A stretch of DNA of 64,000 nucleotides. Origin: Tridacna crocea (taxonomy: Eukaryota; Mollusca; Bivalvia; Cardiida; Cardiidae). The position numbers and the translations under genes are program-made. The DNA is taken from positions 34,812,172 to 34,876,171 of the forward strand of contig OX031063.1 in the NCBI GenBank assembly GCA_943736015.1. Direction: 5' to 3'. Below, in pieces: positions 1 through 64,000 of this stretch; position 1 is the stretch's first letter, and every line of letters starts with the position of its first letter. Under the pieces are notes generated by a model, which made no database searches, was not told where the DNA came from, and worked only from the letters and a program-made list of their open reading frames with translations.

Positions 1-825
1 AAACTGTAGAGCAGAACAAACATGAAGAAGAATAATGCAAGAAGATTTTCCCAAATTTTCTTGATAATTTGGATCAATATAAATCCCATATTCTTGTCCA
101 ACGGAGTGGTTTGATCAAGTTTATTGTCAGTAGATCGACCATCATCGCTGTTGTTTAATGTCACAAGGTGCGTAGTTTGGGAAAAACAAACGTCCCGACG
201 TCTTTTGAAAGTTTGACAAGCAGCGCATCATTGGACAATGCATTAACCAATAGCATGTAAAATTGCTCATTAGTTTGAAATTTTGAATAAAGTGTGGATC
301 CTGTCCATAGTGATATCAACACATAATCAAAAAATTTTCACACGAATTCAATATTTTGTCTAAAATTCTTAGCGTTTGTCCAAGAACTAACGGATAGACT
401 CTTGTACAGAGAGAACAACTGACCTTTTGTGAAATATTTCAAAATGTGCAAGAGGTGGGTTGTTAGCAGGTTGAAAACTGACTTCAAAGAGTCATGTCGA
501 ATGACTTAGTTTTAATATTTGGCCTTCAACACGCGAAGAGGGGCATCTGGACATTCGGTACGGTGTCGTCTCGGATCAGCATGTGCAATCCGAAACGACA
601 CTTTCTATTCCAATATAATTTTCTGATTTGCGTAAGTCTACGGTTGCACAAAGTCAAAGGTAGTCGTAAAATGCCCACTCGGATTAGCCTGTGCGGACTG
701 CGCAGGCTGGTCCGAGACGACATTTTACGCAAATGTCCTAATGTCCCTTGTTTTGCGTGTTGCAGGCCATTTCATCTTACTGAGCCAAAGATAAACTCAT
801 ACAAAATCTATGTACTTTATTCCAG
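1..825 (+). other. Upstream intron of gene 1
   Basis: No SLC6 exon was recognised here. The TM6 exon that should precede 826 must lie left of the window. Apart from the family C element at 521-770, the sequence is AT-rich and featureless. Confidence 0.7.
521..770 (+). repeat. Family C palindromic MITE, copy 1
   Basis: Family C is a ~260-bp element with inverted ends GGCCTGCAACACGCGAAAAG and two internal GC-rich hairpins around TCAGCCTGCGCAGTCCGC, separated by a short AT-rich linker. This copy is moderately diverged and its first hairpin is damaged. It ends 55 bp upstream of an SLC6 acceptor. Confidence 0.85.
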
Positions 826-950
826 AGACTGTATCATCTTCGCCTTAGTCAACAGTGGTACAAGCTTTTTCGCGGGATTCATCATTTTTTCTATTCTTGG
901 TCACATGTCCCATATACAAGGTGTTGACATAAAAGACGTGGCAGAGGCTG
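826..950 (+). CDS. Gene 1 exon: TM7
   Basis: 125 bp, entering at the third base of a split Arg codon and leaving one base of a Gly codon. It encodes [19 protein letters not shown] and the start of EL4 ([14 protein letters not shown]). Asn and Ser of NSGTS are the TM7 residues that line the Na1 and Cl- sites in the family. The acceptor follows a TTTATTCCAG tract and the donor is GTGAGT. The length equals that of the paralogous exon 57669-57793. Confidence 0.95.
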
Positions 951-3900
951 GTGAGTAGATCGACCAATCTTAAAACCCCTAGGTTGCTAAGCCTGATACA
1001 ATGACCTTTTGCGGACGGTGGAGTCCAAGATCAGACTGAACTGAACATGATCTTGGATCCACACTGTCAGATAGAAAATGATTTTCTCCAATGAATAAGT
1101 TTGAAATAGCAATGTCTGCTTTTTTTTAATAATCGTTATTGATTTATAGACGCACGATAAAGCCAAATTTATCTAGCCAATTCAAATATAACACATGTAC
1201 TCTCAAAATATTAAATGCCAAAGGCTAGCCCTACCAAAGTCGCTGATTACAGTTTTCGCTTGGTCATGTGTTTTTTCTTCACAATTTTACCTGAAATTGT
1301 ACAAATGAACCAACAATATTTAGTTAGGTAAACGTTTTGTTTCAGGTCCTGGGCTCGCCTTTATTGCATACCCTAAAGCCTTGACCCTCCTTCCTGCAGC
1401 TCCTTTTTGGTCCATTATGTTCTTCTTGATGATTATTTTGCTCGGCTTAGACAGTCAGGTATGACGTTAGATTTTTTCGAACACCAACAACTGTCACAAT
1501 ATTTCAAGTTCTGGTTTATACATTAGCTTTGCACGACACATACTGTTAGGTTTCTTTAATGAAGGTGTTATGAATAAGGAAAATAGAACACGGCGCTCGA
1601 ACGACTAACAGAGTGCTATAACGACTGTGGAGATAAATTTGTTTTATGCAAACCATCACCATACTTTGTCTAATACCAGCGCTAAAGAATATAAGAAAAC
1701 TGTCTTTTCTATTCGAACATTATTTTTTCTATTGATAATTTCCTAAGAATGATAAATGGAAAAGATAGTCCTGGTGTTTGACTTATTCAGTCTAATAAAA
1801 GGCATGGAATAGTATTTTATAGAGAAATTTCTTTCCACGTCCTTTGTTTCAACTCATCACCAAACGACAATATTTTAGGCTATTTCTAATCGAAAGCATT
1901 TGTAGACGAAATCTGACTGAAAATTTGAAACTTGTTTTGTGAAGGGTAGAATACATTGTGGGAAAAGGAGAAAATGCTGGTTACCAGCATTTTCTCCTTT
2001 TCCCACAATGTTTTCTAAAGGATTCTTTCTCAGGGTCGTCAAAAGTAGGGGTTGTGTGGTAATGGGTTAAAATGGTAGGACTAATGAAAACAACTACATG
2101 CACATGAAAGCTCACAAATTCATCAATACAAACAGCAGCTATACTGTTATTCTATTTTTATTCCAGTTTGTAGGTGTAGAGGGTGTTGTAACCGCAGTTG
2201 TTGACCAGTTTCCTGGATTTCTTCGTCGTGGATATAGACGAGAAATATTCATCGCTTTCGTCTGTTTTCTATCATTTCTTGTCGGTATACCGATGGTTTG
2301 TCCGGTAAGATTTCCAACACTTGGTTCTTTCCTATAATTTGTAGTACTAAAGCTTCATACAGTCATACGTATTTGCCAGGGTCCCTTTCCAACAGTATGT
2401 GATACATTTGTCCATTTGCTGTATGAAAAGGACATAGAATGCATCTGCAAAGGTTATCGACACATATCAACCTGCACAGTCGGTGCAGGGTGACATTAGT
2501 CGAAACGTTTTGCTGTTGGAAAGTTTTTGCATGGCCACAGACCACTTTACCTCGTGGTTTTGTCGGGTTTTCATACTAATGGATTTTATGGATCCACGGT
2601 TACGTTATCGTCGTTCTTGGTATTCTATATCAAGGAGATAAATTAAACCCGATTTCTTAGGGCATGGCTCATTTGGAATACAAGTAAAGACGGCGTTACA
2701 CGTATGTACCTTACGTGGCTGTGTTCCTTGTCCGTCCAAAAGACTAGTTGATCTGTGCTTCATCCCTTTCTCACTTTCATCCTATTGACGTATAATGACG
2801 TTATAGACTTTGAATTTGGCAAGAAAAAGAATACAGAATAGTTCTATCACAAATTATCTTTTTGGACGGTCCAAATCGCTTCAGACTTAAGGTCCTATGC
2901 AGCGGCTTATAGTCCGGAAAATAAGGTAAACTTTGATCAACAATGTCTGCTATTTTGTCTTATTATGATGCTCCAAGCCACTTATCCTTTCGTATGTATT
3001 GTTCAGGACTGAAAATAGCTATTCATCACTCTTTGCCATAGAACTCCCTGTTTGCACGACCCGTAGACTAAAGGCAGCATTTCGTCCCTTCACAACGACG
3101 TTTTCTCCGGATTCAATGACAGAAAGATCATCATCTGAGCCCATTTAAATTGTCATCTTCAAAAGCTTTTGATTTTGATTAGTATAAAATGTCCTTTTAT
3201 ATTCAATAGTCAACTCTTTACCGAACGACACAACTTTAGACTGGTCCAAACTGAAAGCACTTGCAGACGACAAAATAAACGCAACACAAAAATTGAACTT
3301 TGATTCCAGCAGGATTAAAAACATTGTGGGAAAAGGAGAAAATGCTGGTTACCAGCATTTTCTCCTTTTTCCACAATGTTTTCAAAAGGCTTCTATCTCA
3401 GGGTAGTAAAAACCAGGGATTGTTTGGTAAAGGATTAAGCAGTCATCTAATGTCAAACTTGACTTTGGTGCAAGTTCCTTTAAGATGGTGATTATATTTC
3501 TTTTACAGGGCGGAATGTACGTATTCCAGTTATTTGATTACTACTCAGGAAGCAGGATCATTCTGTTTGTTGCATTCTTCATGTGTATAGCTGTGGCCTG
3601 GTGCTATGGTACGTTATAGATGGGTTTACTTCTTTATGAAACTATCTCTTTTTTTAGCAAAGCAAGCAACTTTTAAAAACTTTTGTTTGATTTACAGACA
3701 ATGCTGGTAACAAGCATTTACCCATTTTCAAAACCTGTTTTCTGTCCAGCAACATTACAGTTTCATTGTTTTCAATTTCACCAATTTTGATTTGTAGCAA
3801 GAGGGTCCTTTTAAAATTGTTAGAAATTTATTTATTCATTCATTTTTTTTCTTGAACAAAAACCTTATTCTTCCATTAAAAAAATAACGATATTTCTATG

Positions 3901-6900
3901 AGGCATGTAGAACATGTTCCACAGAAACTAATTGACATTTTGTTAATAGAAATGAAGTAGGGGACAGGACAGATGCTAGACCATGTTGCGAATTTTGAAG
4001 AGTCCTCGTCTGATACAAAGCTTCTACTTCATTATGATAAAATTAAGGCTTCATTACCATCGTTTGAAAATATTTCTTTGATTTTACATAAATTATGATT
4101 AGCCTTAGGTCCCGCGAGAAACCGACATCTGCCAAGCAGCTCGAGACAAATAAATGCGACAGGAAAGTTACCAGAACATAATATATCGCATTTGTTAGAT
4201 GACAAAATTCTAGATCTTTCATATTGAAAATCTTCGCAGTTACCACATAAACCGTGTCTCAATTTGGGTTCGTAAGTTGGCCAAACACTCAGTAATCGAC
4301 CTTCAGCTCAACACAAGCCTTGTTGAGCCAGCTCGACCTTCCAGCTAAACGCCCAGCTCAACAGCAAAAGTACATATACATGTCAAAATCAAAGTCCGTT
4401 GAGCCAGCTCGACATTCCATCTCAACGGCCAGCTCAAAAGCAAAACCACGAGATCCATGTCCGTCGAGCCGGCTCTACATTCCAGCTCAACCGCCAGCTC
4501 AACTATAAAAATATTTTACATATGTTTAAATCAATGTCCGTTGAGCAAGCTCGACATTCCAGCTCAACCACCAGCTCAACAGCAAAAATACATATATGTG
4601 TCAAAATCAAAGTCCGTTGAGCCAGTTCGACGTTCCAGATCAACCGCCAGCTTAGCAGTAAAAATACTTATACAAATGTTTCAATCAATGTCTGTTGAGC
4701 CAGCTCGACATTCCAGCTCAAGCACCAGCTCAAAAGCAAAACTACTAGATCCATGTCCGTCGAGCCGGCTCTACATTCCAGCTCAAGCGTCAGCTCAATA
4801 ATAAAGATATTTTACATAAGTTTCAATCAATGTCCGCTGAGCAAGCTCGTCATTCCAGCTCAACCACCAGCTCAACAGCAAAAATACATAAACATGTATA
4901 TGTCGAAATCAAAGTCCAGATAAACCGCCAGCTCTGCAGTAAAAATACTTAAAAAAATGTTTCAATCAATGTCTGTTGAGCCAGCTCGACATTCCAGCTC
5001 AAGCACCAGCTCAACAGCAAAAATACATATATATGTCAAAATCAAAGTCTGTTGAGCCAGCCCTACATTCCAGCTCAACAGTAAAAATACTTATACATAT
5101 GCTTCGATGAATGTCCGTTGAGTCAGCTCGAAATTCCATCTCCATGTCCAGCTCAATATCAAAAATACATTTATATATCAAAATCAAAGTCCGTTGAGCC
5201 ACCTCGCTATTCCAGCTCAACCACCAGGTCAACAGTAAACATACTTATACATATGTTTCGATCAATTATCGTTGAGCCAGCTCGACATACCAGCTCAACC
5301 ACCAGCTCAACAGTAAAAATACTTATACATATATTTCGATCAATATCCGTTGCCCTAGCTCGACATACCAGCGCAACTACCAGCTCAACACCTACAATAG
5401 ATATACATGTCAAAATCAATGTCCGTTGAGTCAGCTCGTCATTCCAGCTCAACCACCAGCTCAACAGCTAAATACATATATATATATGTCAAAATCAATG
5501 TCCGTTGAACCAGCTCGACATTCCAGCTCAATGGCCAGCTCAACAGCTTCATTAAACCGATGCCTTATGTTTCACGGTCTTTGTCGATTAACAATTAGAC
5601 CGAAGTGATACAACAATGAAACAAAAATACGTTTTAATTCACCTTATGCTGAGATATGAATTTAAGCGTTTTTTATCATCCTAAAGATGAGATTGTGACC
5701 TATTATAAAATGATTCATGAATAAATTTGTTTTGGGAAGACTTTTGTCACCGCAAGAGCTGCATGGACCATTGATGCCACTGGAATTGTTTTTTTTGCGA
5801 TTACCTGAATGAATAGAAGTATTCTTTCGATTGATCTTTTCAGCAGTATAAATAATTTTAAGATTTAAAGGACTGTGTAGGCTTAGTCCGCGTGCTTCCT
5901 AAAAAATGAAAATTTTGAAGAGGTGCTATATATATGTATTTTTTTGCGGTTGAGCTGGCTGTTGAACTGGAATGTCGAGCTGGCCCAACATTTATCGAAA
6001 CATATGTGTAATTACTTTTACTGTTTAGCTGGTGGTTGAGCTGGAATGTCGAGCTGTCTAAACGGACATTGATCGAAACATATGTATAAGTATTTTTACT
6101 GTAGAGCTAGCAGTTGAGCTGGAATGTCGAGCTGGATCAACAGACTGATTTTGACAGATCTATATCTATTGAATGTTGAGCTGGCGGTTGAGCTAGAATG
6201 TCGAGCTGGATCAACGGAAATGAATCTAGTAATTTTGCTGTTGAGCTGGCGGTTGAGCTGGAATGTCGAGCTGGCTCAATGGACTTTGATTTTGATATGT
6301 ATATATGTATTTTGGCTTTTGAGCTGGCCGTTTAGCTGGTATGTCGAGCTGTCTAACCGGACATTAGTCGAAACTTATGTATAAGTATTTTTACTGTATC
6401 GCTAGCAGTTGAGCTGGAATGTCGAGCTGGCTCAATGGACATGGATCTAGTATTTTTGCTTTTGAGCTGGCCGTTCAGCTGGAATTTTGAGAGTGGCTCA
6501 ACAGACTTTGATTTTGATTGATATAAATATATATCTTTGCTGTTGAGCTGGCGTTTGAGCTGTAAGATATCAAGCTGGCTCAAAGGACATTGATAGAAAT
6601 ATATGTATAAGACTTAGTATTTTTACTGTTAGGCTGGTGGTTGAGCTGGAATGTCGACTTGGCTTAACGGACTTTGATTTTGACATATATATGTATTTTT
6701 GCTGTTGAGCTGGCAGTTGAGCTGGAATGACGAGCTGGCTCAACAGACATTGATCGAAACAAATATATAAGTATTTTTACTGTTCAACTGGCACTTGAGC
6801 TGGAATGTCGAGCAGGCCCAACGGACATTGATCGAAAAATATGTATAAATATTTTTACAGTGGGCGGGCGGTTGAGCTGAATTGTCCAGCTGGCTAAACG

Positions 6901-9900
6901 GACATTGATCGAGTATATTTACTGTTGAGCTTGCCGTTGAGCTGGAGTGTTGAGCTGGCTCAACGGACTTTAATTTTAACATATATATGTATTTTTGCTG
7001 TTGAGCTGGTGGTTGAGCTGGAAGGTCGAGCGAGCAGACTTTGATTTTGACCTATGTATTTTGGCTGTTGAGCTGGCTGTTGAGCTGGAATATCGGGCTG
7101 GCTCAGCCGATATTGATCGAAACATAATTATGTATAAATAACTTTACTATCGAGCTGGTGGTTGAGCTGGAATGTTGAGCGGCCTCAACCGACTTTGATT
7201 TCGACATATATGTGTATTTTTGCTTTTGAGTTGGCCGTTGAGCTGGAATGTCGAGCTGGCTTAGCGGACTTTGATCGAAACATATGTAATAAGCATTTTT
7301 ACGTTCGAGCTGTCGGTCGACCTGGAATGTCTAGTTGGCTCAACGGATTTTAATTGTGACATAATTATATATGTATTTTTGCTGATGAGCTGGCCGTTCA
7401 GCTAAATGTCGAGCTGGCTCAACCGACATTAATCGAAACATATGTATAAGTATTTTTGCTGTTAAACCGGCTATTGAGCTATAATGTCGAGCTGGCTCAA
7501 AGGGCATTCATCGAAATATATGTATAAGTATTTTTACTGTTGAGCAGGCAGTTGAGCTGGAATTTCGAGCTGGCTCAACGGACTTTGATTTTCACATATA
7601 TATTTTTACTGTTGAGCTGGAATGTCGAGTGTGCTCTACGGACTTTGATTTTGACATATATGTGTATTTTTTCTGCTGACCTGGCAGTTGAGCTGTAATG
7701 TCGAGCTGGCTCAACAGACATTAATCGAAACGTATGTATAAGTATTTTTACTGTTCAGCTGGCGTTTGAGCTGGAATGTCAAGCTGGTTGAACGGACATT
7801 GATCGAAACGTATGTATAAGTATTTTTTACTTTTGAGCTGGTGGTAGACCTGAAATGTTGAGCTGGCCAAACGGATTTTGATCGAAACATATGTATAAGA
7901 ATTTTTCAGCTGGAATGTCGACCTGGCTCAATGGACTTTGAATTTGATATATACATGTATTTTTGCTGATGAGCTGGCCGTTCAGGCGGAATGTCCAGCT
8001 GGCTCAAAAGACATTGATCGAAACATATGTATAGGTATTTTTACTGTTGAGCTGGCGGTTGAGCTTGAATGTCGAGTTGGCTCAACGGACTTTGATCATG
8101 ACATATATTTGTACTTTTGCTGCTGAGCTGACCGTTTAGCTGGAATGTCGAGCTGGTTTAACAAGGCTGGTGTTGAGCTGAATGTCGATAACTGAGCGTT
8201 GAGCCAAGTTAATAGACCCTCTCAAGTTATGAGTTTTTTTTCTTTAAAGGGAATGTTGTTAAAGGAGAATGGGAGAAAATGCTCATAACTAGCACTTTCT
8301 CATTTTCAGAATATGTATTCCTACAGAACTCTTTCATCGTGGTTGTAAAAATATGGAAATTTTCAGTAAAAAAATGAAATTGTCACACTGTTTCAAAAAT
8401 ACTTTACTTACAGGCGTTAACCGTTTTTATGACAACTTAGAAATGATGCTAGGTTGGACCATCAACCCATACATGAAAATTGGATGGGCAGCAGCTTCAC
8501 CTATCTTCTGTATAGTACGTAATGAGTTCTGTTCCCTGTTACCATATTAACTACATATATTATATTTCATGTTCCTATTTTTTAGAAATGGTATGGGTAA
8601 AGAAATGACGTCATTCAAGCTGGGGGGGGGGGGAATTATTTCCCCGTCAGAGTGAATATTTTCCTCCGGCCGAAAACCTGGTCAATTGACTTGAGATCAC
8701 TAGTTTCAAAAGTAGCATTCGTTGACAAAATAATCAGAGGAAATATATAATTCATTTCACCAGCTTGTGGTTAATATGGGAAAATATTTGCCTCAAAAGG
8801 GAAAGGTCCACGAAAATAACTCGTGCCCTCCGGCACGAGTTATTTTCGCATACTTTTCCCTTTTTCGGCAGATATTTCCCCATATTAACTGCAAGCTGAT
8901 GAAATAAACTCTATGTAATCGCCTCTTACATTTGTTTTGAATTTTGTATAATACAGAAGAACGATTTTAAACCCATTGAATAACGATTTGGCTGCTATGC
9001 AAGACTTCTTGGCCTTTTGTGGGCAATGTATATCATGACCAGACTGCACAGAACGTGCAGTCTGAACTCTGATCTACACTGTCCGAGAAGGAGTAATTAT
9101 TCCCTAAAACTTAATTTTGAAATAGCAATACTTGAGTTTTTACTATCGAAATGAAAATGTGATTTTACTTATTTAGCATGATAAAGGTTGATCTAGAGTT
9201 TGTTCAATAAAGAGTCAACTTAACCCTTTCCCAAACAATCCCTGTTTTTACGACCATGAGAATGAAGCCTTTTGAAAACATTGTGGGAAAAGGAGAACAT
9301 GCTGGTAACCCTCATTTTCTCCTTTTCCCACAATGTTTTCTACCCTATTGGAAACAATTTTCATTTTCTTAGTTACTTTTATTTTGTCATCTGCAAGTGC
9401 TTTCAATCTGGACTAGTTTCAAATTTTGTCGTTTTGTTAAAAAGTTAAGTCTTAAGTCTCTGTTATTTCAGACAATATTTATAATGAGTGCTATAACATA
9501 CTCGGAACTGGACTATAAGAGACCCAAGGGCACATACCATTATCCCACATGGGGGGTCGGGCTCGGTTGGATGCTGGCCATTTTTTCGGCTATATGGATA
9601 CCAATTGTCTGGATTTACCACGTGGTCCGATATGGACAGAGTTGGGAGGTAAGATAGTCACCAGCCTCGGCCCCTTCTTTAAAAATCTATATTGCTAGAT
9701 GAACTTCAAAATTCCATATTTAAGTACCCTTTTCCAGTCTTGTAGGTAGATACAAGACCAGACTGCTGAGCACTTGCAGTACTATCTTGACTTATATTGT
9801 CTGTTACATTACCTCGAGGGGCTCTAAACAGACGTGTACTTTCTCCATTCATTCCGTCTCATTCCATTCCTATATGTCGAAAATTTGATGACAGAATCTT

Positions 9901-10966
9901 GTTTCTTTAAAGCTGTGTTTCATAATCTGAAAAAGCAGCAGTTTAACCTATCAATTAACAGCAATTAAAAAATCTTCAACAAGGAGGTTGTCTATGACTT
10001 CAAATTTAAAACGTTGTAACTAGAATTACATCGTTAAGATGTCGTAATATTAACTCGTAAAATGTCACATGATTGATCAGAAGTTCCGGAATAGCGTCAT
10101 CGAGTAGCCAAAGAAACATAACCTAAAGTTTTATTTACTAATCAAATAACCCACGGAACAAACATGTAGTGTACTCAGTAAAATCAAGGTACTGTCTGTA
10201 AAAGAACAGCGAAAATTTACTGAATTGTGCTAGTGTATCATAACGGTGCTAATAGCCAACCCTTCATCGTAAAATTCTGGGTTTCAACGACCCTAAAGAA
10301 AAGGAATTTGAATTTGTGTAGAATTGTGTGGTTTGGTTAACGTTTTTACTTCTTGTCAAAGGCAGACACCTTTTGAACAGTTTCCACTTTCGCAAGTGTT
10401 TTTCAAAACCATTTTAAAATATATCTCCTGCACGAGGAAAAGGGTCATCTGAATAATTTACTAAAATGACAAATGTATCATACCTTAATTCTTTTATTTT
10501 TAACTTACAGACGTTTAAGCTGTGTTTTAAACCTCTGGGGCTAAAGGATCACCAGTTAAGACCTCAAGACAAAGGGGAGAGAACTCTCGCTAATCTGAAC
10601 GATCCTGTCTCACCTAGTGCTGTGTATGCTGTTTATAGAAGGAAAGCATTTGTAAGTATAGGCATTGAATGCTTCAGACTCTAAACAGTCTGGTTCAGTG
10701 TGCAAGACCATGGAAATATTTGGGTAATTAGTTTTTGTCTTACGACGGAAGGGTTCATTTCTTTTATTATTCATGAATTATGTTTAGACTATATAAAATG
10801 GAAGAGTGGAGTTAAGACACATTATTTTTGTCGAATCTTTCCGGCAAATACGTTCATTTATCATTTTAAACCATGGCTTTTATAATTTCAGGGTGACAAG
10901 GAGCCAGTTCAAGATGGTTTTGACAACCCAGCGTTAGATCTATCAAAAAGCAAAACCAAAATTTGA
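826..10966 (+). CDS. SLC6-family Na+/Cl- dependent transporter, gene 1 (5' incomplete, 8 exons)
   Basis: Secondary active transporter of the SLC6 (neurotransmitter:sodium symporter) family, expected in the plasma membrane, moving a small amine or amino-acid-like solute with Na+ and Cl-. Coding exons: 826-950, 1346-1458, 2167-2304, 3509-3608, 8414-8514, 9472-9648, 10511-10651, 10892-10966. All have GT/AG borders and the phases join without a stop, giving 322 residues. Visible parts: TM7 with NSGTS, TM8 ending GLDSQ (Na2 site), TM9, TM10 with [17 protein letters not shown]11, TM12 with [10 protein letters not shown], and a cytosolic tail ending KTKI. TM1-TM6 must lie left of the window. It is the tandem paralogue of the gene at 19500-63020. 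The sequence is closest to the GABA/taurine/creatine branch as I remember it; the substrate is unresolved. SLC6 membership is very secure. Confidence 0.95.
1012..1072. repeat. Family K palindrome, gene 1 intron
   Basis: About 60-bp hairpin relic of the pattern AGTGTAGATCAAGATCAGAC followed by its inverse. See the best copy at 45284-45350 for the family list. Confidence 0.7.
1346..1458 (+). CDS. Gene 1 exon: EL4 and TM8
   Basis: 113 bp, encoding [17 protein letters not shown], then TM8 ending in GLDSQ. The Asp-Ser pair is the usual Na2-binding part of TM8. Acceptor TTTCAG, donor GTATGA. Two residue differences from the exon at 61604-61716. Confidence 0.95.
1849..2070 (+). mobile_element. MITE-A, gene 1 intron copy
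   Basis: Plus-oriented copy. The left end is TCAA, a decayed TTAA; the right end GGTAATGGGTTAA is intact. The central hairpin at about 1954-2014 is essentially perfect. Confidence 0.9.
2167..2304 (+). CDS. Gene 1 exon: TM8/TM9 loop and TM9
   Basis: 138 bp in phase 0 at both ends. It encodes [27 protein letters not shown] and TM9 up to GIPMVCP. Donor GTAAGA. A MITE-A copy ends 96 bp upstream of the acceptor. Confidence 0.95.
2415..2520. repeat. Family J relic
   Basis: AATGCATCTGCAAAGG, TATCGACACATATCAACC and an inverted half match the family J palindrome described at 23663-23730, in decayed form. Confidence 0.5.
3210..3438 (+). mobile_element. MITE-A, gene 1 intron copy
   Basis: 229 bp. Left TCAACTCTTTACC and right GGTAAAGGATTAA are imperfect inverted ends. 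The hairpin centre is TGGTTACCA. It ends 70 bp before the exon at 3509. Confidence 0.92.
3509..3608 (+). CDS. Gene 1 exon: TM10
   Basis: 100 bp, phase 0 in and phase 1 out. It encodes [20 protein letters not shown] and ends in AWCYG. Acceptor TTTTACAG, donor GTACGT. Two residues differ from the paralogous exon 62921-63020. The following intron carries the foldback minisatellite element. Confidence 0.95.
4274..5550 (-). repeat. Left arm of foldback: ~75-bp minisatellite
   Basis: Roughly 17 diverged units. Two unit types alternate: one containing AAAAATACATATATATGTCA and AAATCAAAGTCCG, the other containing AAAAATACTTATACATATG and TTTCGATCAATGTCCG. Chance open frames such as the 114-residue one at 4457-4801 read repeat only and are not genes. 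Confidence 0.9.
5930..8210 (+). repeat. Right arm of foldback: ~75-bp minisatellite
   Basis: About 30 units of TTGAGCTGGAATGTCGAGCT and GGCTCAACGGAC, with the same two spacer types in inverted form. It is about 1 kb longer than the left arm, so the arms have expanded unequally. Confidence 0.9.
8240..8352 (+). mobile_element. MITE-A relic
   Basis: A decayed hairpin (GGAGAATGGGAGAAAATGCT, then AGCACTTTCTCATTTTC) ending 61 bp before the TM11 exon. The left half is lost, perhaps against the foldback element. Confidence 0.6.
8414..8514 (+). CDS. Gene 1 exon: TM10/11 loop and TM11 start
   Basis: 101 bp completing a split Gly codon. It encodes [22 protein letters not shown] and the first half of TM11 (ASPIFCI). 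Donor GTACGT. The exon is separated from the previous one by 4.8 kb, yet the reading phase is kept. Confidence 0.94.
8557..8912 (+). repeat. Family B palindromic repeat, copy 1
   Basis: The 3' part is a ~145-bp hairpin (CAGCTTGTGGTTAATATGGG to its inverse) centred on CGTGCCCTCCGGCACGAG. The 5' part carries a poly-G run and AATAATCAGAGGAAATATAT. An inverted copy lies at 11455-11848, so the last three exons of gene 1 sit between the two. Confidence 0.8.
9021..9086. repeat. Family K palindrome, gene 1 intron
   Basis: Hairpin with CAGACTGCACAGAACGTGCA at its centre. Confidence 0.8.
9220..9448 (-). mobile_element. MITE-A, 23 bp before an exon
   Basis: 229 bp in minus orientation, flanked by TTAA at 9220-9223 and 9445-9448. 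Left end CCCTTTCCCAAACAA. The hairpin has one mismatched patch at its tip (AACCCTC). The distance to the acceptor of exon 9472 leaves room for little more than the polypyrimidine tract. Confidence 0.92.
9472..9648 (+). CDS. Gene 1 exon: TM11 end and TM12
   Basis: 177 bp, phase 0. It encodes [20 protein letters not shown], then [18 protein letters not shown] and TM12. GLGW before TM12 is a family hallmark. A MITE-A copy ends only 23 bp upstream of this acceptor. Confidence 0.95.
9743..9806. repeat. Family K palindrome, decayed
   Basis: CAAGACCAGACTGCTGAGCA and its approximate inverse; a weak hairpin. Confidence 0.5.
10511..10651 (+). CDS. Gene 1 exon: cytosolic C-terminal tail
   Basis: 141 bp, phase 0. 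It encodes [20 protein letters not shown] and a hydrophilic stretch ending AVYRRKAF. Acceptor TTACAG, donor GTAAGT. In related transporters this region is intracellular. Confidence 0.92.
10892..10966 (+). CDS. Gene 1 terminal exon with stop
   Basis: Encodes [20 protein letters not shown], then KTKI, with TGA at 10964-10966. The last three residues T-K-I fit a class I PDZ-ligand pattern (S/T-x-hydrophobic), a common but unproven feature of transporter tails. The nearest AATAAA downstream is at about 11588, so the 3' UTR end is uncertain. Confidence 0.9.
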   Translation, partial: GDKEPVQDGFDNPALDLSKSKTKI

Positions 10967-11454
10967 TCAGCTAATCATACCACAGGTGCCTGACATTTCT
11001 GGTATCATACAATCCCTCTATATATACCCGTCGAACAAATAAGCTCTACCAATTGAGTCACATTATGTTTGTCATTTGCAAATGCTTTCGATTTGTATAG
11101 GTCCGGATTTGGACAAAGAATAATTTGTTGCAAGACCTGGTTCGCATTGTTAAATGGACAAGTATGTAACCCACCCATGAAACCCACCCATGATGTACAA
11201 AATATCCATACATCGTTTAAGGGATTGACTGGATGACTCAAATGTAGAGATTCTTTATTGATATTACCACTGGTAATGATATCACTCTTATAATGATGAT
11301 ATCATCATTTCCGGAATAGTTTTCTTTACAACACTGAGATATAAACTGTAAAAAGCATGGATTTTCATATATTACCATTAAGCAAATCACAAGTGAATGT
11401 ATTTTCACGAACAGTTGTAGAACATTCAAACTGTTTACAGTCAGATGAGTGTAT

Positions 11455-11848
11455 TTCATCAGCCTGTGGTTAATATCAGGAAATATTTGCCGCAAAAGGC
11501 AAAAGATATGTGAAAATAACGAGTGCCGTAACGCGAACCTTTCCCATTTAAGGCAAATATGTCCCCATATTAGCCACAAGCTGAAGAAATAAATTATATA
11601 TTATTATATCAAATTATACATTATATTTCCTCTGATTATTTTGTCAACAAATGTCACTTTTAAAACTAATGATCTCAAGTCAATTAACCGATTGAGTCAA
11701 TCTTTAGCAAAGTAGAACAAAAAAGTAGTTCCAGATTTTCGGCAGGAGGAGCATATTCATGTAATGGGGAAATAATTCCCTCAGCTTAAATTACGACCTT
11801 TCTTTATCCATAACATTTCTAAAAATAGACACATGAAATATAATATAA
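11455..11848 (-). repeat. Family B palindromic repeat, copy 2
   Basis: Inverted relative to 8557-8912: hairpin first (CAGCCTGTGGTTAATATCAG), then ATTATTTTGTCAACAAATG and the flank ending in ACATGAAATATAATATAA. Its hairpin tip is more eroded. Confidence 0.75.
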
Positions 11849-12237
11849 AGGTTTATCATTTAAAATTTACCTTGAGGGCAAACCTAAAATTTAGTCGTTT
11901 GGTAATGAGTTAAAAGAATAATCAACGGTATTTATGTGATATTCATAAAAAGAAGATTTTTTTTTTTTGGTTATACATGTACTTACAATCATTTTTCGTC
12001 ACATATTTCTGTGAATGCAATTAATTGTCTACAAACTAGCCTTGGTGATCAAATCCCTTATCTTATAATTTGTATTATGAAGCAGGATCTGGAATGTGCC
12101 AATACCTATGTACCGTATATGAATGATATCGTTATTTACAGTGTCTGCAAAGTTTCTTTACTGATTTAGAATAAATATCTACAAATTCACTGAAGCAGTG
12201 CTTGTGCAATTTATATATACTCCTTACTTCATTATCT

Positions 12238-12830
12238 TTACTATCCCGAGTGCATCCATCTTCGCGAGCCAAGGTTACGATCACTACGTGGATCTTACCT
12301 TGGCGGATCATGCCTGATTTCGATATTCTCGGAATACGCCCTTTATTGGATGTTTCTTATTATCCCCCTTTACATCTCATTTCTGATAGCCAATAAGATA
12401 TCGTTTTACATACCGCTTACGAATACAATCATTCAACATGAAGCAATAACCGCAAACTCGTTTCGACATTCCATCTTTAGGTGCTGGGATATAGCCTAAA
12501 ACCTCTCATAATTGATTGATCATACTGAAGCTTTCAGTAAATATTGTTCGTCTTTGTTTTTTCGGTAATGAATTATTACATATCGTGCACACATCCACGG
12601 AGTTACCAATGTTTACCTTCTATTTTTATTCGATAGGTTGCGACCTTGATCTGTCTTTATCAATGATTAAATGCTACAAGCGATTTGATTTGTACAGTTA
12701 CAGCTGGGTGCAACCAATGAAAATGCGTATTGCGGGAATGTAAAAATCAAGCTCGATCCGCCAAAGCGAGAGTAATGTGGTGGATCATCGCCCTTGACTT
12801 GCGAAGATGGAGTGCATCGTGAAGTAGTGT
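12238..12830. repeat. Family P: inverted-repeat element
   Basis: Arms at about 12240-12350 and 12705-12830 pair through CATCCATCTTCGCGAGCCAA versus the inverse of TTGACTTGCGAAGATGGAG, and through GGCGGATC and ATACGC patches. The 350-bp middle has no protein. This looks like a decayed DNA element with ~110-bp inverted ends. Confidence 0.6.
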
Positions 12831-13029
12831 AATTGAAAGTAGTTGAAATATTACACATACCCTTGATATTATGATCTCATAGTCCTAGACAAAAAGGAAG
12901 CTTTATGTATTAGCCCTTATTATGGAATGTATTATATCCTGCTGAATAAGTTGATTCCTTTGAACAGATAGTAATACTCCAAATTTTGCAGCTTTAAAGT
13001 TATTTTGGGGGAAGAAATCTCTCTTTATC

Positions 13030-13095
13030 GGACAGTGTAGATCAACGATCAGACTGCACGTTATGTGCGGTCTGATTTTGATCTAAATTCTCCGC
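13030..13095. repeat. Family K palindrome, intergenic
   Basis: GGACAGTGTAGATCAACGAT and inverse; a clear hairpin. Confidence 0.8.
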
Positions 13096-13422
13096 AGTTG
13101 AAGCGCCTTAATTCGCGCTTAGCTGCGTAAGAGTAAAACATTTTACCGAACAATACCGTGTTCACAAACCCTGAAAAGAAAGCTTTCAAAAAAGATCATC
13201 AAAAGGCTGCTTACCAACAAGAGCACCACAAAAGAATTCTGCAGTAGAGAAGGAAGTGGATCCTGTCGCAATAACTTTAAAAAGTCTTTGGGAGAACATT
13301 TGCAATAAGTAGGAAATCAAAAGAGCGACCTGTTAGAACCATTTTTGAAATAAAATCTATATTTGAAATAAATTTTTCGACCTCGCTATAATCCTTTAGT
13401 ATTCATTCATCTACTTCAAAAT

Positions 13423-13446
13423 GGATATATATATATATATATATAT
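13423..13446. repeat. (TA)n microsatellite
   Basis: About 11 TA units. It is flanked by GGTGATTTTGGATC and its inverse on the right side. Confidence 0.85.
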
Positions 13447-13689
13447 GGGTGATTTTGGATCAAAATCACCCAAATATATCCACCAAAATTAGATTGATTT
13501 ATCGAAGTCGCTGAAATAGGGTTGCTAGTATTTTCTACTACTATCTTGTTTTTTTTTTAACTCTGTCCTCGAGGGTCGTTAAATCGCACATTTATGTTGG
13601 ACAGGGACAATACACAAGAAGCAATGATTGTTTTCTGACCTTAGATCAGTTTGAATCCGGTTTCGGTGCAAACATAAAAGATTATGTCG

Positions 13690-13830
13690 ACGTTTAACCT
13701 TCTTGTAACACTTCACCAAATCATCCCATGTTTTATTTACCCATGTGCTGCCAAACTTTCTGAAAAAAGTGGAATGCTGGTAACCTGCATTTCTCCTTTT
13801 TCCGACAATGTTTACTACTCTTTTAATATG
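13690..13830 (-). mobile_element. MITE-A relic
   Basis: GGAATGCTGGTAACCTGCAT, TTCTCCTTTTTCCGACAATG and a damaged left end (CACCAAATCATCCC) identify a decayed copy. Confidence 0.6.
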
Positions 13831-13974
13831 CCATTTAGAAGCAGCCTAAAACTTCTGGCGCAGGGCTTATAAAAGAAAAGAAAAGTAATTTACAACATTA
13901 GCTGAAGTCTTCAATAGGCATAATAACGAGGTGTACAACTACTTACGTATCAAAGATATAAGTGTCCAAATTCA

Positions 13975-14680
13975 CCAAACTTTTTTTGCGGTATTTGTCG
14001 AAGACAATACCACTATGAGTTCACTATTGAATTCTGAAGACCATGTATGGTATTTTGCGCAAAGCCGAAGGAAGTAAACCCAATTAAACTCAATTTTTCC
14101 CAGGCAAATGTGTTTTCCGGTAGCACTCGGATATGTAATTGGAAATGGCATGTAAAAATTCACTGGGCGGTCGTGGAAATACTAATTTTTGATTGAAAAT
14201 AGCTTTACTCGCACATAGCCTCCTTTTGGCGCAACGATACAAAATTTGTCTACCGATCGCTGGGTGCTGGGCTTTTTCGTTCCAATACAAATTTGTCCCA
14301 TGGCTTGTTCATTCCATGACTGCACGCTATTCCATTCGATTGGGTAAGACTTTATGGATCGAAATGTTTGATTGTAATATAAATCCTGGGAATTAATTTT
14401 AACGACCAAAGATTTTTCAAAGTCATAGTTTTCAGGCGCAAAATTAATTGTATTCGATATTTTCACAATTTTTCTCTCTCTCTCTCTATTCATCATGCAG
14501 CCTACTGTCCAGGAATGTTACTCCTGACTCCTCCTAGTGATTAAAGGGTGACCACCAATATGCAAAATATCCTAACTTTGTCATGAGTACTCTCCCTTTA
14601 ACCAAAAAGGTAATTATTTGCTTAGTAGGTCGACATTCGAGCAAATATTTGAATAACATATCTCCTTTTTTCAAATTATT
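13975..14680 (+). repeat. Family Q ~700-bp repeat, copy 1
   Basis: Interspersed repeat with an inverted counterpart at 49655-50345. Shared landmarks are the AGTTCACTATTGAATTCTG block, the GCGCAAAGCCGAAGGAAG block, TTTTTGATTGAAAATAGCTT, a CT run, and GGTGACCACCAATATG with CATGAGTACTCTCCCTTTAA. Open frames of up to 104 residues on the minus strand resemble nothing I know. Confidence 0.7.
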
Positions 14681-15061
14681 AATTTCACACAATGGAAGCC
14701 ATTGAATACCACCTCAGCTTTCTCAACGCTTTGATTTCCATCTCATTCTACGTCTACGTCCAAAATAAAACTGAAAAAGTAACACGATTTCTGTTTTGCT
14801 AAACAGTTTGATTCAGCCCAGTAGACATTTTGTGACACCTGCATTTTCTTTAAACTCTGCGTTTGAATTACAGACCACTGTTGCAAGACCACAATCCTTT
14901 TGTTTTGATGCATGTTTTGATCAATGTCTGAAAAAGGGAAGATATGCACCCACCAATCTTGTTAAAAATCTCCATATTTCATGTCCAACTAAGATGAATG
15001 TGTACCGATACAAACATACTAACGGTATGTTTTAACCCTTAGGAGCGACTCAATGGCCTAT

Positions 15062-15122
15062 TGCGGAAAATGTAAATCAAGATTAGACTGCACAGTCTAA
15101 CCTTGGATCAACGCTATCCGAT
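15062..15122. repeat. Family K palindrome, intergenic
   Basis: AAATCAAGATTAGACTGCAC and inverse. The preceding AACCCTTAGGAGCGACTCAA is also seen before other copies, so the family extends beyond the hairpin. Confidence 0.7.
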
Positions 15123-15211
15123 ATGCAGATATTTTACCCGAAATATTAACTTTGAAAGAGTCAAATTTGAAAAAAAGGGTTACAGATCATGACGATAATA
15201 AAACTTCACTG

Positions 15212-15446
15212 TTAACTCGTTAGTCTTTACCATACGACAAAACATGTCAAAAATGAAAGCATTTGCTAACAACAATATGTAATTTGGCTCTAATTATTGA
15301 ATTTGTCTTTTGATGGGGTTGAAAACACAATAAGGGAAAGGAGAAAATGCTATTTTTCAGCACTGTCTCCTTTTCTCATACTTTTTTCTCAAAAAGGTTC
15401 TTTCTCAGGGACGGTAAAACTCGCGAATGAGTGGTAAAGGGATTAA
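15212..15446 (+). mobile_element. MITE-A, first of a three-copy chain
   Basis: Diverged copy from TTAACTCGTTAG to GGTAAAGGGATTAA. The hairpin is broken by several mismatches. Its right TTAA is also the left TTAA of the next copy. Confidence 0.85.
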
Positions 15447-15673
15447 ACCTTTACCAAACAATCATGCTTTTTATGATCTCGAAATAGAAGCCTTTGGAAA
15501 ACATTGTGGGAAAAGGATAAAATGCTGGTGACCAGCATTTTCTCCTTTTCCCACAATATTTTCTACCCTGCTGGAAAGAATTTTCTATTTTTGGAGTAAA
15601 GTGTAATTTGTCGTCTGCAAGTGCTTTCAAGTTGGACCAGTCTAAAATTTTGTCGTGTAGTAAAGGGTTTTAA
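15443..15673 (-). mobile_element. MITE-A, second of a three-copy chain
   Basis: Minus-oriented. It shares its TTAA borders with the copies on both sides and contains an intact GGTGACCAGC hairpin tip. Confidence 0.9.
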
Positions 15674-15898
15674 ATCTTTACCAAACGAAAAAATGCCAGT
15701 CTGGTCCATGTTTAAAGCAGTTGCAGACTACAAAATGAATATAATTCAAAAATTGAAATTAGTTTCCAGCAGGGTAGAAAATATTGTGTGAAAAGGAGAA
15801 AATGCTGGTTACCAGCATTTTCTCCTTTTCCCACAATATTTTCAAAAGGCTTGTATCTCAGGGTCGTAAAAACCAGGGATTGTTTGATAAAGAGTTAA
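15670..15898 (+). mobile_element. MITE-A, third of a three-copy chain
   Basis: Plus-oriented, from TTAAATCTTTACC to GATAAAGAGTTAA, with a near-perfect hairpin. Confidence 0.9.
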
Positions 15899-15969
15899 GC
15901 ACGACAATAAACCATACGTTTGCTCATGCATGATCCTTATTTGGCAAATAGTACTAAACGATCACATTT

Positions 15970-16150
15970 AGCTAAAATGCTTTATGAAAACATTGTGGGG
16001 GAAAAATAGATAGTGCTGGTGACAAACATTATTTTCCTTTTCCTCACAATGATTTCCTTTATTAGGCTAAATTTGAACCCAAAATGTTTTGTCGTTTGGA
16101 AAATGCACTTGACATTTTTTTGCTCGTCCTCTGGTAGAGAGTTGTTGGGT
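15970..16150 (-). mobile_element. MITE-A relic
   Basis: GAAAACATTGTGGGGGAAAA and a gapped inverse arm, followed by a degraded right part with TGTTTTGTCGTTTGG. Confidence 0.65.
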
Positions 16151-16247
16151 TTTTTTTCAATACACATTACACTTGTTATTAACCTTTAAACAAAATGTTT
16201 TGCTGGAGTGACCTTGAACAAAAACTTTCAGAGCCCTAACCTGTTAT

Positions 16248-16452
16248 AGAAGAAGAAAAAGAAGAAAAAGAAGAAGAAGAAGAAGAAGAAAAGGAAGAAG
16301 AAGACGGAGAACAAAAAGAAGAAAAAGAAAAAAGAGCAAAAAAAAAAAGAAGAAGAAAAAGAAAAAAGGGAAAGAAGAGGAAAAATAAAAAAAGGAAAGA
16401 AGAAGAGAAAAAAAATGGGAAAGAAGAAGAAGAAGAAGAAGAAGAAGAAGAC
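16248..16452. repeat. Polypurine (GAA)n tract
   Basis: About 200 bases almost wholly A/G on the plus strand, with GAAGAAGAAG runs at both ends. Long homopurine stretches with mirror symmetry can form triplex DNA. The apparent poly-Phe/Ser frames on the other strand are artefacts of composition. Confidence 0.9.
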
Positions 16453-16609
16453 AACTTTAAGAATACCAACATTATAACATGCCAATCTTTTCAGACCAAG
16501 GTTAGGCTGCAAAAGCATGAAGTCTGATCTTGCAGTACAACATACTCTTCAAGGTGAATGCCTTCCCGGTAGAAAATCCCGTTTTGATGCAAATGTGTTT
16601 TATTCTTTT

Positions 16610-16785
16610 TTTAAGACTCCCATGTTTTTTTTTCGACACTTATTAATAATAAAGATTCCAAAAATGTTGTCGGAAAACGAGAAAACGATGGCTACCAGCA
16701 TTTTATCGTTTTCCCACAATGTTTTTAAAAGGCTTCTATCTCAGGGTCGTTAAACCAGAGATTATTTGGCAAAGGGTAAATAAAT
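16610..16785 (+). mobile_element. MITE-A, partial
   Basis: The hairpin AATGTTGTCGGAAAACGAG/CTCGTTTTCC-type arm is diverged, but the right end (GGCTTCTATCTCAGGGTCGT) is typical. The left third is missing. Confidence 0.75.
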
Positions 16786-17041
16786 GAGACGGTTGTTAAT
16801 TTTGGTCATTTGGTAAATGCATGAACAAATTCTATTTTTATGAGGATAAACCCCATAAAACGCAGCAGTATGTATACGTGTTTAATATTTACTTATGGGT
16901 TATTCTGCACAGTTGTGATTAAAACACAGTGTGCATGGACTGTGCTGCTTCAACTCAAAGATGATTTTAAGCTTTTGTAGATCGATTTGTCATTTTATGT
17001 TAGGAATTTAGAAAAAAAACGTTTTCGATTTTATCCTTTTT

Positions 17042-17270
17042 TTAACGGAACTCCTTACCAAACGACAATATTTTAGGTTTGTCCAAATCGAAAGTATTTG
17101 CAGAAGACAAAATAAAAGTGACTGAAAACTTGAGATTTGTTTGTAGAAAATATTGTGGGAAAAGGCGAAAATGCTGGTTATCAGCATTTTTTTCTCCTGT
17201 TCCCACAATGTTTTCAAAAGGCTTCTTTCTCAGCGTCGTCAAAAGAAGGGATTGTGTGGTAATGGGTTAA
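17042..17270 (+). mobile_element. MITE-A, intergenic
   Basis: 229 bp between TTAA 17042 and GGTAATGGGTTAA 17270. The hairpin carries an extra TTT on one arm. Confidence 0.9.
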
Positions 17271-17867
17271 ATCCCGAACAGAGACCCGAAGCAATTAACG
17301 CAGGAGTTTAGATGTCTTTAAATCCAGATCATACCATTTAAATTATGGGAATTATTATGAAAATGATAATCTGTTATCGTGTTGTCAGTCAAAATGTCTG
17401 GTAGAATTTTTTAACCCAAAAAGTGCATGGTCGTTCTATCCTCTGTTTACTTTTTTCAGCTGGATTTGAAATTCATTTTCTGCCAGGAAATAACACTCGG
17501 TCCTTCTGCACAATAACATGACTTCACAATAAATTCAATACTTTAAATAGACATTATTTAAATTCGACTTTATTTTTTTTTTATCTTCCGTTATTTTATT
17601 GTATTTCTTAATATCTTTATATCAATATATTTTTTTTTAAGCTTTATTTACCACGTCAATAGGTATGCGGGGGTCGTGGTCATCCCCCAGCATACCTTAC
17701 ATAATCTGTTAGTATAATAATGAAGAAAGAAAAAAAAAACATTTTCCTATAAAAACATACAAATATATATATATATATGAGACATTCTCCGGCAAAAAGG
17801 TGCCGGAGAATGGTTTGATTACGTATGATTTCTATTTGGGTTTGAAGACTCTGAATTTGTAAAAGAA

Positions 17868-18321
17868 ATAGAGGATATTTGTTTTTTTCGGTGTAAGATC
17901 GAAATTTATTTCATCGAGTGGACACCATCGGTAATATTTTCACGAGTGGCGCAGCCACGAGTGAAAATATTACCGATGGTGTTCACGAGATGAAATAAAT
18001 TTCGATCTTACACCGAAAAAAAAAACAAATATTCTATTTATTTTATGCTTTTAACCCTTTCTGGGAGGAGCTTTATCAAAATTCAGTACAGTTCTTTTCC
18101 CGTATTCCCCGTGGCGTACCTCTCCCGCATAGCAACGTTACGTCAAGCGCGTGAAATGTAAGGTATATGACGTCATATTTCCCATCTAGTTGTTAGGCAC
18201 GCGCAATTTACCTAGGCAACAAGAACGTGAAAATCGGTATTTTCACTGGTGTTACCAGTGTAAGATCGAAAAATATTTTCACTGCTATTTCTCGATATCC
18301 TACCGGAAAGCATGAAATAAA
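17868..18321 (+). repeat. Family G palindromic element, copy 1
   Basis: Begins with a ~145-bp hairpin (TTTTTTCGGTGTAAGATCGA to its inverse) with centre GAGTGGCGCAGCCACGAGTG. It continues with an asymmetric 290-bp part containing CCCTTTCTGGGAGGAGCTTT, GCATAGCAACGTTACGTC and GTAAGATCGAAAAATATTTT. An inverted full copy lies at 37787-38248. Confidence 0.85.
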
Positions 18322-18665
18322 AAAAAAAATCCTGCATAGAAAGTACATGTATATAATTTATGTCCGTTTTCAATAGTCACTGAAAACGGATCAAATTTGT
18401 GAACTGTCAATCTGTCGACGAGCCTGTTGATTTTAATAAAGGGGTTCACTCACCCTTAAAAATAGTAAGAGTATCATCAAAATTTTCTCTTCGAAGTGGG
18501 TTTTGTATGTGTGTGCATGTGTTTGTGAGAAATTTAATCAATATGTCGACTAGTTTAAGTGCAAATGCAAAAATGATCTTGGAGTTTTTATGGTGTCCAG
18601 TCTTTTTTTTTTGTCTCCGCTTCCTATCACAGAATAGAAATAGTCGCTCTTAATACTTTAACCTT

Positions 18666-18894
18666 TTAACTCATTAAAAAACGACAAAATTTTACGTTTG
18701 TCCAAATGGAAAGCATTTGCAGACGACAAAATAAAAGTGACTGAAAATTTGAAATTTGTTTTGTGAAGGGTAGAAAACATTGTGGGAAAAGGAGAAAATG
18801 CTGGTTACCAGCATTTTCTCCTTTTCCCACAATGTTTTCTAAAGGCTTCTTTCTCAGGGGCGACAAAGGTAGGGATTGTGTGGTAATGGGTTAA
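18666..18894 (+). mobile_element. MITE-A, reference-quality copy
   Basis: 229 bp bounded by TTAA at 18666-18669 and 18891-18894. Layout: TTAACTCATT end, GCATTTGCAGACGACAAAAT, the GAAAATTTGAAATTTG linker, a perfect hairpin of two ~30-bp arms starting AACATTGTGGGAAAAGGAGA, GGCTTCTTTCTCAGG, then GGTAATGGGTTAA. TTAA target sites and CCC-type ends are what piggyBac-superfamily elements use. With no transposase in the window, the assignment is by pattern only. Confidence 0.93.
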
Positions 18895-18901
18895 TACTTT
18901 A

Positions 18902-19130
18902 ACCTTTAAAGCCATAATCACGAGTTTTAACTGTCCTGAAAAAAAGGAATGCTTTTTAAAACGTGAGAAAAGGAAAAAAAGAGAAAATGCTGGTAAACAG
19001 CATTTTCACGTTTTCAAACAATATTTCCTATCTATTTGAAGACAAAAAGTATCCTTCTTATTTATCCTTGTCTGTAAATTCAAACAAATGGACGAACGGA
19101 AAATTTTGCCGTGAGGTAAAGGGTGTAGGG
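18902..19130 (-). mobile_element. MITE-A, diverged
   Basis: Follows the previous copy after 8 bp, in opposite orientation. GAGAAAATGCTGGTAAACAG and CGTGAGGTAAAGGGTGTAGG mark it. One hairpin arm has purine-rich insertions. Confidence 0.75.
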
Positions 19131-19499
19131 TTTAAGACTTCTGCATGCTCTAGTGATTTTATTTGACCAGTTTTGAAGTTAGATATATATTTTTACTCAA
19201 TATCTTTGAGCTGTATGTTTGATTATTTACTCTTGGTTTAACAAACAAAAAAAAACTTTGGTCCAGGATCAAGTTCAATTTTTGTGGCAGTGCTTTCTTT
19301 ATTTACTCTTTTTTTTTTCTTCTTCTTCTTTATATCCAAAAGTTTCGAAAGCTTTAATCATTAACATATTAATGAATTTTCTTTTCTCGGGAAAGAGTTT
19401 TAGACTTTGAAATTGATTGTTTTAAACAGATTTTGAACTCAGATTTTCTTTGAAAATTGTTACGGTTTGAAAATAATAAAAACTTTGAAAGAAAAGAAA

Positions 19500-19680
19500 A
19501 TGGGAGAAAAAGACGGAGAAAAAGCGGTGCCAAACGGCGATACAGACAAGAACGACCCTGACTACAAGGAGAGAGAAACCTGGGGTTCCAAGTTCGATTT
19601 TCTTCTAGCTTGTGTCGGATTTTCTGTCGGACTTGGAAACGTTTGGAGATTTCCGTACTTGTGTTACAAAAATGGAGGAG
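19500..19680 (+). CDS. Gene 2 exon 1: N-terminus and TM1
   Basis: The start chosen is the ATG in AAGAAAATGG, which has A at -3 and G at +4. An in-frame TTG 33 bp upstream is not a credible animal start. It encodes [20 protein letters not shown], an acidic/basic cytosolic tail, then [20 protein letters not shown] and the TM1 signature, ending in a split Gly of the KNGGG motif. Donor GTGAGT, followed at once by a (GAAT)n run. Confidence 0.93.
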
Positions 19681-22600
19681 GTGAGTTTTGAATGAATGAA
19701 TGAATGAATGAATTCTCGGCTAATTTATATCGTTTCAATTTCGGTGTTGGCTGAAGGTATTACTAACTATAACGTAATGGCTCTACCAAGTTTAGACAAT
19801 TTGTATTATGCAAAGGCAATTTACAGTTCTCAAAGTAAATGTATCATTTGAGACTTGATCTGTGAGAAGGGCGCTAAATGCATCTGCAACAAATATGCCC
19901 ATGTTAGCCTGAGCAGTCCGTGGATGGACGCATATACATGATACTACTTGTACATTTTCTGCATGATGAAGGACCACACTTCCTTAACTCTTTACTACAC
20001 TACCACAACTTTTAACGAACCTGAGAAAGAAGCCTTTGAAAATATTGCGGGAAGAGGAGAAAATGCTGGTAACCAGCATTTTCTCCTTTTCCCACAATGT
20101 TTTCTACCCTACCCCAACAAAATTCATTTTTTCAAAAAATCTCTCCTACAAGTGCTTTCAATTTGGTCCGGTCTAAAATTTTCTCGTCTGGTAAAGAGTC
20201 AGTCATTGGTCACAGAATAGATTTATAGAACACTAACTAAAGAACCCTTATTATATAGCTTGCATCACGCGAACTTGGGTTTTCGGACATTTGCCTAAAG
20301 TGCCGTTTCGGATAGGTCTGCGCAGTCCGCGCAAGCTAATTCAGTACGACGCTTTCCGTTTTTTATGTAATTTTCTGTTTTACGCATGTCTTATGTAGCC
20401 CATACTCTAATATAGTCGTAAACTGCCAATTCCGATTAGCCTGTGCAGATTGCGCAAGCTGGTCAGTGTCGACACTTTACGCAATTGTCCGAATGCCCCT
20501 TTTCGCGTGATGCAAGCAACTTCTGATAACTTGCTGGATATAAGACATCACGGATTTGTAAGAAGGTCCCTTTTCACAGAGTCTGGCCCAGTGCTTTTAT
20601 TCAGATCTGAAGAGTATTGTAAAGTAGCAACTTGTATGTAGATGGTGCATTTGTTTGTTCCCGCGTATGACTGTTTTAAGCTGTTCTAAACTGTGCATTG
20701 ATCCGTGCTGAAGCCCGACTCTATAACACCGTTTTTACTGACCCGGTTAGGACCCCTGTGAGTCCTGGAATAACGTGAATTACCGTCTTAATTTTGGAAT
20801 GCGACATTCTATCTAGCTTATAATTTCGAACCCTCAAATGACGATGTGTTATATGAAATAGAATTTAGTTATCAATAAAAACCAAGTCAGTTATTGGAAC
20901 TCAAAGCACCGAACTTGCAAAATGCGCAACTCCCCTCATAGAGTCAATAGGGATGAGCCAATATATCTTGAATACGAAGTTACTGGGATTTCTAGAAGAA
21001 CGTATATTCGTAAGCGAACATAAGTCTACATGATAGGATCTCAATTTATACGTATGTACGAACATGGATGAAACTTTAGTTTGTAAGCACACCCATTTTG
21101 GCGAGATTGAAAGCGAAGTTCCCGACTGTTTATCTTGTATTTTAATCTGCCCTCGATTGATTCACTGTTGAACGTTTCACTTGGACACCTTCGTTTTATC
21201 TCTTTACCGGCCAACATCGTTTCAAACATACTCAGGTTGAAAGCAATTACAGAGTTCAAAATATTTTTTTCTGAAAAAAGAAAAACTTGTTATAGCAAGG
21301 ATAGAAAAAATGTGGGAAAAGGAGAAAATGCCGGTCAGTGGTATTTTCTTCTTTTCCCATTTTTTTCTTTCAACGTTTTCGAAGGGTTGTTAAATCAGGG
21401 GATCTTTTGTGAATGGTGAAACCCTTTTATCTTGACTGGCGACCGTTGATATCTTCGACGAAAAAGACTAAATCAGGAAGTCAGTCTTCACATCTGAGTA
21501 GTCTCATAGCTTAATCTGGCCCATACATCAACTTCTTGAAATTGAGCAAGTTTTTTTTTTTTCACATATACAGTTGAAGAATAAGCGTCATCATCTGCAT
21601 GTTCTATGATTGTTTGTTTTAATTAAACAAAATAAAGGTAAATTTCACCGGTGAAAATCTTCACCTCTCTCGAAAAGTCTTTGTGCATTGGCACCCTTTC
21701 AATCTTGCTTTGTGAAGTTCAAATTGAAGATACGATCTCTTATTAATGTAGTTAATGTAGCTTGGTCCTCATCATACATTTTAATTATAAATACCCTATC
21801 GACTTTATGTTATCTTTCGGTTTGCTTCCAAAACCTCGTAACTACAGCTTGTAACAAGCTGTAGTTACGAGGTTTTGGAAGCAAAACGGACGATATATGG
21901 TAGATCTAATAGTGTCTCAGACTAGTGAAATGTATTTACATGCTGGTAAACGCCTTGATACCATCATTAGTGTTATATAACAGCTACCAGTGCACTTTCC
22001 GAGCTTTTATAGAGATTCTCTTTTACCATTGACCGTATTCACCAAACATTCTGAAGATTTTTTTTTCTTACTCTCAATGATTTTCTATATCCTAAAGTAA
22101 CACAAATTCTAATTTGGCTAAACCAAAAGATTCAGCCAATCATAATTTGTGTTTATTTTTGATTGCAAATTGATGAAATTCTTGAGCAAAAGACTAAGAA
22201 TATTCTTGAAGTCCATTTAAAGTCCAAAAGTAGGCAAATTTCACCTTTAATAACATGGCATCTCATAAGCAAATTTCACCTTTTATAACATGGCATCTCT
22301 TATGAGATGCCATGTTATAAAAGGTGAAATTTGTAGATGTTTTGAACTTTAAATGGATTTTGATGATTTGTAGAAGTAGATGTTGTACACATATCTACTT
22401 TTTACACTTCTGTAGACTACTATGTAGATCTATGTCATCGAAGATTAAGATCGCTCATTCTGAACCCATTTTTTCTTTTTAATTTCGATGTAGTAATCTC
22501 ATCCTGTATTGGTGATAAACTAAATAAGCGAAGATCAGCCTGTGTCATCGTTTCTGTTTACAATGTCGATAAACTTTGTTTTTGAAGCCTTGGGAATAGG

Positions 22601-25600
22601 AATAAAACGATCAACAGAATGAAAGTTGAATTATCACGTGGTGTTTACATCACTATTACGTCACTGTGGATATTAACGACGAATAGTCGACTAATTGTTG
22701 GCAATTTGGTTTTAAAGACAAGTCTTCTTTACATTTGGATTTTACTGAGACTTTAAGATTAGTTGTAGAAGTGAATACAGACACAGGGCTCTACACAGTT
22801 TCCTACCAAGCCACTGGCTGCTTTCTCAAGTAACTGCAATCAGCGATGAGGGAGAATGAATCCTGTCTCGATGACTTTTATCAGGCCGGTACAATTACCT
22901 TGCCACAAACGACCATAGGCAATGTTAACCCTTTACCCGAAATGCCAATTTGAGGCTCTTCCATTTCAGCAGCAAATAAAGATATGATGTCAGAAATATC
23001 CGACAAATGAGGATACAAATACCTGATTGAGTGGAAAACATTGTGGGAAAAGGAGAAATTGCTCGTTACGAGCAATTTCTCCTTTTCCAACAATGTTTGC
23101 AAAAGCTGTCTTTCTTTGCGTCAAAATGAGTATCTATGGAGTAAAGGGTTAAATTGGTTTTTGATACAAGAGTATGTACGGTCATATGAGGGGAAAAATA
23201 TTGGGTAAAGGATAAGTCGCTTGCTGTAAATTGATACAGATGCGATTTTCCCACGACCCCTTTAAAAGGGGAAAATAAAAACTTAGATCTTTACATAACG
23301 ATAAAATTTCAACCTTGCTCTGATTCGAAAGTTTTTGAAGTTGACTGTAAAAGTTACTCAAACTATATTTGAAAGTGTTGAGAGCAATTTGTTTTTTTTT
23401 TTGAAAACAGAACAAAATGCTTATTATCAGCTTCATTTCCTTTCCCCAAAATGTTTTCTAGAGCACTTTTTCAAACCTGGGATTGATTCGTAAAGGACAG
23501 ATACATAGACGTTGACAGAGTTATTATAATTATATAAAATTATAAAAGGGGGCTTAATGCATCTCAAGATACCGGCCCAAGTCATCGCATAAGTAACTGT
23601 TTTTTAAACCGACTACATCAAAAGGTAGATATGTCCTTGGACACACAGAAAATTGACCAATATCGAAAAGTTTCGACCCAGGTCAGCCTGCGCGGATTGC
23701 GCAGGCTGACCTGGGTCGATACTTTTCGCAGATGCCGCCTTTTGCCAGAACCGCAACTCATATCAATTATGTATCTACAAAACAGCTGTTGACATAAACG
23801 TACATGTGGGTGGATTTGAAACTTATCTTTTTTTCAGTGTCGAATACGTTAGCGTTGCAAAAAGGAGGCTGACCTGGGTCGATACTTTTCGCAGATGCCG
23901 CCTTTTGCCAGGACCGCAACTCATATCAATTATGTATCTACAAAACTGCTGTAGACATAAACGTACATGTGGGTGGATTTGAAACTTATCTTTTTTTCAG
24001 TGTCGAATACGTTAGCGTTGCTCTGGCAAAAAAGGGAGTTAAGTGTACTTCTCTGATGCATAATACCAAGCAAAACGTCAAATTCATGTCATTACGGATT
24101 CGTAAAACCAATTTTCTTTTAGCTGGCTTAATCCTGGGATAGAATGGTCCATGAACATACAAAATTTACGAAAAGCAAAAAGGTTCAAACCATATCGCCT
24201 TGAAACTCTGACATATTTTCTATCCTACAGTCTTGGCTGAATATCCTGACGTTATAGACCAACATCAAGCAGCGTGTTCTATGCAGTCCTATCATATATT
24301 GCCTACAAAATTGTCAATGAAAAGCCAAACAATAATTAGATCTACATGTATGGCTTCATCCGATTGTCTGGGTTTTAGTAGATAGAAAGGAAAATGGCTT
24401 TATCCCCGCTAAAGCCAATACGACGCAATAAACCTTGAAATTTTGAAATATCCATTTACATAATCTTATCGTACGGAGTTCCTTAAGTGATATTTTTATT
24501 CACATCTTTTATTTTTTGCAAATTTTCTAAATGGTTTTGTAAAATTTACCAAACATTATATGTACTTGCCAATTACAAAATATATCTGAAACACGAACAG
24601 AACTGTGGTGCTTCGTAAGCTACTGCCTATCTTTTCCGTCTGACCGCCCTTATATCCAACTGTCTGTCTGGTTGTCTGCCCGCCGGCCCGCCCGCTTACC
24701 CGTTTGCGTGCCGTGTGTCTGTCTGTATGTCTGTCTCTTTTCTTTTCTCTCCTCTAACTATCTCTCTCTTACATATGTTCACGTGCTAATGGCCCGTTTT
24801 TATACTCGGTGTCTACCTGGACGCGAGTTAAGAGTTGTTGTTATTCAGTTCTAAAAAGGACGTAAACATCGTCATGGAGTATATTTACCTTGTGCAAATA
24901 AGAGATTGTGAAACAAAATTGAACCATAAATTTCATCTTCTTTTTATCTTGTTCGAGGTAGTATCACACACGTAAATAAAACCCTCTAAAACACATTAAG
25001 TTTTATGTTTGTTTATAAAAGAAAGTGTGTGTGTGTGTGGGGGGGGGAAGGGGAAGAGAGAACCATATCTTGCCCAACCCTTATACTGCCGCATAAATTC
25101 AAATGAAACTTTCATGCCCAAAGTAAAAATCTAAGTTTTACATTTCAATCGGATTTTTTTTTTTTTGGAAAGATACCTTCTTCTCAGACAGTGTAGATCA
25201 AAGATTAGGCTGCACGTTCTGTGCAGTCTTATCTTAATCTGCATCGTCTGAAAAAGGTCATAGAGTCGCGCATAGTATACAGCCTGAGGATAAAGACCTA
25301 TTTCCTTCGCAAAAAGTAAAGACCAAGATCCACCTGTATGTGTGTAAATACATGTAAGTCTTTTAGACAGAGAGACACCTGGGCCCGTATTCACCAACCA
25401 TTCTTAAGAATATTCTTAGTCTTATTCTCCAAGAATTTCTACGTTTGTAAGTAACACAACTTCTGATTGGCTAAACCGAATGGTTTAGCCAATCAGAAGT
25501 TGTGTTGCTTACAAATGCAGAAAATTCTGGAGAATAAGACAAAGAACGTTCTTAAGAATGGTTGGTGAATACGGGCCCTGGACTGATTTGAGTCGTACAA

Positions 25601-28600
25601 TGTCTTATTAATCTATGCCATGCAAAAGTAGCCTATACATTTACTGCGCCACTGGTGAAGATATTACCAATGATGTTCACGCGATGAAATATCGTCGAGT
25701 GTCCTTATTCCGTGAGTGTCCTTGAACCGGTGTTTTTGTGGAACACACCTTGTAAAGCATATAGTTTAATGACGTCAAACGGTATATCTGCTCGTAACCC
25801 TTACCAATATTCGAACGTTTTATTGCCCTTGAATTTCATACAAATACAAGACAAATACATGTGAAATTCAACTATTAATCGTTTGTAAAGGAAGTTTACT
25901 TTTTTTCTTAATCTAAATATTGTTCTGTCTCAAAAAATGCAAAAAGATCTTCGACTTTCCGCTGTAAATACTACCGAGCTACCGGAATAAGGTCACGCCA
26001 TGTTTTCACAAGAAGGCCGACGACATGTTCTTTATTTGTTCTTTATTTGTGCACATTGAACATGAAAATTGTTACCTAATTTATTCTTTTCATATGAAAA
26101 TGATCAAAAATGACTTTTTTTTGAAGGCAAGTAATTTTTAGTTCATATTCAGATCTCAGTTCTTAATTTCATCATGCTGGAATACGGACACTCGAGGCTT
26201 TAATTTCGATCTGTAACCGAAAAAAAAACCCCCACAAATATTCTCTATATCATTTTCACAATATTTACCATATACATTTAAATGATATGATCTAATTTTA
26301 GTTCCAATTTCATACCTGTATTGATTTTTTGGCCGCTTTAGGGCCGGTAAAGATCCTTATTCAAAGACTTACCTTCTATTTGGCCGATGCTATTGTCATC
26401 ATTCAGTAAAATGTTTATTTTTTTTGGTAAGAAACAAAATGACCATCAGCATTTAATATAAAAATGATTTCCACAAACATCGAATTTTCAAAATGGGTAT
26501 TAGTTCAACGTATCTTACAGTTACAAATAGGTCATCATTTATTCCCCTTCTCAATACTTTTTACCATAAATAAATAAACCATGTTCTGTGAAAAGAAGGT
26601 TTAATGCATCTGCAAAAAGTATCGACCCAGATCAGCCTGCGCAGACCGCGCAGGCTGACCTGGATCGAAACTTTTTGATTTTAGTATGTTCTCTGCTTGT
26701 CAAAGATTCAGTTAGAACTTGTCCGACAAAATTAGCTCCATGGATCCATAATTGTTAATTGTGTGTTGACTTGCTCGGTGTAATACATTATGGAGATACA
26801 CAATGCAAACTTTTGCCAGAGCATGGAAACCCCTTTTTGTCAGAGAATGGCTCAAGTCTATTACGGCCAAATCGTAAAATTGTCATATAATTTATAGCAA
26901 ACAGAGATGGTATCAGAGTAATTTAACAAAATAATTGACTTTCAAAGGACACTCAACTTTCAAATAAGATTCTCTTTCTTTTGTGACTGCTCAACGTTTT
27001 CTTGATAACAAAGCAGTAGAGGTCATCCATCGAAAACATTAATGTCAACCCCAAAACTGGTGAATAAATGAACGAAAATTTCCATTCATCAGTAAAAACT
27101 CAAACACTATCTATTCAATAGTCAATGGTAATTTCAACAGAAAGAAAATACAGTCACGTTTCGTGCTGTCTGATCTTTATCTACACTGTCACAAAAGGCG
27201 CCCCGAGTCACGCAGAGCAAGCTAAGGGTTTTGACAGGCCTCCTTACCGAGTTGATACCTGGACATGTTACAATAAATAGATCACTATTTCTCATTGCCA
27301 GCAGTTTCTTCTATTGAAATCTTTTACCAGAAGAAAATGTGTAGACTTGTCGAAAATGCAAACATTTGTAGACTTGTCGAAAATGCAAACATTTATAGAC
27401 CACAAATTCGACGAGTCTCATTTAACGGAATTTGCTTTCGAAGAGATCGAAATGGAAAATGGAGGAAATGCTGATTATCTCCTTTTTCAACGGTTTTTTT
27501 CCAGTCATTTAGCTTTTTGGCAAATGATTGATTTTGATTCCCAAAAAATATCTGCTGTATGACAGTTAGAAATACATTAAACACTTGACGATTCACTTAA
27601 GGATATGAAAGTGTTGTTTTTTTTTTCAATAACTTTTTTTATAGGGACATCCAACCGGATATCGTTTCATATTTTTCTTTCAGTTTTTCTAAGAAGACTT
27701 GTAGTTTATATTTAGGTGCAATGATGACTTTGAGATAGGAATACGCATAGAAAGCACGAGAAGTTACCCAGCTATTTATAATAAGGGGGGGGGGGGGGTC
27801 TCATTTGCGCCCACGCATGGATTTTCTTGATACTTTGCAAGCGAATTGCCTTTGGCCTATGAACTGCAAAAATGTATTTATCTACTTCAAATAAGACATG
27901 TAGGTCTCAGGAGGGCACCTTGGGGTACTCCTAGTTTTGGCTGATACCTGCCTTGAACAAGAGCTTCGCAAAGCGGCGCATATACGCCCGAAGGGGCTTG
28001 TCAGTGAAATGAGTTGAAATGACGGAAGGGCCATGAATGAAGAGTAGTTAATCTCCATGATATGTGAAAAATATTAAAGGGCAATAACTAAAAAAAGAAA
28101 GGGTGGCACAGTTACAAATTTTGTAAATTGCTGTTCTCCACAAGGTGTTCTATCAGTTTTGAAAGGTTCAAGATCATAGCTTTTATATTTTAGAAATTAT
28201 GGCCCAGACGAAAATTCAAAGAGAAAACTAACAAAGGGCAATAACTAAAAAAAGAAGGATGGCAGAGTTATGGTTCTTGTGTAGTGCACTTCTTTATAAT
28301 GTGTTCTATAAGTCTTTGAAGTTTCAAGATGATAGGTTTTAAAGTTTGGGAGTTATTGCCTGGACAAAAATTCAAACTAAAAAATTAACAGAGGGCAATA
28401 ACTAAAAAAATAAAAGTCGCAGAGTTACGGTTCATGTGCACTGCACTTCTCCATAATGTGTTCTATCGGTGTATGAAGTTGCAAGTTATTAGCTTTTATA
28501 GTTTGGAAGTTATGGCCTGAACACAAATTCAAACTGAAAATTAACAAAGGGCAATAACTCAAAAAATAAAAGTGGCAGAGTTATGGTTCATATGCGATGC

Positions 28601-31600
28601 ACTTCTCCACAATGTTATCTATCAGTGTATGAAGTTCAAAGTTAATAGCTTCTATAGTTTAGAAGTTATGGCCTGGACAAAAATTCAAACTGAAAATTAA
28701 CAAAGGGCTGTAACTCAAAAAATAAAAGTGGCAGAGTTATGGTTCTTGTGCACTGCACTTGTCCATAATGTGTTCTATCAGTGTATGTAGTTTCAATTTA
28801 ATACCTTTTATGGTATGGAACTTATGGCCTGAACAAAAATTCAAAGTGAAAAGTTGGTCATTTCAGAAATCAAGGGCAGATAATTTTGGAACGGAAACAG
28901 CGATCAAAATTCTAAGACCCAGGTGCACAACTAGACATCATGGAGATTCATTGTGGCAAGTTTCAAATAATTCCGATGAAAACTGTAGGAGGAGTTGCGC
29001 ACACAAGAAATTGCTAACGGACGGACGGACGGACGGACGGACGGACAGACGGACGGACGGACGGACGGACGGACGGACGACCGGGGGTATAACATAATAC
29101 GACCCTTCGGGCGTATAAAAAACTAAGTCCAAAGTTATCAAAATTCATTATTTTCCTAAAACTTTAACATGAATAGTAAAGGTACACCTTATAGAGATAT
29201 TAGATACAAATTGTGCTATTATAGGTATTGACTTGACTGTTTTTTAAAAACTTGAATGTAAAAAGTATGGATAAAATTGACACTGAAATTTTCCAAACAC
29301 AAAGTTCAACAAAACATTTATGGTAGTTCTAGTCTTTGTCAACCTATGAAATTGCTAGGAAAGTAGGCCCTGTATGTCTACATAATACACACAAAATTTT
29401 ATAAAATTTGAAAACCGGTAACAATCTCATATTATGCATGATATGAGCAAAGGTGGTGTTTTGGACAAAAATCTAATGTCCATCTAAATTGTGTTATGGT
29501 TACCAAAACACTTTCTAATGCAATAATATCGATATTTTTGCATAACTAACTATGATAAATGAAAGATTCACATACAGAAACAGACTTCTGTAAAGGTATA
29601 GCAGTAATTATACAGATATTTTCCTAAGAAAGTAGCATGTATGAAAATAAACCCCAAAAAACACCAATTCACAAATTATTTTTATTTAATAAATATTCCT
29701 TTCATCCCAAAATATATTCTACACTTCTAATTTTCAATAGGACAATCATCTGAAGAAAGTGGCTTATCATTAAAAGAGTTTTAGACAGGGTGCTCCACTT
29801 TTACCATAGATATATGCATGTCTTAACAAAGACATTCAGATGACAACCAGTAAATCAATTATTATACTAATAGCAATATTGTTAACACCATCTAGATGCA
29901 ACTCGTGCATACGTTAATGGTCTGGCAGTACCTGGCAATTAGTAAGGTTACCTATATCAACAACTTTGAAGTTTGAATTAAAAAACTGTCAGCAAAACAT
30001 ACTTGTGTCTGAAAACATATTTTATATTTTTTTATATATTTGAACATCCTTAATGATGATTTTCTTTATACATATGAATGGTTTTAACAAGAGTCATCGT
30101 GATATCAACAAATTGTTTTTCCTTGAGGTTGATACTGGCTACAAAGACAAAAAGTGATTATCAATTACATTCACTTTCCACTAAACAGAAAAGAACAAGA
30201 AAACACTTCTACATCATTATACAATACTCCTATATTTGTTAACCGTTTTCTGCTGTCATACACAATTCATTTCTTTGAACAAAGTCTGACTGTATAGCTT
30301 TTCAAAAAGTACATGTACTCATACTGGTATTTCATTGAAACTGCTTTCTTCTGTAACTCCAAAAGTCACATTTTAAACGCTAGTGTAACACTCATGCCTA
30401 AACTACTTTCTAATTGAAACATTTCATTCTGCCTTGTTGCACTTCATCAGCTAAGAGAGTAGTTTACTTATTACATGTATTTTAGTCTATGTTTTGTCAT
30501 ATTTGATACTAGCTTTTGTAGTTGCCAATAATTGAAAAAACATAGCTACATTAATACAGACTTAATTCTATTAAAAGTTGTTTATACATTTTTGACTTCA
30601 GCAATTTGCAGTCAAGGCTGAAGTTCACAAAAGGGTGACAGAAAAGATTAAGCATTATTTAGCTGTATTCCACTCTCTTTGGTTCTCTGAGCTTTGGTTA
30701 TTCTCCTCTTGTTTATATCAGTGTTTCTTTTTCATATCAATTTACACTTTGTATTATTTATACATCAATTGGGTAATTCCATTGTGGTTTTCACACATTT
30801 TACTATTTGTAAAACTTAGGACAAGAAGTCTAATTATTTACACCTTAGTAGGTTGTTCATAGGACATCATATGGTATCATATGGAAAAGATGTATAGAAT
30901 TGGCTTAATGAGAGTGAAACAAAATAAAAATCATTAATAAGTAGTGTTAAATTATCTGTTTGCACTGAGTAATAGTAAACTCCTCAGAAGTCCGCATAGG
31001 AGCAGTTTTAATAGATAACATCTGATCTATTTTCATTATCAGACTTTCAATTGAGTTTTAATATTGCTATTTTTGATTTTCTTTATGGTGTTCAACAAGG
31101 TGCTATTATTTCTGCAAAAACTCTTTTTGGTAAATAAAGCATTATCTTTTGATTGTATGCGAAGTTTCTTATACCAGAACATCGCACAAATCATAAACAT
31201 GTGTAAATAAACAATAATAAAAACCCTAAAACAAAACAAAAAAAAAAAATGTGAATTTTACATTTTGAGAAAATTTGACCATTAAGACTAAAATTAAAAA
31301 AAGACTATGTTACCGGTTTTATTTTTTCTTGATATTTTAGGATAAGAACAAGCATATTTGTGGTCAAATTCAATATCAATTTCATAGGTTGACAAGAACT
31401 GTAACATGGTGAAAATAACAATTCAATTTGTTCAAAATATTTTACAAATGTGAAATTTGGGGGTCACTTCAATCAAAAATTGATATGGTCAATTTTGTTC
31501 AATATAACAATATAAACTAAAGGTTCATACATGATTGGAGATTAATAAGCATTATTTTAGGAACAAATTTGGTCAGCAAATCAAAAATCAGAAGGACTGT

Positions 31601-34600
31601 GGGCTCCTTTAATTGAGGCACACCCATTTTTTATCAAAAATTCTAAAAAATTCAAAAAATCAAAAACTGTGGTAGATGGAAGAAATTTCTTTTTAGTAAT
31701 ATAATCCTCATGTAATACACTACCTTCACATAAATTTTCATAAAATTCTGGGCGTGGGCAGGTCCCTATGTAAATTTCATATAGGGTGAGACCCCCCCTT
31801 TTCCTGAAAAACGTTTTGTTTTTCGTTGATAATAAGGAATACCTACATTATGAACACGGACCAATAGAAATTCCCCTGATGGCTCAGTCAAGTAAAATGT
31901 TCTAGTCTGTTTTAACTCATTACCAAACGACAATGTTTTAGGCTTGTACAAATCAAGAGCATTTGCAGACAAGAAAATAAAAGTTCTCCTTTTCCCACAA
32001 TGTTTTCTAAAGGCTTCTTTCTCAGGGTCGTCAAAAGTATGGATTGAGTGGTTATGGGTTAACCAAAGTCTTGCGGTTTCACAAACCCGGGAAAAAACCT
32101 GTAGAAAACATAGTGAGAAAATGAGAAAAGCTGGTAACAAACATTTTCGCCATTTCTCGCAATATTTTCTACCCAATTAAAGAAAAATTCATTCATTTGA
32201 ACAAAATATAAAAAGTCGCTTGCAAGTGCTTTCGATTGGGAAATAAGTCTACATTTTTGTCGTTCGGTAGAGTTAATACAGAAGACCATTTACTATGGTG
32301 AATAAAGGTGTTTTTTTTTTCACTTCTTGATGATGATAATTACGATATGAAATAGGTCGTAAACTTGTTGTGATGCTCCAAATATCGGATAATTATTTTT
32401 ATGGTCATGTAGAAACTTTGGTCCTCTTGTCAATAGATTGAACGAAACTTGTAACTAATATTAATGAAGTAATGAACACAGAAAAGCAAATTTACCATCC
32501 CGGGTGGAACTAAATCGAACTATTTCGAAAGTTATACATGTAATGGTAGACAATGATCGATACGTATTTTGTTGATTTATATATAAAAATGAAAGCATGA
32601 ATCTGTGTTTTTGTTTTTGCTGAGGAATTCACTGACCTCAAAAGAGAGAGAGAAAAAAAAACTAGCAACTAACCAATTATTACTATTAATGGCTTGCAAC
32701 ACGCGAAAAGGGGCATTCGGACATTTGCGTAAAGTGTCGTCTCGGATCAGCCTGCGCAGTCCGCGCAGGCTAATCCGAGACGGCACTTTACGACTACAAT
32801 ACATCTCTTGCTACAGTAGACTTTTACATAACAGAATATTATAAAGAAACGAAAAGTGTCGTTTCGAATTAGCCTGCACGGACTGCGCAGGCTGATCCGA
32901 ACCGACTTATTACGCAACTGTCCGAATGTCCCTTTTTCCGTGTTGCCGCCCATTTATGATTTCCTTTTTCTGCCATGTAAGGTAGCATATTTCTGCCACT
33001 AGATAAGAAAGACCTAACATGATAATTCTATAAAGCTATCGGGATAAAATAAAGTTTTTTGGACAATTTATCGAGATAGTGAACAGGTTCCTGAAAAAAT
33101 ATCACGATATCTTTAACGTTTTTAACGCAATATTTTAACAACTGTGCAAGAAGCTGACATTCAAGACAAAATTATCTTGTGAGTTTTATCTGTTTCTTGA
33201 TATCTATGAAAAGAAAATCTATCATTTGGAAGAACTCGGTAGTTTTTTACTTCACAAACAAGCAGTAAATAAAATTCATATTATTAATAATTCTAGCTGA
33301 ATTGGAATTTTTTCACAACTGTCGAAATGAACAGAAGTATGTACAATCACAGAGCGACTCCGAATGCCTCCTACAACTTTAAAACCATTCAGGGAAAAGG
33401 AGATTTCATAGGGTTGTATAGACGAAGATGTTCCGAAACCGAATCTTATACCTTGAATGTCAGTTACGAGCAAAAATAAAGATATAAAAGAATTTCTTTT
33501 TTCGTGATTTCTGGCCCGTATATACCAACGATTCTTGAGAATATTCTTAGTCTTACTCTCCAAGGTTATTTTTTTTTTAATTTGTAAGTAATACAACATC
33601 TGATTGGCTAAACCGAATGGTTTAGCCAATCAGAAGTTGTGTTACTTACAAATGTAGAAAATTCTGGAGAATATGACAAAGAGCGTTCTTAAGAACTGTT
33701 GGTGAATACAGGCCCTGTCAATATCTAGATAATATTTCCATGAAGCTTTGTGTTAACAAGATAGTTCTTTTAAATTATTGCAATAGCTATCTCCTATCTC
33801 GCAGCAGAAATATGTCACCATAAACAGTTTTCTTTATATACGTTTACGTATGCACTATTATAATGCACTGTGGACTGGAAAGGAACCTGCTCATACGCCG
33901 AAGGACTGCGATAGAAACCGTATAAACACGCCGTGTTGTAAAACTAAAAATAACCAAAAATAGATCGTTTTTTCGGAAGTCTGGTCCCGCGTTATGACTT
34001 TAAGCTTCATGCATCACTTGCGTGGGAAATAACTTACAAGTGACAGAAATTTAGTCCTTTCGATGACAAACCCTTTCTTTTTGCAATTTTAAGGAATTTG
34101 AATTTTGAAACTATCGCAGGAAAATGAGATAAAATGCAGGTAACTAAATTTCTATCCGCACTAGAAAATTAGACAAAATTCATCATTTAAGCCACGTTCG
34201 TTTTGTCGACTGCAAGTATTATGAAATCAGATAAACCTAAGTTTCGGTTGTTTGCTTGAGGTCAGAGATTTTTCCGGGTTTCGTAGCAGGTTTTGTGCAG
34301 AGATCTTTTTAATGGATTGCGTAACGGTTTGATTAACTGATATAAGTGCAAGCAGAAATCTAACTCTTACATAAAGTGCGTCATAAGGTACACTTTTTTT
34401 TTGTATACTGGGTTTGTGGGAGATCAAATTAAAGTCTCAGTATCGTCCAACTGAATAAACAAGCTGTTTATAAAATCAAAGTAAATTTCATCTTTACAAT
34501 GTAAAAATATGGCGAATATTATGACTTTCAAAACATATAAAGGTGCAGCTCGCAAAATTTCAAGTCATTGACAGCAAAAAGAATTTTTAAACCAGAACAG

Positions 34601-37178
34601 ATCCTGCCATGCTGCATTATCTATTTGTTTACATCGATGATGGGTTATCCGATATATTTTCACGTTATAAACGGTGAAAATTACATACATGTATTTTTGG
34701 CTCTACTCCGGCTTTACGGCCCGTCCACAATAGCAAACTTTTGTTTGGTGAAGGTTGGTCATGTTTGTCCATAGGTTGTATCCATTATAACATACCGTAT
34801 GGCCTGCAACACACGAAAAGGGGCGTTCGGACATTTGCGTAAAATGTCGTCTCGGATCAGCCTGCGCAGTTTAGGTTTTGTACAACAGTAGACTTGCGTA
34901 AAACAGAAAAATTCATAAAAACGGAAAGTGTCGTTTTGGATTAGCCTGCGCGGACTGCGCAGGCTGATCCGAAACGACACTTTACGCAAATGTCCGAATG
35001 ACCTTTTTTGCGTGCTGCAGGCCATATAATGTTTGGTGAAATTTGAAGATCATGTAATGCATCCACCACATAATAAAAAGACAGCTTCTTACATATTAAT
35101 ATGTTAAAGCCACGCCAAAGAAAACACTGACCATAAAATGATAAATGTTCGTTGTCATCATCAGTTTAACTATTATTACAGGTAACAGTGTTATATATTA
35201 CCTAGAATTTGGGTAAAAAATGTCGGTTTGAAGAGTTTCGTATCGTTTATCAAGGGTTAGCAGCGCTAAATGTACAACCTGAACCTCTGTAGACGCTTAA
35301 TGATACAATCCACTTAAATCTCCGAGCGATTTTTGGTTATAAGCTTGTAAGATTAAGGGAATGATCCAAGATCAGATACTACATTATTAATTGTACGGTC
35401 AGGTGGCAGGAGACTCGGAAACTTGTTCAGGGCTGTGGTGAATCATGTCGCCATGAACCGAAGGCGAGGTGGCGACATGATTAACCACAACCATGAACAA
35501 GTTTCCAAGTCTCCTGCTACCTGACCGCACAAAGGATTTATTATACTGCAAAGATTTACGAGTCCACCGTTTGTTTAGCGAATTTGCCTGTTTTTTTTTT
35601 TTTTTTTTTTTCTCTCGGGGGTGGGGGGGGTGTTAAAAATTGAGTACGCTGATGAAATTTCCCTTCTCAGTGCCCCAATTCAATGAAAACCGACGTCACT
35701 GGGAACTAACGTCACTGAAAATTCGGTAACACGTGCTAAAACGTGCAGCTTGGTGCATAATTTTGATTTTACTCTTGATCCACCACGCCATTTGGGATAA
35801 TTTTTTTTAGTATAGTCATGTAAACGGGGCTTCCGAAAGGGAAACTGATTTCACGTTGGTTTAGCCAGTGTACAAATATATACTTGTATATGTTGGGGTA
35901 TATATTATCCAATAAGGTCACGAAAAATGTCTTTGCAGTATAATGATATACACTGTCTAGTCTATGCCATCCGTGAAAATCCTTGATGTCGCCAATGTCT
36001 ATGAAAACGTCAATAGTCGAAATGCACAACAATCTTACCGGGCCACAAGCCCATTGTAGCTATATGAAAAAGATAATTTGTATGAATTTTACATCAGCGA
36101 ACAAAATCAGGTAATAGTATACATCAAATCAACAGCAGGAATATTTATGCTTGCGTAAGTATATATACATACATACATACATACATACATACATACATAC
36201 ATAAATACACACATACATTTTATTGCTTGAAAACATAACATGTATAAAGCAAGTACAAATACAAATATATCAAAGCAGAAAAATGAACACATTCGTTAAC
36301 TGAAGAGCACGTGATGTTATAGTGCACAAATTGAGTTCGGATTTTATTTGCAAAAAATATAACTTTCCAAAATTAAGAATAGGGTTTTTAGAAGGAGACG
36401 ATAAGAGATTTTCGAACTTTTGAATCGTTGACGAAGTGTAATAGTTGTTCTTGATTATTTTGATCTGATATCGGAAAATTTTGGACAAACTAGCCAGAAA
36501 TGGTATTCATTTTCTTTTAAGCCAAGGTTGCAATTTTATACATGTTCTCCCATTTTCCAGCATAGTGTGCGTGCAACCACTTTCAATAGCTAATTCATGT
36601 AACGATAATCTTAAACTAATTAAAGATATTCTGTATCTAGATTCATGTATAATGTCAAGATACTTTTCATATTCAAAAACATGTTTAAAACGGCTATATA
36701 AAGTGGAAAGGCGAGAGAAATTATTAATTGAAGAATGCCAGTTCTGTTTGAATATGTCCATTGTACGCTCTTTTATAGGTTTAAATTGTATCTCCTTATT
36801 ACATTGATTGTCCCATATATTTCTCATGCCTATCGTTTCTAAAGTCTGTTTTACATAGAATGCCCAATTATTTCCTCTATAAGTAAAGTTCCTATCGACA
36901 TCTGCTTTTAGCATATAGCAAGTTTTAAACATTAGACAATTTCGCTTTGAAGATAAGTAGATATTATCATAATTATAAGATTATTTGAATTTGCGCTTAT
37001 TTGCCGTCGCCATCGTTTGCACATATGGGCGACGCCCCTTTTAGTATTGTTACGGCGATAGTGCAGATACAGGAGAAAACCGATCTAAAGTTACACTTGG
37101 TTCTTTTACGTGCTCGATGTATTGTAAACTTAAATCAATTCTAAAACGTAAAAACTTTTTAACGGAAATAAATAAATA

Positions 37179-37209
<31 letters not shown>

Positions 37210-37246
37210 CAAACAATCAATCACACTCAATCACTCACTCACTCAC

Positions 37247-37279
<33 letters not shown>

Positions 37280-40200
37280 GTTAACATAACTTAAGACCAT
37301 TTCGTTTTGCTAAGGTACATTGTAAATTGAATGGAGTCATACCACCTCTTAATTTCACACCTGAAATGAATAAGTATTCAAAGTTAATTCAAATGAGCCA
37401 TTTCGTGTCATTTAGAGGTCGACAAGTCAAACCTTTTCGGCACGGATGGATGGGCGTCAAAATAACTAGTGAAAACGTTTTCCCACGGATCTGCCATTGT
37501 GTAATAAATACATAATGTGCAGTATCCATTTTCCTCTTCAATTAACTACAAAATTTTGCTCTAAATCTGTCCTTATTTAGAGTATTTGTAGATGGCAATT
37601 TAAAGGTGGCTCATATTGAAAACAGAAGCAATGCTCTGTGAAAAGAGGGTTTATTTCATCTACGAAAAGTATCGACTCAGATCAACCTGGGCTGAAACTT
37701 ATCGCTATTGGTCAATTTTGTATACGTCAAAGGATTACTATTCCTAATAATTCTGTAAGACAAATGATCATGTGATGACTATCTTGATTTATTTCATGCT
37801 TTCCAGTAGGATATCGAGAAAAAGCAGTGAAAATATTTTTCGATCTTACACTGGTACCACCAGTGAAAATACCCGATTTTCACGTTCTTGTTGCCTAGGT
37901 AAATTGCGCGTGCCTAACAACCAGATGGGAAATATGACGTCATATACATGTACCTTACATTTCTCGCGCTTAACGTAACGTTGCTATGCGGGAGGGGTTC
38001 GCCACGGGGAATAAGGGAAAAGAACTGTACCGAATTTTGATAAAGCTCCTCCCAGAAAGGGTAAAAAACATGCAATAAATAGAATATTTGTTTTTTCGGT
38101 GAAAGATCGAAATTTATTTCATCTCGTGAACACCATCGGTAAAATTTTCACTCGTGGCTGCGCCACTCGTGAAAATATTACCGATGATGTCTACTCGATG
38201 AAATAAATTTCGATCTTTCACCGAAAAAGACAAATATCCTCTATATCATGGATAAGGAGATCCATAAAGCCCCCTTTTCACCAGTGCATGCTCTCATATA
38301 TCTTTTGTATTCGCAGTTCAAAACAATGTTTATAATTTTAGTATATACCTAGCAGTGAAATCCTGGAATTTCCCAGTGTAATAAACTTTGATATCATCAC
38401 TAGTGACGTTATCAACTTTCACTTCCTGACCTCATTTGGGAGCTACCCTTTTTTTCGACTACATTTTTTTCGACTTTCAAACGCAAAATTACAAATAATG
38501 ATGTTAATAAGGTATACAATATATAGGATAATCAACTGGTTATTTTTGATATGAAAAATATCTCACTCGGACGCGTCGTAAGGCGTTAAAAAAACTCGTG
38601 CTGCGCACTCGTTTTTTCAACGCCTGACAACGCATCCTCGTGAGATATTTTTCATATCAAAAACAACCAGTTGATTATCCTCTATATACTGCAAAGAGAT
38701 TTCTCGTGATCTGATTGGATAATATGCCCGGAACATTTATATCACGTACACTGGCAAAAATTAACGTAAAAGCAGTTTCCCTTTCGGGAGCCCCGTATAC
38801 ATGACTACTCTATCAACACAACATAAAAAATGGCGGCATCGATCAAGATTAAAATAATGATTATACGCCAAACTACACCTTTTAGAACGTATTACTAAGA
38901 TTTCAGTGACGTCAGTTTCCAGTGACGTCAGTTTTCATTGAATTGAGGCACTGTGAAGGGATTTTTCTAGTTCGTCAGCATACTCAACATTTTAAGTAAA
39001 AAAAAAAACGGGTAAAATTCGCTCAACGCATTGGTTGGAATAGTAAAACTTTGAAGTATAATAATAATGTTGATTACCCGAAGTTTATTATCATGGCATA
39101 TTTCACGAGATACGAGATAGACAACATAATGATTTTAGAAAGCTTTGGCGATAAATTAAAGTTCCTGGAAATTTTATCGAGATGGTGAAACGTTCCCTGA
39201 AATGATATTAAGATAAGCTTAACATTTTAACTCAAAATTTCTCGATCTAGCATGAAAGTGACATTTAAGATATAATCGTAGTGAAAGTTCCATCAGTTTC
39301 TCGACATCTATAAATAGAAAATCAATCATTTGGATGATCTCCGTAGTTTTTGACTTTACAAGATTGCAGTAAGTAATGTTTCGAATCATTAACAATTGTA
39401 GCTTAACTAATAAATTCTGACAATACTTGAAAGAAGTCTGTAAGATCACAAAGATGACTCGAAATTCCTCCTACGAATAACTTCAAAATCATTCAGGGAA
39501 AAGTAAAGCCCATAAGATTGTAGACGATGTTCCGAAACTGCAACTTTTTTTATAAATACTGTGGATGCCATTTATGGGTAAGAAAGCGAAATAATTGTGA
39601 TATTAGAATAGTTGCATTTATTTTTATCGTGAAGATTTTTACTATCTAGATAATATTACCATAAAATTTTGTTTTATCACCATAGTTCTCATAAATTATC
39701 GCAAAAGCTCTCTAGTATCTCGCGGCAAAAATACGCCACCATAGTTTACTAGATTTTTGTGTCTTTCAGCGTTTTCTGCAGTTTATGTATAATCCACGCC
39801 CTGGCAAAATGGCTCTCAATTCATCTCGTCAAAAAAGCCATCACATAATCATAGCCCAATAAAATCCATTATGTGTAACAATCAACTAATCATGAGGTAC
39901 ATTGGTCCTTTGACACGCATAAAATTTCGAATAAATAAAATCGACTCAGGTCAGCCTTAACGGACCGGGCTGGCTCACACAGTTCAATACTTTTTACTGA
40001 CACATAAATCCACCTTTTGGAAAAGAAATTTGTAATAATTTGCAAAACAGAAAACTGCATAAAAGCGGAAAGTGTCGTTTCGGATCAGCCTGCGCGGACA
40101 GGGCAGGTTGATCAGAGACTACTCTTTACGCAAATGTTGGAATGCCCCCTTTCGCATTTTGCAAGCCATTCAGCTGTGCTTTTTCTCCTTTCCATTTCTG

Positions 40201-43200
40201 AAGGATTTTATTTGTTAATTGGTTGTATTGCATTGCTTATGTTATTGTACCTCTGTAGAATAAAATATGTCTGAGCTAAAGCGACAGTTTCACAGGGTAT
40301 GGCTCATATATATGTTTAACCAGGTTTTAATTACATTTTGCACCTGCATTAACCCTTTCCCAAACAACAAACTCTTGGACTACACCAAATTGAAAGCATT
40401 TGCAGACGACAATTCAACTCTTGCTGAAAAGATGATTTCTGCCTATGATAGGGTAGAAAACATTGTGGGAAAAGGAGAAAATGCTGGTTACCAGCATTTT
40501 CTCCTTTTCTCACAATGTTTTCAAAAGGCTACTATTCCAGACCCGTAAAAGCCAGGGATTGTTTGGGAAAGGGTTACACCACTTGCCACAAATACCTGTA
40601 CATGCACTTCATACGTGAAATATAAGATCGAATAACGTTTAACAAAAACTATGAAATTTATACCACAAAATGGAGGACACAATGTCAAATGCTATATAAT
40701 AAACTATGAAATTTCAATAAGCTGAGGCCTCATTTCTAGACTTATATAATGTTATAATTTATACTGTCTTCTTAAACATGAAACTTTTTAAGCCCTATGC
40801 AATCAGCACTATGACAGTAATCTTAGAACTTCGACAGATTGAAACATTTTTAAAAAATTTGTCCAACTGTTGTAATATTTTCCCTGTTCTTTTGCAATCT
40901 ACATGAACTTTTTAAGCCCTATGGAGTAAGCACTATGAAAGTAATCTTAGAACTTCGACAGATTGAAACATTTTTAAAAGAGAGAAATTTGTCCAACTGC
41001 TGTAATATTTTCCCTGTTCTTTTGCCATCTAAGCATGAACAAACTTCACAACCAACTTTTTTCTCAAATCCTAAATTCCATTTTTGAAACCAAAGTGCAG
41101 GTTTTCCCCAAGATTGGTTCCTCCCCTAATACCGTGAGAGTGTATAGGACCGGTCTAGATTTAGAATAATGGGAGATCACTCTTGCTTACTGTACACAGG
41201 GGAGGTTACTCTTGTTTATTGTGGCCTCTTACCTGGATCAGATAGCATATCGCACTAAGGACAACCGGTATCTAGGGAGGAAATGCTAGTACCAAAATTT
41301 TCTCCTGTTTCCGACTTCTTTTCTTTTTTTCAAAAGCTATCTCTTTCAGGCTGATTAAAATTTGGAATTTTGTAATAAAGAGTCAAGCAATCATTGGTTT
41401 ACAGTTTACTTTGGACATAAAAAGTTCAGACTGAAAGCAGTTTAGGGACAGATAGTGTTTTCCCATTAGAAAACAAGATGGCTAGGATATTTCAAATCAT
41501 GGAATCAATAATGATGGCAGCGAGCAAAAAACGATTGGATACAAGTTGTCCTGGGTACAAAGCGTCCACCTGTTTTCTCTGGTACAAATTGTCCCAGGCA
41601 AATACCCTGATGTGAATTGTCCCATGTTTGGGGTATCAATGAAGAAGCTATCCTCTGTACACATTGTCAAATACAGATTGACTTCATACTAATTACCCGG
41701 ACACGAATTCTCTTGTTACCGGTTTCTAATAACATAAAACTGCGATGCCACGATGGTCCTTTCTGTACCAGTTGGTCTTTACCAAACAATCTCCGGCTTT
41801 CAAGACCTTGCAGAGGAGGACTTTTAAAAAAAAAATCGCGGGAAACAAACATAAATTAGCCATCATCTAGCAAAAGGAGGTTTAATATATATCTTTATTA
41901 TGGTGTGTATGAAACGAGTCATCACATAATTATGGATCCATAAAATGAATTTAGTCTAACAGCCAACCAAATCCAGAGGTTCAGTATGTCTTTGACATGT
42001 AATAATAGCACTCATGTTGTAAAATCGTTTTTTGATTGGTCAGAATCGGGTCATGTGATGAAAAAAACCTGCATGTTATTTTTCGATGAAACGCAATAGC
42101 ACTACTTTCGGTTTTTCCAAATTGTTGTTGGAATCTAATTTTAGATATCATGCAAACTGTTTATGGGCTATATTTAGAGTTCCATCGCTGAATCAGTCAC
42201 ATGCAAAAAGACAGATTTCTTTTTCTGTAAAAAACTTGCTAAAAAGGAAACTAACAAAATAAACCTTGACAAAATGATGCGTGTTTAACTTTATTTGCAC
42301 CCTAAAAAAAATACACTATGCCAACTGTGAATAAAGAGTCTGAATGGTCGACGTCATCAGTTACATCATTCAATACGTCAGCGATCGATTTCTATGAAGC
42401 CAGGGTCACGGAGTTAAATTTAGTACACTGCGTAAACCAAGGGTAACAACCTACGTCACAGAAAGTAATATCGGACCTGCGCATTTTCGTAACTTATGTC
42501 CGCCATATTGAAAAGTAAGCTCGATATGAAGATAGAATGAGGCTAGCTTGGGTGGATACAAACGGACTACAAAGACTCTCATGAATTTATCAAAGACATT
42601 AGATGAATACATTTAATATTCTGATGTTTTAGACAGGAAGCAGATGTCTATATGCTTAAACACTTTGACCAAATATCAAAAAGTGATTGGGTTTTAATAG
42701 TTGGTCGAAGTCTATTCCATTAGTATAAGTAGTTAACAAAAGCTTTGACAAAAAACAAAGTCCCTAGGTATTGTACGCTTTGGAGGTCTAAAGACTTTTT
42801 CAGATCATTTAAAGGAACGACTACAAAAAATAAAAACAGTCTTACCAAACACGCACACTTACTTTATAACAAGGGTCCGATATCACCACCTGTGACGTCA
42901 CACTGACGTACGTTGTGAGGGGTGGTAAACGGAAAAATCACTCTGGCATTTTGATTTGTTTCATGACGGAGTTAAACTTTTTTATTGTGGGGATTAGGTT
43001 AAAAAAATGCTATTGACCAGAAAAAAGTTATCGCGGATTTGATGGAATATATTTAGTGAAAGAACTGATGGAGAAAGGATCGACAGAAGTGAATACACTG
43101 TGTTAAGAATTTTTGAAATGTTGGCGTGATAGGAACGATATCAGAAACAAACTTAGAACTGGGAAACCAAAAATACATATTGAAAAATTAACAGCTGCGA

Positions 43201-46200
43201 CACCGTTTTTTATGTTCTAATATGTGGGTCACAAAACGTTGGCGTCATTCATGTCTCACAAGAAACATAGAATAGACCAAAACTTATATCGGCAACAGAT
43301 AGATAGGCCTACTCATCGAGGACAGATCTGCCGACGGTACGTACGCATATTCTTTACAAATTATCTACGAAAAGGTCACTCGAAAGAACAAATCGTCCGC
43401 TTAGCCTCAAGTTTGTGTAGTTGATTGTATTGTTCATATAGATCTACATAATTGTTTTATTCTTAAATTTTGTTCGATGAATCATCGAAAGTATGATTTC
43501 AAAGCCAGCAAAATGGCCACCTTCGACAAAAAAAAATATTGAAAAGCTAAAAATAGATTGTGTATTCATGCCCGTTCTACCAAGTATCCGCAAAGGAAAT
43601 TAACTCGTATTTACCGTCGTATTTGTCCGTGATTTTTTCTCATTATCATCTTCGAAAAGTGATTTAAGTGAACAGCGAGTGCAATTATAAGGGTTGAGTG
43701 CACATTTTTGTGTTTTCATCGAGATATAAAATGCAATTGCCATATTACATGGCTTAACATAACGCCCTTCGGGCGTTATTTGCCATGTAATAAGGCAATT
43801 GCATTTTATATCTCGATGAAAACACAAAAATGTGCACTCAACCCTATAGTAAATTGGCAATAGCAAAAAATAATAGTTTAGCCTGAGCTGACAGAATTGG
43901 CTGACCTAGATGGTACTTGTTTCAGATATATAAAGCTCCCATTTCACAGGGCATGGATTGTATATGTTTTTTTTTTTTCAAGCGCGTTGGACTTCATACC
44001 AGCTATACATTAGGACTACGCATTTTTTTCTTCTGCACGAAAGGAAATAGAGCAAATCAAGGTAATTCAATACAAAACAATAAAAACTACAAATTGAGCT
44101 ATATTCTGACTGAACCCTTAACAAAACAACCTCGTGCTTAATCGACCCTGAGAAAGAAAGCTTTGAAAAGCATTATAAAAAACGAACAGCGTTTTCTCTT
44201 TTTCCCACATATTTTTTTTAATTCGTTTTACAGAAAAGGGCCGTAGTTTCAGCCACATTTAATTCGACGTCTAAAGTGCTTTCGGTTTCGACAGGATCAA
44301 TACTTTTCTCAATTATTAAAGAGATAAAATAATGATAAAAAAATAAAATGGGAAGTCAACTCTCATTACGTACGTAAGTCACCGTATTGTGGAGTCCGGT
44401 TTTAGCAACTATATAAAACAAATCTGTGTGCTGATCGATAAGGAATGAAGGGTCTCTCAAATCAGACATACATAAAAACAACTTTTGTAGATGACAAGTT
44501 GAGGGTGTCCTTACCACCTTCACAACAAATTCGTTCTCGCTCCGTTCCGTTGCCAAACGGATTTAAACGGTGTTTAGACGGAGTGGACGTATCAGCAACC
44601 ACCCATGATCTGCTTTAGTACTTAATAGACGGGTTAGGACGGGAAGAGTCCTCCAGAACTTGGAGCTTGCCCGAAATTTCTTGCCGTCCATCCCGTCCTG
44701 TAATTAGACGGAGTGACAACGAACTTAAAACGAGATGGACGTACTAGAAACAGAACTGTCGTACTTCGATCCATTAAACACGGTGCAGTCGTGCATCAAT
44801 TTTGGAATGCGTTTGCATGTTAACGACTAAAATCAAACGTCCTATCCCGACCACAGCCCGCTTTACGATTTTGTTGACCGGGTTAAGACTTTCTAAGAAC
44901 AGGTTTAGTGAGACAGGGGTTTCAGGCATCATCAGGCCTAAATTATAGGTTCTACCTCGACCGCAATCCGTTTTCCGATCATGTCAGGACGGGCTAGACC
45001 TTCTAAGATCTGGTTTGGTATGAAGGGGGCTTTCAGTAAAAGGATAAGATGGGGGATAATCCTTTGTTATTCCAGATCTTCTGCCAACATTAGACATGTT
45101 ACTGTAATAAATGGATGATATTTCAACCATACGAATATGTCTTGGTCATTCGTCCTACAACCGTGTTGTACTGTTATATAGGGTGTCGATATTACATGTC
45201 ATGCTCTAGTGTTATGTAACGTTATTTCTTCTAAATAAACCCTCAACTCTTTGACTGCTAAGCGCGACTCATTGACCTTTCGTGGGCAGTGTAGATCTAA
45301 GATCAGACTGCACTGAACGTGCAGTCTGATCTTAGATCTACACTGTCCGATCAAGAGACACTTTTCTAAAAAAAAATAAGTCTAGATTAGCATTATTCGG
45401 ATTTTTACTGAAGGCATGAAAGTTTCGTTTATTTTACTTTGCAGAATAAAGGTTCAAAAGTGTGTTTTGTTAAGGGTTGATATACATACAACCGTCGATG
45501 TTTTTTTAAAAAAAAGAAAAACATCGTAGATCTACCTGCGAATGAAGGGATGAAAAACATGGAACAAATTCTTCTTTGACATAACTTGTTATTGTCATTC
45601 CATTTTTTTTCAAACTGATAATTAACATAATAATTATATTGTTTGCTATTTGCCATTACTTTAAACCCACATATAGGTGGCTTTTGAGATAAGATTTTAT
45701 TAAACGAGTCCAAGGAAATGTAATTAACCGAGCCTTTGGATCCGCCACTCGTGAAAATATTACCGATGGTGTTCACTCGATGAAATAAATTTCGATCTTT
45801 CATCGAAAAAAACAAATATCCTCTATATATTACACTGAAAACACTGATAAAAGAAAAACACAGGCTAGAAAATACTAAGGCATTTGCAGGAGACAAACAA
45901 TACGAGGTTGTTTAAATAATGGAATTTGTCTCTGAAAGGATCGAAACCAGTGTGAGAAAAAAGCAGAAAATGCTGAAATTACCAACATTTTCTACTTTTC
46001 ACACGATGTTTTCAAATGTTTTCGAACGTTTTCTCTATTCTTTATGACTGTTTGATCAGCGATTGTCCGAACTGGAGTTATTGTTTACTTCAGAGAAGGG
46101 ACTGCAATAAGATCTGGTTCAGCTCTAAAATTAATCGAAATCAAACGTTTTTTTCTATTCTTCATGGTCGTTGAATCAGCGATTGTTCGAACTGAAATTA

Positions 46201-49200
46201 TTGTTCATTTCAGAGAAAGGATTGAAATAAGATCTGGTTCAGCTCTAAGATTTGGCCATTACCTTTGCCAACCGAAATCACACACAAAGTTATTACTTTT
46301 CCAAAGCTATAGAAGACTACGTAGTACACAAATATTGAAATACCAACAAGCTTTTGAAACAATTCATAAGATACGGCCTCGTAATATACATGACATATGG
46401 ATATATAAAACGGTCTGAAAAAAGTTCAATAGATATGCCACTTCATGTTATAACAGGATATTAAGCTGAATAGAAACTCTATATAGCACTCATTTTGTCC
46501 TTTCAAAACAAGATAATCTAGAGGTTTTGTGTTGAATTTACAAAGATCATATTTAGCCTTTATTGAAATTCTAAAAAATCTTGATGTTTATGATTTTAAA
46601 TAAATTTTTGGTCGCATTTGACAACTAGATCTGTTGCTTTTTTTGGACATTGTAGATTGCATTCTGACAAGATAAAGCTGCTCAAGAACGAAATAAATTA
46701 AAGTAGATAGTTGAACTAAATGTTTTTTTGGCTAATCATCATCATCATCATCATCATCGTCGTCATCATCATCGCGGTCATCGTCATTGTATGGCCTGCG
46801 ATATGCGAAAAGGCGGGCATTCGAACATTTGCGTAATATGTCGTTTCTGTTTAACCTGCGCAGTCCACGCAGGCTGATTCGAAACCACACTTTCCGTTTT
46901 AATGAAATTTTCTGTTTCGCACAAGTCTACTGTAGGATAAAATCTATTATTATACTGCAAAGAAATTTCTCGTGATCTGATTGGTTAACATGCCGGGAAC
47001 ATAATATCATGTTCCCTGGCAAAAACCAGTTTCCCTTTTGGGTGCCCCGTAAACATCACTACACGTGCAATACATCATCCAAAATGGTGGCGTCGATCGA
47101 TCACCAGACTGCACATTTATTCACCAAACTGCACGTTTGAGTGACGTCAGTTTCCAGTGACGTCAGTTTTCATTGAATTGGGGCACACAGAAGGGAATTA
47201 CTATTTCGTCAGCATACTCGATTCGTGAAATTATAAAACAGGAAAATTTCGCTTAACGCGCTTTGAAAGGGTAAAACTTTGCAGTATAATAAATTCGTTG
47301 TACGGTCAGGTGGCAGGGGACTTGGAAACTTGTTCAGGGCTGTGGTGAATCATGTCGCCACCTCGCCTTCGGCTCGGGGCGACATGATTAACCACAGCCC
47401 TGAACAAGTTTCCAAGTCCCCTGCCACCTGACCGTACAACTAATAATGTAATCGTAAAGTGTCGTTTCGGATTAGCCTGCGCGGACTGCGCAGGCTTATC
47501 CGTGACGACACTTTACGCAAATGTTCCTATACCCCTTTTCGTGTGTTGCAAGTCAATTATAGCAGATACAGTAGTAGTGTTACAGTTCATTAGTATAACG
47601 TATGCATTGTCTACTCGGTGATAGACTGATAATAAACATGGCTACGAGAATGCATTTAATTACCCACATATATGTTACTAAGCACATGTGCACATATTTA
47701 TACACTTGCAAAGCATATGTGTATTCAAGTATAGAAATATATATATGTATACAGAGACTCGTTTATTTCCCCCGCCCCATTGAATGTATGTTTTAATGTT
47801 GTTGTATAGATCTACATATGTATGTATGTATGTATGTATGTATGCATTTATGTATGCATGTATGTATGTATGTATGTATGTATGTATGTAGTTATTCCGA
47901 TAAACGAATTCTGTATTTTTGTCGTAGGTATTTAGTATTTAAAGTATCAGTCTTTAACCCTTTACTACAAATCCCTACCTTTGACGACCCTGAGAAAGAA
48001 AGCCTTCCAAACCTTGTGGGAAAAGAAGAAAATCCTGGTAGCTAGCATTTTCTCTTTTTACCACAACGTTTTCTACCCTTTCCAAATCAATTTACAATTT
48101 TTGATTCACATTGAAATTGTCGTCTGCAAACGCTTTCAATTTGGACAAGTCAAAAATTTTGTCGTTTGGTAAGAAATGATTGTAAATCTGTGGTGTATGC
48201 TGTATATTACAGGTGCTTTTCTCATCCCATACCTAATATGCGTCGTTGTCGGAGGTATTCCCCTGTTTTTCCTGGAAGTTGCTGTTGGACAATTTATGGG
48301 TGTTGCAGGCATCAATGCATGGAACATCTGTCCTTTCTTTAGAGGTATGTTGGAGATAGTTTATTTAACTTTCTGTTGGCTCAAATTATATTGAATGATA
48401 GTACAGCTTCTGACTTTGCAATCTCTGTAATATTGTCAGAAGCTTAGATAGTCCAGACCTCACACAAACAACGATTGCAGCAACAAAGTTTTTTGTTATG
48501 TTAATGAATCCTTCAGAGCCATAGGCTTTTGTCCAAGACGTAAATCAAGATCAGACTACACAGAATATGAAATCTGATCTTTGATCTATACTATCCATGT
48601 ATTTAGTCAAACCTATAAGATAAGAATCGTTCTGAGTTTTAAAACATTGAAATTCCAGTCGCCGAAAGCGGCTGAAAGATTTATTGAAGCAATCTTGCTA
48701 CTAGTGCGCGGGAACTACTGTAGTCGCCGTCAAATTGAAGAATAAGAGGATGTAATCGATCGGTATTTTTCACGGTTCGTAACTATGTAATATCGAACAA
48801 TATTTCACCTATCGGAAAGCATAACTAATTTGTTTTATATACTGACCTGAACGTAATTTATAAAATTATTGCGATATTTAGGTTTTTTGGCCACCAAAGT
48901 TGTTTATTTCCTTCAAGTTGCACTCTAACGGTTAAATGACCTGAAATATATGTAGACTGCCTCGTCGTATGCTCGCTGTACTTACGCTTACGCGAACAAT
49001 ATCAACTACAGAGAACAGAAGGCACTTATTATTATCATGAATTAACTGACTATTTTATTCAGTTTGTTCAAATAAGTCGTCATACAGCGGTTTTGAAAGG
49101 GCATTCCAGTCTTTTTCGGCGTCTGGACGTGTGTACTCCAACAACAGCCATCTTTGATGATGACGTCATGTATTCGCAGTAAATGAGAAAACTTGTGAAT

Positions 49201-52200
49201 GGTGGCCTGAATGTATCATATATTTACTTCAAGGCAGTTCATGTGACTTATTTGTTTACAGTTTTTTGCAGCCGAACCGTATATCGGTCAAACTTCGATG
49301 GGACTTGTATTTTTTTCAGAGGGAAAATGGGGTTTGTAAGGTACTGAATTAGCATATCTACATTGATTTTTTTTATTGTTTAGTTACCAATAAATGAAAC
49401 ATTATTGGGTTTTCTTTTTTTGTTTGACAGTCTCCCGTGACGGTTTTGCATCCATGAACAACCGTTACGTGCCGCCAGTGTTTGTTTAAATCGGGAAATA
49501 CCGTTAACGCGAGGATATGAAGCCCGCGAGCATATGACGTTACAGTATACCTCAAAACCACGGACAGTGTAAAGAAATCAAAACGTTGAAAACGCTGTAG
49601 TGGTATTTGCCAAGTATTTGTCATTGTGTGAAATAGATTATTTGAAAGAAAGAGAGAAATGTTATTCAAATATTGGATTGAAAGTATACCTATTAAGCAA
49701 ATGAATAAATTTTTGGGTCGAAGGGAGAGTACTCATGACAAAGTTAGGATTATTTGTGTATTGGTGGTCTCCCTTTAATCATTAGGAGAAGTCAGGAGTA
49801 ACGTCCCTTGACAATAGGATTCATAATGGATAGAGAGAGAAGCCATGTGAATATATCTTATAAAATTAAGTTTGTATCTGAAAAATATGATTTTGAAATA
49901 TCTTTGATAGTAAACATTTAATTATTTACATATATAAACATTCATCCCCAATCAAATGGAGTAGCGCACAATAACTGGATGAACAAGGCATGGATCGAAC
50001 TGGTTATGGAACGAAGTATAAAACAGGACCAAGCCATCGGTAGACAAATTTAGATTTAAATTTTGTATCACTGCGTAAGTAGAAGGCTATGGGCTGTGGG
50101 CGAGTGAAGCTGATTTTAATCAAAAATTAGTTTTTTTTTCCACGATAAATGGCCTAACCCAATTTATTTTAACATGCCATTTAAAATAATATATCTGAGT
50201 GCTAAAGAAAACTTTATTTGCCTCAGAAAAACTGCGTTAAATTCTGTTTCCTTCGGCATTGCACAAAATAGATACAGTACATGGTGTTCAAAATTCAATA
50301 TTGAACTCATAGTGGTATTTTCGTCGACAAGTACCACAAAAACTTTCCCTTTTTCAATGCCTTTAATGCTAAAAACCTTGATTTAAACCCTGTTTAATCT
50401 ACTATTACTTTGTCGTCTGCAAATGCTTTCGATTTGGACAAGTCCAAAATTTTGTCGTCTGATAAAGAGTGAAATATTTTTATTTGACAATTCCAGGTAT
50501 TGGACTTTCGACACTGATTATCGTATTTTTCTTGAACTGCTATTACAATGTGATCCTCGCCTGGGCCTTCCGATATTTCTTCGCCTCGTTCACATCCAAG
50601 TTACCGTGGACCGACTGCGATTATGACGACTGGGCGACAAAACACTGTAGCAAGTTTGACGAAGCGCCTCCACTTAACGAGACATGCGACTATAACGACA
50701 CATCATCTAGAAAGTGAGTGCTTGATTAGCTATACAAAACGTTGGTCTTTATTTACCAAAGACCCTGAATTGCACCCTCAGTTTCAATGTAAATTTAGAA
50801 TGTGACAAACTTTCTGATTGAAATCAAAAATTATATTACCTTGAAATTAAAAGAAAATGAGAGAGAATTAGACTAATAATGAAATTTGGAATAGGTGGTT
50901 GATACGAGCCCCGGCTTTTATGATTACATATCGTCGGTTTATTTCAAAAACCTCGTAACTACAGCTTGAAACAAACTAAAGTTACGAGGCTTTTGAGGTA
51001 AGCCAACAATGTACGAGAACTCTTCCTGTATTTAGTTTGGTATCGGACAATGAAACGCTTTGGGTGGTATAAGTTGTTTGCAGGACAATGTAGATCAAGA
51101 TAAGACATCAAGGCCCATGAACTATCATCTTATATCTTGACTTTCCTATATGTGATTTGTTGTACGAAATCGGTAAATGGCTTCAGAATTGTATCCTATA
51201 CTCACACGGGATTTTGTTTCTTTTGGAAGTAATGGTAACATACCAAATGCCATTAAGGTACATCGAATTCTACAAATTTTAAAATAGCAAAAGAGTGTTG
51301 CTTTTTTTGCTTTTGAAGTGTCAGTATCATTGTTATTTGTTTCAGCTGATCGGACGTTGTGTTGTTTTCAGATTTAGGAAGTTCTGGAAAATAAGACCAA
51401 AAATGTTGAAAATAAGCCCTGTCTGGTGCCGTTGACTTTTTATTGTATTTAACGGTTGAAAGGCAATACAAGTATACTGTATACACGAGAGATGTGTTAC
51501 CATCTTTTTTAACATGTTTTATTTCAACCCTTTGTCACACATTTCCGTGTTTTAATGACCTTTCATTTCAAAGATAGCAATCACTTTATGCACCAGATTT
51601 AATTTGTCGTCTTTTAATCCATTCAGTTTGTACTATCGTAAACTTTAGTTTCTCGTAAAATGTTAACTTAGTTGAGTACTCAAGATCATTTTAATCAGTG
51701 TATACTAATATGCAAAACGGACTTAACTCTTTACCGAACGACAAAAAATTAGACTGACGCAAATTGAAAGAATTTGCAGACAACAAAATTAACTGTAAAT
51801 GAAATAGTGATTTTTGTTTTGGATGGGGAAGAAAACATTGTGGGAAAAGGTGAAAATGCTGGTTACCAGCATTTTCTCCTTTTCCAACAATGTTTTCAAA
51901 AGGCTTCTTATACAGGGGTGTTAAATATCGTGATTGTGTGGTAAAGAGTTTACATTGTTCCTTTCTGTGACAGTATAACTCTGGGAGTTTTGATCAACAA
52001 CACATGCGAATCCATGGAAACCGCAAATATGCTAAACATCACCTATTCCAACGGTACAGGGCAAGACGTTGCTTATCTGGTAGAGCCAGTGACTGAGTAC
52101 TGGGAGTAAGTTGTCTTTCTTAAATTCCTGCAACAAAATTATTCAATCAACCACAAAGATCAAAAGATTTCTTATTTTTTTGTTTTTGTTTTTGACTCCG

Positions 52201-55200
52201 AGGAAAATACCTTATGGAAAAGATTTTTGGGAAAAGGAGAAAATTCTGGAAACCAGCATTTTCTCCTTTTTCCATAATGCTTTCTATACTCATAAAGATA
52301 CATGTAAATTCCCTAATTTGAGCAAGATTGATGCCGTTTTGAGATACCTCGACAATCTCCAAATACATGGACCATAGCTTTTGACTTATTACGGCAAATC
52401 ACTGCTTTTTGGCCTTACAGAACATATCAGAAATTAACACATAAGCCAAACTCTTTTTTGCAAGGGTAGCTCAGAAATTAGAGGCGGGGGAGGTGAGGTC
52501 GTGGGGGGCAAGACAGGGGAAGAGGTAATTGATGCTTTTCAAGAACCATAACTCCTTTTCTTATTGTTATCCGAACCTTTCTAGTGAAAGGCCGAAACAG
52601 AGTCGAGTTTCTATCTATAGCTTCTGCATGAAACATCATATTTGTATCTTAAAATGCATTGCAGGAACAAGGTCCTGGACATATCTGAAGGTATCGACGA
52701 AATGGGCCGACCGAAATGGGACTTGGTTCTCTGTCTACTGTTCGCATGGATTGTCGTATACTTATGTATTTGTAAAGGTATTCGATCTTCTGGCAAGGTG
52801 CGTTGTATGTAATTATACTACTGTCTTTTCATCAGACAATAATTTTTGTAGACCCTTCTCCCGGTGCTAGTTCAAACCCATGATTTAGTAAGTGGTTATA
52901 GGGCATTTTTTAGTACTAGTCATGTAGTTGTTTAGTTGGGTAAGACAAAACATCTTAGGTTATTTCCATTCAGCTCTTGTTTCCAAAGAAATGTCTCTTC
53001 TAACTACAAAACATACCAAGAGTAGTTCTATTCAGTTTTGATACAAGTGTACATCCCATTTAACCTCAAAAGATCTGCTTTACCGAATATTCTTGAGACA
53101 GTTTAGCCAAGCCGGCTTCTTTAAATCATATGTATTGCAGTTTTTTCTGCTCACCAAAACTACTTTTGGTTAACTCATCTAAATGCTGCTAAATGTGTGC
53201 GACTTGTCGCGCTTTTACGTTTAGTGCAGGTCAGGATCAGCCTGCCTACAATGTGTTTTAATATCTTTGCTAAAATTGTGTTCGATACGATAAGATGTCT
53301 CCAGAGAAAAGAATGGAGTTAATCGTTTTAAGTCATTACCAGACGACAAAATTTTAGGTTTGTCCGAATCGAAAGCATTTTGCAGACAACAAAATAAAAG
53401 TTACTGAAAATTTGAAATTTGTTTTGTGAACATGGATTAGAAAACATTGTGGGAAAAGGAGAAAATGCTGGTTACCAGCATTTTCTCCTTTTCCCACAAT
53501 GTTTTCTAAAGCTTCTTTTCTTTTTCAGGGTCGCCAGAAATAGGGATTGTGTGGTAATGGGTTAATTGAATTTTCTTTCCCTAAAATATACTTTGTTATT
53601 TCACAATCTAGCAAGTAAGGGTAAGTTAATCAAAAGGTTTAAAATGAATATTTTAACTCTTTACCATATGACACAATTTTACATTACAAACGACGAATAA
53701 AGGTTACGTACAACATGAAATTTGTCTTTTAAGGATAGAAAATAATGTGGGAAGTGGAGAAAATGCTGTTCACCAGCATCTTTTCCTTTTCCCGCAATGT
53801 TTTCAAAACCGTTCTTTCTCAGGGTAGTCAAGACTCCGGGATGCTTGGAAAAAGACTAACATACGTCCTAATGAATTGGTGAAATTTAACTTGTAGGGTG
53901 ATAGTACAGACGTAATTGCTTTTTGTTTTAAAGATTTTTAGGGGGGGTGGGGCTGGGCGAGGAAAATCATGCCCTTGTCGGCCAGTGTAGATCAAAGATC
54001 AGATTGCATGTTTTGTGCAGTCTGATCTTGGTCTACACTTTCTGCAAAGGGTCAGCGATTCGCGTTTACTAGACTAGTGGTAAACCTATTACCACACAAT
54101 TCCCTACCTTTGATGATCCTGAGAAAGAAGCCTTTAGAAAACATTGTGGGAAAAGGAGAAAATGCTGGTAACCAGCATTTTCTCCTTTTTCCGCAATGTG
54201 TTCTACCTTTCAAAAAACTAATTTCAAATTTTTAATCATTTTTATTTCGTCGTCTGCAAATGCTTTCGATTTAGACAAATCTAAAATTTTGTCGTTTGAT
54301 AATGAGTTAAGAACATGAACCACGCTGACATTTCACGGTTAGATACTGTACTATTATTCAGATAATACATTGAACCAAATCTGACACAAAAGCAGGTTGA
54401 CCTGAATACCTGGACATTCTTTTTTTATGTACTATCGTGATCGGAAAATTTGGGTAAATCTCCACGGTTTAATAGATAAACTAAATTCAGAGTGGATTAA
54501 CCCATTACCACACAATCCCTACTTTTGACGCCCCTGAGAAAGAATCCTTTCGAAAACATTGTGGGAAAAGGAGAAAATGCTGGTCACCAGCATTTTCTCC
54601 TTTTCCCACAATGTTTTCTACCCTTCACAAAACAAATTTCAAAATTAATTTTCAGTCACTTTTATTTTGTCGTCTGCAAATGCTTTCAATTTGGATAAGC
54701 CTAAAATATTGTCGTTTGGTAATGAGTTTAAAAAAAAGAAGAAATAAACACTTATAGAGATGGAAGATAGAATGAAATTATTGCCAAAACCATTTACGTT
54801 CCAGATGTGCATTGGCAAAGATAGTGCTAAATCAGACCTCAAGACTTCTTTTTCAAAAAAAAAAAGTGGATTCTTTTTTCCATACTGCTTGATTTCTTTA
54901 AGAAAAAAAGTCTATTTTTTTTCCTTCCTACTCGATGATTTGTTTTAAACATCTCATTTTTTTTTTTTTATTTTCACCTAGAATTAAAAATATAGTTGTA
55001 TAGTAACTAGATGGGGTTCTAGGTTCGATCCAAACTGGACCAAATCACTGCAGAGCCTTTTGGCAAGTACTGAATGAGTCCGTATATAAAGAACGTACCT
55101 TAATAAACTATTCTCCAGTGGCTTAACGCAATGTCTGCATAGAGTATTGAACCTGGTCAGCCAGCGCAGTCTGTGCAGGCTGATCTTCTTTCGATTGTTT

Positions 55201-58200
55201 TTGTCGATGCATTAATCCTTTACTCCATAGATACTCATTTCTACGCATTGCTTGCAGGAGCCTTTTGAAAAAAATGTGGCAAAAGGTGACGAGCAATTTC
55301 ACCTTTTGCCACAATGTTTTCTATGCTATCCAAAGGTGTCACATACACATAAGAAACGGCTTCATCCTTGCTGTTATTTAGGGTCAATTTGAGATACCTT
55401 AGAAATGCCTTACGGGGTAAAAGGTTAATTTTCTGCATGTTAAAGGACCATTCTACCTCACGGTGTAGCTGTTTGTCCGGCAAAAATTGAATTTCACGGT
55501 CTCATAACTATGTGTGATCTGCTTGGTATCGTGCATCACAAAGACACATTAAGTTCCGTTATGCCCATTTTGCCTGAGCAGAAGCCTTTTGAAAAAAAAT
55601 ATTATAGGATAAGGAAAAACATGCTGGTAACCAGACTGAAATTGTCGTCAGCAAATACTTTCAGTTTGGACAAGGCTTAACTCATTACCAAACGACAAAA
55701 TTTTAAGTTGGTCCACATCGAAAGCATTTGCATACGACAAAATAAAAGTGACTGAAAATTTGATTTTTTTTTGTGAAAGGTAGAAAACATTGTGGGAAAA
55801 GGTGAAAATGCTGATTTCCAGCTTTTTCTCCTTTCCCCCCGATGTTTTCTATAGGCTTTTTTCTCAGGGTCGTCAATAGTAGGGATTGTGTGGCAAAGGG
55901 TTAAATATTGTCATCTGGTAAAGGTTAAAAGTTGTCTAAACCATCTTTGAAAAAAAAATCTTTCCATTTTATAGGTAATGTATGTTACAGCAACCTCACC
56001 TTACATCTTCATGACAGTTCTACTCGTCAGAAACTGTTTGCTGGACGGGGCAAGGGAGGGAATTGAGTTCTACGTAAAGCCAGACCTTTCCAGATTAAAT
56101 GACACACAGGTAAATTTGTCTCCCTTAAGAGTCCGCACAGACTAATCCGAAATGACACTTTATGTAATTTTCTGTTGTGTGAAAGTCTACTGTATGACAA
56201 GATCTAATATAGTCGTAAAGTGTCGTCTCAGATTAGCCTCTGTGGACTGCGCAGGCTGATCCGAGACGGCACTTTACGTTAATGTCCGAATAGCAGGCCA
56301 TTTTACATCTACTTTATTTTAACAGAAACCTGTACATGAATGGAATTAAAAAACATGGAAGAGAACGTGCAATCTGGTAACGTTATTTGTATTAACCATT
56401 TTCAGGCTAAATATATAGAAAAAATAAAATAAAAAGAATATGGAGCGCAACACACGAAAAGGTGCATTCGGACATTTGCGTAAAGTGTCGTCCCGGATTA
56501 GCCTGCGCAGTCCGCGCAGGCTAATCCGAGACGACACTTTACGACTACATTAGATTTTGTGCTACAGCAGACTTGCATAAAACAGAAAATCACATAAAAT
56601 CGGAAAGTTTCGTTTCGGATTAGCCTGTGCGGACTGCAAACGCTGATTAGAGACGACACTTTACGCAAATGTCCGAATGACCCTTTTCGCGTGTTGCAAG
56701 CCAATTATAATGTTGATTGGTTATGGAAGACTTGATATTACAGTTGTGCACTATACCCATGAAGAAGATCCTTGTGAATTTCCTTTGAAAAAACAAATCT
56801 CTCTTCTAGGTTTGGGTGGATGCCGGTACGCAGATTTTCTTCTCATATTCCATATCTTTAGGAGCTTTGACAGCCCTCGGAAGCTATAACAAGTTCAATC
56901 ACAATTCATACAGGTTAGTTACCATTAAACGTATGCGCCATATCTCTCACTGTCCTCTATATCCTTCTCCTCATTCACTCTATAATCATTAATATCATCA
57001 TTATCAATATCATCATCGATAACATCTGACACAGTTTCAGTCCTTAATATTTTTTACTTCTGACAGCACAGACTTTGTTATGATTTATATCACAACACTC
57101 TGTAATAATTATAGTTTTGTTGATATACGGCATTAAGTACTTTAAATATATCTCTAGCCCTTGTATATGTACAATAAAGATGACAAAAACAAAGTAAAGT
57201 GGTCATCGTCATTTACTATCTTACCCAACAGCCCCGTGTCTGACCAACATCGAGTATGAAGCAGTTCAAAAGCATCAAAATGTATCCAGTATTTTCTGTC
57301 TTATCAGCAAAACTTTGTCTTTTGTTAGATAGAAACATTATTTGAGTCACATGAATATTTGGTCTGTAAATACTTTCAAGTCTATATTTTTCGTCATCCA
57401 GTAAAGACTAGAGCGATATATCTGAACATTTTCAAGCACAAAGCAAGTCACCAATAGGTTGCCCATTATTAGAAAATTATAGTCTAAATAATTGTAAATG
57501 TAAGATTTGTAAAAATTGTCCTATAACATAATTACCGTAATGCCAGATTGTGATTAAAAGATAAACCAGTAATTTGTAAAAAATGCTACTAACATGGTCA
57601 TCTACAGGATGAGAAAGGTTGACTGCTGAAGGTTTCCAACTAATTCAAAATCTTTTCTTTCTTTGCAGAGATGCTATTATTTTTGCTCTGACAAACAGTG
57701 GAACCAGTATCTTTGCTGGTTTCATCATTTTCTCTATTCTTGGACATATGGCGCACATTCAGTCAAAGGACATTGCTGATGTTGCCGAAGCAGGTATGTA
57801 CTACTACATCAATTCTAACTCAGTAAAACCTTTAACCTGCTATATAAGTTAAATAAAACTTTCAAGCTTGATAGTAAAAACCCAAATGTTTTTATTTCAC
57901 ACTAGAATAAACGATTTCATTTCGCTCTTGTTTACGGAATCCTGTTTCCGCCATCCACTTTTCGACCTACGAGGAACTCGAAAAGTAGAAATTAGGCACA
58001 CTAACTTCCACTTTTCTAGCCAAAAAGTTACCTCGAAAAGTCGAAAAATTGAAGTTTTTGACCTGACAATTGTCATCAAACTTTCCACTTTTCGACTTCA
58101 CGTTCGCCTAGAAAAGTAGAAATTAGAAAGCACTAACTTCCACTTTTCGCCTTAAAATGCTAGGTCGAAAAGTAGAAAAGTGGAAGTTTTTTCACATGAC

Positions 58201-61200
58201 AATTGTCAATAAAACTTCCACTTTTCGACCTGGAAAAGACAAAGTCGAAAAGTTGAAAAGTCGAAAAGTTGAAAAGTCGAAAAGTCGAAAAGTGGAAGTT
58301 AGCCGATTAAAACTTCCACATTTCTAGTTAGGACTAATTGTTCGCAGGATAAATTGGTCGCGTTATTATTTTGAATGTACACCGGACAAAGGAAGATGGC
58401 GGGAGCGAATGGTAGAGGTTAAATGTACACCGAATAAGTCTGATGTCAGCCATAATACGGCAACTCCCTAATTTTCATTTTAAACCCGCCCTTATCGCAT
58501 TGAGCACTACGTCCTTCAGGCTTTAACAGTGTACACATTATTAGATGTATTGAAATCATGTGGCCTGCAACACGCGAAAAGGGGCATACGGACATTTGCG
58601 TAAAGTGTCGCTTCGGATCAGCCCTCGCAGTTCGACACTTTCCGTTTTATGTAATTTTCAATTTAGCGCAAGTCTACCGTGGCACAAAATCTAATGTGGT
58701 CTTACAGTGTCGTGTCGGATCAGCCTGTACGGTCTGCGCAGGCTGATCCTAGGCGGCACATTATGGAAATGTCGGAATGCCCTTTTTCGCATATTGCAAG
58801 CCATATATAGTTGATACTTTGGACACTGATTAGTCTTTAAAGTTTAAAGGACCCATTTCACCGAAAAATATTCCCTGAAGATTGAGTTGCGATCTCAAAA
58901 TGTGGCTTGATCGCCGCTGATTGCAAGTAATCGGCGGTTGAACACACCTTGGTCTTCTGTAGTCGCACAAGGTCGAGGGAAAGTATTCCCCACCCCCCCC
59001 CACCCCCCCCCCACCCAAAGAAAGATCGAAACTAGGTTTTTGACATGTCAAAAAACTAAGCTGCGACCTGTGCGATCTGGAAAATCTCAGATAGATTGCC
59101 GAAAGATCGTCCGTTAAACCATTTTTTAAGGGACCTTATCCAACTCGGATTTACTTTGAGAAAACCTGCTATAGGCGAAAAGTTTCAACATGGCACAATT
59201 CCTGCAGTCTGACCAGATCGAGATGGTCCCTTTTCCTGTGACGGGTTGCATATCATGAAATGATACTACTAGACATTACTCAACCGAAATACCAACGCGG
59301 CAGATTCGGGGAGGTCATATTGATTTTAATGTAACAATGGGGAAAATATCGAGTTCCGAGGACAGAAATCCGTAATCGAGTTCGGAGGACATTTATAGAT
59401 CCACAATCGACTCCGATCAGCATCATAGATAGGCCTACATCGACATTTTCATTAACCTTGCAAAGATTATGAAGGATCCCGGTGCCCACGCCGAGCCAGT
59501 GTTCGAACCAGCGACCCAGATGTTGACAAGTCACACATTTTAACCCATTGCCACACGATTCCTGTTTTTGACACTTTTGCAAAAAATCATTTGGGAAAAC
59601 ATTGTTAGAAAAGGAGAAATAACTTTTTAAAAACTATTTCTCTCACAATGTTGTCTACTCTATACTACACAGATTTCAATGCACACTTTGAAATGTCGTA
59701 TTCAGTTTCTTTAAATTCGGACAGTCTTTTATTTTTTGTCATCTCGTAATGGGTTAAACGTGGTTTGAAAATGTCTTGATGCGCAGTTCCTGACTAGATT
59801 TGTGTAACTATAAACTCAGCCCATAGGCGGTATTGGATAAAGATATCTCTCAACTCGGACGCGTCGTATAAGGCGTTAAAAAAACTCGTGCTGCGCACTC
59901 GTTTTTTCAACGCCTAACAACGCATCCTCGTGAGATATTTTTCATATAAAAAATAACCAGTTGATTATTCTATTTATTATATACCTTATTATTATCAATA
60001 TTTGTAATTTTGCATTTGAAAGTCGAAAAAAAATGTAGTCGAAAAAAAAGTAGTTCCCAAATTACGTCAGGAAGTGAAAGTGAAAGTTGATAACGTCACT
60101 AGTGATAATATCAAAATTTATTACACTGGGAAATTCCAGGATTTCACTGCTAGGTTTATAATAAAAAGATATAGACGTCAGACTTAAACAGTGTACATGT
60201 ATATTTATTCGGTGGAGGTTTAACTTTCACCGAGTCCAAATACGAAGGACCGGTGACACAGGAATTTTTACCCCTACACCGGCTCCAACATTATTCGGTG
60301 CGGATAAACAAACATCCCGTGATAATCAGTCCTAACTAGAAAAGTGGAAGTTTTAACGCTAACTTCTACTTTTCAACTTTTCGACTTTTCAACTTTTCGA
60401 CTTTGTCTTTTCTAGGTCGAAAAGTGGAAGTTTTATTGACAATTGTCATGTGAAAAACTTCCACTTTTCTACTTTTCGACCTAGCATTTTAACGCGAAAA
60501 GTGGAAGTTAGTGCTTCCTAATTTCTTACTTTTCTAGACAAACGTGAGGTCGAAAAGTGGAAAGTTTTATGACAATTGTCAGGTCAAAAACTTCAACTTT
60601 TCGACTTTTCGAGGTAACTTTTTTGCTGGAAAAGTGGAAGTTAGTGTGCTTAATTTCAACTTTTCGAGTTCCTCGTAGGTCGAAAAGTGGATGGCGGAGA
60701 CAGGATTCCGTACTTGTTACCTTTGTTCGCGTTTCCTCAGTGCTTCTGCTATGCTGTTGGCGATGAGCCAGGCCGATGATATATTTTTGTACCCCACAAC
60801 CTTGCTGATTAGCGTATGAACTTTCACCATTGTCTCCACTTTTTTCCTGTACTCCAAAATATCAACATGGACGGGTCGAAATGCCACCTCATCAGTTAAG
60901 AAAGACAAAAAGAAGACCTGGGTCCCTATTCACCAACCATTCCGAAAAACATTCTTGGTCTAATTCTTCAGAATTTCATCGATGTGAAAGTAATAAAACT
61001 TCTGATTGGCTGAAGTGGTTTAGTCATTCAGAAGTCCTTTTAAGTTTTAGATGTGTACCAAGGTGTCTGTCTGGTAGAGAGGTAACACGCCATCACCACG
61101 TGAATTGTGGGTTCGATTCCCACGGCTGGTCAATTAAAAGTATTAATAGTCTTTCGTATTAGACGTTAAACCGAGGTGCCGTGTGACGGTGCTATACACC

Positions 61201-62142
61201 GTGCACGTAAAAGAACCAGGCGTAGCTTAACCCTTTACTCCATAGATACTCATTTCTACGCATTGCTTGTTACAGCCTTTGGAAAACATTGTGGCAAAAG
61301 GTGAAATTGCTCGTGACGAGCAATTTCACCTTTTGTCACAATGTTTTCTATGCTATCAAAAGGTGTCATATACACATAAGAAACGGCTTCATCCTTGCTG
61401 TTATTTAGGGTCAATTAGAGATACCATTAAAATGCCTTATGGGGTAAAGGGTTAAGATGGGTTTCGTCCTGTGTCTGCACTAACCCCCCCCCCCCCCCCC
61501 CCCCCCCCCCTAACAGTACTATCAGCCTTCAAAGGGACATGGGCAACCGGTAGCGACGATAAATAAACGCAAATTCAATGAAGCATATGAATCTATTTTA
61601 CAGGTCCTGGTTTAGCTTTTATTGCATATCCAAAAGCACTGACCTTACTACCTGGAGCACCGTTTTGGTCCATCATGTTTTTCTTGATGGTTATTTTACT
61701 CGGATTGGATAGCCAGGTATAGTAGACTTGATCACGGATACCGTTACTTTTACATAACTGAACAAACGTAACCCTGAAACTGTTCAGCCAGCAGAGGAAT
61801 CAAAACTGTCGTGAAAAAAGATTTCTTTCGGTGGAATGAATCTGACCACATGACAGTTTAGACTGTACATCAAATTGCACATTCTATGCATTCTATGCGG
61901 TGTAACCTTGGTTTACGCAGATCGAAAAAGAAAACAAGCATTTGTGTAATGAAACTATCTTTTTTGTTATGAGATGATTAAAAGCCTAGTCTTGTGCTTA
62001 GAAGTCAGGTGATTTATGTAAACACTCGAGGCAAAGAGTAAATCTCTCTCTGTCTCTCTTTCTCTTTTAGTCTCTACGTCTCTTTGTCTATCTCTCTGAC
62101 TTTGTACTTCTATCTGTATTTGCCTGCCTTTCTCTCTCTCTG

Positions 62143-62189
<47 letters not shown>

Positions 62190-63020
62190 TTGCTAGTTAA
62201 GTGAAATGAAACTTTTCAAGCAATGGTAAAACCCTGCAATGTATATCGGACAGTGTAGATCAGATATCAGACTGTACGTTCTGTGCAGCCTGATCTACAC
62301 TGTCGGCAAAAGTTTCTTGCGTCGCGCTTAACACCCTAATGATTAAGAGACAAAGAGCTTCTACTCACTTTTCTAAAAATTTCATCCACTTTTCAACAGT
62401 TTGTTGGGGTGGAAGGAGTGGTAACAGCTATCGTGGACCAGTTTCCAGGTTTCCTCAGGCGGGGCAATCGACGTGAGATATTTATAGGTTGTGTGTGTAT
62501 ACTACAGTTCCTTGTGGGGATTCCAATGGTTTGTCCAGTAAGTATACAACTCATACCTTTCAAACGAAATAAGAGTTGGTGTTAAGATAGCATTTCACAA
62601 AACATATTTGACTATAAGTTTACAACTACTACTTTTTTTTCTATTTCTGATCAATGTTTGATATTCAAATATTTCACATACATGTATTATGAATTCACAA
62701 AACTCAGCACTATTGTACTTGTTGGCAACAAAGTTTTGAAGGCGGTAAGAATTCAAGACGAAAACTGGTTAAATGGGTGATAAATTCGTTTTTAAGTAGT
62801 GTATAAATATCTTAACGTTTGATCTATCCAATTTGAAAGTAAGACGAAAGAAGTCCTCACGTGGGCTACATCGTCATACAAAAGCTGATGCCACTAATTA
62901 TTTTCTGTCTCTTTTTACAGGGCGGAATGTATGTGTTTCAACTGTTTGATTATTACTCTGGAAGCAGAATTATTCTGTTTGTTGCAGCCTTTATGTGTGT
63001 AGCAGTAGCCTGGTGTTACG
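19500..63020 (+). CDS. SLC6-family Na+/Cl- dependent transporter, gene 2 (3' incomplete, 11 exons)
   Basis: Plasma-membrane Na+/Cl- coupled solute symporter, paralogue of gene 1. Exons: 19500-19680, 48213-48344, 50497-50713, 51974-52105, 52665-52797, 55975-56109, 56810-56913, 57669-57793, 61604-61716, 62400-62537, 62921-63020. They splice in frame to 503 residues. TM1 has [10 protein letters not shown] (about 44-53). EL2 has the conserved Cys pair (145, 155) and six N-x-T sequons. TM6 has DAGTQIFFS with Gln318, TM7 has NSGTS, and TM8 ends GLDSQ. These are the usual Na1, Na2 and Cl- site elements, so an active transporter is plausible. TM1 [20 protein letters not shown] and NICP after TM2 recall creatine/GABA/taurine carriers. 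About 164 residues (TM11 to tail) are expected beyond the window, judged from gene 1. Substrate unresolved. Confidence 0.95.
19690..19712. repeat. (GAAT)n run at the exon 1 donor
   Basis: Five to six TGAA units begin ten bases after the exon 1/intron 1 boundary. Confidence 0.85.
19860..19935. repeat. Family J relic
   Basis: GCTAAATGCATCTGCAACAA and CCTGAGCAGTCCGTGG; only half of the palindrome remains. Confidence 0.5.
19984..20207 (-). mobile_element. MITE-A, intron 1
   Basis: TTAA at the left end. The hairpin has one mismatched base pair, and the right end TCTGGTAAAGAGTCA has lost the TTAA. Confidence 0.88.
20258..20518 (+). repeat. Family C palindromic MITE, copy 2
   Basis: Complete but diverged. 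The inverted ends are GCTTGCATCACGCGAA and GTGATGCAAGC. Both internal hairpins are recognisable (CTGCGCAGTCCGCGCAAGCT; GTGCAGATTGCGCAAGCTGG). Confidence 0.85.
21200..21420 (+). mobile_element. MITE-A relic
   Basis: TTTACCGGCCAAC left end, GTGGGAAAAGGAGAAAATGC, then an altered tip (CGGTCAGTGG). Confidence 0.7.
21811..21894. repeat. Family I palindrome, copy 1
   Basis: 84-bp hairpin: AAAACCTCGTAACTACAGCT, a short AACA-type loop, then the exact inverse. Outer parts CGGTTTGCTTC and GAAGCAAAACGG pair imperfectly. Other copies are at 50931-51010 and 63765-63843. Confidence 0.88.
22028..22195. repeat. Family F palindrome, diverged
   Basis: CCGTATTCACCAAACATTCT, GTAACACAAATTCTAATTTG and inverse parts match family F (see 25381-25578) at low similarity. 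Confidence 0.65.
22226..22332. repeat. Palindrome with a duplicated left arm
   Basis: AAATTTCACCTTTTATAACA and TGGCATCTC occur twice in direct order (22236 and 22271), then once inverted (to 22332). The second and third blocks form a 62-bp hairpin with a 4-base loop. Confidence 0.85.
22925..23152 (-). mobile_element. MITE-A subfamily 2, copy 1
   Basis: TTAA-flanked, with hairpin tip GAAATTGCTCGTTACGAGCA instead of AATGCTGGTTACCAGC, and right end GAGTATCTATGGAGTAAAGG. Copies at 55212-55428 and 61227-61455 share these differences. Confidence 0.88.
23270..23500 (+). mobile_element. MITE-A relic
   Basis: A decayed hairpin (AACAAAATGCTTATTATCAG) and a right end with ACCTGGGATTGATTCGTAAA. Confidence 0.65.
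23663..23730. repeat. Family J palindrome, best copy
   Basis: TCGAAAAGTTTCGACCCAGG, TCAGCCTGCGC, short loop, exact inverse. Other copies or relics: 26585-26690 (good), 2415-2520, 19860-19935, 37630-37705, 39910-39990 and 55130-55205. Confidence 0.88.
23703..24021 (+). repeat. Direct tandem duplication, 156-bp units
   Basis: Unit 1 is 23703-23858 and unit 2 is 23866-24021, period 163 bp, with only a few differences (for example AGAACCGC versus AGGACCGC, CAGCTGTTGAC versus CTGCTGTAGAC). The unit starts inside the family J hairpin, so unit 2 carries half a palindrome. Confidence 0.92.
24650..24780. repeat. CTGT/CCCG low-complexity stretch
   Basis: Runs of TGTCTGTCTG and CCCGCCGGCCCGCCCG on a T/C-rich background; no gene. 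Confidence 0.7.
25187..25254. repeat. Family K palindrome, intron 1
   Basis: GACAGTGTAGATCAAAGATT and inverse, centred on GCACGTTCTGTGC. Confidence 0.8.
25381..25578. repeat. Family F palindrome, near-perfect 198 bp
   Basis: Starts GGGCCCGTATTCACCAACCA and ends with its exact inverse. The centre is TTGGCTAAACCGAATGGTTT. Only a few internal mismatches interrupt the two ~95-bp arms. Related copies: 33513-33715, 60923-61035 (half), 22028-22195 (old). Confidence 0.92.
25643..26260. repeat. Family G copy split by a nested insertion
   Basis: Left piece 25643-25690 (TATTACCAATGATGTTCACG) and right piece 26199-26260 (TAATTTCGATCTGTAACCGA) are contiguous in other family G copies. The 508 bp between them is the family R insert. 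Confidence 0.75.
25691..26198. mobile_element. Family R insert within family G
   Basis: About 508 bp with short inverted ends: TCGAGTGTCCTTATTCC on the left and the inverse of GGAATACGGACACTCGA on the right. No protein is visible inside. Its borders are defined by the interrupted host repeat. Confidence 0.65.
26585..26690. repeat. Family J palindrome, copy 2
   Basis: GTATCGACCCAGATCAGCCT and inverse around GCGCAGACCGCGC; preceded by TTTAATGCATCTGC. Confidence 0.8.
27161..27197. repeat. Family K half-copy
   Basis: GTGCTGTCTGATCTTTATCT and ACACTGTC: right arm only. Confidence 0.5.
27310..27560 (+). mobile_element. MITE-A relic with internal duplication
   Basis: TTTTACCAGAAG left end. The block GTAGACTTGTCGAAAATGCA occurs twice in a row. 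The hairpin is heavily decayed (GGAGGAAATGCTGATTATCT). Confidence 0.6.
27957..29120 (+). mobile_element. Family L: TIR element with internal tandem units
   Basis: Ends TATACGCCCGAAGGG (27981) and its exact inverse CCCTTCGGGCGTATA (29103-29117). The interior has five ~156-bp tandem units starting GGGCAATAACT at about 28079, 28236, 28392, 28549 and 28704, then a GGAC array just inside the right end. I recall repeats of this style from bivalve genomes, but no family name can be given with confidence. It is not coding. Confidence 0.8.
29017..29080 (+). repeat. (GGAC)n array
   Basis: About 15 GGAC units with one GGACAGAC variant, inside the family L element. Confidence 0.95.
29120..31910. other. 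AT-rich stretch with a weak inverted repeat
   Basis: No gene. TTGTCAACCTATGAAATTG (29336) recurs inverted at about 31377, and AAAACCGGTAACA (29413) recurs inverted at about 31308, in the expected mirrored order. This suggests old inverted ends of a ~2.1-kb element whose interior has decayed. Confidence 0.45.
31912..32062 (+). mobile_element. MITE-A with internal deletion
   Basis: Both TTAA ends remain. The left hairpin arm is deleted, so AAAATAAAAG passes directly into TTCTCCTTTTCCCACAATG. Its right TTAA is shared with the next copy. Confidence 0.88.
32059..32276 (-). mobile_element. MITE-A, chained to the previous copy
   Basis: TTAACC left border shared with the deleted copy; TTAA at 32273-32276. 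The hairpin is diverged (AGTGAGAAAATGAGAAAAG). Confidence 0.82.
32691..32952 (+). repeat. Family C palindromic MITE, copy 3
   Basis: Near-consensus: GGCTTGCAACACGCGAAAAG, hairpin GCCTGCGCAGTCCGCGCAGG, AT linker, second hairpin CCTGCACGGACTGCGCAGG, inverted end. Its translations in both directions give [18 protein letters not shown] frames that are repeat artefacts. Confidence 0.92.
33513..33715. repeat. Family F palindrome, copy 2
   Basis: GGCCCGTATATACCAACGAT to its inverse GGTGAATACAGGCC. The left arm is disrupted by a T-run; the centre GGCTAAACCGAATGGTTTAG is intact. Confidence 0.9.
34060..34220. mobile_element. MITE-A relic
   Basis: CCTTTCTTTTTGCAATTTTA, GGAAAATGAGATAAAATGCA, and TTTTGTCGACTGCAAGTATT in order; the hairpin is mostly lost. 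Confidence 0.5.
34801..35024 (+). repeat. Family C palindromic MITE, copy 4
   Basis: Ends GGCCTGCAACACACGAAAAG and GTGCTGCAGGCC are intact. The first hairpin has lost its second arm; the second hairpin GCCTGCGCGGACTGCGCAGG is perfect. Confidence 0.92.
35391..35532. repeat. Family E palindrome, copy 1
   Basis: 142-bp hairpin: TTGTACGGTCAGGTGGCAGG, AACTTGTTCAGGGCTGTGG and inverse, centred on AACCGAAGGCG. It directly abuts the family D element on its right. Confidence 0.9.
35538..35944 (-). mobile_element. Family D element, copy 1
   Basis: About 400 bp with inverted ends TTATTATACTGCAAAG / CTTTGCAGTATAAT. The interior carries CAATGAAAACCGACGTCACT and GGGGCTTCCGAAAGGGAAAC. A long T-run and G-run lie near the left end. 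No coding capacity. Confidence 0.85.
36166..36202. repeat. (CATA)n microsatellite
   Basis: About nine ACAT units. Confidence 0.95.
36270..36932 (-). pseudogene. LINE ORF2 C-terminal relic
   Basis: On the minus strand, a 141-residue frame (36507-36932) reads [55 protein letters not shown] and [14 protein letters not shown]. This layout matches what I know from the region after the reverse transcriptase in mollusc and other invertebrate non-LTR elements. A second frame (36270-36488; [34 protein letters not shown]) looks like the extreme C-terminus, displaced by a frameshift and a deletion of the expected Cys-rich piece. The catalytic domains are absent, so it is dead. The assignment is by recalled pattern and is moderately sure. 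Confidence 0.55.
37167..37279. repeat. (AATC)n microsatellite, interrupted
   Basis: AATCAATCAATC blocks on both sides of an ACTCACTCACTC block. Confidence 0.95.
37630..37705. repeat. Family J relic
   Basis: AAAAGAGGGTTTATTTCATC, GTATCGACTCAGATCAACCT; the right arm is deleted. Confidence 0.55.
37787..38248 (-). repeat. Family G palindromic element, copy 2
   Basis: Full inverted copy of 17868-18321: asymmetric part first, hairpin last (38100-38230), with TTTCATCTCGTGAACACCAT and inverse, centre TGGCTGCGCCACTCG. Confidence 0.88.
38340..38690 (+). repeat. Family H palindromic element, copy 1
   Basis: An asymmetric 180-bp head (CCTAGCAGTGAAATCCTGGA) followed by a 165-bp hairpin, GGATAATCAACTGGTTATTT to its inverse, centre CTCGTGCTGCGCACTCG. 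An inverted partner lies at 59840-60160. Confidence 0.88.
38685..39064 (+). mobile_element. Family D element, copy 2
   Basis: TATACTGCAAAGAGATTTCT to TTTGAAGTATAATAA. It contains two CAGTGACGTCAGTTT motifs. It abuts the family H hairpin with only a few shared bases. Confidence 0.85.
39910..39990. repeat. Family J relic
   Basis: ATCGACTCAGGTCAGCCTTA, ACGGACCGGGCTGGCT; partial hairpin. Confidence 0.5.
40040..40170 (+). repeat. Family C, 3' half (copy 5)
   Basis: Starts in the AT linker (AACAGAAAACTGCATAAAAG) and keeps the second hairpin and the right inverted end (TTTTGCAAGCCATT). The 5' half is missing. Confidence 0.85.
40349..40578 (+). mobile_element. MITE-A with 17-bp inverted ends
   Basis: TTAACCCTTTCCCAAACAA on the left and TTGTTTGGGAAAGGGTTA on the right are exact inverses over 17-18 bases, the best terminal match in the window. 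The hairpin has one mismatch. Confidence 0.93.
40777..41034 (+). repeat. Direct tandem duplication, ~125-bp period
   Basis: CATGAA..CTTTTTAAGCCCTATG opens both units (40777 and 40902), and TTTTCCCTGTTCTTTTGC closes both. The second unit has a short AGAGAG insertion. Confidence 0.92.
41260..41400 (+). mobile_element. MITE-A relic
   Basis: AGGAAATGCTAGTACCAAAA, TTTTCTCCTGTTTCCGAC, CTATCTCTTTCAGGCTG in the usual order. Confidence 0.55.
43690..43847. repeat. Family O palindrome, near-perfect 158 bp
   Basis: GGGTTGAGTGCACATTTTTG to its exact inverse. The centre is ATAACGCCCTTCGGGCGTTA. Only one or two mismatches interrupt ~75-bp arms. Only one copy was found in this window. Confidence 0.9.
44113..44320 (-). 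mobile_element. MITE-A relic
   Basis: AACCCTTAACAAAACAACC, TGAGAAAGAAAGCTTTGAAA, TTTTCTCTTTTTCCCACAT, then CGACGTCTAAAGTGCTTTCG. The left hairpin arm is mostly deleted. Confidence 0.65.
44560..45040. repeat. Unclassified diverged repeat block
   Basis: Blocks at about 44843-44926 and 44951-45036 repeat a CCCGACCACAGCCCG / CTTTCTAAGAACAGGTTT pattern with many differences, and GACGGAGTG recurs earlier. The origin is unknown; no open frame of note. Confidence 0.5.
45284..45350. repeat. Family K palindrome, best copy
   Basis: 67 bp: GGCAGTGTAGATCTAAGATC, AGACTGCAC, short loop, exact inverse ending ACACTGTCC. Upstream ACTGCTAAGCGCGACTCATT is shared with several other copies. Family members in the window: 1012, 9021, 9743, 13030, 15062, 25187, 27161, 48530, 51078, 53980, 61850, 62246 and 63591. 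Confidence 0.9.
45741..45830. repeat. Family G half-copy
   Basis: Right hairpin arm only: CCGCCACTCGTGAAAATATT, TCGATGAAATAAATTTCGAT. Confidence 0.85.
45880..46030 (+). mobile_element. MITE-A relic
   Basis: GCATTTGCAGGAGACAAACA, CAGTGTGAGAAAAAAGCAGA, and CATTTTCTACTTTTCACACG. Confidence 0.7.
46029..46247 (+). repeat. Direct tandem duplication, ~118-bp period
   Basis: GATCAGCGATTGTCCGAACT (first unit) and AATCAGCGATTGTTCGAACT (second), both ending AAGATCTGGTTCAGCTCTAA. About 10% divergence. Confidence 0.88.
46735..46787. repeat. (ATC)n microsatellite
   Basis: ATCATCATC with CGTCGTC variants, directly before a family C copy. Confidence 0.95.
46948..47292 (+). mobile_element. Family D element, copy 3 (nested)
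   Basis: TTATACTGCAAAGAAATTTC to TTTGCAGTATAATAA, with the paired CAGTGACGTCAGTTT motifs of copy 2. Confidence 0.88.
47298..47440. repeat. Family E palindrome, copy 2 (nested)
   Basis: TTGTACGGTCAGGTGGCAGG to its perfect inverse, centred on CGCCTTCGGCTCGGGGCG. It joins family D through the same AATAAAT-TTGT junction seen at 35532-35538. Confidence 0.92.
47817..47890. repeat. (TATG)n microsatellite
   Basis: TATGTATGTATG with a few CATT variants. Confidence 0.95.
47954..48178 (-). mobile_element. MITE-A, 34 bp before exon 2
   Basis: TTAACCCTTTACTAC left end. The hairpin is moderately diverged (GTAGCTAGC tip). The right end TTGTCGTTTGGTAAG runs up to the pyrimidine tract of the exon 2 acceptor. 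Confidence 0.88.
48213..48344 (+). CDS. Gene 2 exon 2: TM2
   Basis: 132 bp, phase 1 at both ends. It encodes [20 protein letters not shown] (TM2), [20 protein letters not shown] and FFRG. It joins exon 1 to give the canonical KNGGGAFLIPY. The acceptor is preceded by a MITE-A copy ending 34 bp upstream. Confidence 0.95.
48530..48598. repeat. Family K palindrome, intron 2
   Basis: GTAAATCAAGATCAGACTAC and inverse. Confidence 0.75.
49655..50345 (-). repeat. Family Q ~700-bp repeat, copy 2
   Basis: Inverse of 13975-14680: GAGAGTACTCATGACAAAGT, TATTGGTGGTCTCCCTTTAA near one end, and GAACTCATAGTGGTATTTTC near the other. Confidence 0.72.
50400..50472 (-). mobile_element. MITE-A terminal fragment before exon 3
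   Basis: Only the end beyond the hairpin remains: TTTGTCGTCTGCAAATGCTT, AAAATTTTGTCGTCTGATAA. It stops 24 bp before the exon 3 acceptor. Confidence 0.8.
50497..50713 (+). CDS. Gene 2 exon 3: TM3 and start of EL2
   Basis: 217 bp, encoding [20 protein letters not shown] and [12 protein letters not shown] (TM3), then the EL2 start with [12 protein letters not shown], matching the family's disulphide pair. It includes sequons at Asn165 and Asn171. Donor GTGAGT after two bases of an Asn codon. Confidence 0.94.
50931..51010. repeat. Family I palindrome, copy 2
   Basis: TCGTCGGTTTATTTCAAAAA, CCTCGTAACTACAGCTTG and a slightly eroded inverse. Confidence 0.85.
51078..51150. repeat. Family K palindrome, intron 3
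   Basis: GGACAATGTAGATCAAGATA and an eroded inverse. Confidence 0.6.
51723..51952 (+). mobile_element. MITE-A, 21 bp before exon 4
   Basis: TTAACTCTTTACC left end; right end GGTAAAGAGTTTA. The hairpin is nearly perfect. Together with exon 4's short TTCCTTTCTGTGACAG tract, it is the closest MITE/acceptor pair in the window. Confidence 0.92.
51974..52105 (+). CDS. Gene 2 exon 4: glycosylated EL2
   Basis: 132 bp in phase 2. It completes Asn177 of an N-I-T sequon and adds sequons at Asn185, Asn198 and Asn203 ([15 protein letters not shown]). It ends VEPVTEYWE, the conserved end of EL2. Acceptor GTGACAG, donor GTAAGT. A MITE-A copy ends 21 bp before the exon. Confidence 0.93.
52190..52300 (+). 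mobile_element. MITE-A relic
   Basis: TGGGAAAAGGAGAAAATTCT, then CCAGCATTTTCTCCTTTTTC, with poorly preserved flanks. It begins 85 bp after the exon 4 donor. Confidence 0.72.
52665..52797 (+). CDS. Gene 2 exon 5: TM4
   Basis: 133 bp, encoding [20 protein letters not shown] and TM4, ending [16 protein letters not shown] across the exon 4/5 join and CKGIRSSGK are strong family markers. Donor GTGCGT. Confidence 0.95.
53328..53565 (+). mobile_element. MITE-A, intron 5
   Basis: TTAAGTCATTACC to GGTAATGGGTTAA; the hairpin is perfect; a small insertion (CATGGATTAG) precedes it. Confidence 0.93.
53653..53862 (+). mobile_element. MITE-A, intron 5
   Basis: TTAACTCTTTACC left end; hairpin arms carry small deletions (GTGGGAAGTGGAG); the right end is decayed. 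Confidence 0.8.
53980..54045. repeat. Family K palindrome, intron 5
   Basis: GCCAGTGTAGATCAAAGATC and inverse. Confidence 0.8.
54080..54310 (-). mobile_element. MITE-A, intron 5
   Basis: CCTATTACCACACAATTCCC left end, TTAA at the right. One mismatch in the hairpin. Confidence 0.92.
54497..54731 (-). mobile_element. MITE-A, intron 5
   Basis: TTAACCCATTACC to GGTAATGAGTTTAA; the hairpin has two perfect 30-bp arms with a GGTCACC tip. Confidence 0.93.
55130..55205. repeat. Family J relic
   Basis: GTATTGAACCTGGTCAGCCA, GCGCAGTCTGTGCAGGCTGA. Confidence 0.6.
55212..55428 (+). mobile_element. MITE-A subfamily 2, copy 2
   Basis: TTAATCCTTTACTCCATAGA left end and GGGGTAAAAGGTTAA right end. One hairpin arm has lost about 10 bases at the tip (GTGACGAGC). 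It is closely related to 61227-61455 through the ACATAAGAAACGGCTTCATC block. Confidence 0.92.
55548..55680 (-). mobile_element. MITE-A with deletion, chained
   Basis: GGAAAAACATGCTGGTAACC passes directly into AGACTGAAATTGTCGTCAGC, so one hairpin arm is gone. Its right TTAA starts the next copy. Confidence 0.8.
55677..55904 (+). mobile_element. MITE-A, 70 bp before exon 6
   Basis: TTAACTCATTACC to GGCAAAGGGTTAA. The hairpin has several mismatches (CTTTCCCCCCGATG). Confidence 0.9.
55975..56109 (+). CDS. Gene 2 exon 6: TM5 and EL3
   Basis: 135 bp, phase 0. It encodes [20 protein letters not shown] (TM5), then [20 protein letters not shown] and NDTQ. The KV join with exon 5 fits the family. The acceptor is TATAG and the donor GTAAAT, a weaker splice pair than its neighbours. 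Confidence 0.93.
56128..56302 (+). repeat. Family C, 5' truncated (copy 7)
   Basis: Begins inside the first hairpin, 19 bp after the exon 6 donor. The linker and second hairpin (GTGGACTGCGCAGGCTGATC) are intact. Confidence 0.85.
56441..56703 (+). repeat. Family C palindromic MITE, copy 8
   Basis: Complete. The first hairpin GCCTGCGCAGTCCGCGCAGG is perfect; the second is altered (GACTGCAAACGC). It ends about 106 bp before exon 7. Confidence 0.92.
56810..56913 (+). CDS. Gene 2 exon 7: TM6
   Basis: 104 bp, encoding [20 protein letters not shown] and [14 protein letters not shown] plus two bases of Arg. Gln and Ser of TQIFFS are the TM6 chloride-site positions. The unwound SxSxG segment and GSYNKF are family-typical. 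The equivalent exon of gene 1 is not in the window. Confidence 0.95.
56914..57668 (+). other. Intron 7 of gene 2
   Basis: 755 bp, AT-rich with ATCATC-like patches; no repeat family member or gene recognised. Confidence 0.75.
57669..57793 (+). CDS. Gene 2 exon 8: TM7
   Basis: 125 bp, encoding [20 protein letters not shown] and the EL4 start ending DVAEAG. Asn354/Ser355 occupy the TM7 ion-site positions. It differs from gene 1's exon at 7 of 42 residues. Donor GTATGT. Confidence 0.95.
58562..58803 (+). repeat. Family C palindromic MITE, copy 9
   Basis: GGCCTGCAACACGCGAAAAG to ATTGCAAGCCA. The first hairpin is reduced; the second, GTACGGTCTGCGCAGGCTGA, is recognisable. Nested inside the foldback element. 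Confidence 0.9.
59540..59757 (-). mobile_element. MITE-A, nested in foldback
   Basis: TTAACCCATTGCC to CGTAATGGGTTAA: conserved ends, but a strongly eroded hairpin (GGAGAAATAACTTTTTAAAA). Confidence 0.8.
59840..60160 (-). repeat. Family H palindromic element, copy 2
   Basis: Hairpin around CTCGTGCTGCGCACTCG first, then the asymmetric head ending GGATTTCACTGCTAGG. The outermost ~20 bp of one hairpin arm is missing. Confidence 0.85.
60923..61035. repeat. Family F, left half
   Basis: CCCTATTCACCAACCATTCC, AAAACTTCTGATTGGCTGAA, then a broken second arm directly before the SINE. Confidence 0.75.
61050..61226 (+). repeat. tRNA-derived SINE
   Basis: RNA polymerase III boxes are visible: A box TGGTAGAGAGG (61072-61082) and B box GGTTCGATTCC (61110-61120). 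A perfect T-arm is formed by GTGGG and CCCAC. The acceptor stem does not pair properly, so it is not a functional tRNA. The body contains GTTAAACCGAGGTGCCGTGT and CACCGTGCACGTAAAAGAAC, which I recall as part of a conserved domain in SINEs of many marine invertebrates; that match needs a database check. It is bounded on the right by a MITE-A. Confidence 0.75.
61227..61455 (+). mobile_element. MITE-A subfamily 2, copy 3
   Basis: TTAACCCTTTACTCCATAGA to GGGGTAAAGGGTTAA. Hairpin GTGGCAAAAGGTGAAATTGC with a CGTGACG tip, one mismatch. Very similar to 55212-55428. Confidence 0.93.
61484..61510. repeat. Poly-C run (27)
   Basis: 27 consecutive C residues about 95 bp upstream of exon 9; the length may be affected by sequencing or assembly error. 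Confidence 0.9.
61604..61716 (+). CDS. Gene 2 exon 9: EL4 and TM8
   Basis: 113 bp, encoding [20 protein letters not shown] and TM8 ending GLDSQ (residues 420-424). Acceptor TTTTACAG, donor GTATAG. A 27-base poly-C run lies about 95 bp upstream. Confidence 0.95.
61850..61925. repeat. Family K relic
   Basis: GACAGTTTAGACTGTACATC and a poorly paired inverse. Confidence 0.4.
62046..62187. repeat. (CT)n microsatellite
   Basis: CTCTCT runs with TGT and TTT interruptions, longest pure stretch at about 62148-62185. Confidence 0.93.
62246..62305. repeat. Family K palindrome, intron 9
   Basis: GGACAGTGTAGATCAGATAT and inverse; a short deletion in the right arm. Confidence 0.8.
62400..62537 (+). CDS. 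Gene 2 exon 10: TM9
   Basis: 138 bp, phase 0, encoding [24 protein letters not shown]-type loop residues and TM9 to GIPMVCP. Six residues differ from gene 1's exon at 2167-2304, most of them inside TM9. Donor GTAAGT. Confidence 0.95.
62921..63020 (+). CDS. Gene 2 exon 11: TM10
   Basis: 100 bp, encoding [20 protein letters not shown] and ending AWCYG, phase 1 out. Donor GTAATC. The remaining exons (TM11, TM12, tail) are not found in 63021-64000. Confidence 0.95.
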
Positions 63021-63590
63021 GTAATCTACAATTGTTGTTGTTGACTTTTATTTTCTTGTTGTATTTATTGCAAGACTATTGTCAGTAGTTGTGATGACTA
63101 CAGGGCAGGAGTTACAAGGTATGGCCATTAACGATGATTTTTTTTTTTGGGGGGGGGGGGGGGGGCGAAGCATTTTTTTTCTTTGCTTTTCACATTGTGC
63201 CAGCTCTTACGAACAAAAAAATGCATACGTGAAATACAAACCTCTTTTGGCGGAATTCGAAACCATGACGGGCAAATATCCTCGTTTATAAAATAACCTT
63301 TGAGATACTGTGATACCTCCACAACGCATTTGTTGGGTATTATAAGAAGCCATACATGAAGCAGTGGTCTCCCGTAACACAACCCTACTTAAACTCATCA
63401 TTTATGGATAACTCGAAGCCTTATACCAAGCAGAAAGTCCGTGTTTCGGACATGAAATGGGGTCAGTTATTTGCCCTTAATTTGATTGAGACTCTTATCT
63501 GCACTGTTAACCCTTATCCTGCTGAATAAGTGTACAGAAAATTTCAAGCCGTTGTATAAACCCAAATTTTGTGTTTCAAGTTTATTTTTG

Positions 63591-63653
63591 AGTGTGGATC
63601 TCAGTTCAGACTGCACGTTTTGTGCAATTAGATCTTCATCCATACGGTCTGCA
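63591..63653. repeat. Family K palindrome, intron 11
   Basis: GTGTGGATCTCAGTTCAGAC and an eroded inverse. Confidence 0.6.
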
Positions 63654-63764
63654 AAAGATCTCTGAGTTGGGCCTGGCAACATACGGTCTGAAAGGATTTC
63701 TTGATGTGATTTGTCAAATAAATCTATACCAAATTAATCCTGCTCCTGCTGTTAATCGTGATAA

Positions 63765-63843
63765 CGTCGGTTTACTTCAAAAACCTCGTAACTACAGCTT
63801 GAAATAAGCTGTAGTTACGAGGTTTTTGATGTAAACCGACGAT
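63765..63843. repeat. Family I palindrome, copy 3
   Basis: CGTCGGTTTACTTCAAAAAC, CTCGTAACTACAGCTTGAA, then the inverse; almost perfect over 79 bp. Confidence 0.92.
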
Positions 63844-64000
63844 AATCATTTAGTGTGCATTCTCAATTTTGACATAAAACGCAGAATTATTTATATGCAT
63901 TGATCTACCAACCATTTTTTTAATCGAGAAAACCAAGAAACTAAATTACCTTTTCTCTAAATACGTAATATACAACCCGTTCATTCATTCCTTCATTAAT

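Follow-up and report, generated by a model that had tools for sequence, protein, structure and literature searches.

Between two exons of an SLC6 gene in Tridacna crocea lie two tandem arrays in opposite orientation, and this raises the question of whether they are separate minisatellites or the arms of one mobile element, and, if the latter, what mobilizes it. The window analyzed here is the whole 64,000-nucleotide stretch of DNA containing this locus, in a genome of 1.05 Gb. A sequence-only reading of the window had favored a single mobile unit with tandem-repeat arms over two independent arrays.

Architecture and edges of the element

The foldback element occupies 4266-8219 (3954 bp) (Table 1). 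Its tandem arrays, at ~4325-5547 and ~5941-8156, are built of units of ~76-78 bp, with ~65-bp variants also present. The 16 forward unit motifs are confined to the left arm and the 28 reverse motifs to the right arm, with a single further motif elsewhere in the 64 kb, confirming that the arms are mutually inverted at the level of the unit. An inverted-repeat search of 3800-8700 returned 323 pairs, the longest of 267 nt (81%), and paired the outer ends, 4273-4445 with 8039-8211 (87%). The ends had been noted to pair over ~27 bp; the pairing itself was confirmed, but it is far more extensive, and the alignment of the outer ends continues to GGGT at both 4266 and 8219. Since the alignment reaches GGGT at these positions, the edges were placed there, 8-9 bp per side away from the 4274 and 8210 proposed earlier. 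A check for a direct repeat had been suggested at 4265-4274 and 8210-8220; the repeat is present, but lies just outside, abutting the revised edges.

The predicted RNA fold of the element has an energy of -1986 kcal/mol, compared with -1036 to -1099 kcal/mol in 11 dinucleotide shuffles, and it contains 1089 arm-to-arm pairs, with 4266 paired to 8219. Because the energy lies far below that of all 11 shuffles, chance is excluded as the origin of the inverted arms, and a long RNA hairpin is predicted from the structure of the element. The element is a passenger within the SLC6 intron; the downstream exon was accepted, although its score is below the 27-bit cut-off, because it continues the SNF profile.

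Table 1. Coordinates of the foldback element and the neighboring exons in the window
Feature	Position	Strand	Details
Upstream SLC6 (SNF, PF00209) exon	3467..3613	+	profile 394-442, E 2.5e-10
Left target-site duplication TCTCAATTT	4257..4265	.	8/9 identical to 8220-8228
Left terminal domain, GGGT start	4266..4321	+	common to hundreds of genomic termini
Left arm	4322..5547	+	16 forward unit motifs ~65-79 bp apart, except for a near-double gap of 139
Non-repetitive core, 393 bp	5548..5940	.	subfamily marker
Right arm	5941..8162	-	28 inverted unit motifs; near-double gaps 157 and 167
Right terminal domain	8163..8219	-	inverted copy of left terminal domain
Right target-site duplication TCTCAAGTT	8220..8228	.	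8/9 vs 4257-4265
Downstream SLC6 (SNF) exon	8419..8517	+	profile 443-475, E 1.6e-4, 21 bits

The element belongs to a dispersed family

A genome search with the 43-base end, allowing up to 3 mismatches, found 449 termini (231 forward and 218 reverse), while the reversed control gave none in either orientation. The same termini are thus found elsewhere, contrary to the possibility, raised with the sequence-only reading, that the genome holds no other copies. By eye, the flanks differ among 30 terminus loci, counting that of the window. The 402 unit motifs found in 24 two-ended copies were, without exception, arranged as one forward block followed by one reverse block, with the boundary between the blocks fitted per element. 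As this inverted layout is present in 24 of 24 copies, it cannot be an assembly fault of the window locus alone. The number of motifs per copy ranges from 1 to 16 (forward) and from 2 to 28 (reverse), so that arm length varies both between copies and between arms, and the copies themselves measure from a few hundred bases up to several kilobases. The core has 28 matches in the genome, at least 300 bases of it being covered in 13, window included (all 26 candidates scored). One copy, L021, is flanked by foldback array itself. Tandem-subrepeat inverted ends, variable arms and dispersed copies with target-site duplication, the features of the foldback class, are all present.

Target-site duplications and empty sites

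Flank identity was compared between paired and mispaired flanks of 22 two-ended elements. It peaked at 9 bp (0.712, against 0.324 for mispaired flanks), with no comparable peak at 7, 8, or 10 bp; at n=7 it was 0.305 (control, 0.311) and at n=8 it was 0.341 (control, 0.308). Flanks identical at 8 or more of 9 positions were found in 9 of the 22 elements and in none of 462 mispaired combinations, while a further 9 elements matched at 6-7 positions and 4 at no more than 4. Among these four, shifting L014 by one base restores an 8/9 match, the right end is damaged in L031 and L060, and L018 is unexplained. Two other copies, L067 and L080, each carry a perfect 9-bp duplication; overall, 11 of 24 two-ended copies match at 8 or 9 of 9 positions.

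When the flanks of L003 were joined with one copy of the duplication removed, they matched across the junction at 40 or more other places (best 40 of 4136 candidates scored), all 40 being the repeat around L003. Since the match runs straight over the junction, these places are empty sites for this one copy. In a second search of this kind, with seven copies, every copy recovered its own two flanks (best 40 of 1319 candidates scored); the joined flanks of L013 also matched a repeat family starting ~20 bases or less from the junction, which lends weak support. A single stray match of the seven-copy query lay at 1378-1437.

Collectively, the termini, the two-block layout, the 9-bp flanks, and the empty sites identify a dispersed, non-autonomous foldback DNA transposon, and we are confident that 4266-8219 is a copy of it, with a transposase acting in trans that is most likely Mutator-like. 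The window copy is probably old. The single mobile unit proposed from the sequence is likewise borne out by the shared termini, unlike flanks, 9-bp duplications, and the empty sites of one copy. Two independent minisatellite arrays inverted by chance, or a locally rearranged array, with no mobile element involved, would suit the satellite-like units and the unequal arms (16 versus 28 motifs), but this is refuted by the 449 ends, the duplications, the empty sites, and the two-block order of 402/402 motifs in 24 elements, and its probability is negligible.

Terminus and unit share a motif

The typed terminal consensus and the unit have in common TCGACATT-CAGCTCAAC-ACCAGC, with a score of 31. This score was reached in 0 of 2000 first-order resamplings, the best of which scored 26. 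In the window, the terminus/unit motif scores 31 at the right end and 24 at the left end. From this likeness we infer that the units are extra transposase-binding sites. In the proposed mechanism, another element, most likely Mutator-like, would supply transposase in trans, and the terminal domain would be recognized. The transposase would excise the element and insert it into a staggered cut, which would leave the 9-bp duplication. The ~77-bp units, repeating part of the terminal domain, may serve as the additional binding sites, and they may have multiplied via slippage or unequal exchange in each arm independently, giving rise to unequal and variable arms.

Source of the transposase

The most likely source is Mutator-like, since this genome contains two Mutator-like elements that carry a transposase, end in tandem repeats, and are flanked by 9-bp duplications. 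These elements, L075 (MULE domain) and L077 (FLYWCH and MULE domains), resemble the window family in carrying tandem arrays at inverted ends and 9/9 flank matches, each match being the best of ~3000 placements, with a ~1% probability of a chance match. In L075 the match coincides exactly with the two ends of the inverted alignment, and in L077 it falls ~5-6 bases outside the arrays. They differ from the window family in their 15-16 bp units, in a terminal sequence unmatched to it, and in the transposase domain that they carry. A third Mutator-like element, L076, also has 15-16 bp end arrays; no convincing flank match was found for it. Mutator-superfamily elements make target-site duplications of 8-11 bp, often 9 (PMC6446971), a range into which the 9-bp duplication of the foldback family falls.

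There are 61 MULE matches in the genome, many in open frames of at least 300 aa. Family termini were found at none of the 12 MULE loci fetched, and when each locus's longest open frame was compared by tblastn with L001-L067 and the window, no match resulted. The nearest of the 61 matches is 104 kb from a terminus, among the 147 terminus places listed (449 in the genome). Comparison of the MULE and Merlin domain matches with the terminus places listed found no transposase gene with family termini.

A Merlin-type (IS1595-like) transposase, all other steps being identical, is improbable. Merlin elements are characterized by 5'-GG at their ends and by duplications of 8-9 bp (PMC8101967), and the foldback family, which starts with GGG and makes 9-bp duplications, shows both features. 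However, Merlin-domain matches number only 5, all partial and in open frames of no more than 101 aa (6 candidates, all scored), compared with 61 for MULE, and by eye none is less than 0.8 Mb from a terminus, among the termini listed.

P elements make duplications of 7-8 bp, lengths at which the flank identity of this family stays near the control. A Galileo-like foldback of the P superfamily is therefore very unlikely, even though Galileo has a similar architecture with long, internally repetitive inverted ends (PMC3688188). The likeness to Galileo noted in the sequence-only reading is confined to the architecture, since neither 7 nor 8 bp gives a signal in the flanks.

The gene inside L080 was considered as the family's own transposase, which would make L080 the autonomous copy. 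At four further places, one being a 53% relative, an 80-aa piece of it lies at a distance of 2-4 kb from a listed terminus, as judged by eye. However, L080 holds an inner segment of 4.57 kb that sits within the left array and is bounded by ~40-bp inverted ends of its own. Of 7220 candidate matches to it, 33 were scored, and these include at least 20 other places where the segment is found intact and identically bounded (query 8-18 to 4581-4591). This segment is a separate nested transposon, and its gene is ruled out as the family transposase. A Pfam search with ten L080 pieces gave only two weak matches, both below the cut-off and from one piece.

Comparison with known systems

The FB elements of Drosophila have inverted ends composed of subrepeats, as does the window family. 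The family looks like a new one of a kind already known from flies and worms. The features that Tm1, a Mutator/Foldback family of root-knot nematodes, shares with the window family are composite tandem-repeat inverted ends, variable arm length, mostly 9-bp duplications, and non-autonomous copies with different middles (PMC3169594). The Tm1 units are ~14 bp long compared with ~77 bp, its outer 7-bp motifs are asymmetric whereas the window family has GGGT at both ends, and one Tm1 copy has a Phantom-like transposase, while none was found for the window family (PMC3169594). Tetris, a Drosophila virilis foldback, is likened here by description: it shares long units (220 bp) in its inverted ends, 8-10 bp duplications, an autonomous copy not having been found, and sequence sharing between unit and terminal domain, and it differs in its fly host and its three structurally complete copies (PMC4079207). 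Galileo has subrepeat inverted ends but is a P-superfamily element (PMC3688188).

In bivalves, Helentron/HINE and CvA-type elements bear tandem repeats and likewise represent mobile elements that disperse satellite-like repeats (PMC7492417, PMC11136912). In Helentron types, there is one array between the ends, whereas in the window family the arrays are the inverted ends, with a 9-bp duplication (PMC7492417). A single array without inverted arms is not what the window family shows. In the clam Donax, tandem-repeat MITEs are reportedly a further case in which a mobile element has spread satellite-like repeats.

Implications and other array-ended elements

The ends of this family are defined, its termini number in the hundreds, one copy has empty sites, and lengths vary widely, so that the growth and shrinkage of arms can be traced copy by copy. 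In a bivalve transposon survey, tandem repeats were removed from automatically made libraries (PMC10294476), a step that could trim or drop foldback elements and so create a blind spot. Galileo copies produced chromosomal inversions in Drosophila (PMC3688188), and by analogy the hundreds of inverted arrays here may be candidate breakpoints.

It is conceivable, though we regard it as doubtful, that foldback ends arose repeatedly in this genome, in unrelated transposon families using different transposases. If so, the genome would be generally prone to converting inverted ends into arrays; repeat libraries stripped of tandem repeats would then hide such families.

Besides the window family with its 9-bp duplications and the Mutator-like L075, L076, and L077 with their end arrays, two other families bear on this reading. 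A second foldback-like family lies in the window at 57933-60712; the single copy inspected has subrepeat arms but a 6-bp direct repeat. Nested in L067 is a third, both ends of which consist of palindromic units of ~29 bp.

Architecture and intronic setting of the foldback element

The foldback element lies within the intron between two predicted exons of the SLC6 gene, which match the SNF profile (see table). Its 393-bp core (5548-5940) is non-repetitive and flanked on both sides by arrays of ~77-bp units (Tandem Repeats Finder). An inverted-repeat search of 3800-8700 gave 323 inverted pairs, the outermost of the 25 listed joining 4273-4445 with 8039-8211 at 87%, and local alignment extended the pairing of the outer ends to the GGGT at 4266 and 8219. 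When the 64-kb window was scanned with a 22-base unit motif, allowing up to 6 mismatches, all 16 forward motifs of the element fell in the left arm and all 28 reverse motifs in the right arm, with a single motif in the rest of the window. The inverted, unit-level arms proposed in the sequence-only reading are thus upheld, while the edges it assigned fall 8-9 bases short on each side. Consecutive motifs mostly lie 74-79 or 60-67 bases apart; the exceptions are one gap of 82 and near-double gaps of 139, 157, and 167. Folded as pre-mRNA, the element is predicted to form a hairpin of -1986 kcal/mol, whereas 11 shuffles gave -1036 to -1099. Predicted inter-arm pairs number 1089, against 169 in the one shuffle counted. 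A short inverted repeat was also seen by eye at ~8755-8905, 3' of the second exon, centered near GAAAATAACTCGTGCC / GGCACGAGTTATTTTC.

Features in the window and in two foldback copies (L080 and L067) of the same genome
Feature	Coordinates	Description
SNF (PF00209) exon	3467-3613	profile 394-442
SNF (PF00209) exon	8419-8517	profile 443-475; below cut-off, continuous with the preceding profile part
Tandem array	23703-24021	163 bp x 2.0, 98% (Tandem Repeats Finder)
Tandem array	28065-28852	156 bp x 5.0, 82% (Tandem Repeats Finder)
Nested transposon, 4.57 kb	L080 481-5057	~40-bp inverted ends; in AT-rich spacer of foldback unit
Nested element	L067 989-2300	perfect inverted ends of 20 bp, GCCAATCTGTGAAATCAGCC; each end also has tandem palindromic units of ~29 bp

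A dispersed family with common ends

The sequence-only reading had made further copies with the same termini the mark of a mobile unit, and the genome holding the window (1.05 Gb, 31 contigs) contains them. A 43-base form of the end has 231 forward and 218 reverse occurrences when up to 3 mismatches are allowed, and a 65-base form has 79 and 62; both reversed patterns gave 0. The whole element as query returned at least 182 matches and the left end at least 40, at 88-100% identity (40 of 671 candidates scored in each case). Left-end matches start at query bases 1-12, with one at 19, GGGT being at base 11. The core gave 28 matches (26 candidates, all scored); 13 of these, among them the window copy, span 300 or more of the 393 core bases. 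With 28 core matches against hundreds of end matches, the core is a subfamily marker and the ends are the family marker.

Across 24 two-ended elements of 534 to 6401 bp, the two longest containing nested insertions, all 402 unit motifs (1-16 forward and 2-28 reverse per copy) fall into a single forward block and then a single reverse block, with the boundary set per element. The listed termini imply smaller copies, such as one of 275 bp at C1:61210281-61210555. The window copy has the largest motif count of the 24; its ends are 89.5% and 90.7% identical to the consensus, less than those of most other copies, which probably places it among the older ones. Among the termini listed, copies are clustered (for example, at C1 42.1-42.7, C9 17.8-17.9, and C17 26.1-26.5 Mb): 51 of 125 merged elements have a neighbor within 300 kb, compared with 8.5 expected from 500 uniform draws (highest, 22; three contig sizes guessed).

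Target-site duplications and empty sites

At 30 terminus loci (L009-L038), the sequence inward from GGGT was judged by eye to be common and that outward to differ; L031 lacks its last terminal bases, and L021 is located within another foldback array. Flanks were compared in 22 two-ended elements, after L001, L009, L039, L053, and L063 had been set aside because they duplicate copies already in the set. For the 9 bases before and after the element, mean identity was 0.712, compared with 0.324 for mispaired flanks, while lengths of 7 (0.305 versus 0.311), 8 (0.341 versus 0.308), and 10 (0.395 versus 0.308) gave lower values. At least 8 of 9 bases were equal in 9/22 elements and 0/462 mispaired combinations, 6-7 in a further 9, and 4 or fewer in 4. 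These low scores comprise L014 (1/9 as placed, 8/9 once shifted by one base), L031 (2/9) and L060 (1/9), both with damaged right ends, and L018 (4/9), for which we have no explanation. With perfect duplications in L067 (GTTTTACGT) and L080 (TTTCAATTC), 11 of 24 two-ended elements have 8 or 9 equal bases. The duplication sought at the window copy was recovered, its flanks agreeing at 8/9.

For empty sites, the genome was searched with flanks joined by script minus one duplication copy. The joined flanks of L003 (C18:38675284) gave at least 40 matches at 86-91% (40 of 4136 candidates scored), running from base 1-15 to 211-220 straight through the junction at 110. L003 therefore interrupts one member of a different repeat family, the matched members of which lack L003 and carry the 9 bases once. 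In a second query, seven further copies each matched their own two flanks; the joined flanks of L013 additionally match a repeat family that begins no more than ~20 bases from the junction, a weak indication.

Source of the transposase

The Mutator-like transposase (MULE) domain has 61 genome matches (101 candidates, all scored). In L075 and L077, the inverted ends bear tandem arrays and the flanks match at 9/9 (AACCGAAAC and GCTTACACT, each the best of ~3000 placements); L075 and L076 encode a MULE domain and L077 encodes FLYWCH plus MULE. L076 has the arrays, but its flank search gave no convincing duplication. A Merlin-type source would likewise account for GG ends and 8-9 bp duplications, as described in PMC8101967, but a Merlin domain search of the genome returned only 5 fragments. 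Given these fragments and the array-ended L075 and L077, a Mutator-like source of the window family is favored over Merlin. No foldback termini were found at the 12 of 61 MULE loci searched (~2.3 kb on each side), and no MULE match comes closer than 104 kb to the 147 terminus places listed. The inverted ends of L075, L076, and L077 are arrays of 15-16 bp units. Fifteen of the 61 MULE matches, including that of L077, lie in 515-aa frames, mostly with equal scores, which suggests a young family.

A stretch of 23 bases is common to the unit and the typed terminal consensus (score, 31); when the terminus was resampled 2000 times with a first-order model, the best score was 26. For the window copy, the score against the unit is 31 at the right end and 24 at the left. 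Tandem repeats in Galileo ends contain extra transposase-binding sites (PMC3688188), and the unit and terminal domain of Tetris have sequence in common (PMC4079207). By analogy with these Drosophila elements, the ~77-bp units may act as extra transposase-binding sites.

In the part of the literature accessible, the closest described case is the nematode Mutator/Foldback family Tm1 (PMC3169594). Among the mostly non-subscription papers covered, titles and abstract openings yielded no foldback element described in bivalves, clams, or mollusks. In the passages of three bivalve satellite papers, the word foldback appears only in an account of Tetris or a reference list; it also occurs in PMC8268682 and PMC9659126.

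Nested insertions and other repeats

L080 is a 6.4-kb foldback copy containing pieces of a multi-copy gene, which we take to encode a DUF7869-type protein; an 80-aa piece has 125 genome matches (128 candidates, all scored). It was dropped as a transposase-bearing lead: its inner 4.57 kb is a separate transposon, nested in the left array, and 20 further places carry it as an unbroken unit with the same boundaries. Near C1:6.31, C8:33.48, and C8:44.16 Mb, other copies of it adjoin foldback termini on the list; the transposon is placed as if foldback arrays were its preferred landing sites. The L067 nested element likewise sits within a TATATA-rich unit spacer.

Besides the tandem arrays tabulated, the window holds a second foldback-like element at 57933-60712, whose arms pair at 95-98% in pieces of 186, 74, 94, and 47 nt. 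Its arms start with TACGGAATCC and contain 132-bp and 8-bp subrepeats, and CTTGTT flanks it at 57927-57932 and again at 60713-60718. Of 518 candidate places for the arm, the 40 scored, one of them in the window, all match at 97-100%, so that the genome holds at least 40; a pair of matches may represent the two arms of a single copy.
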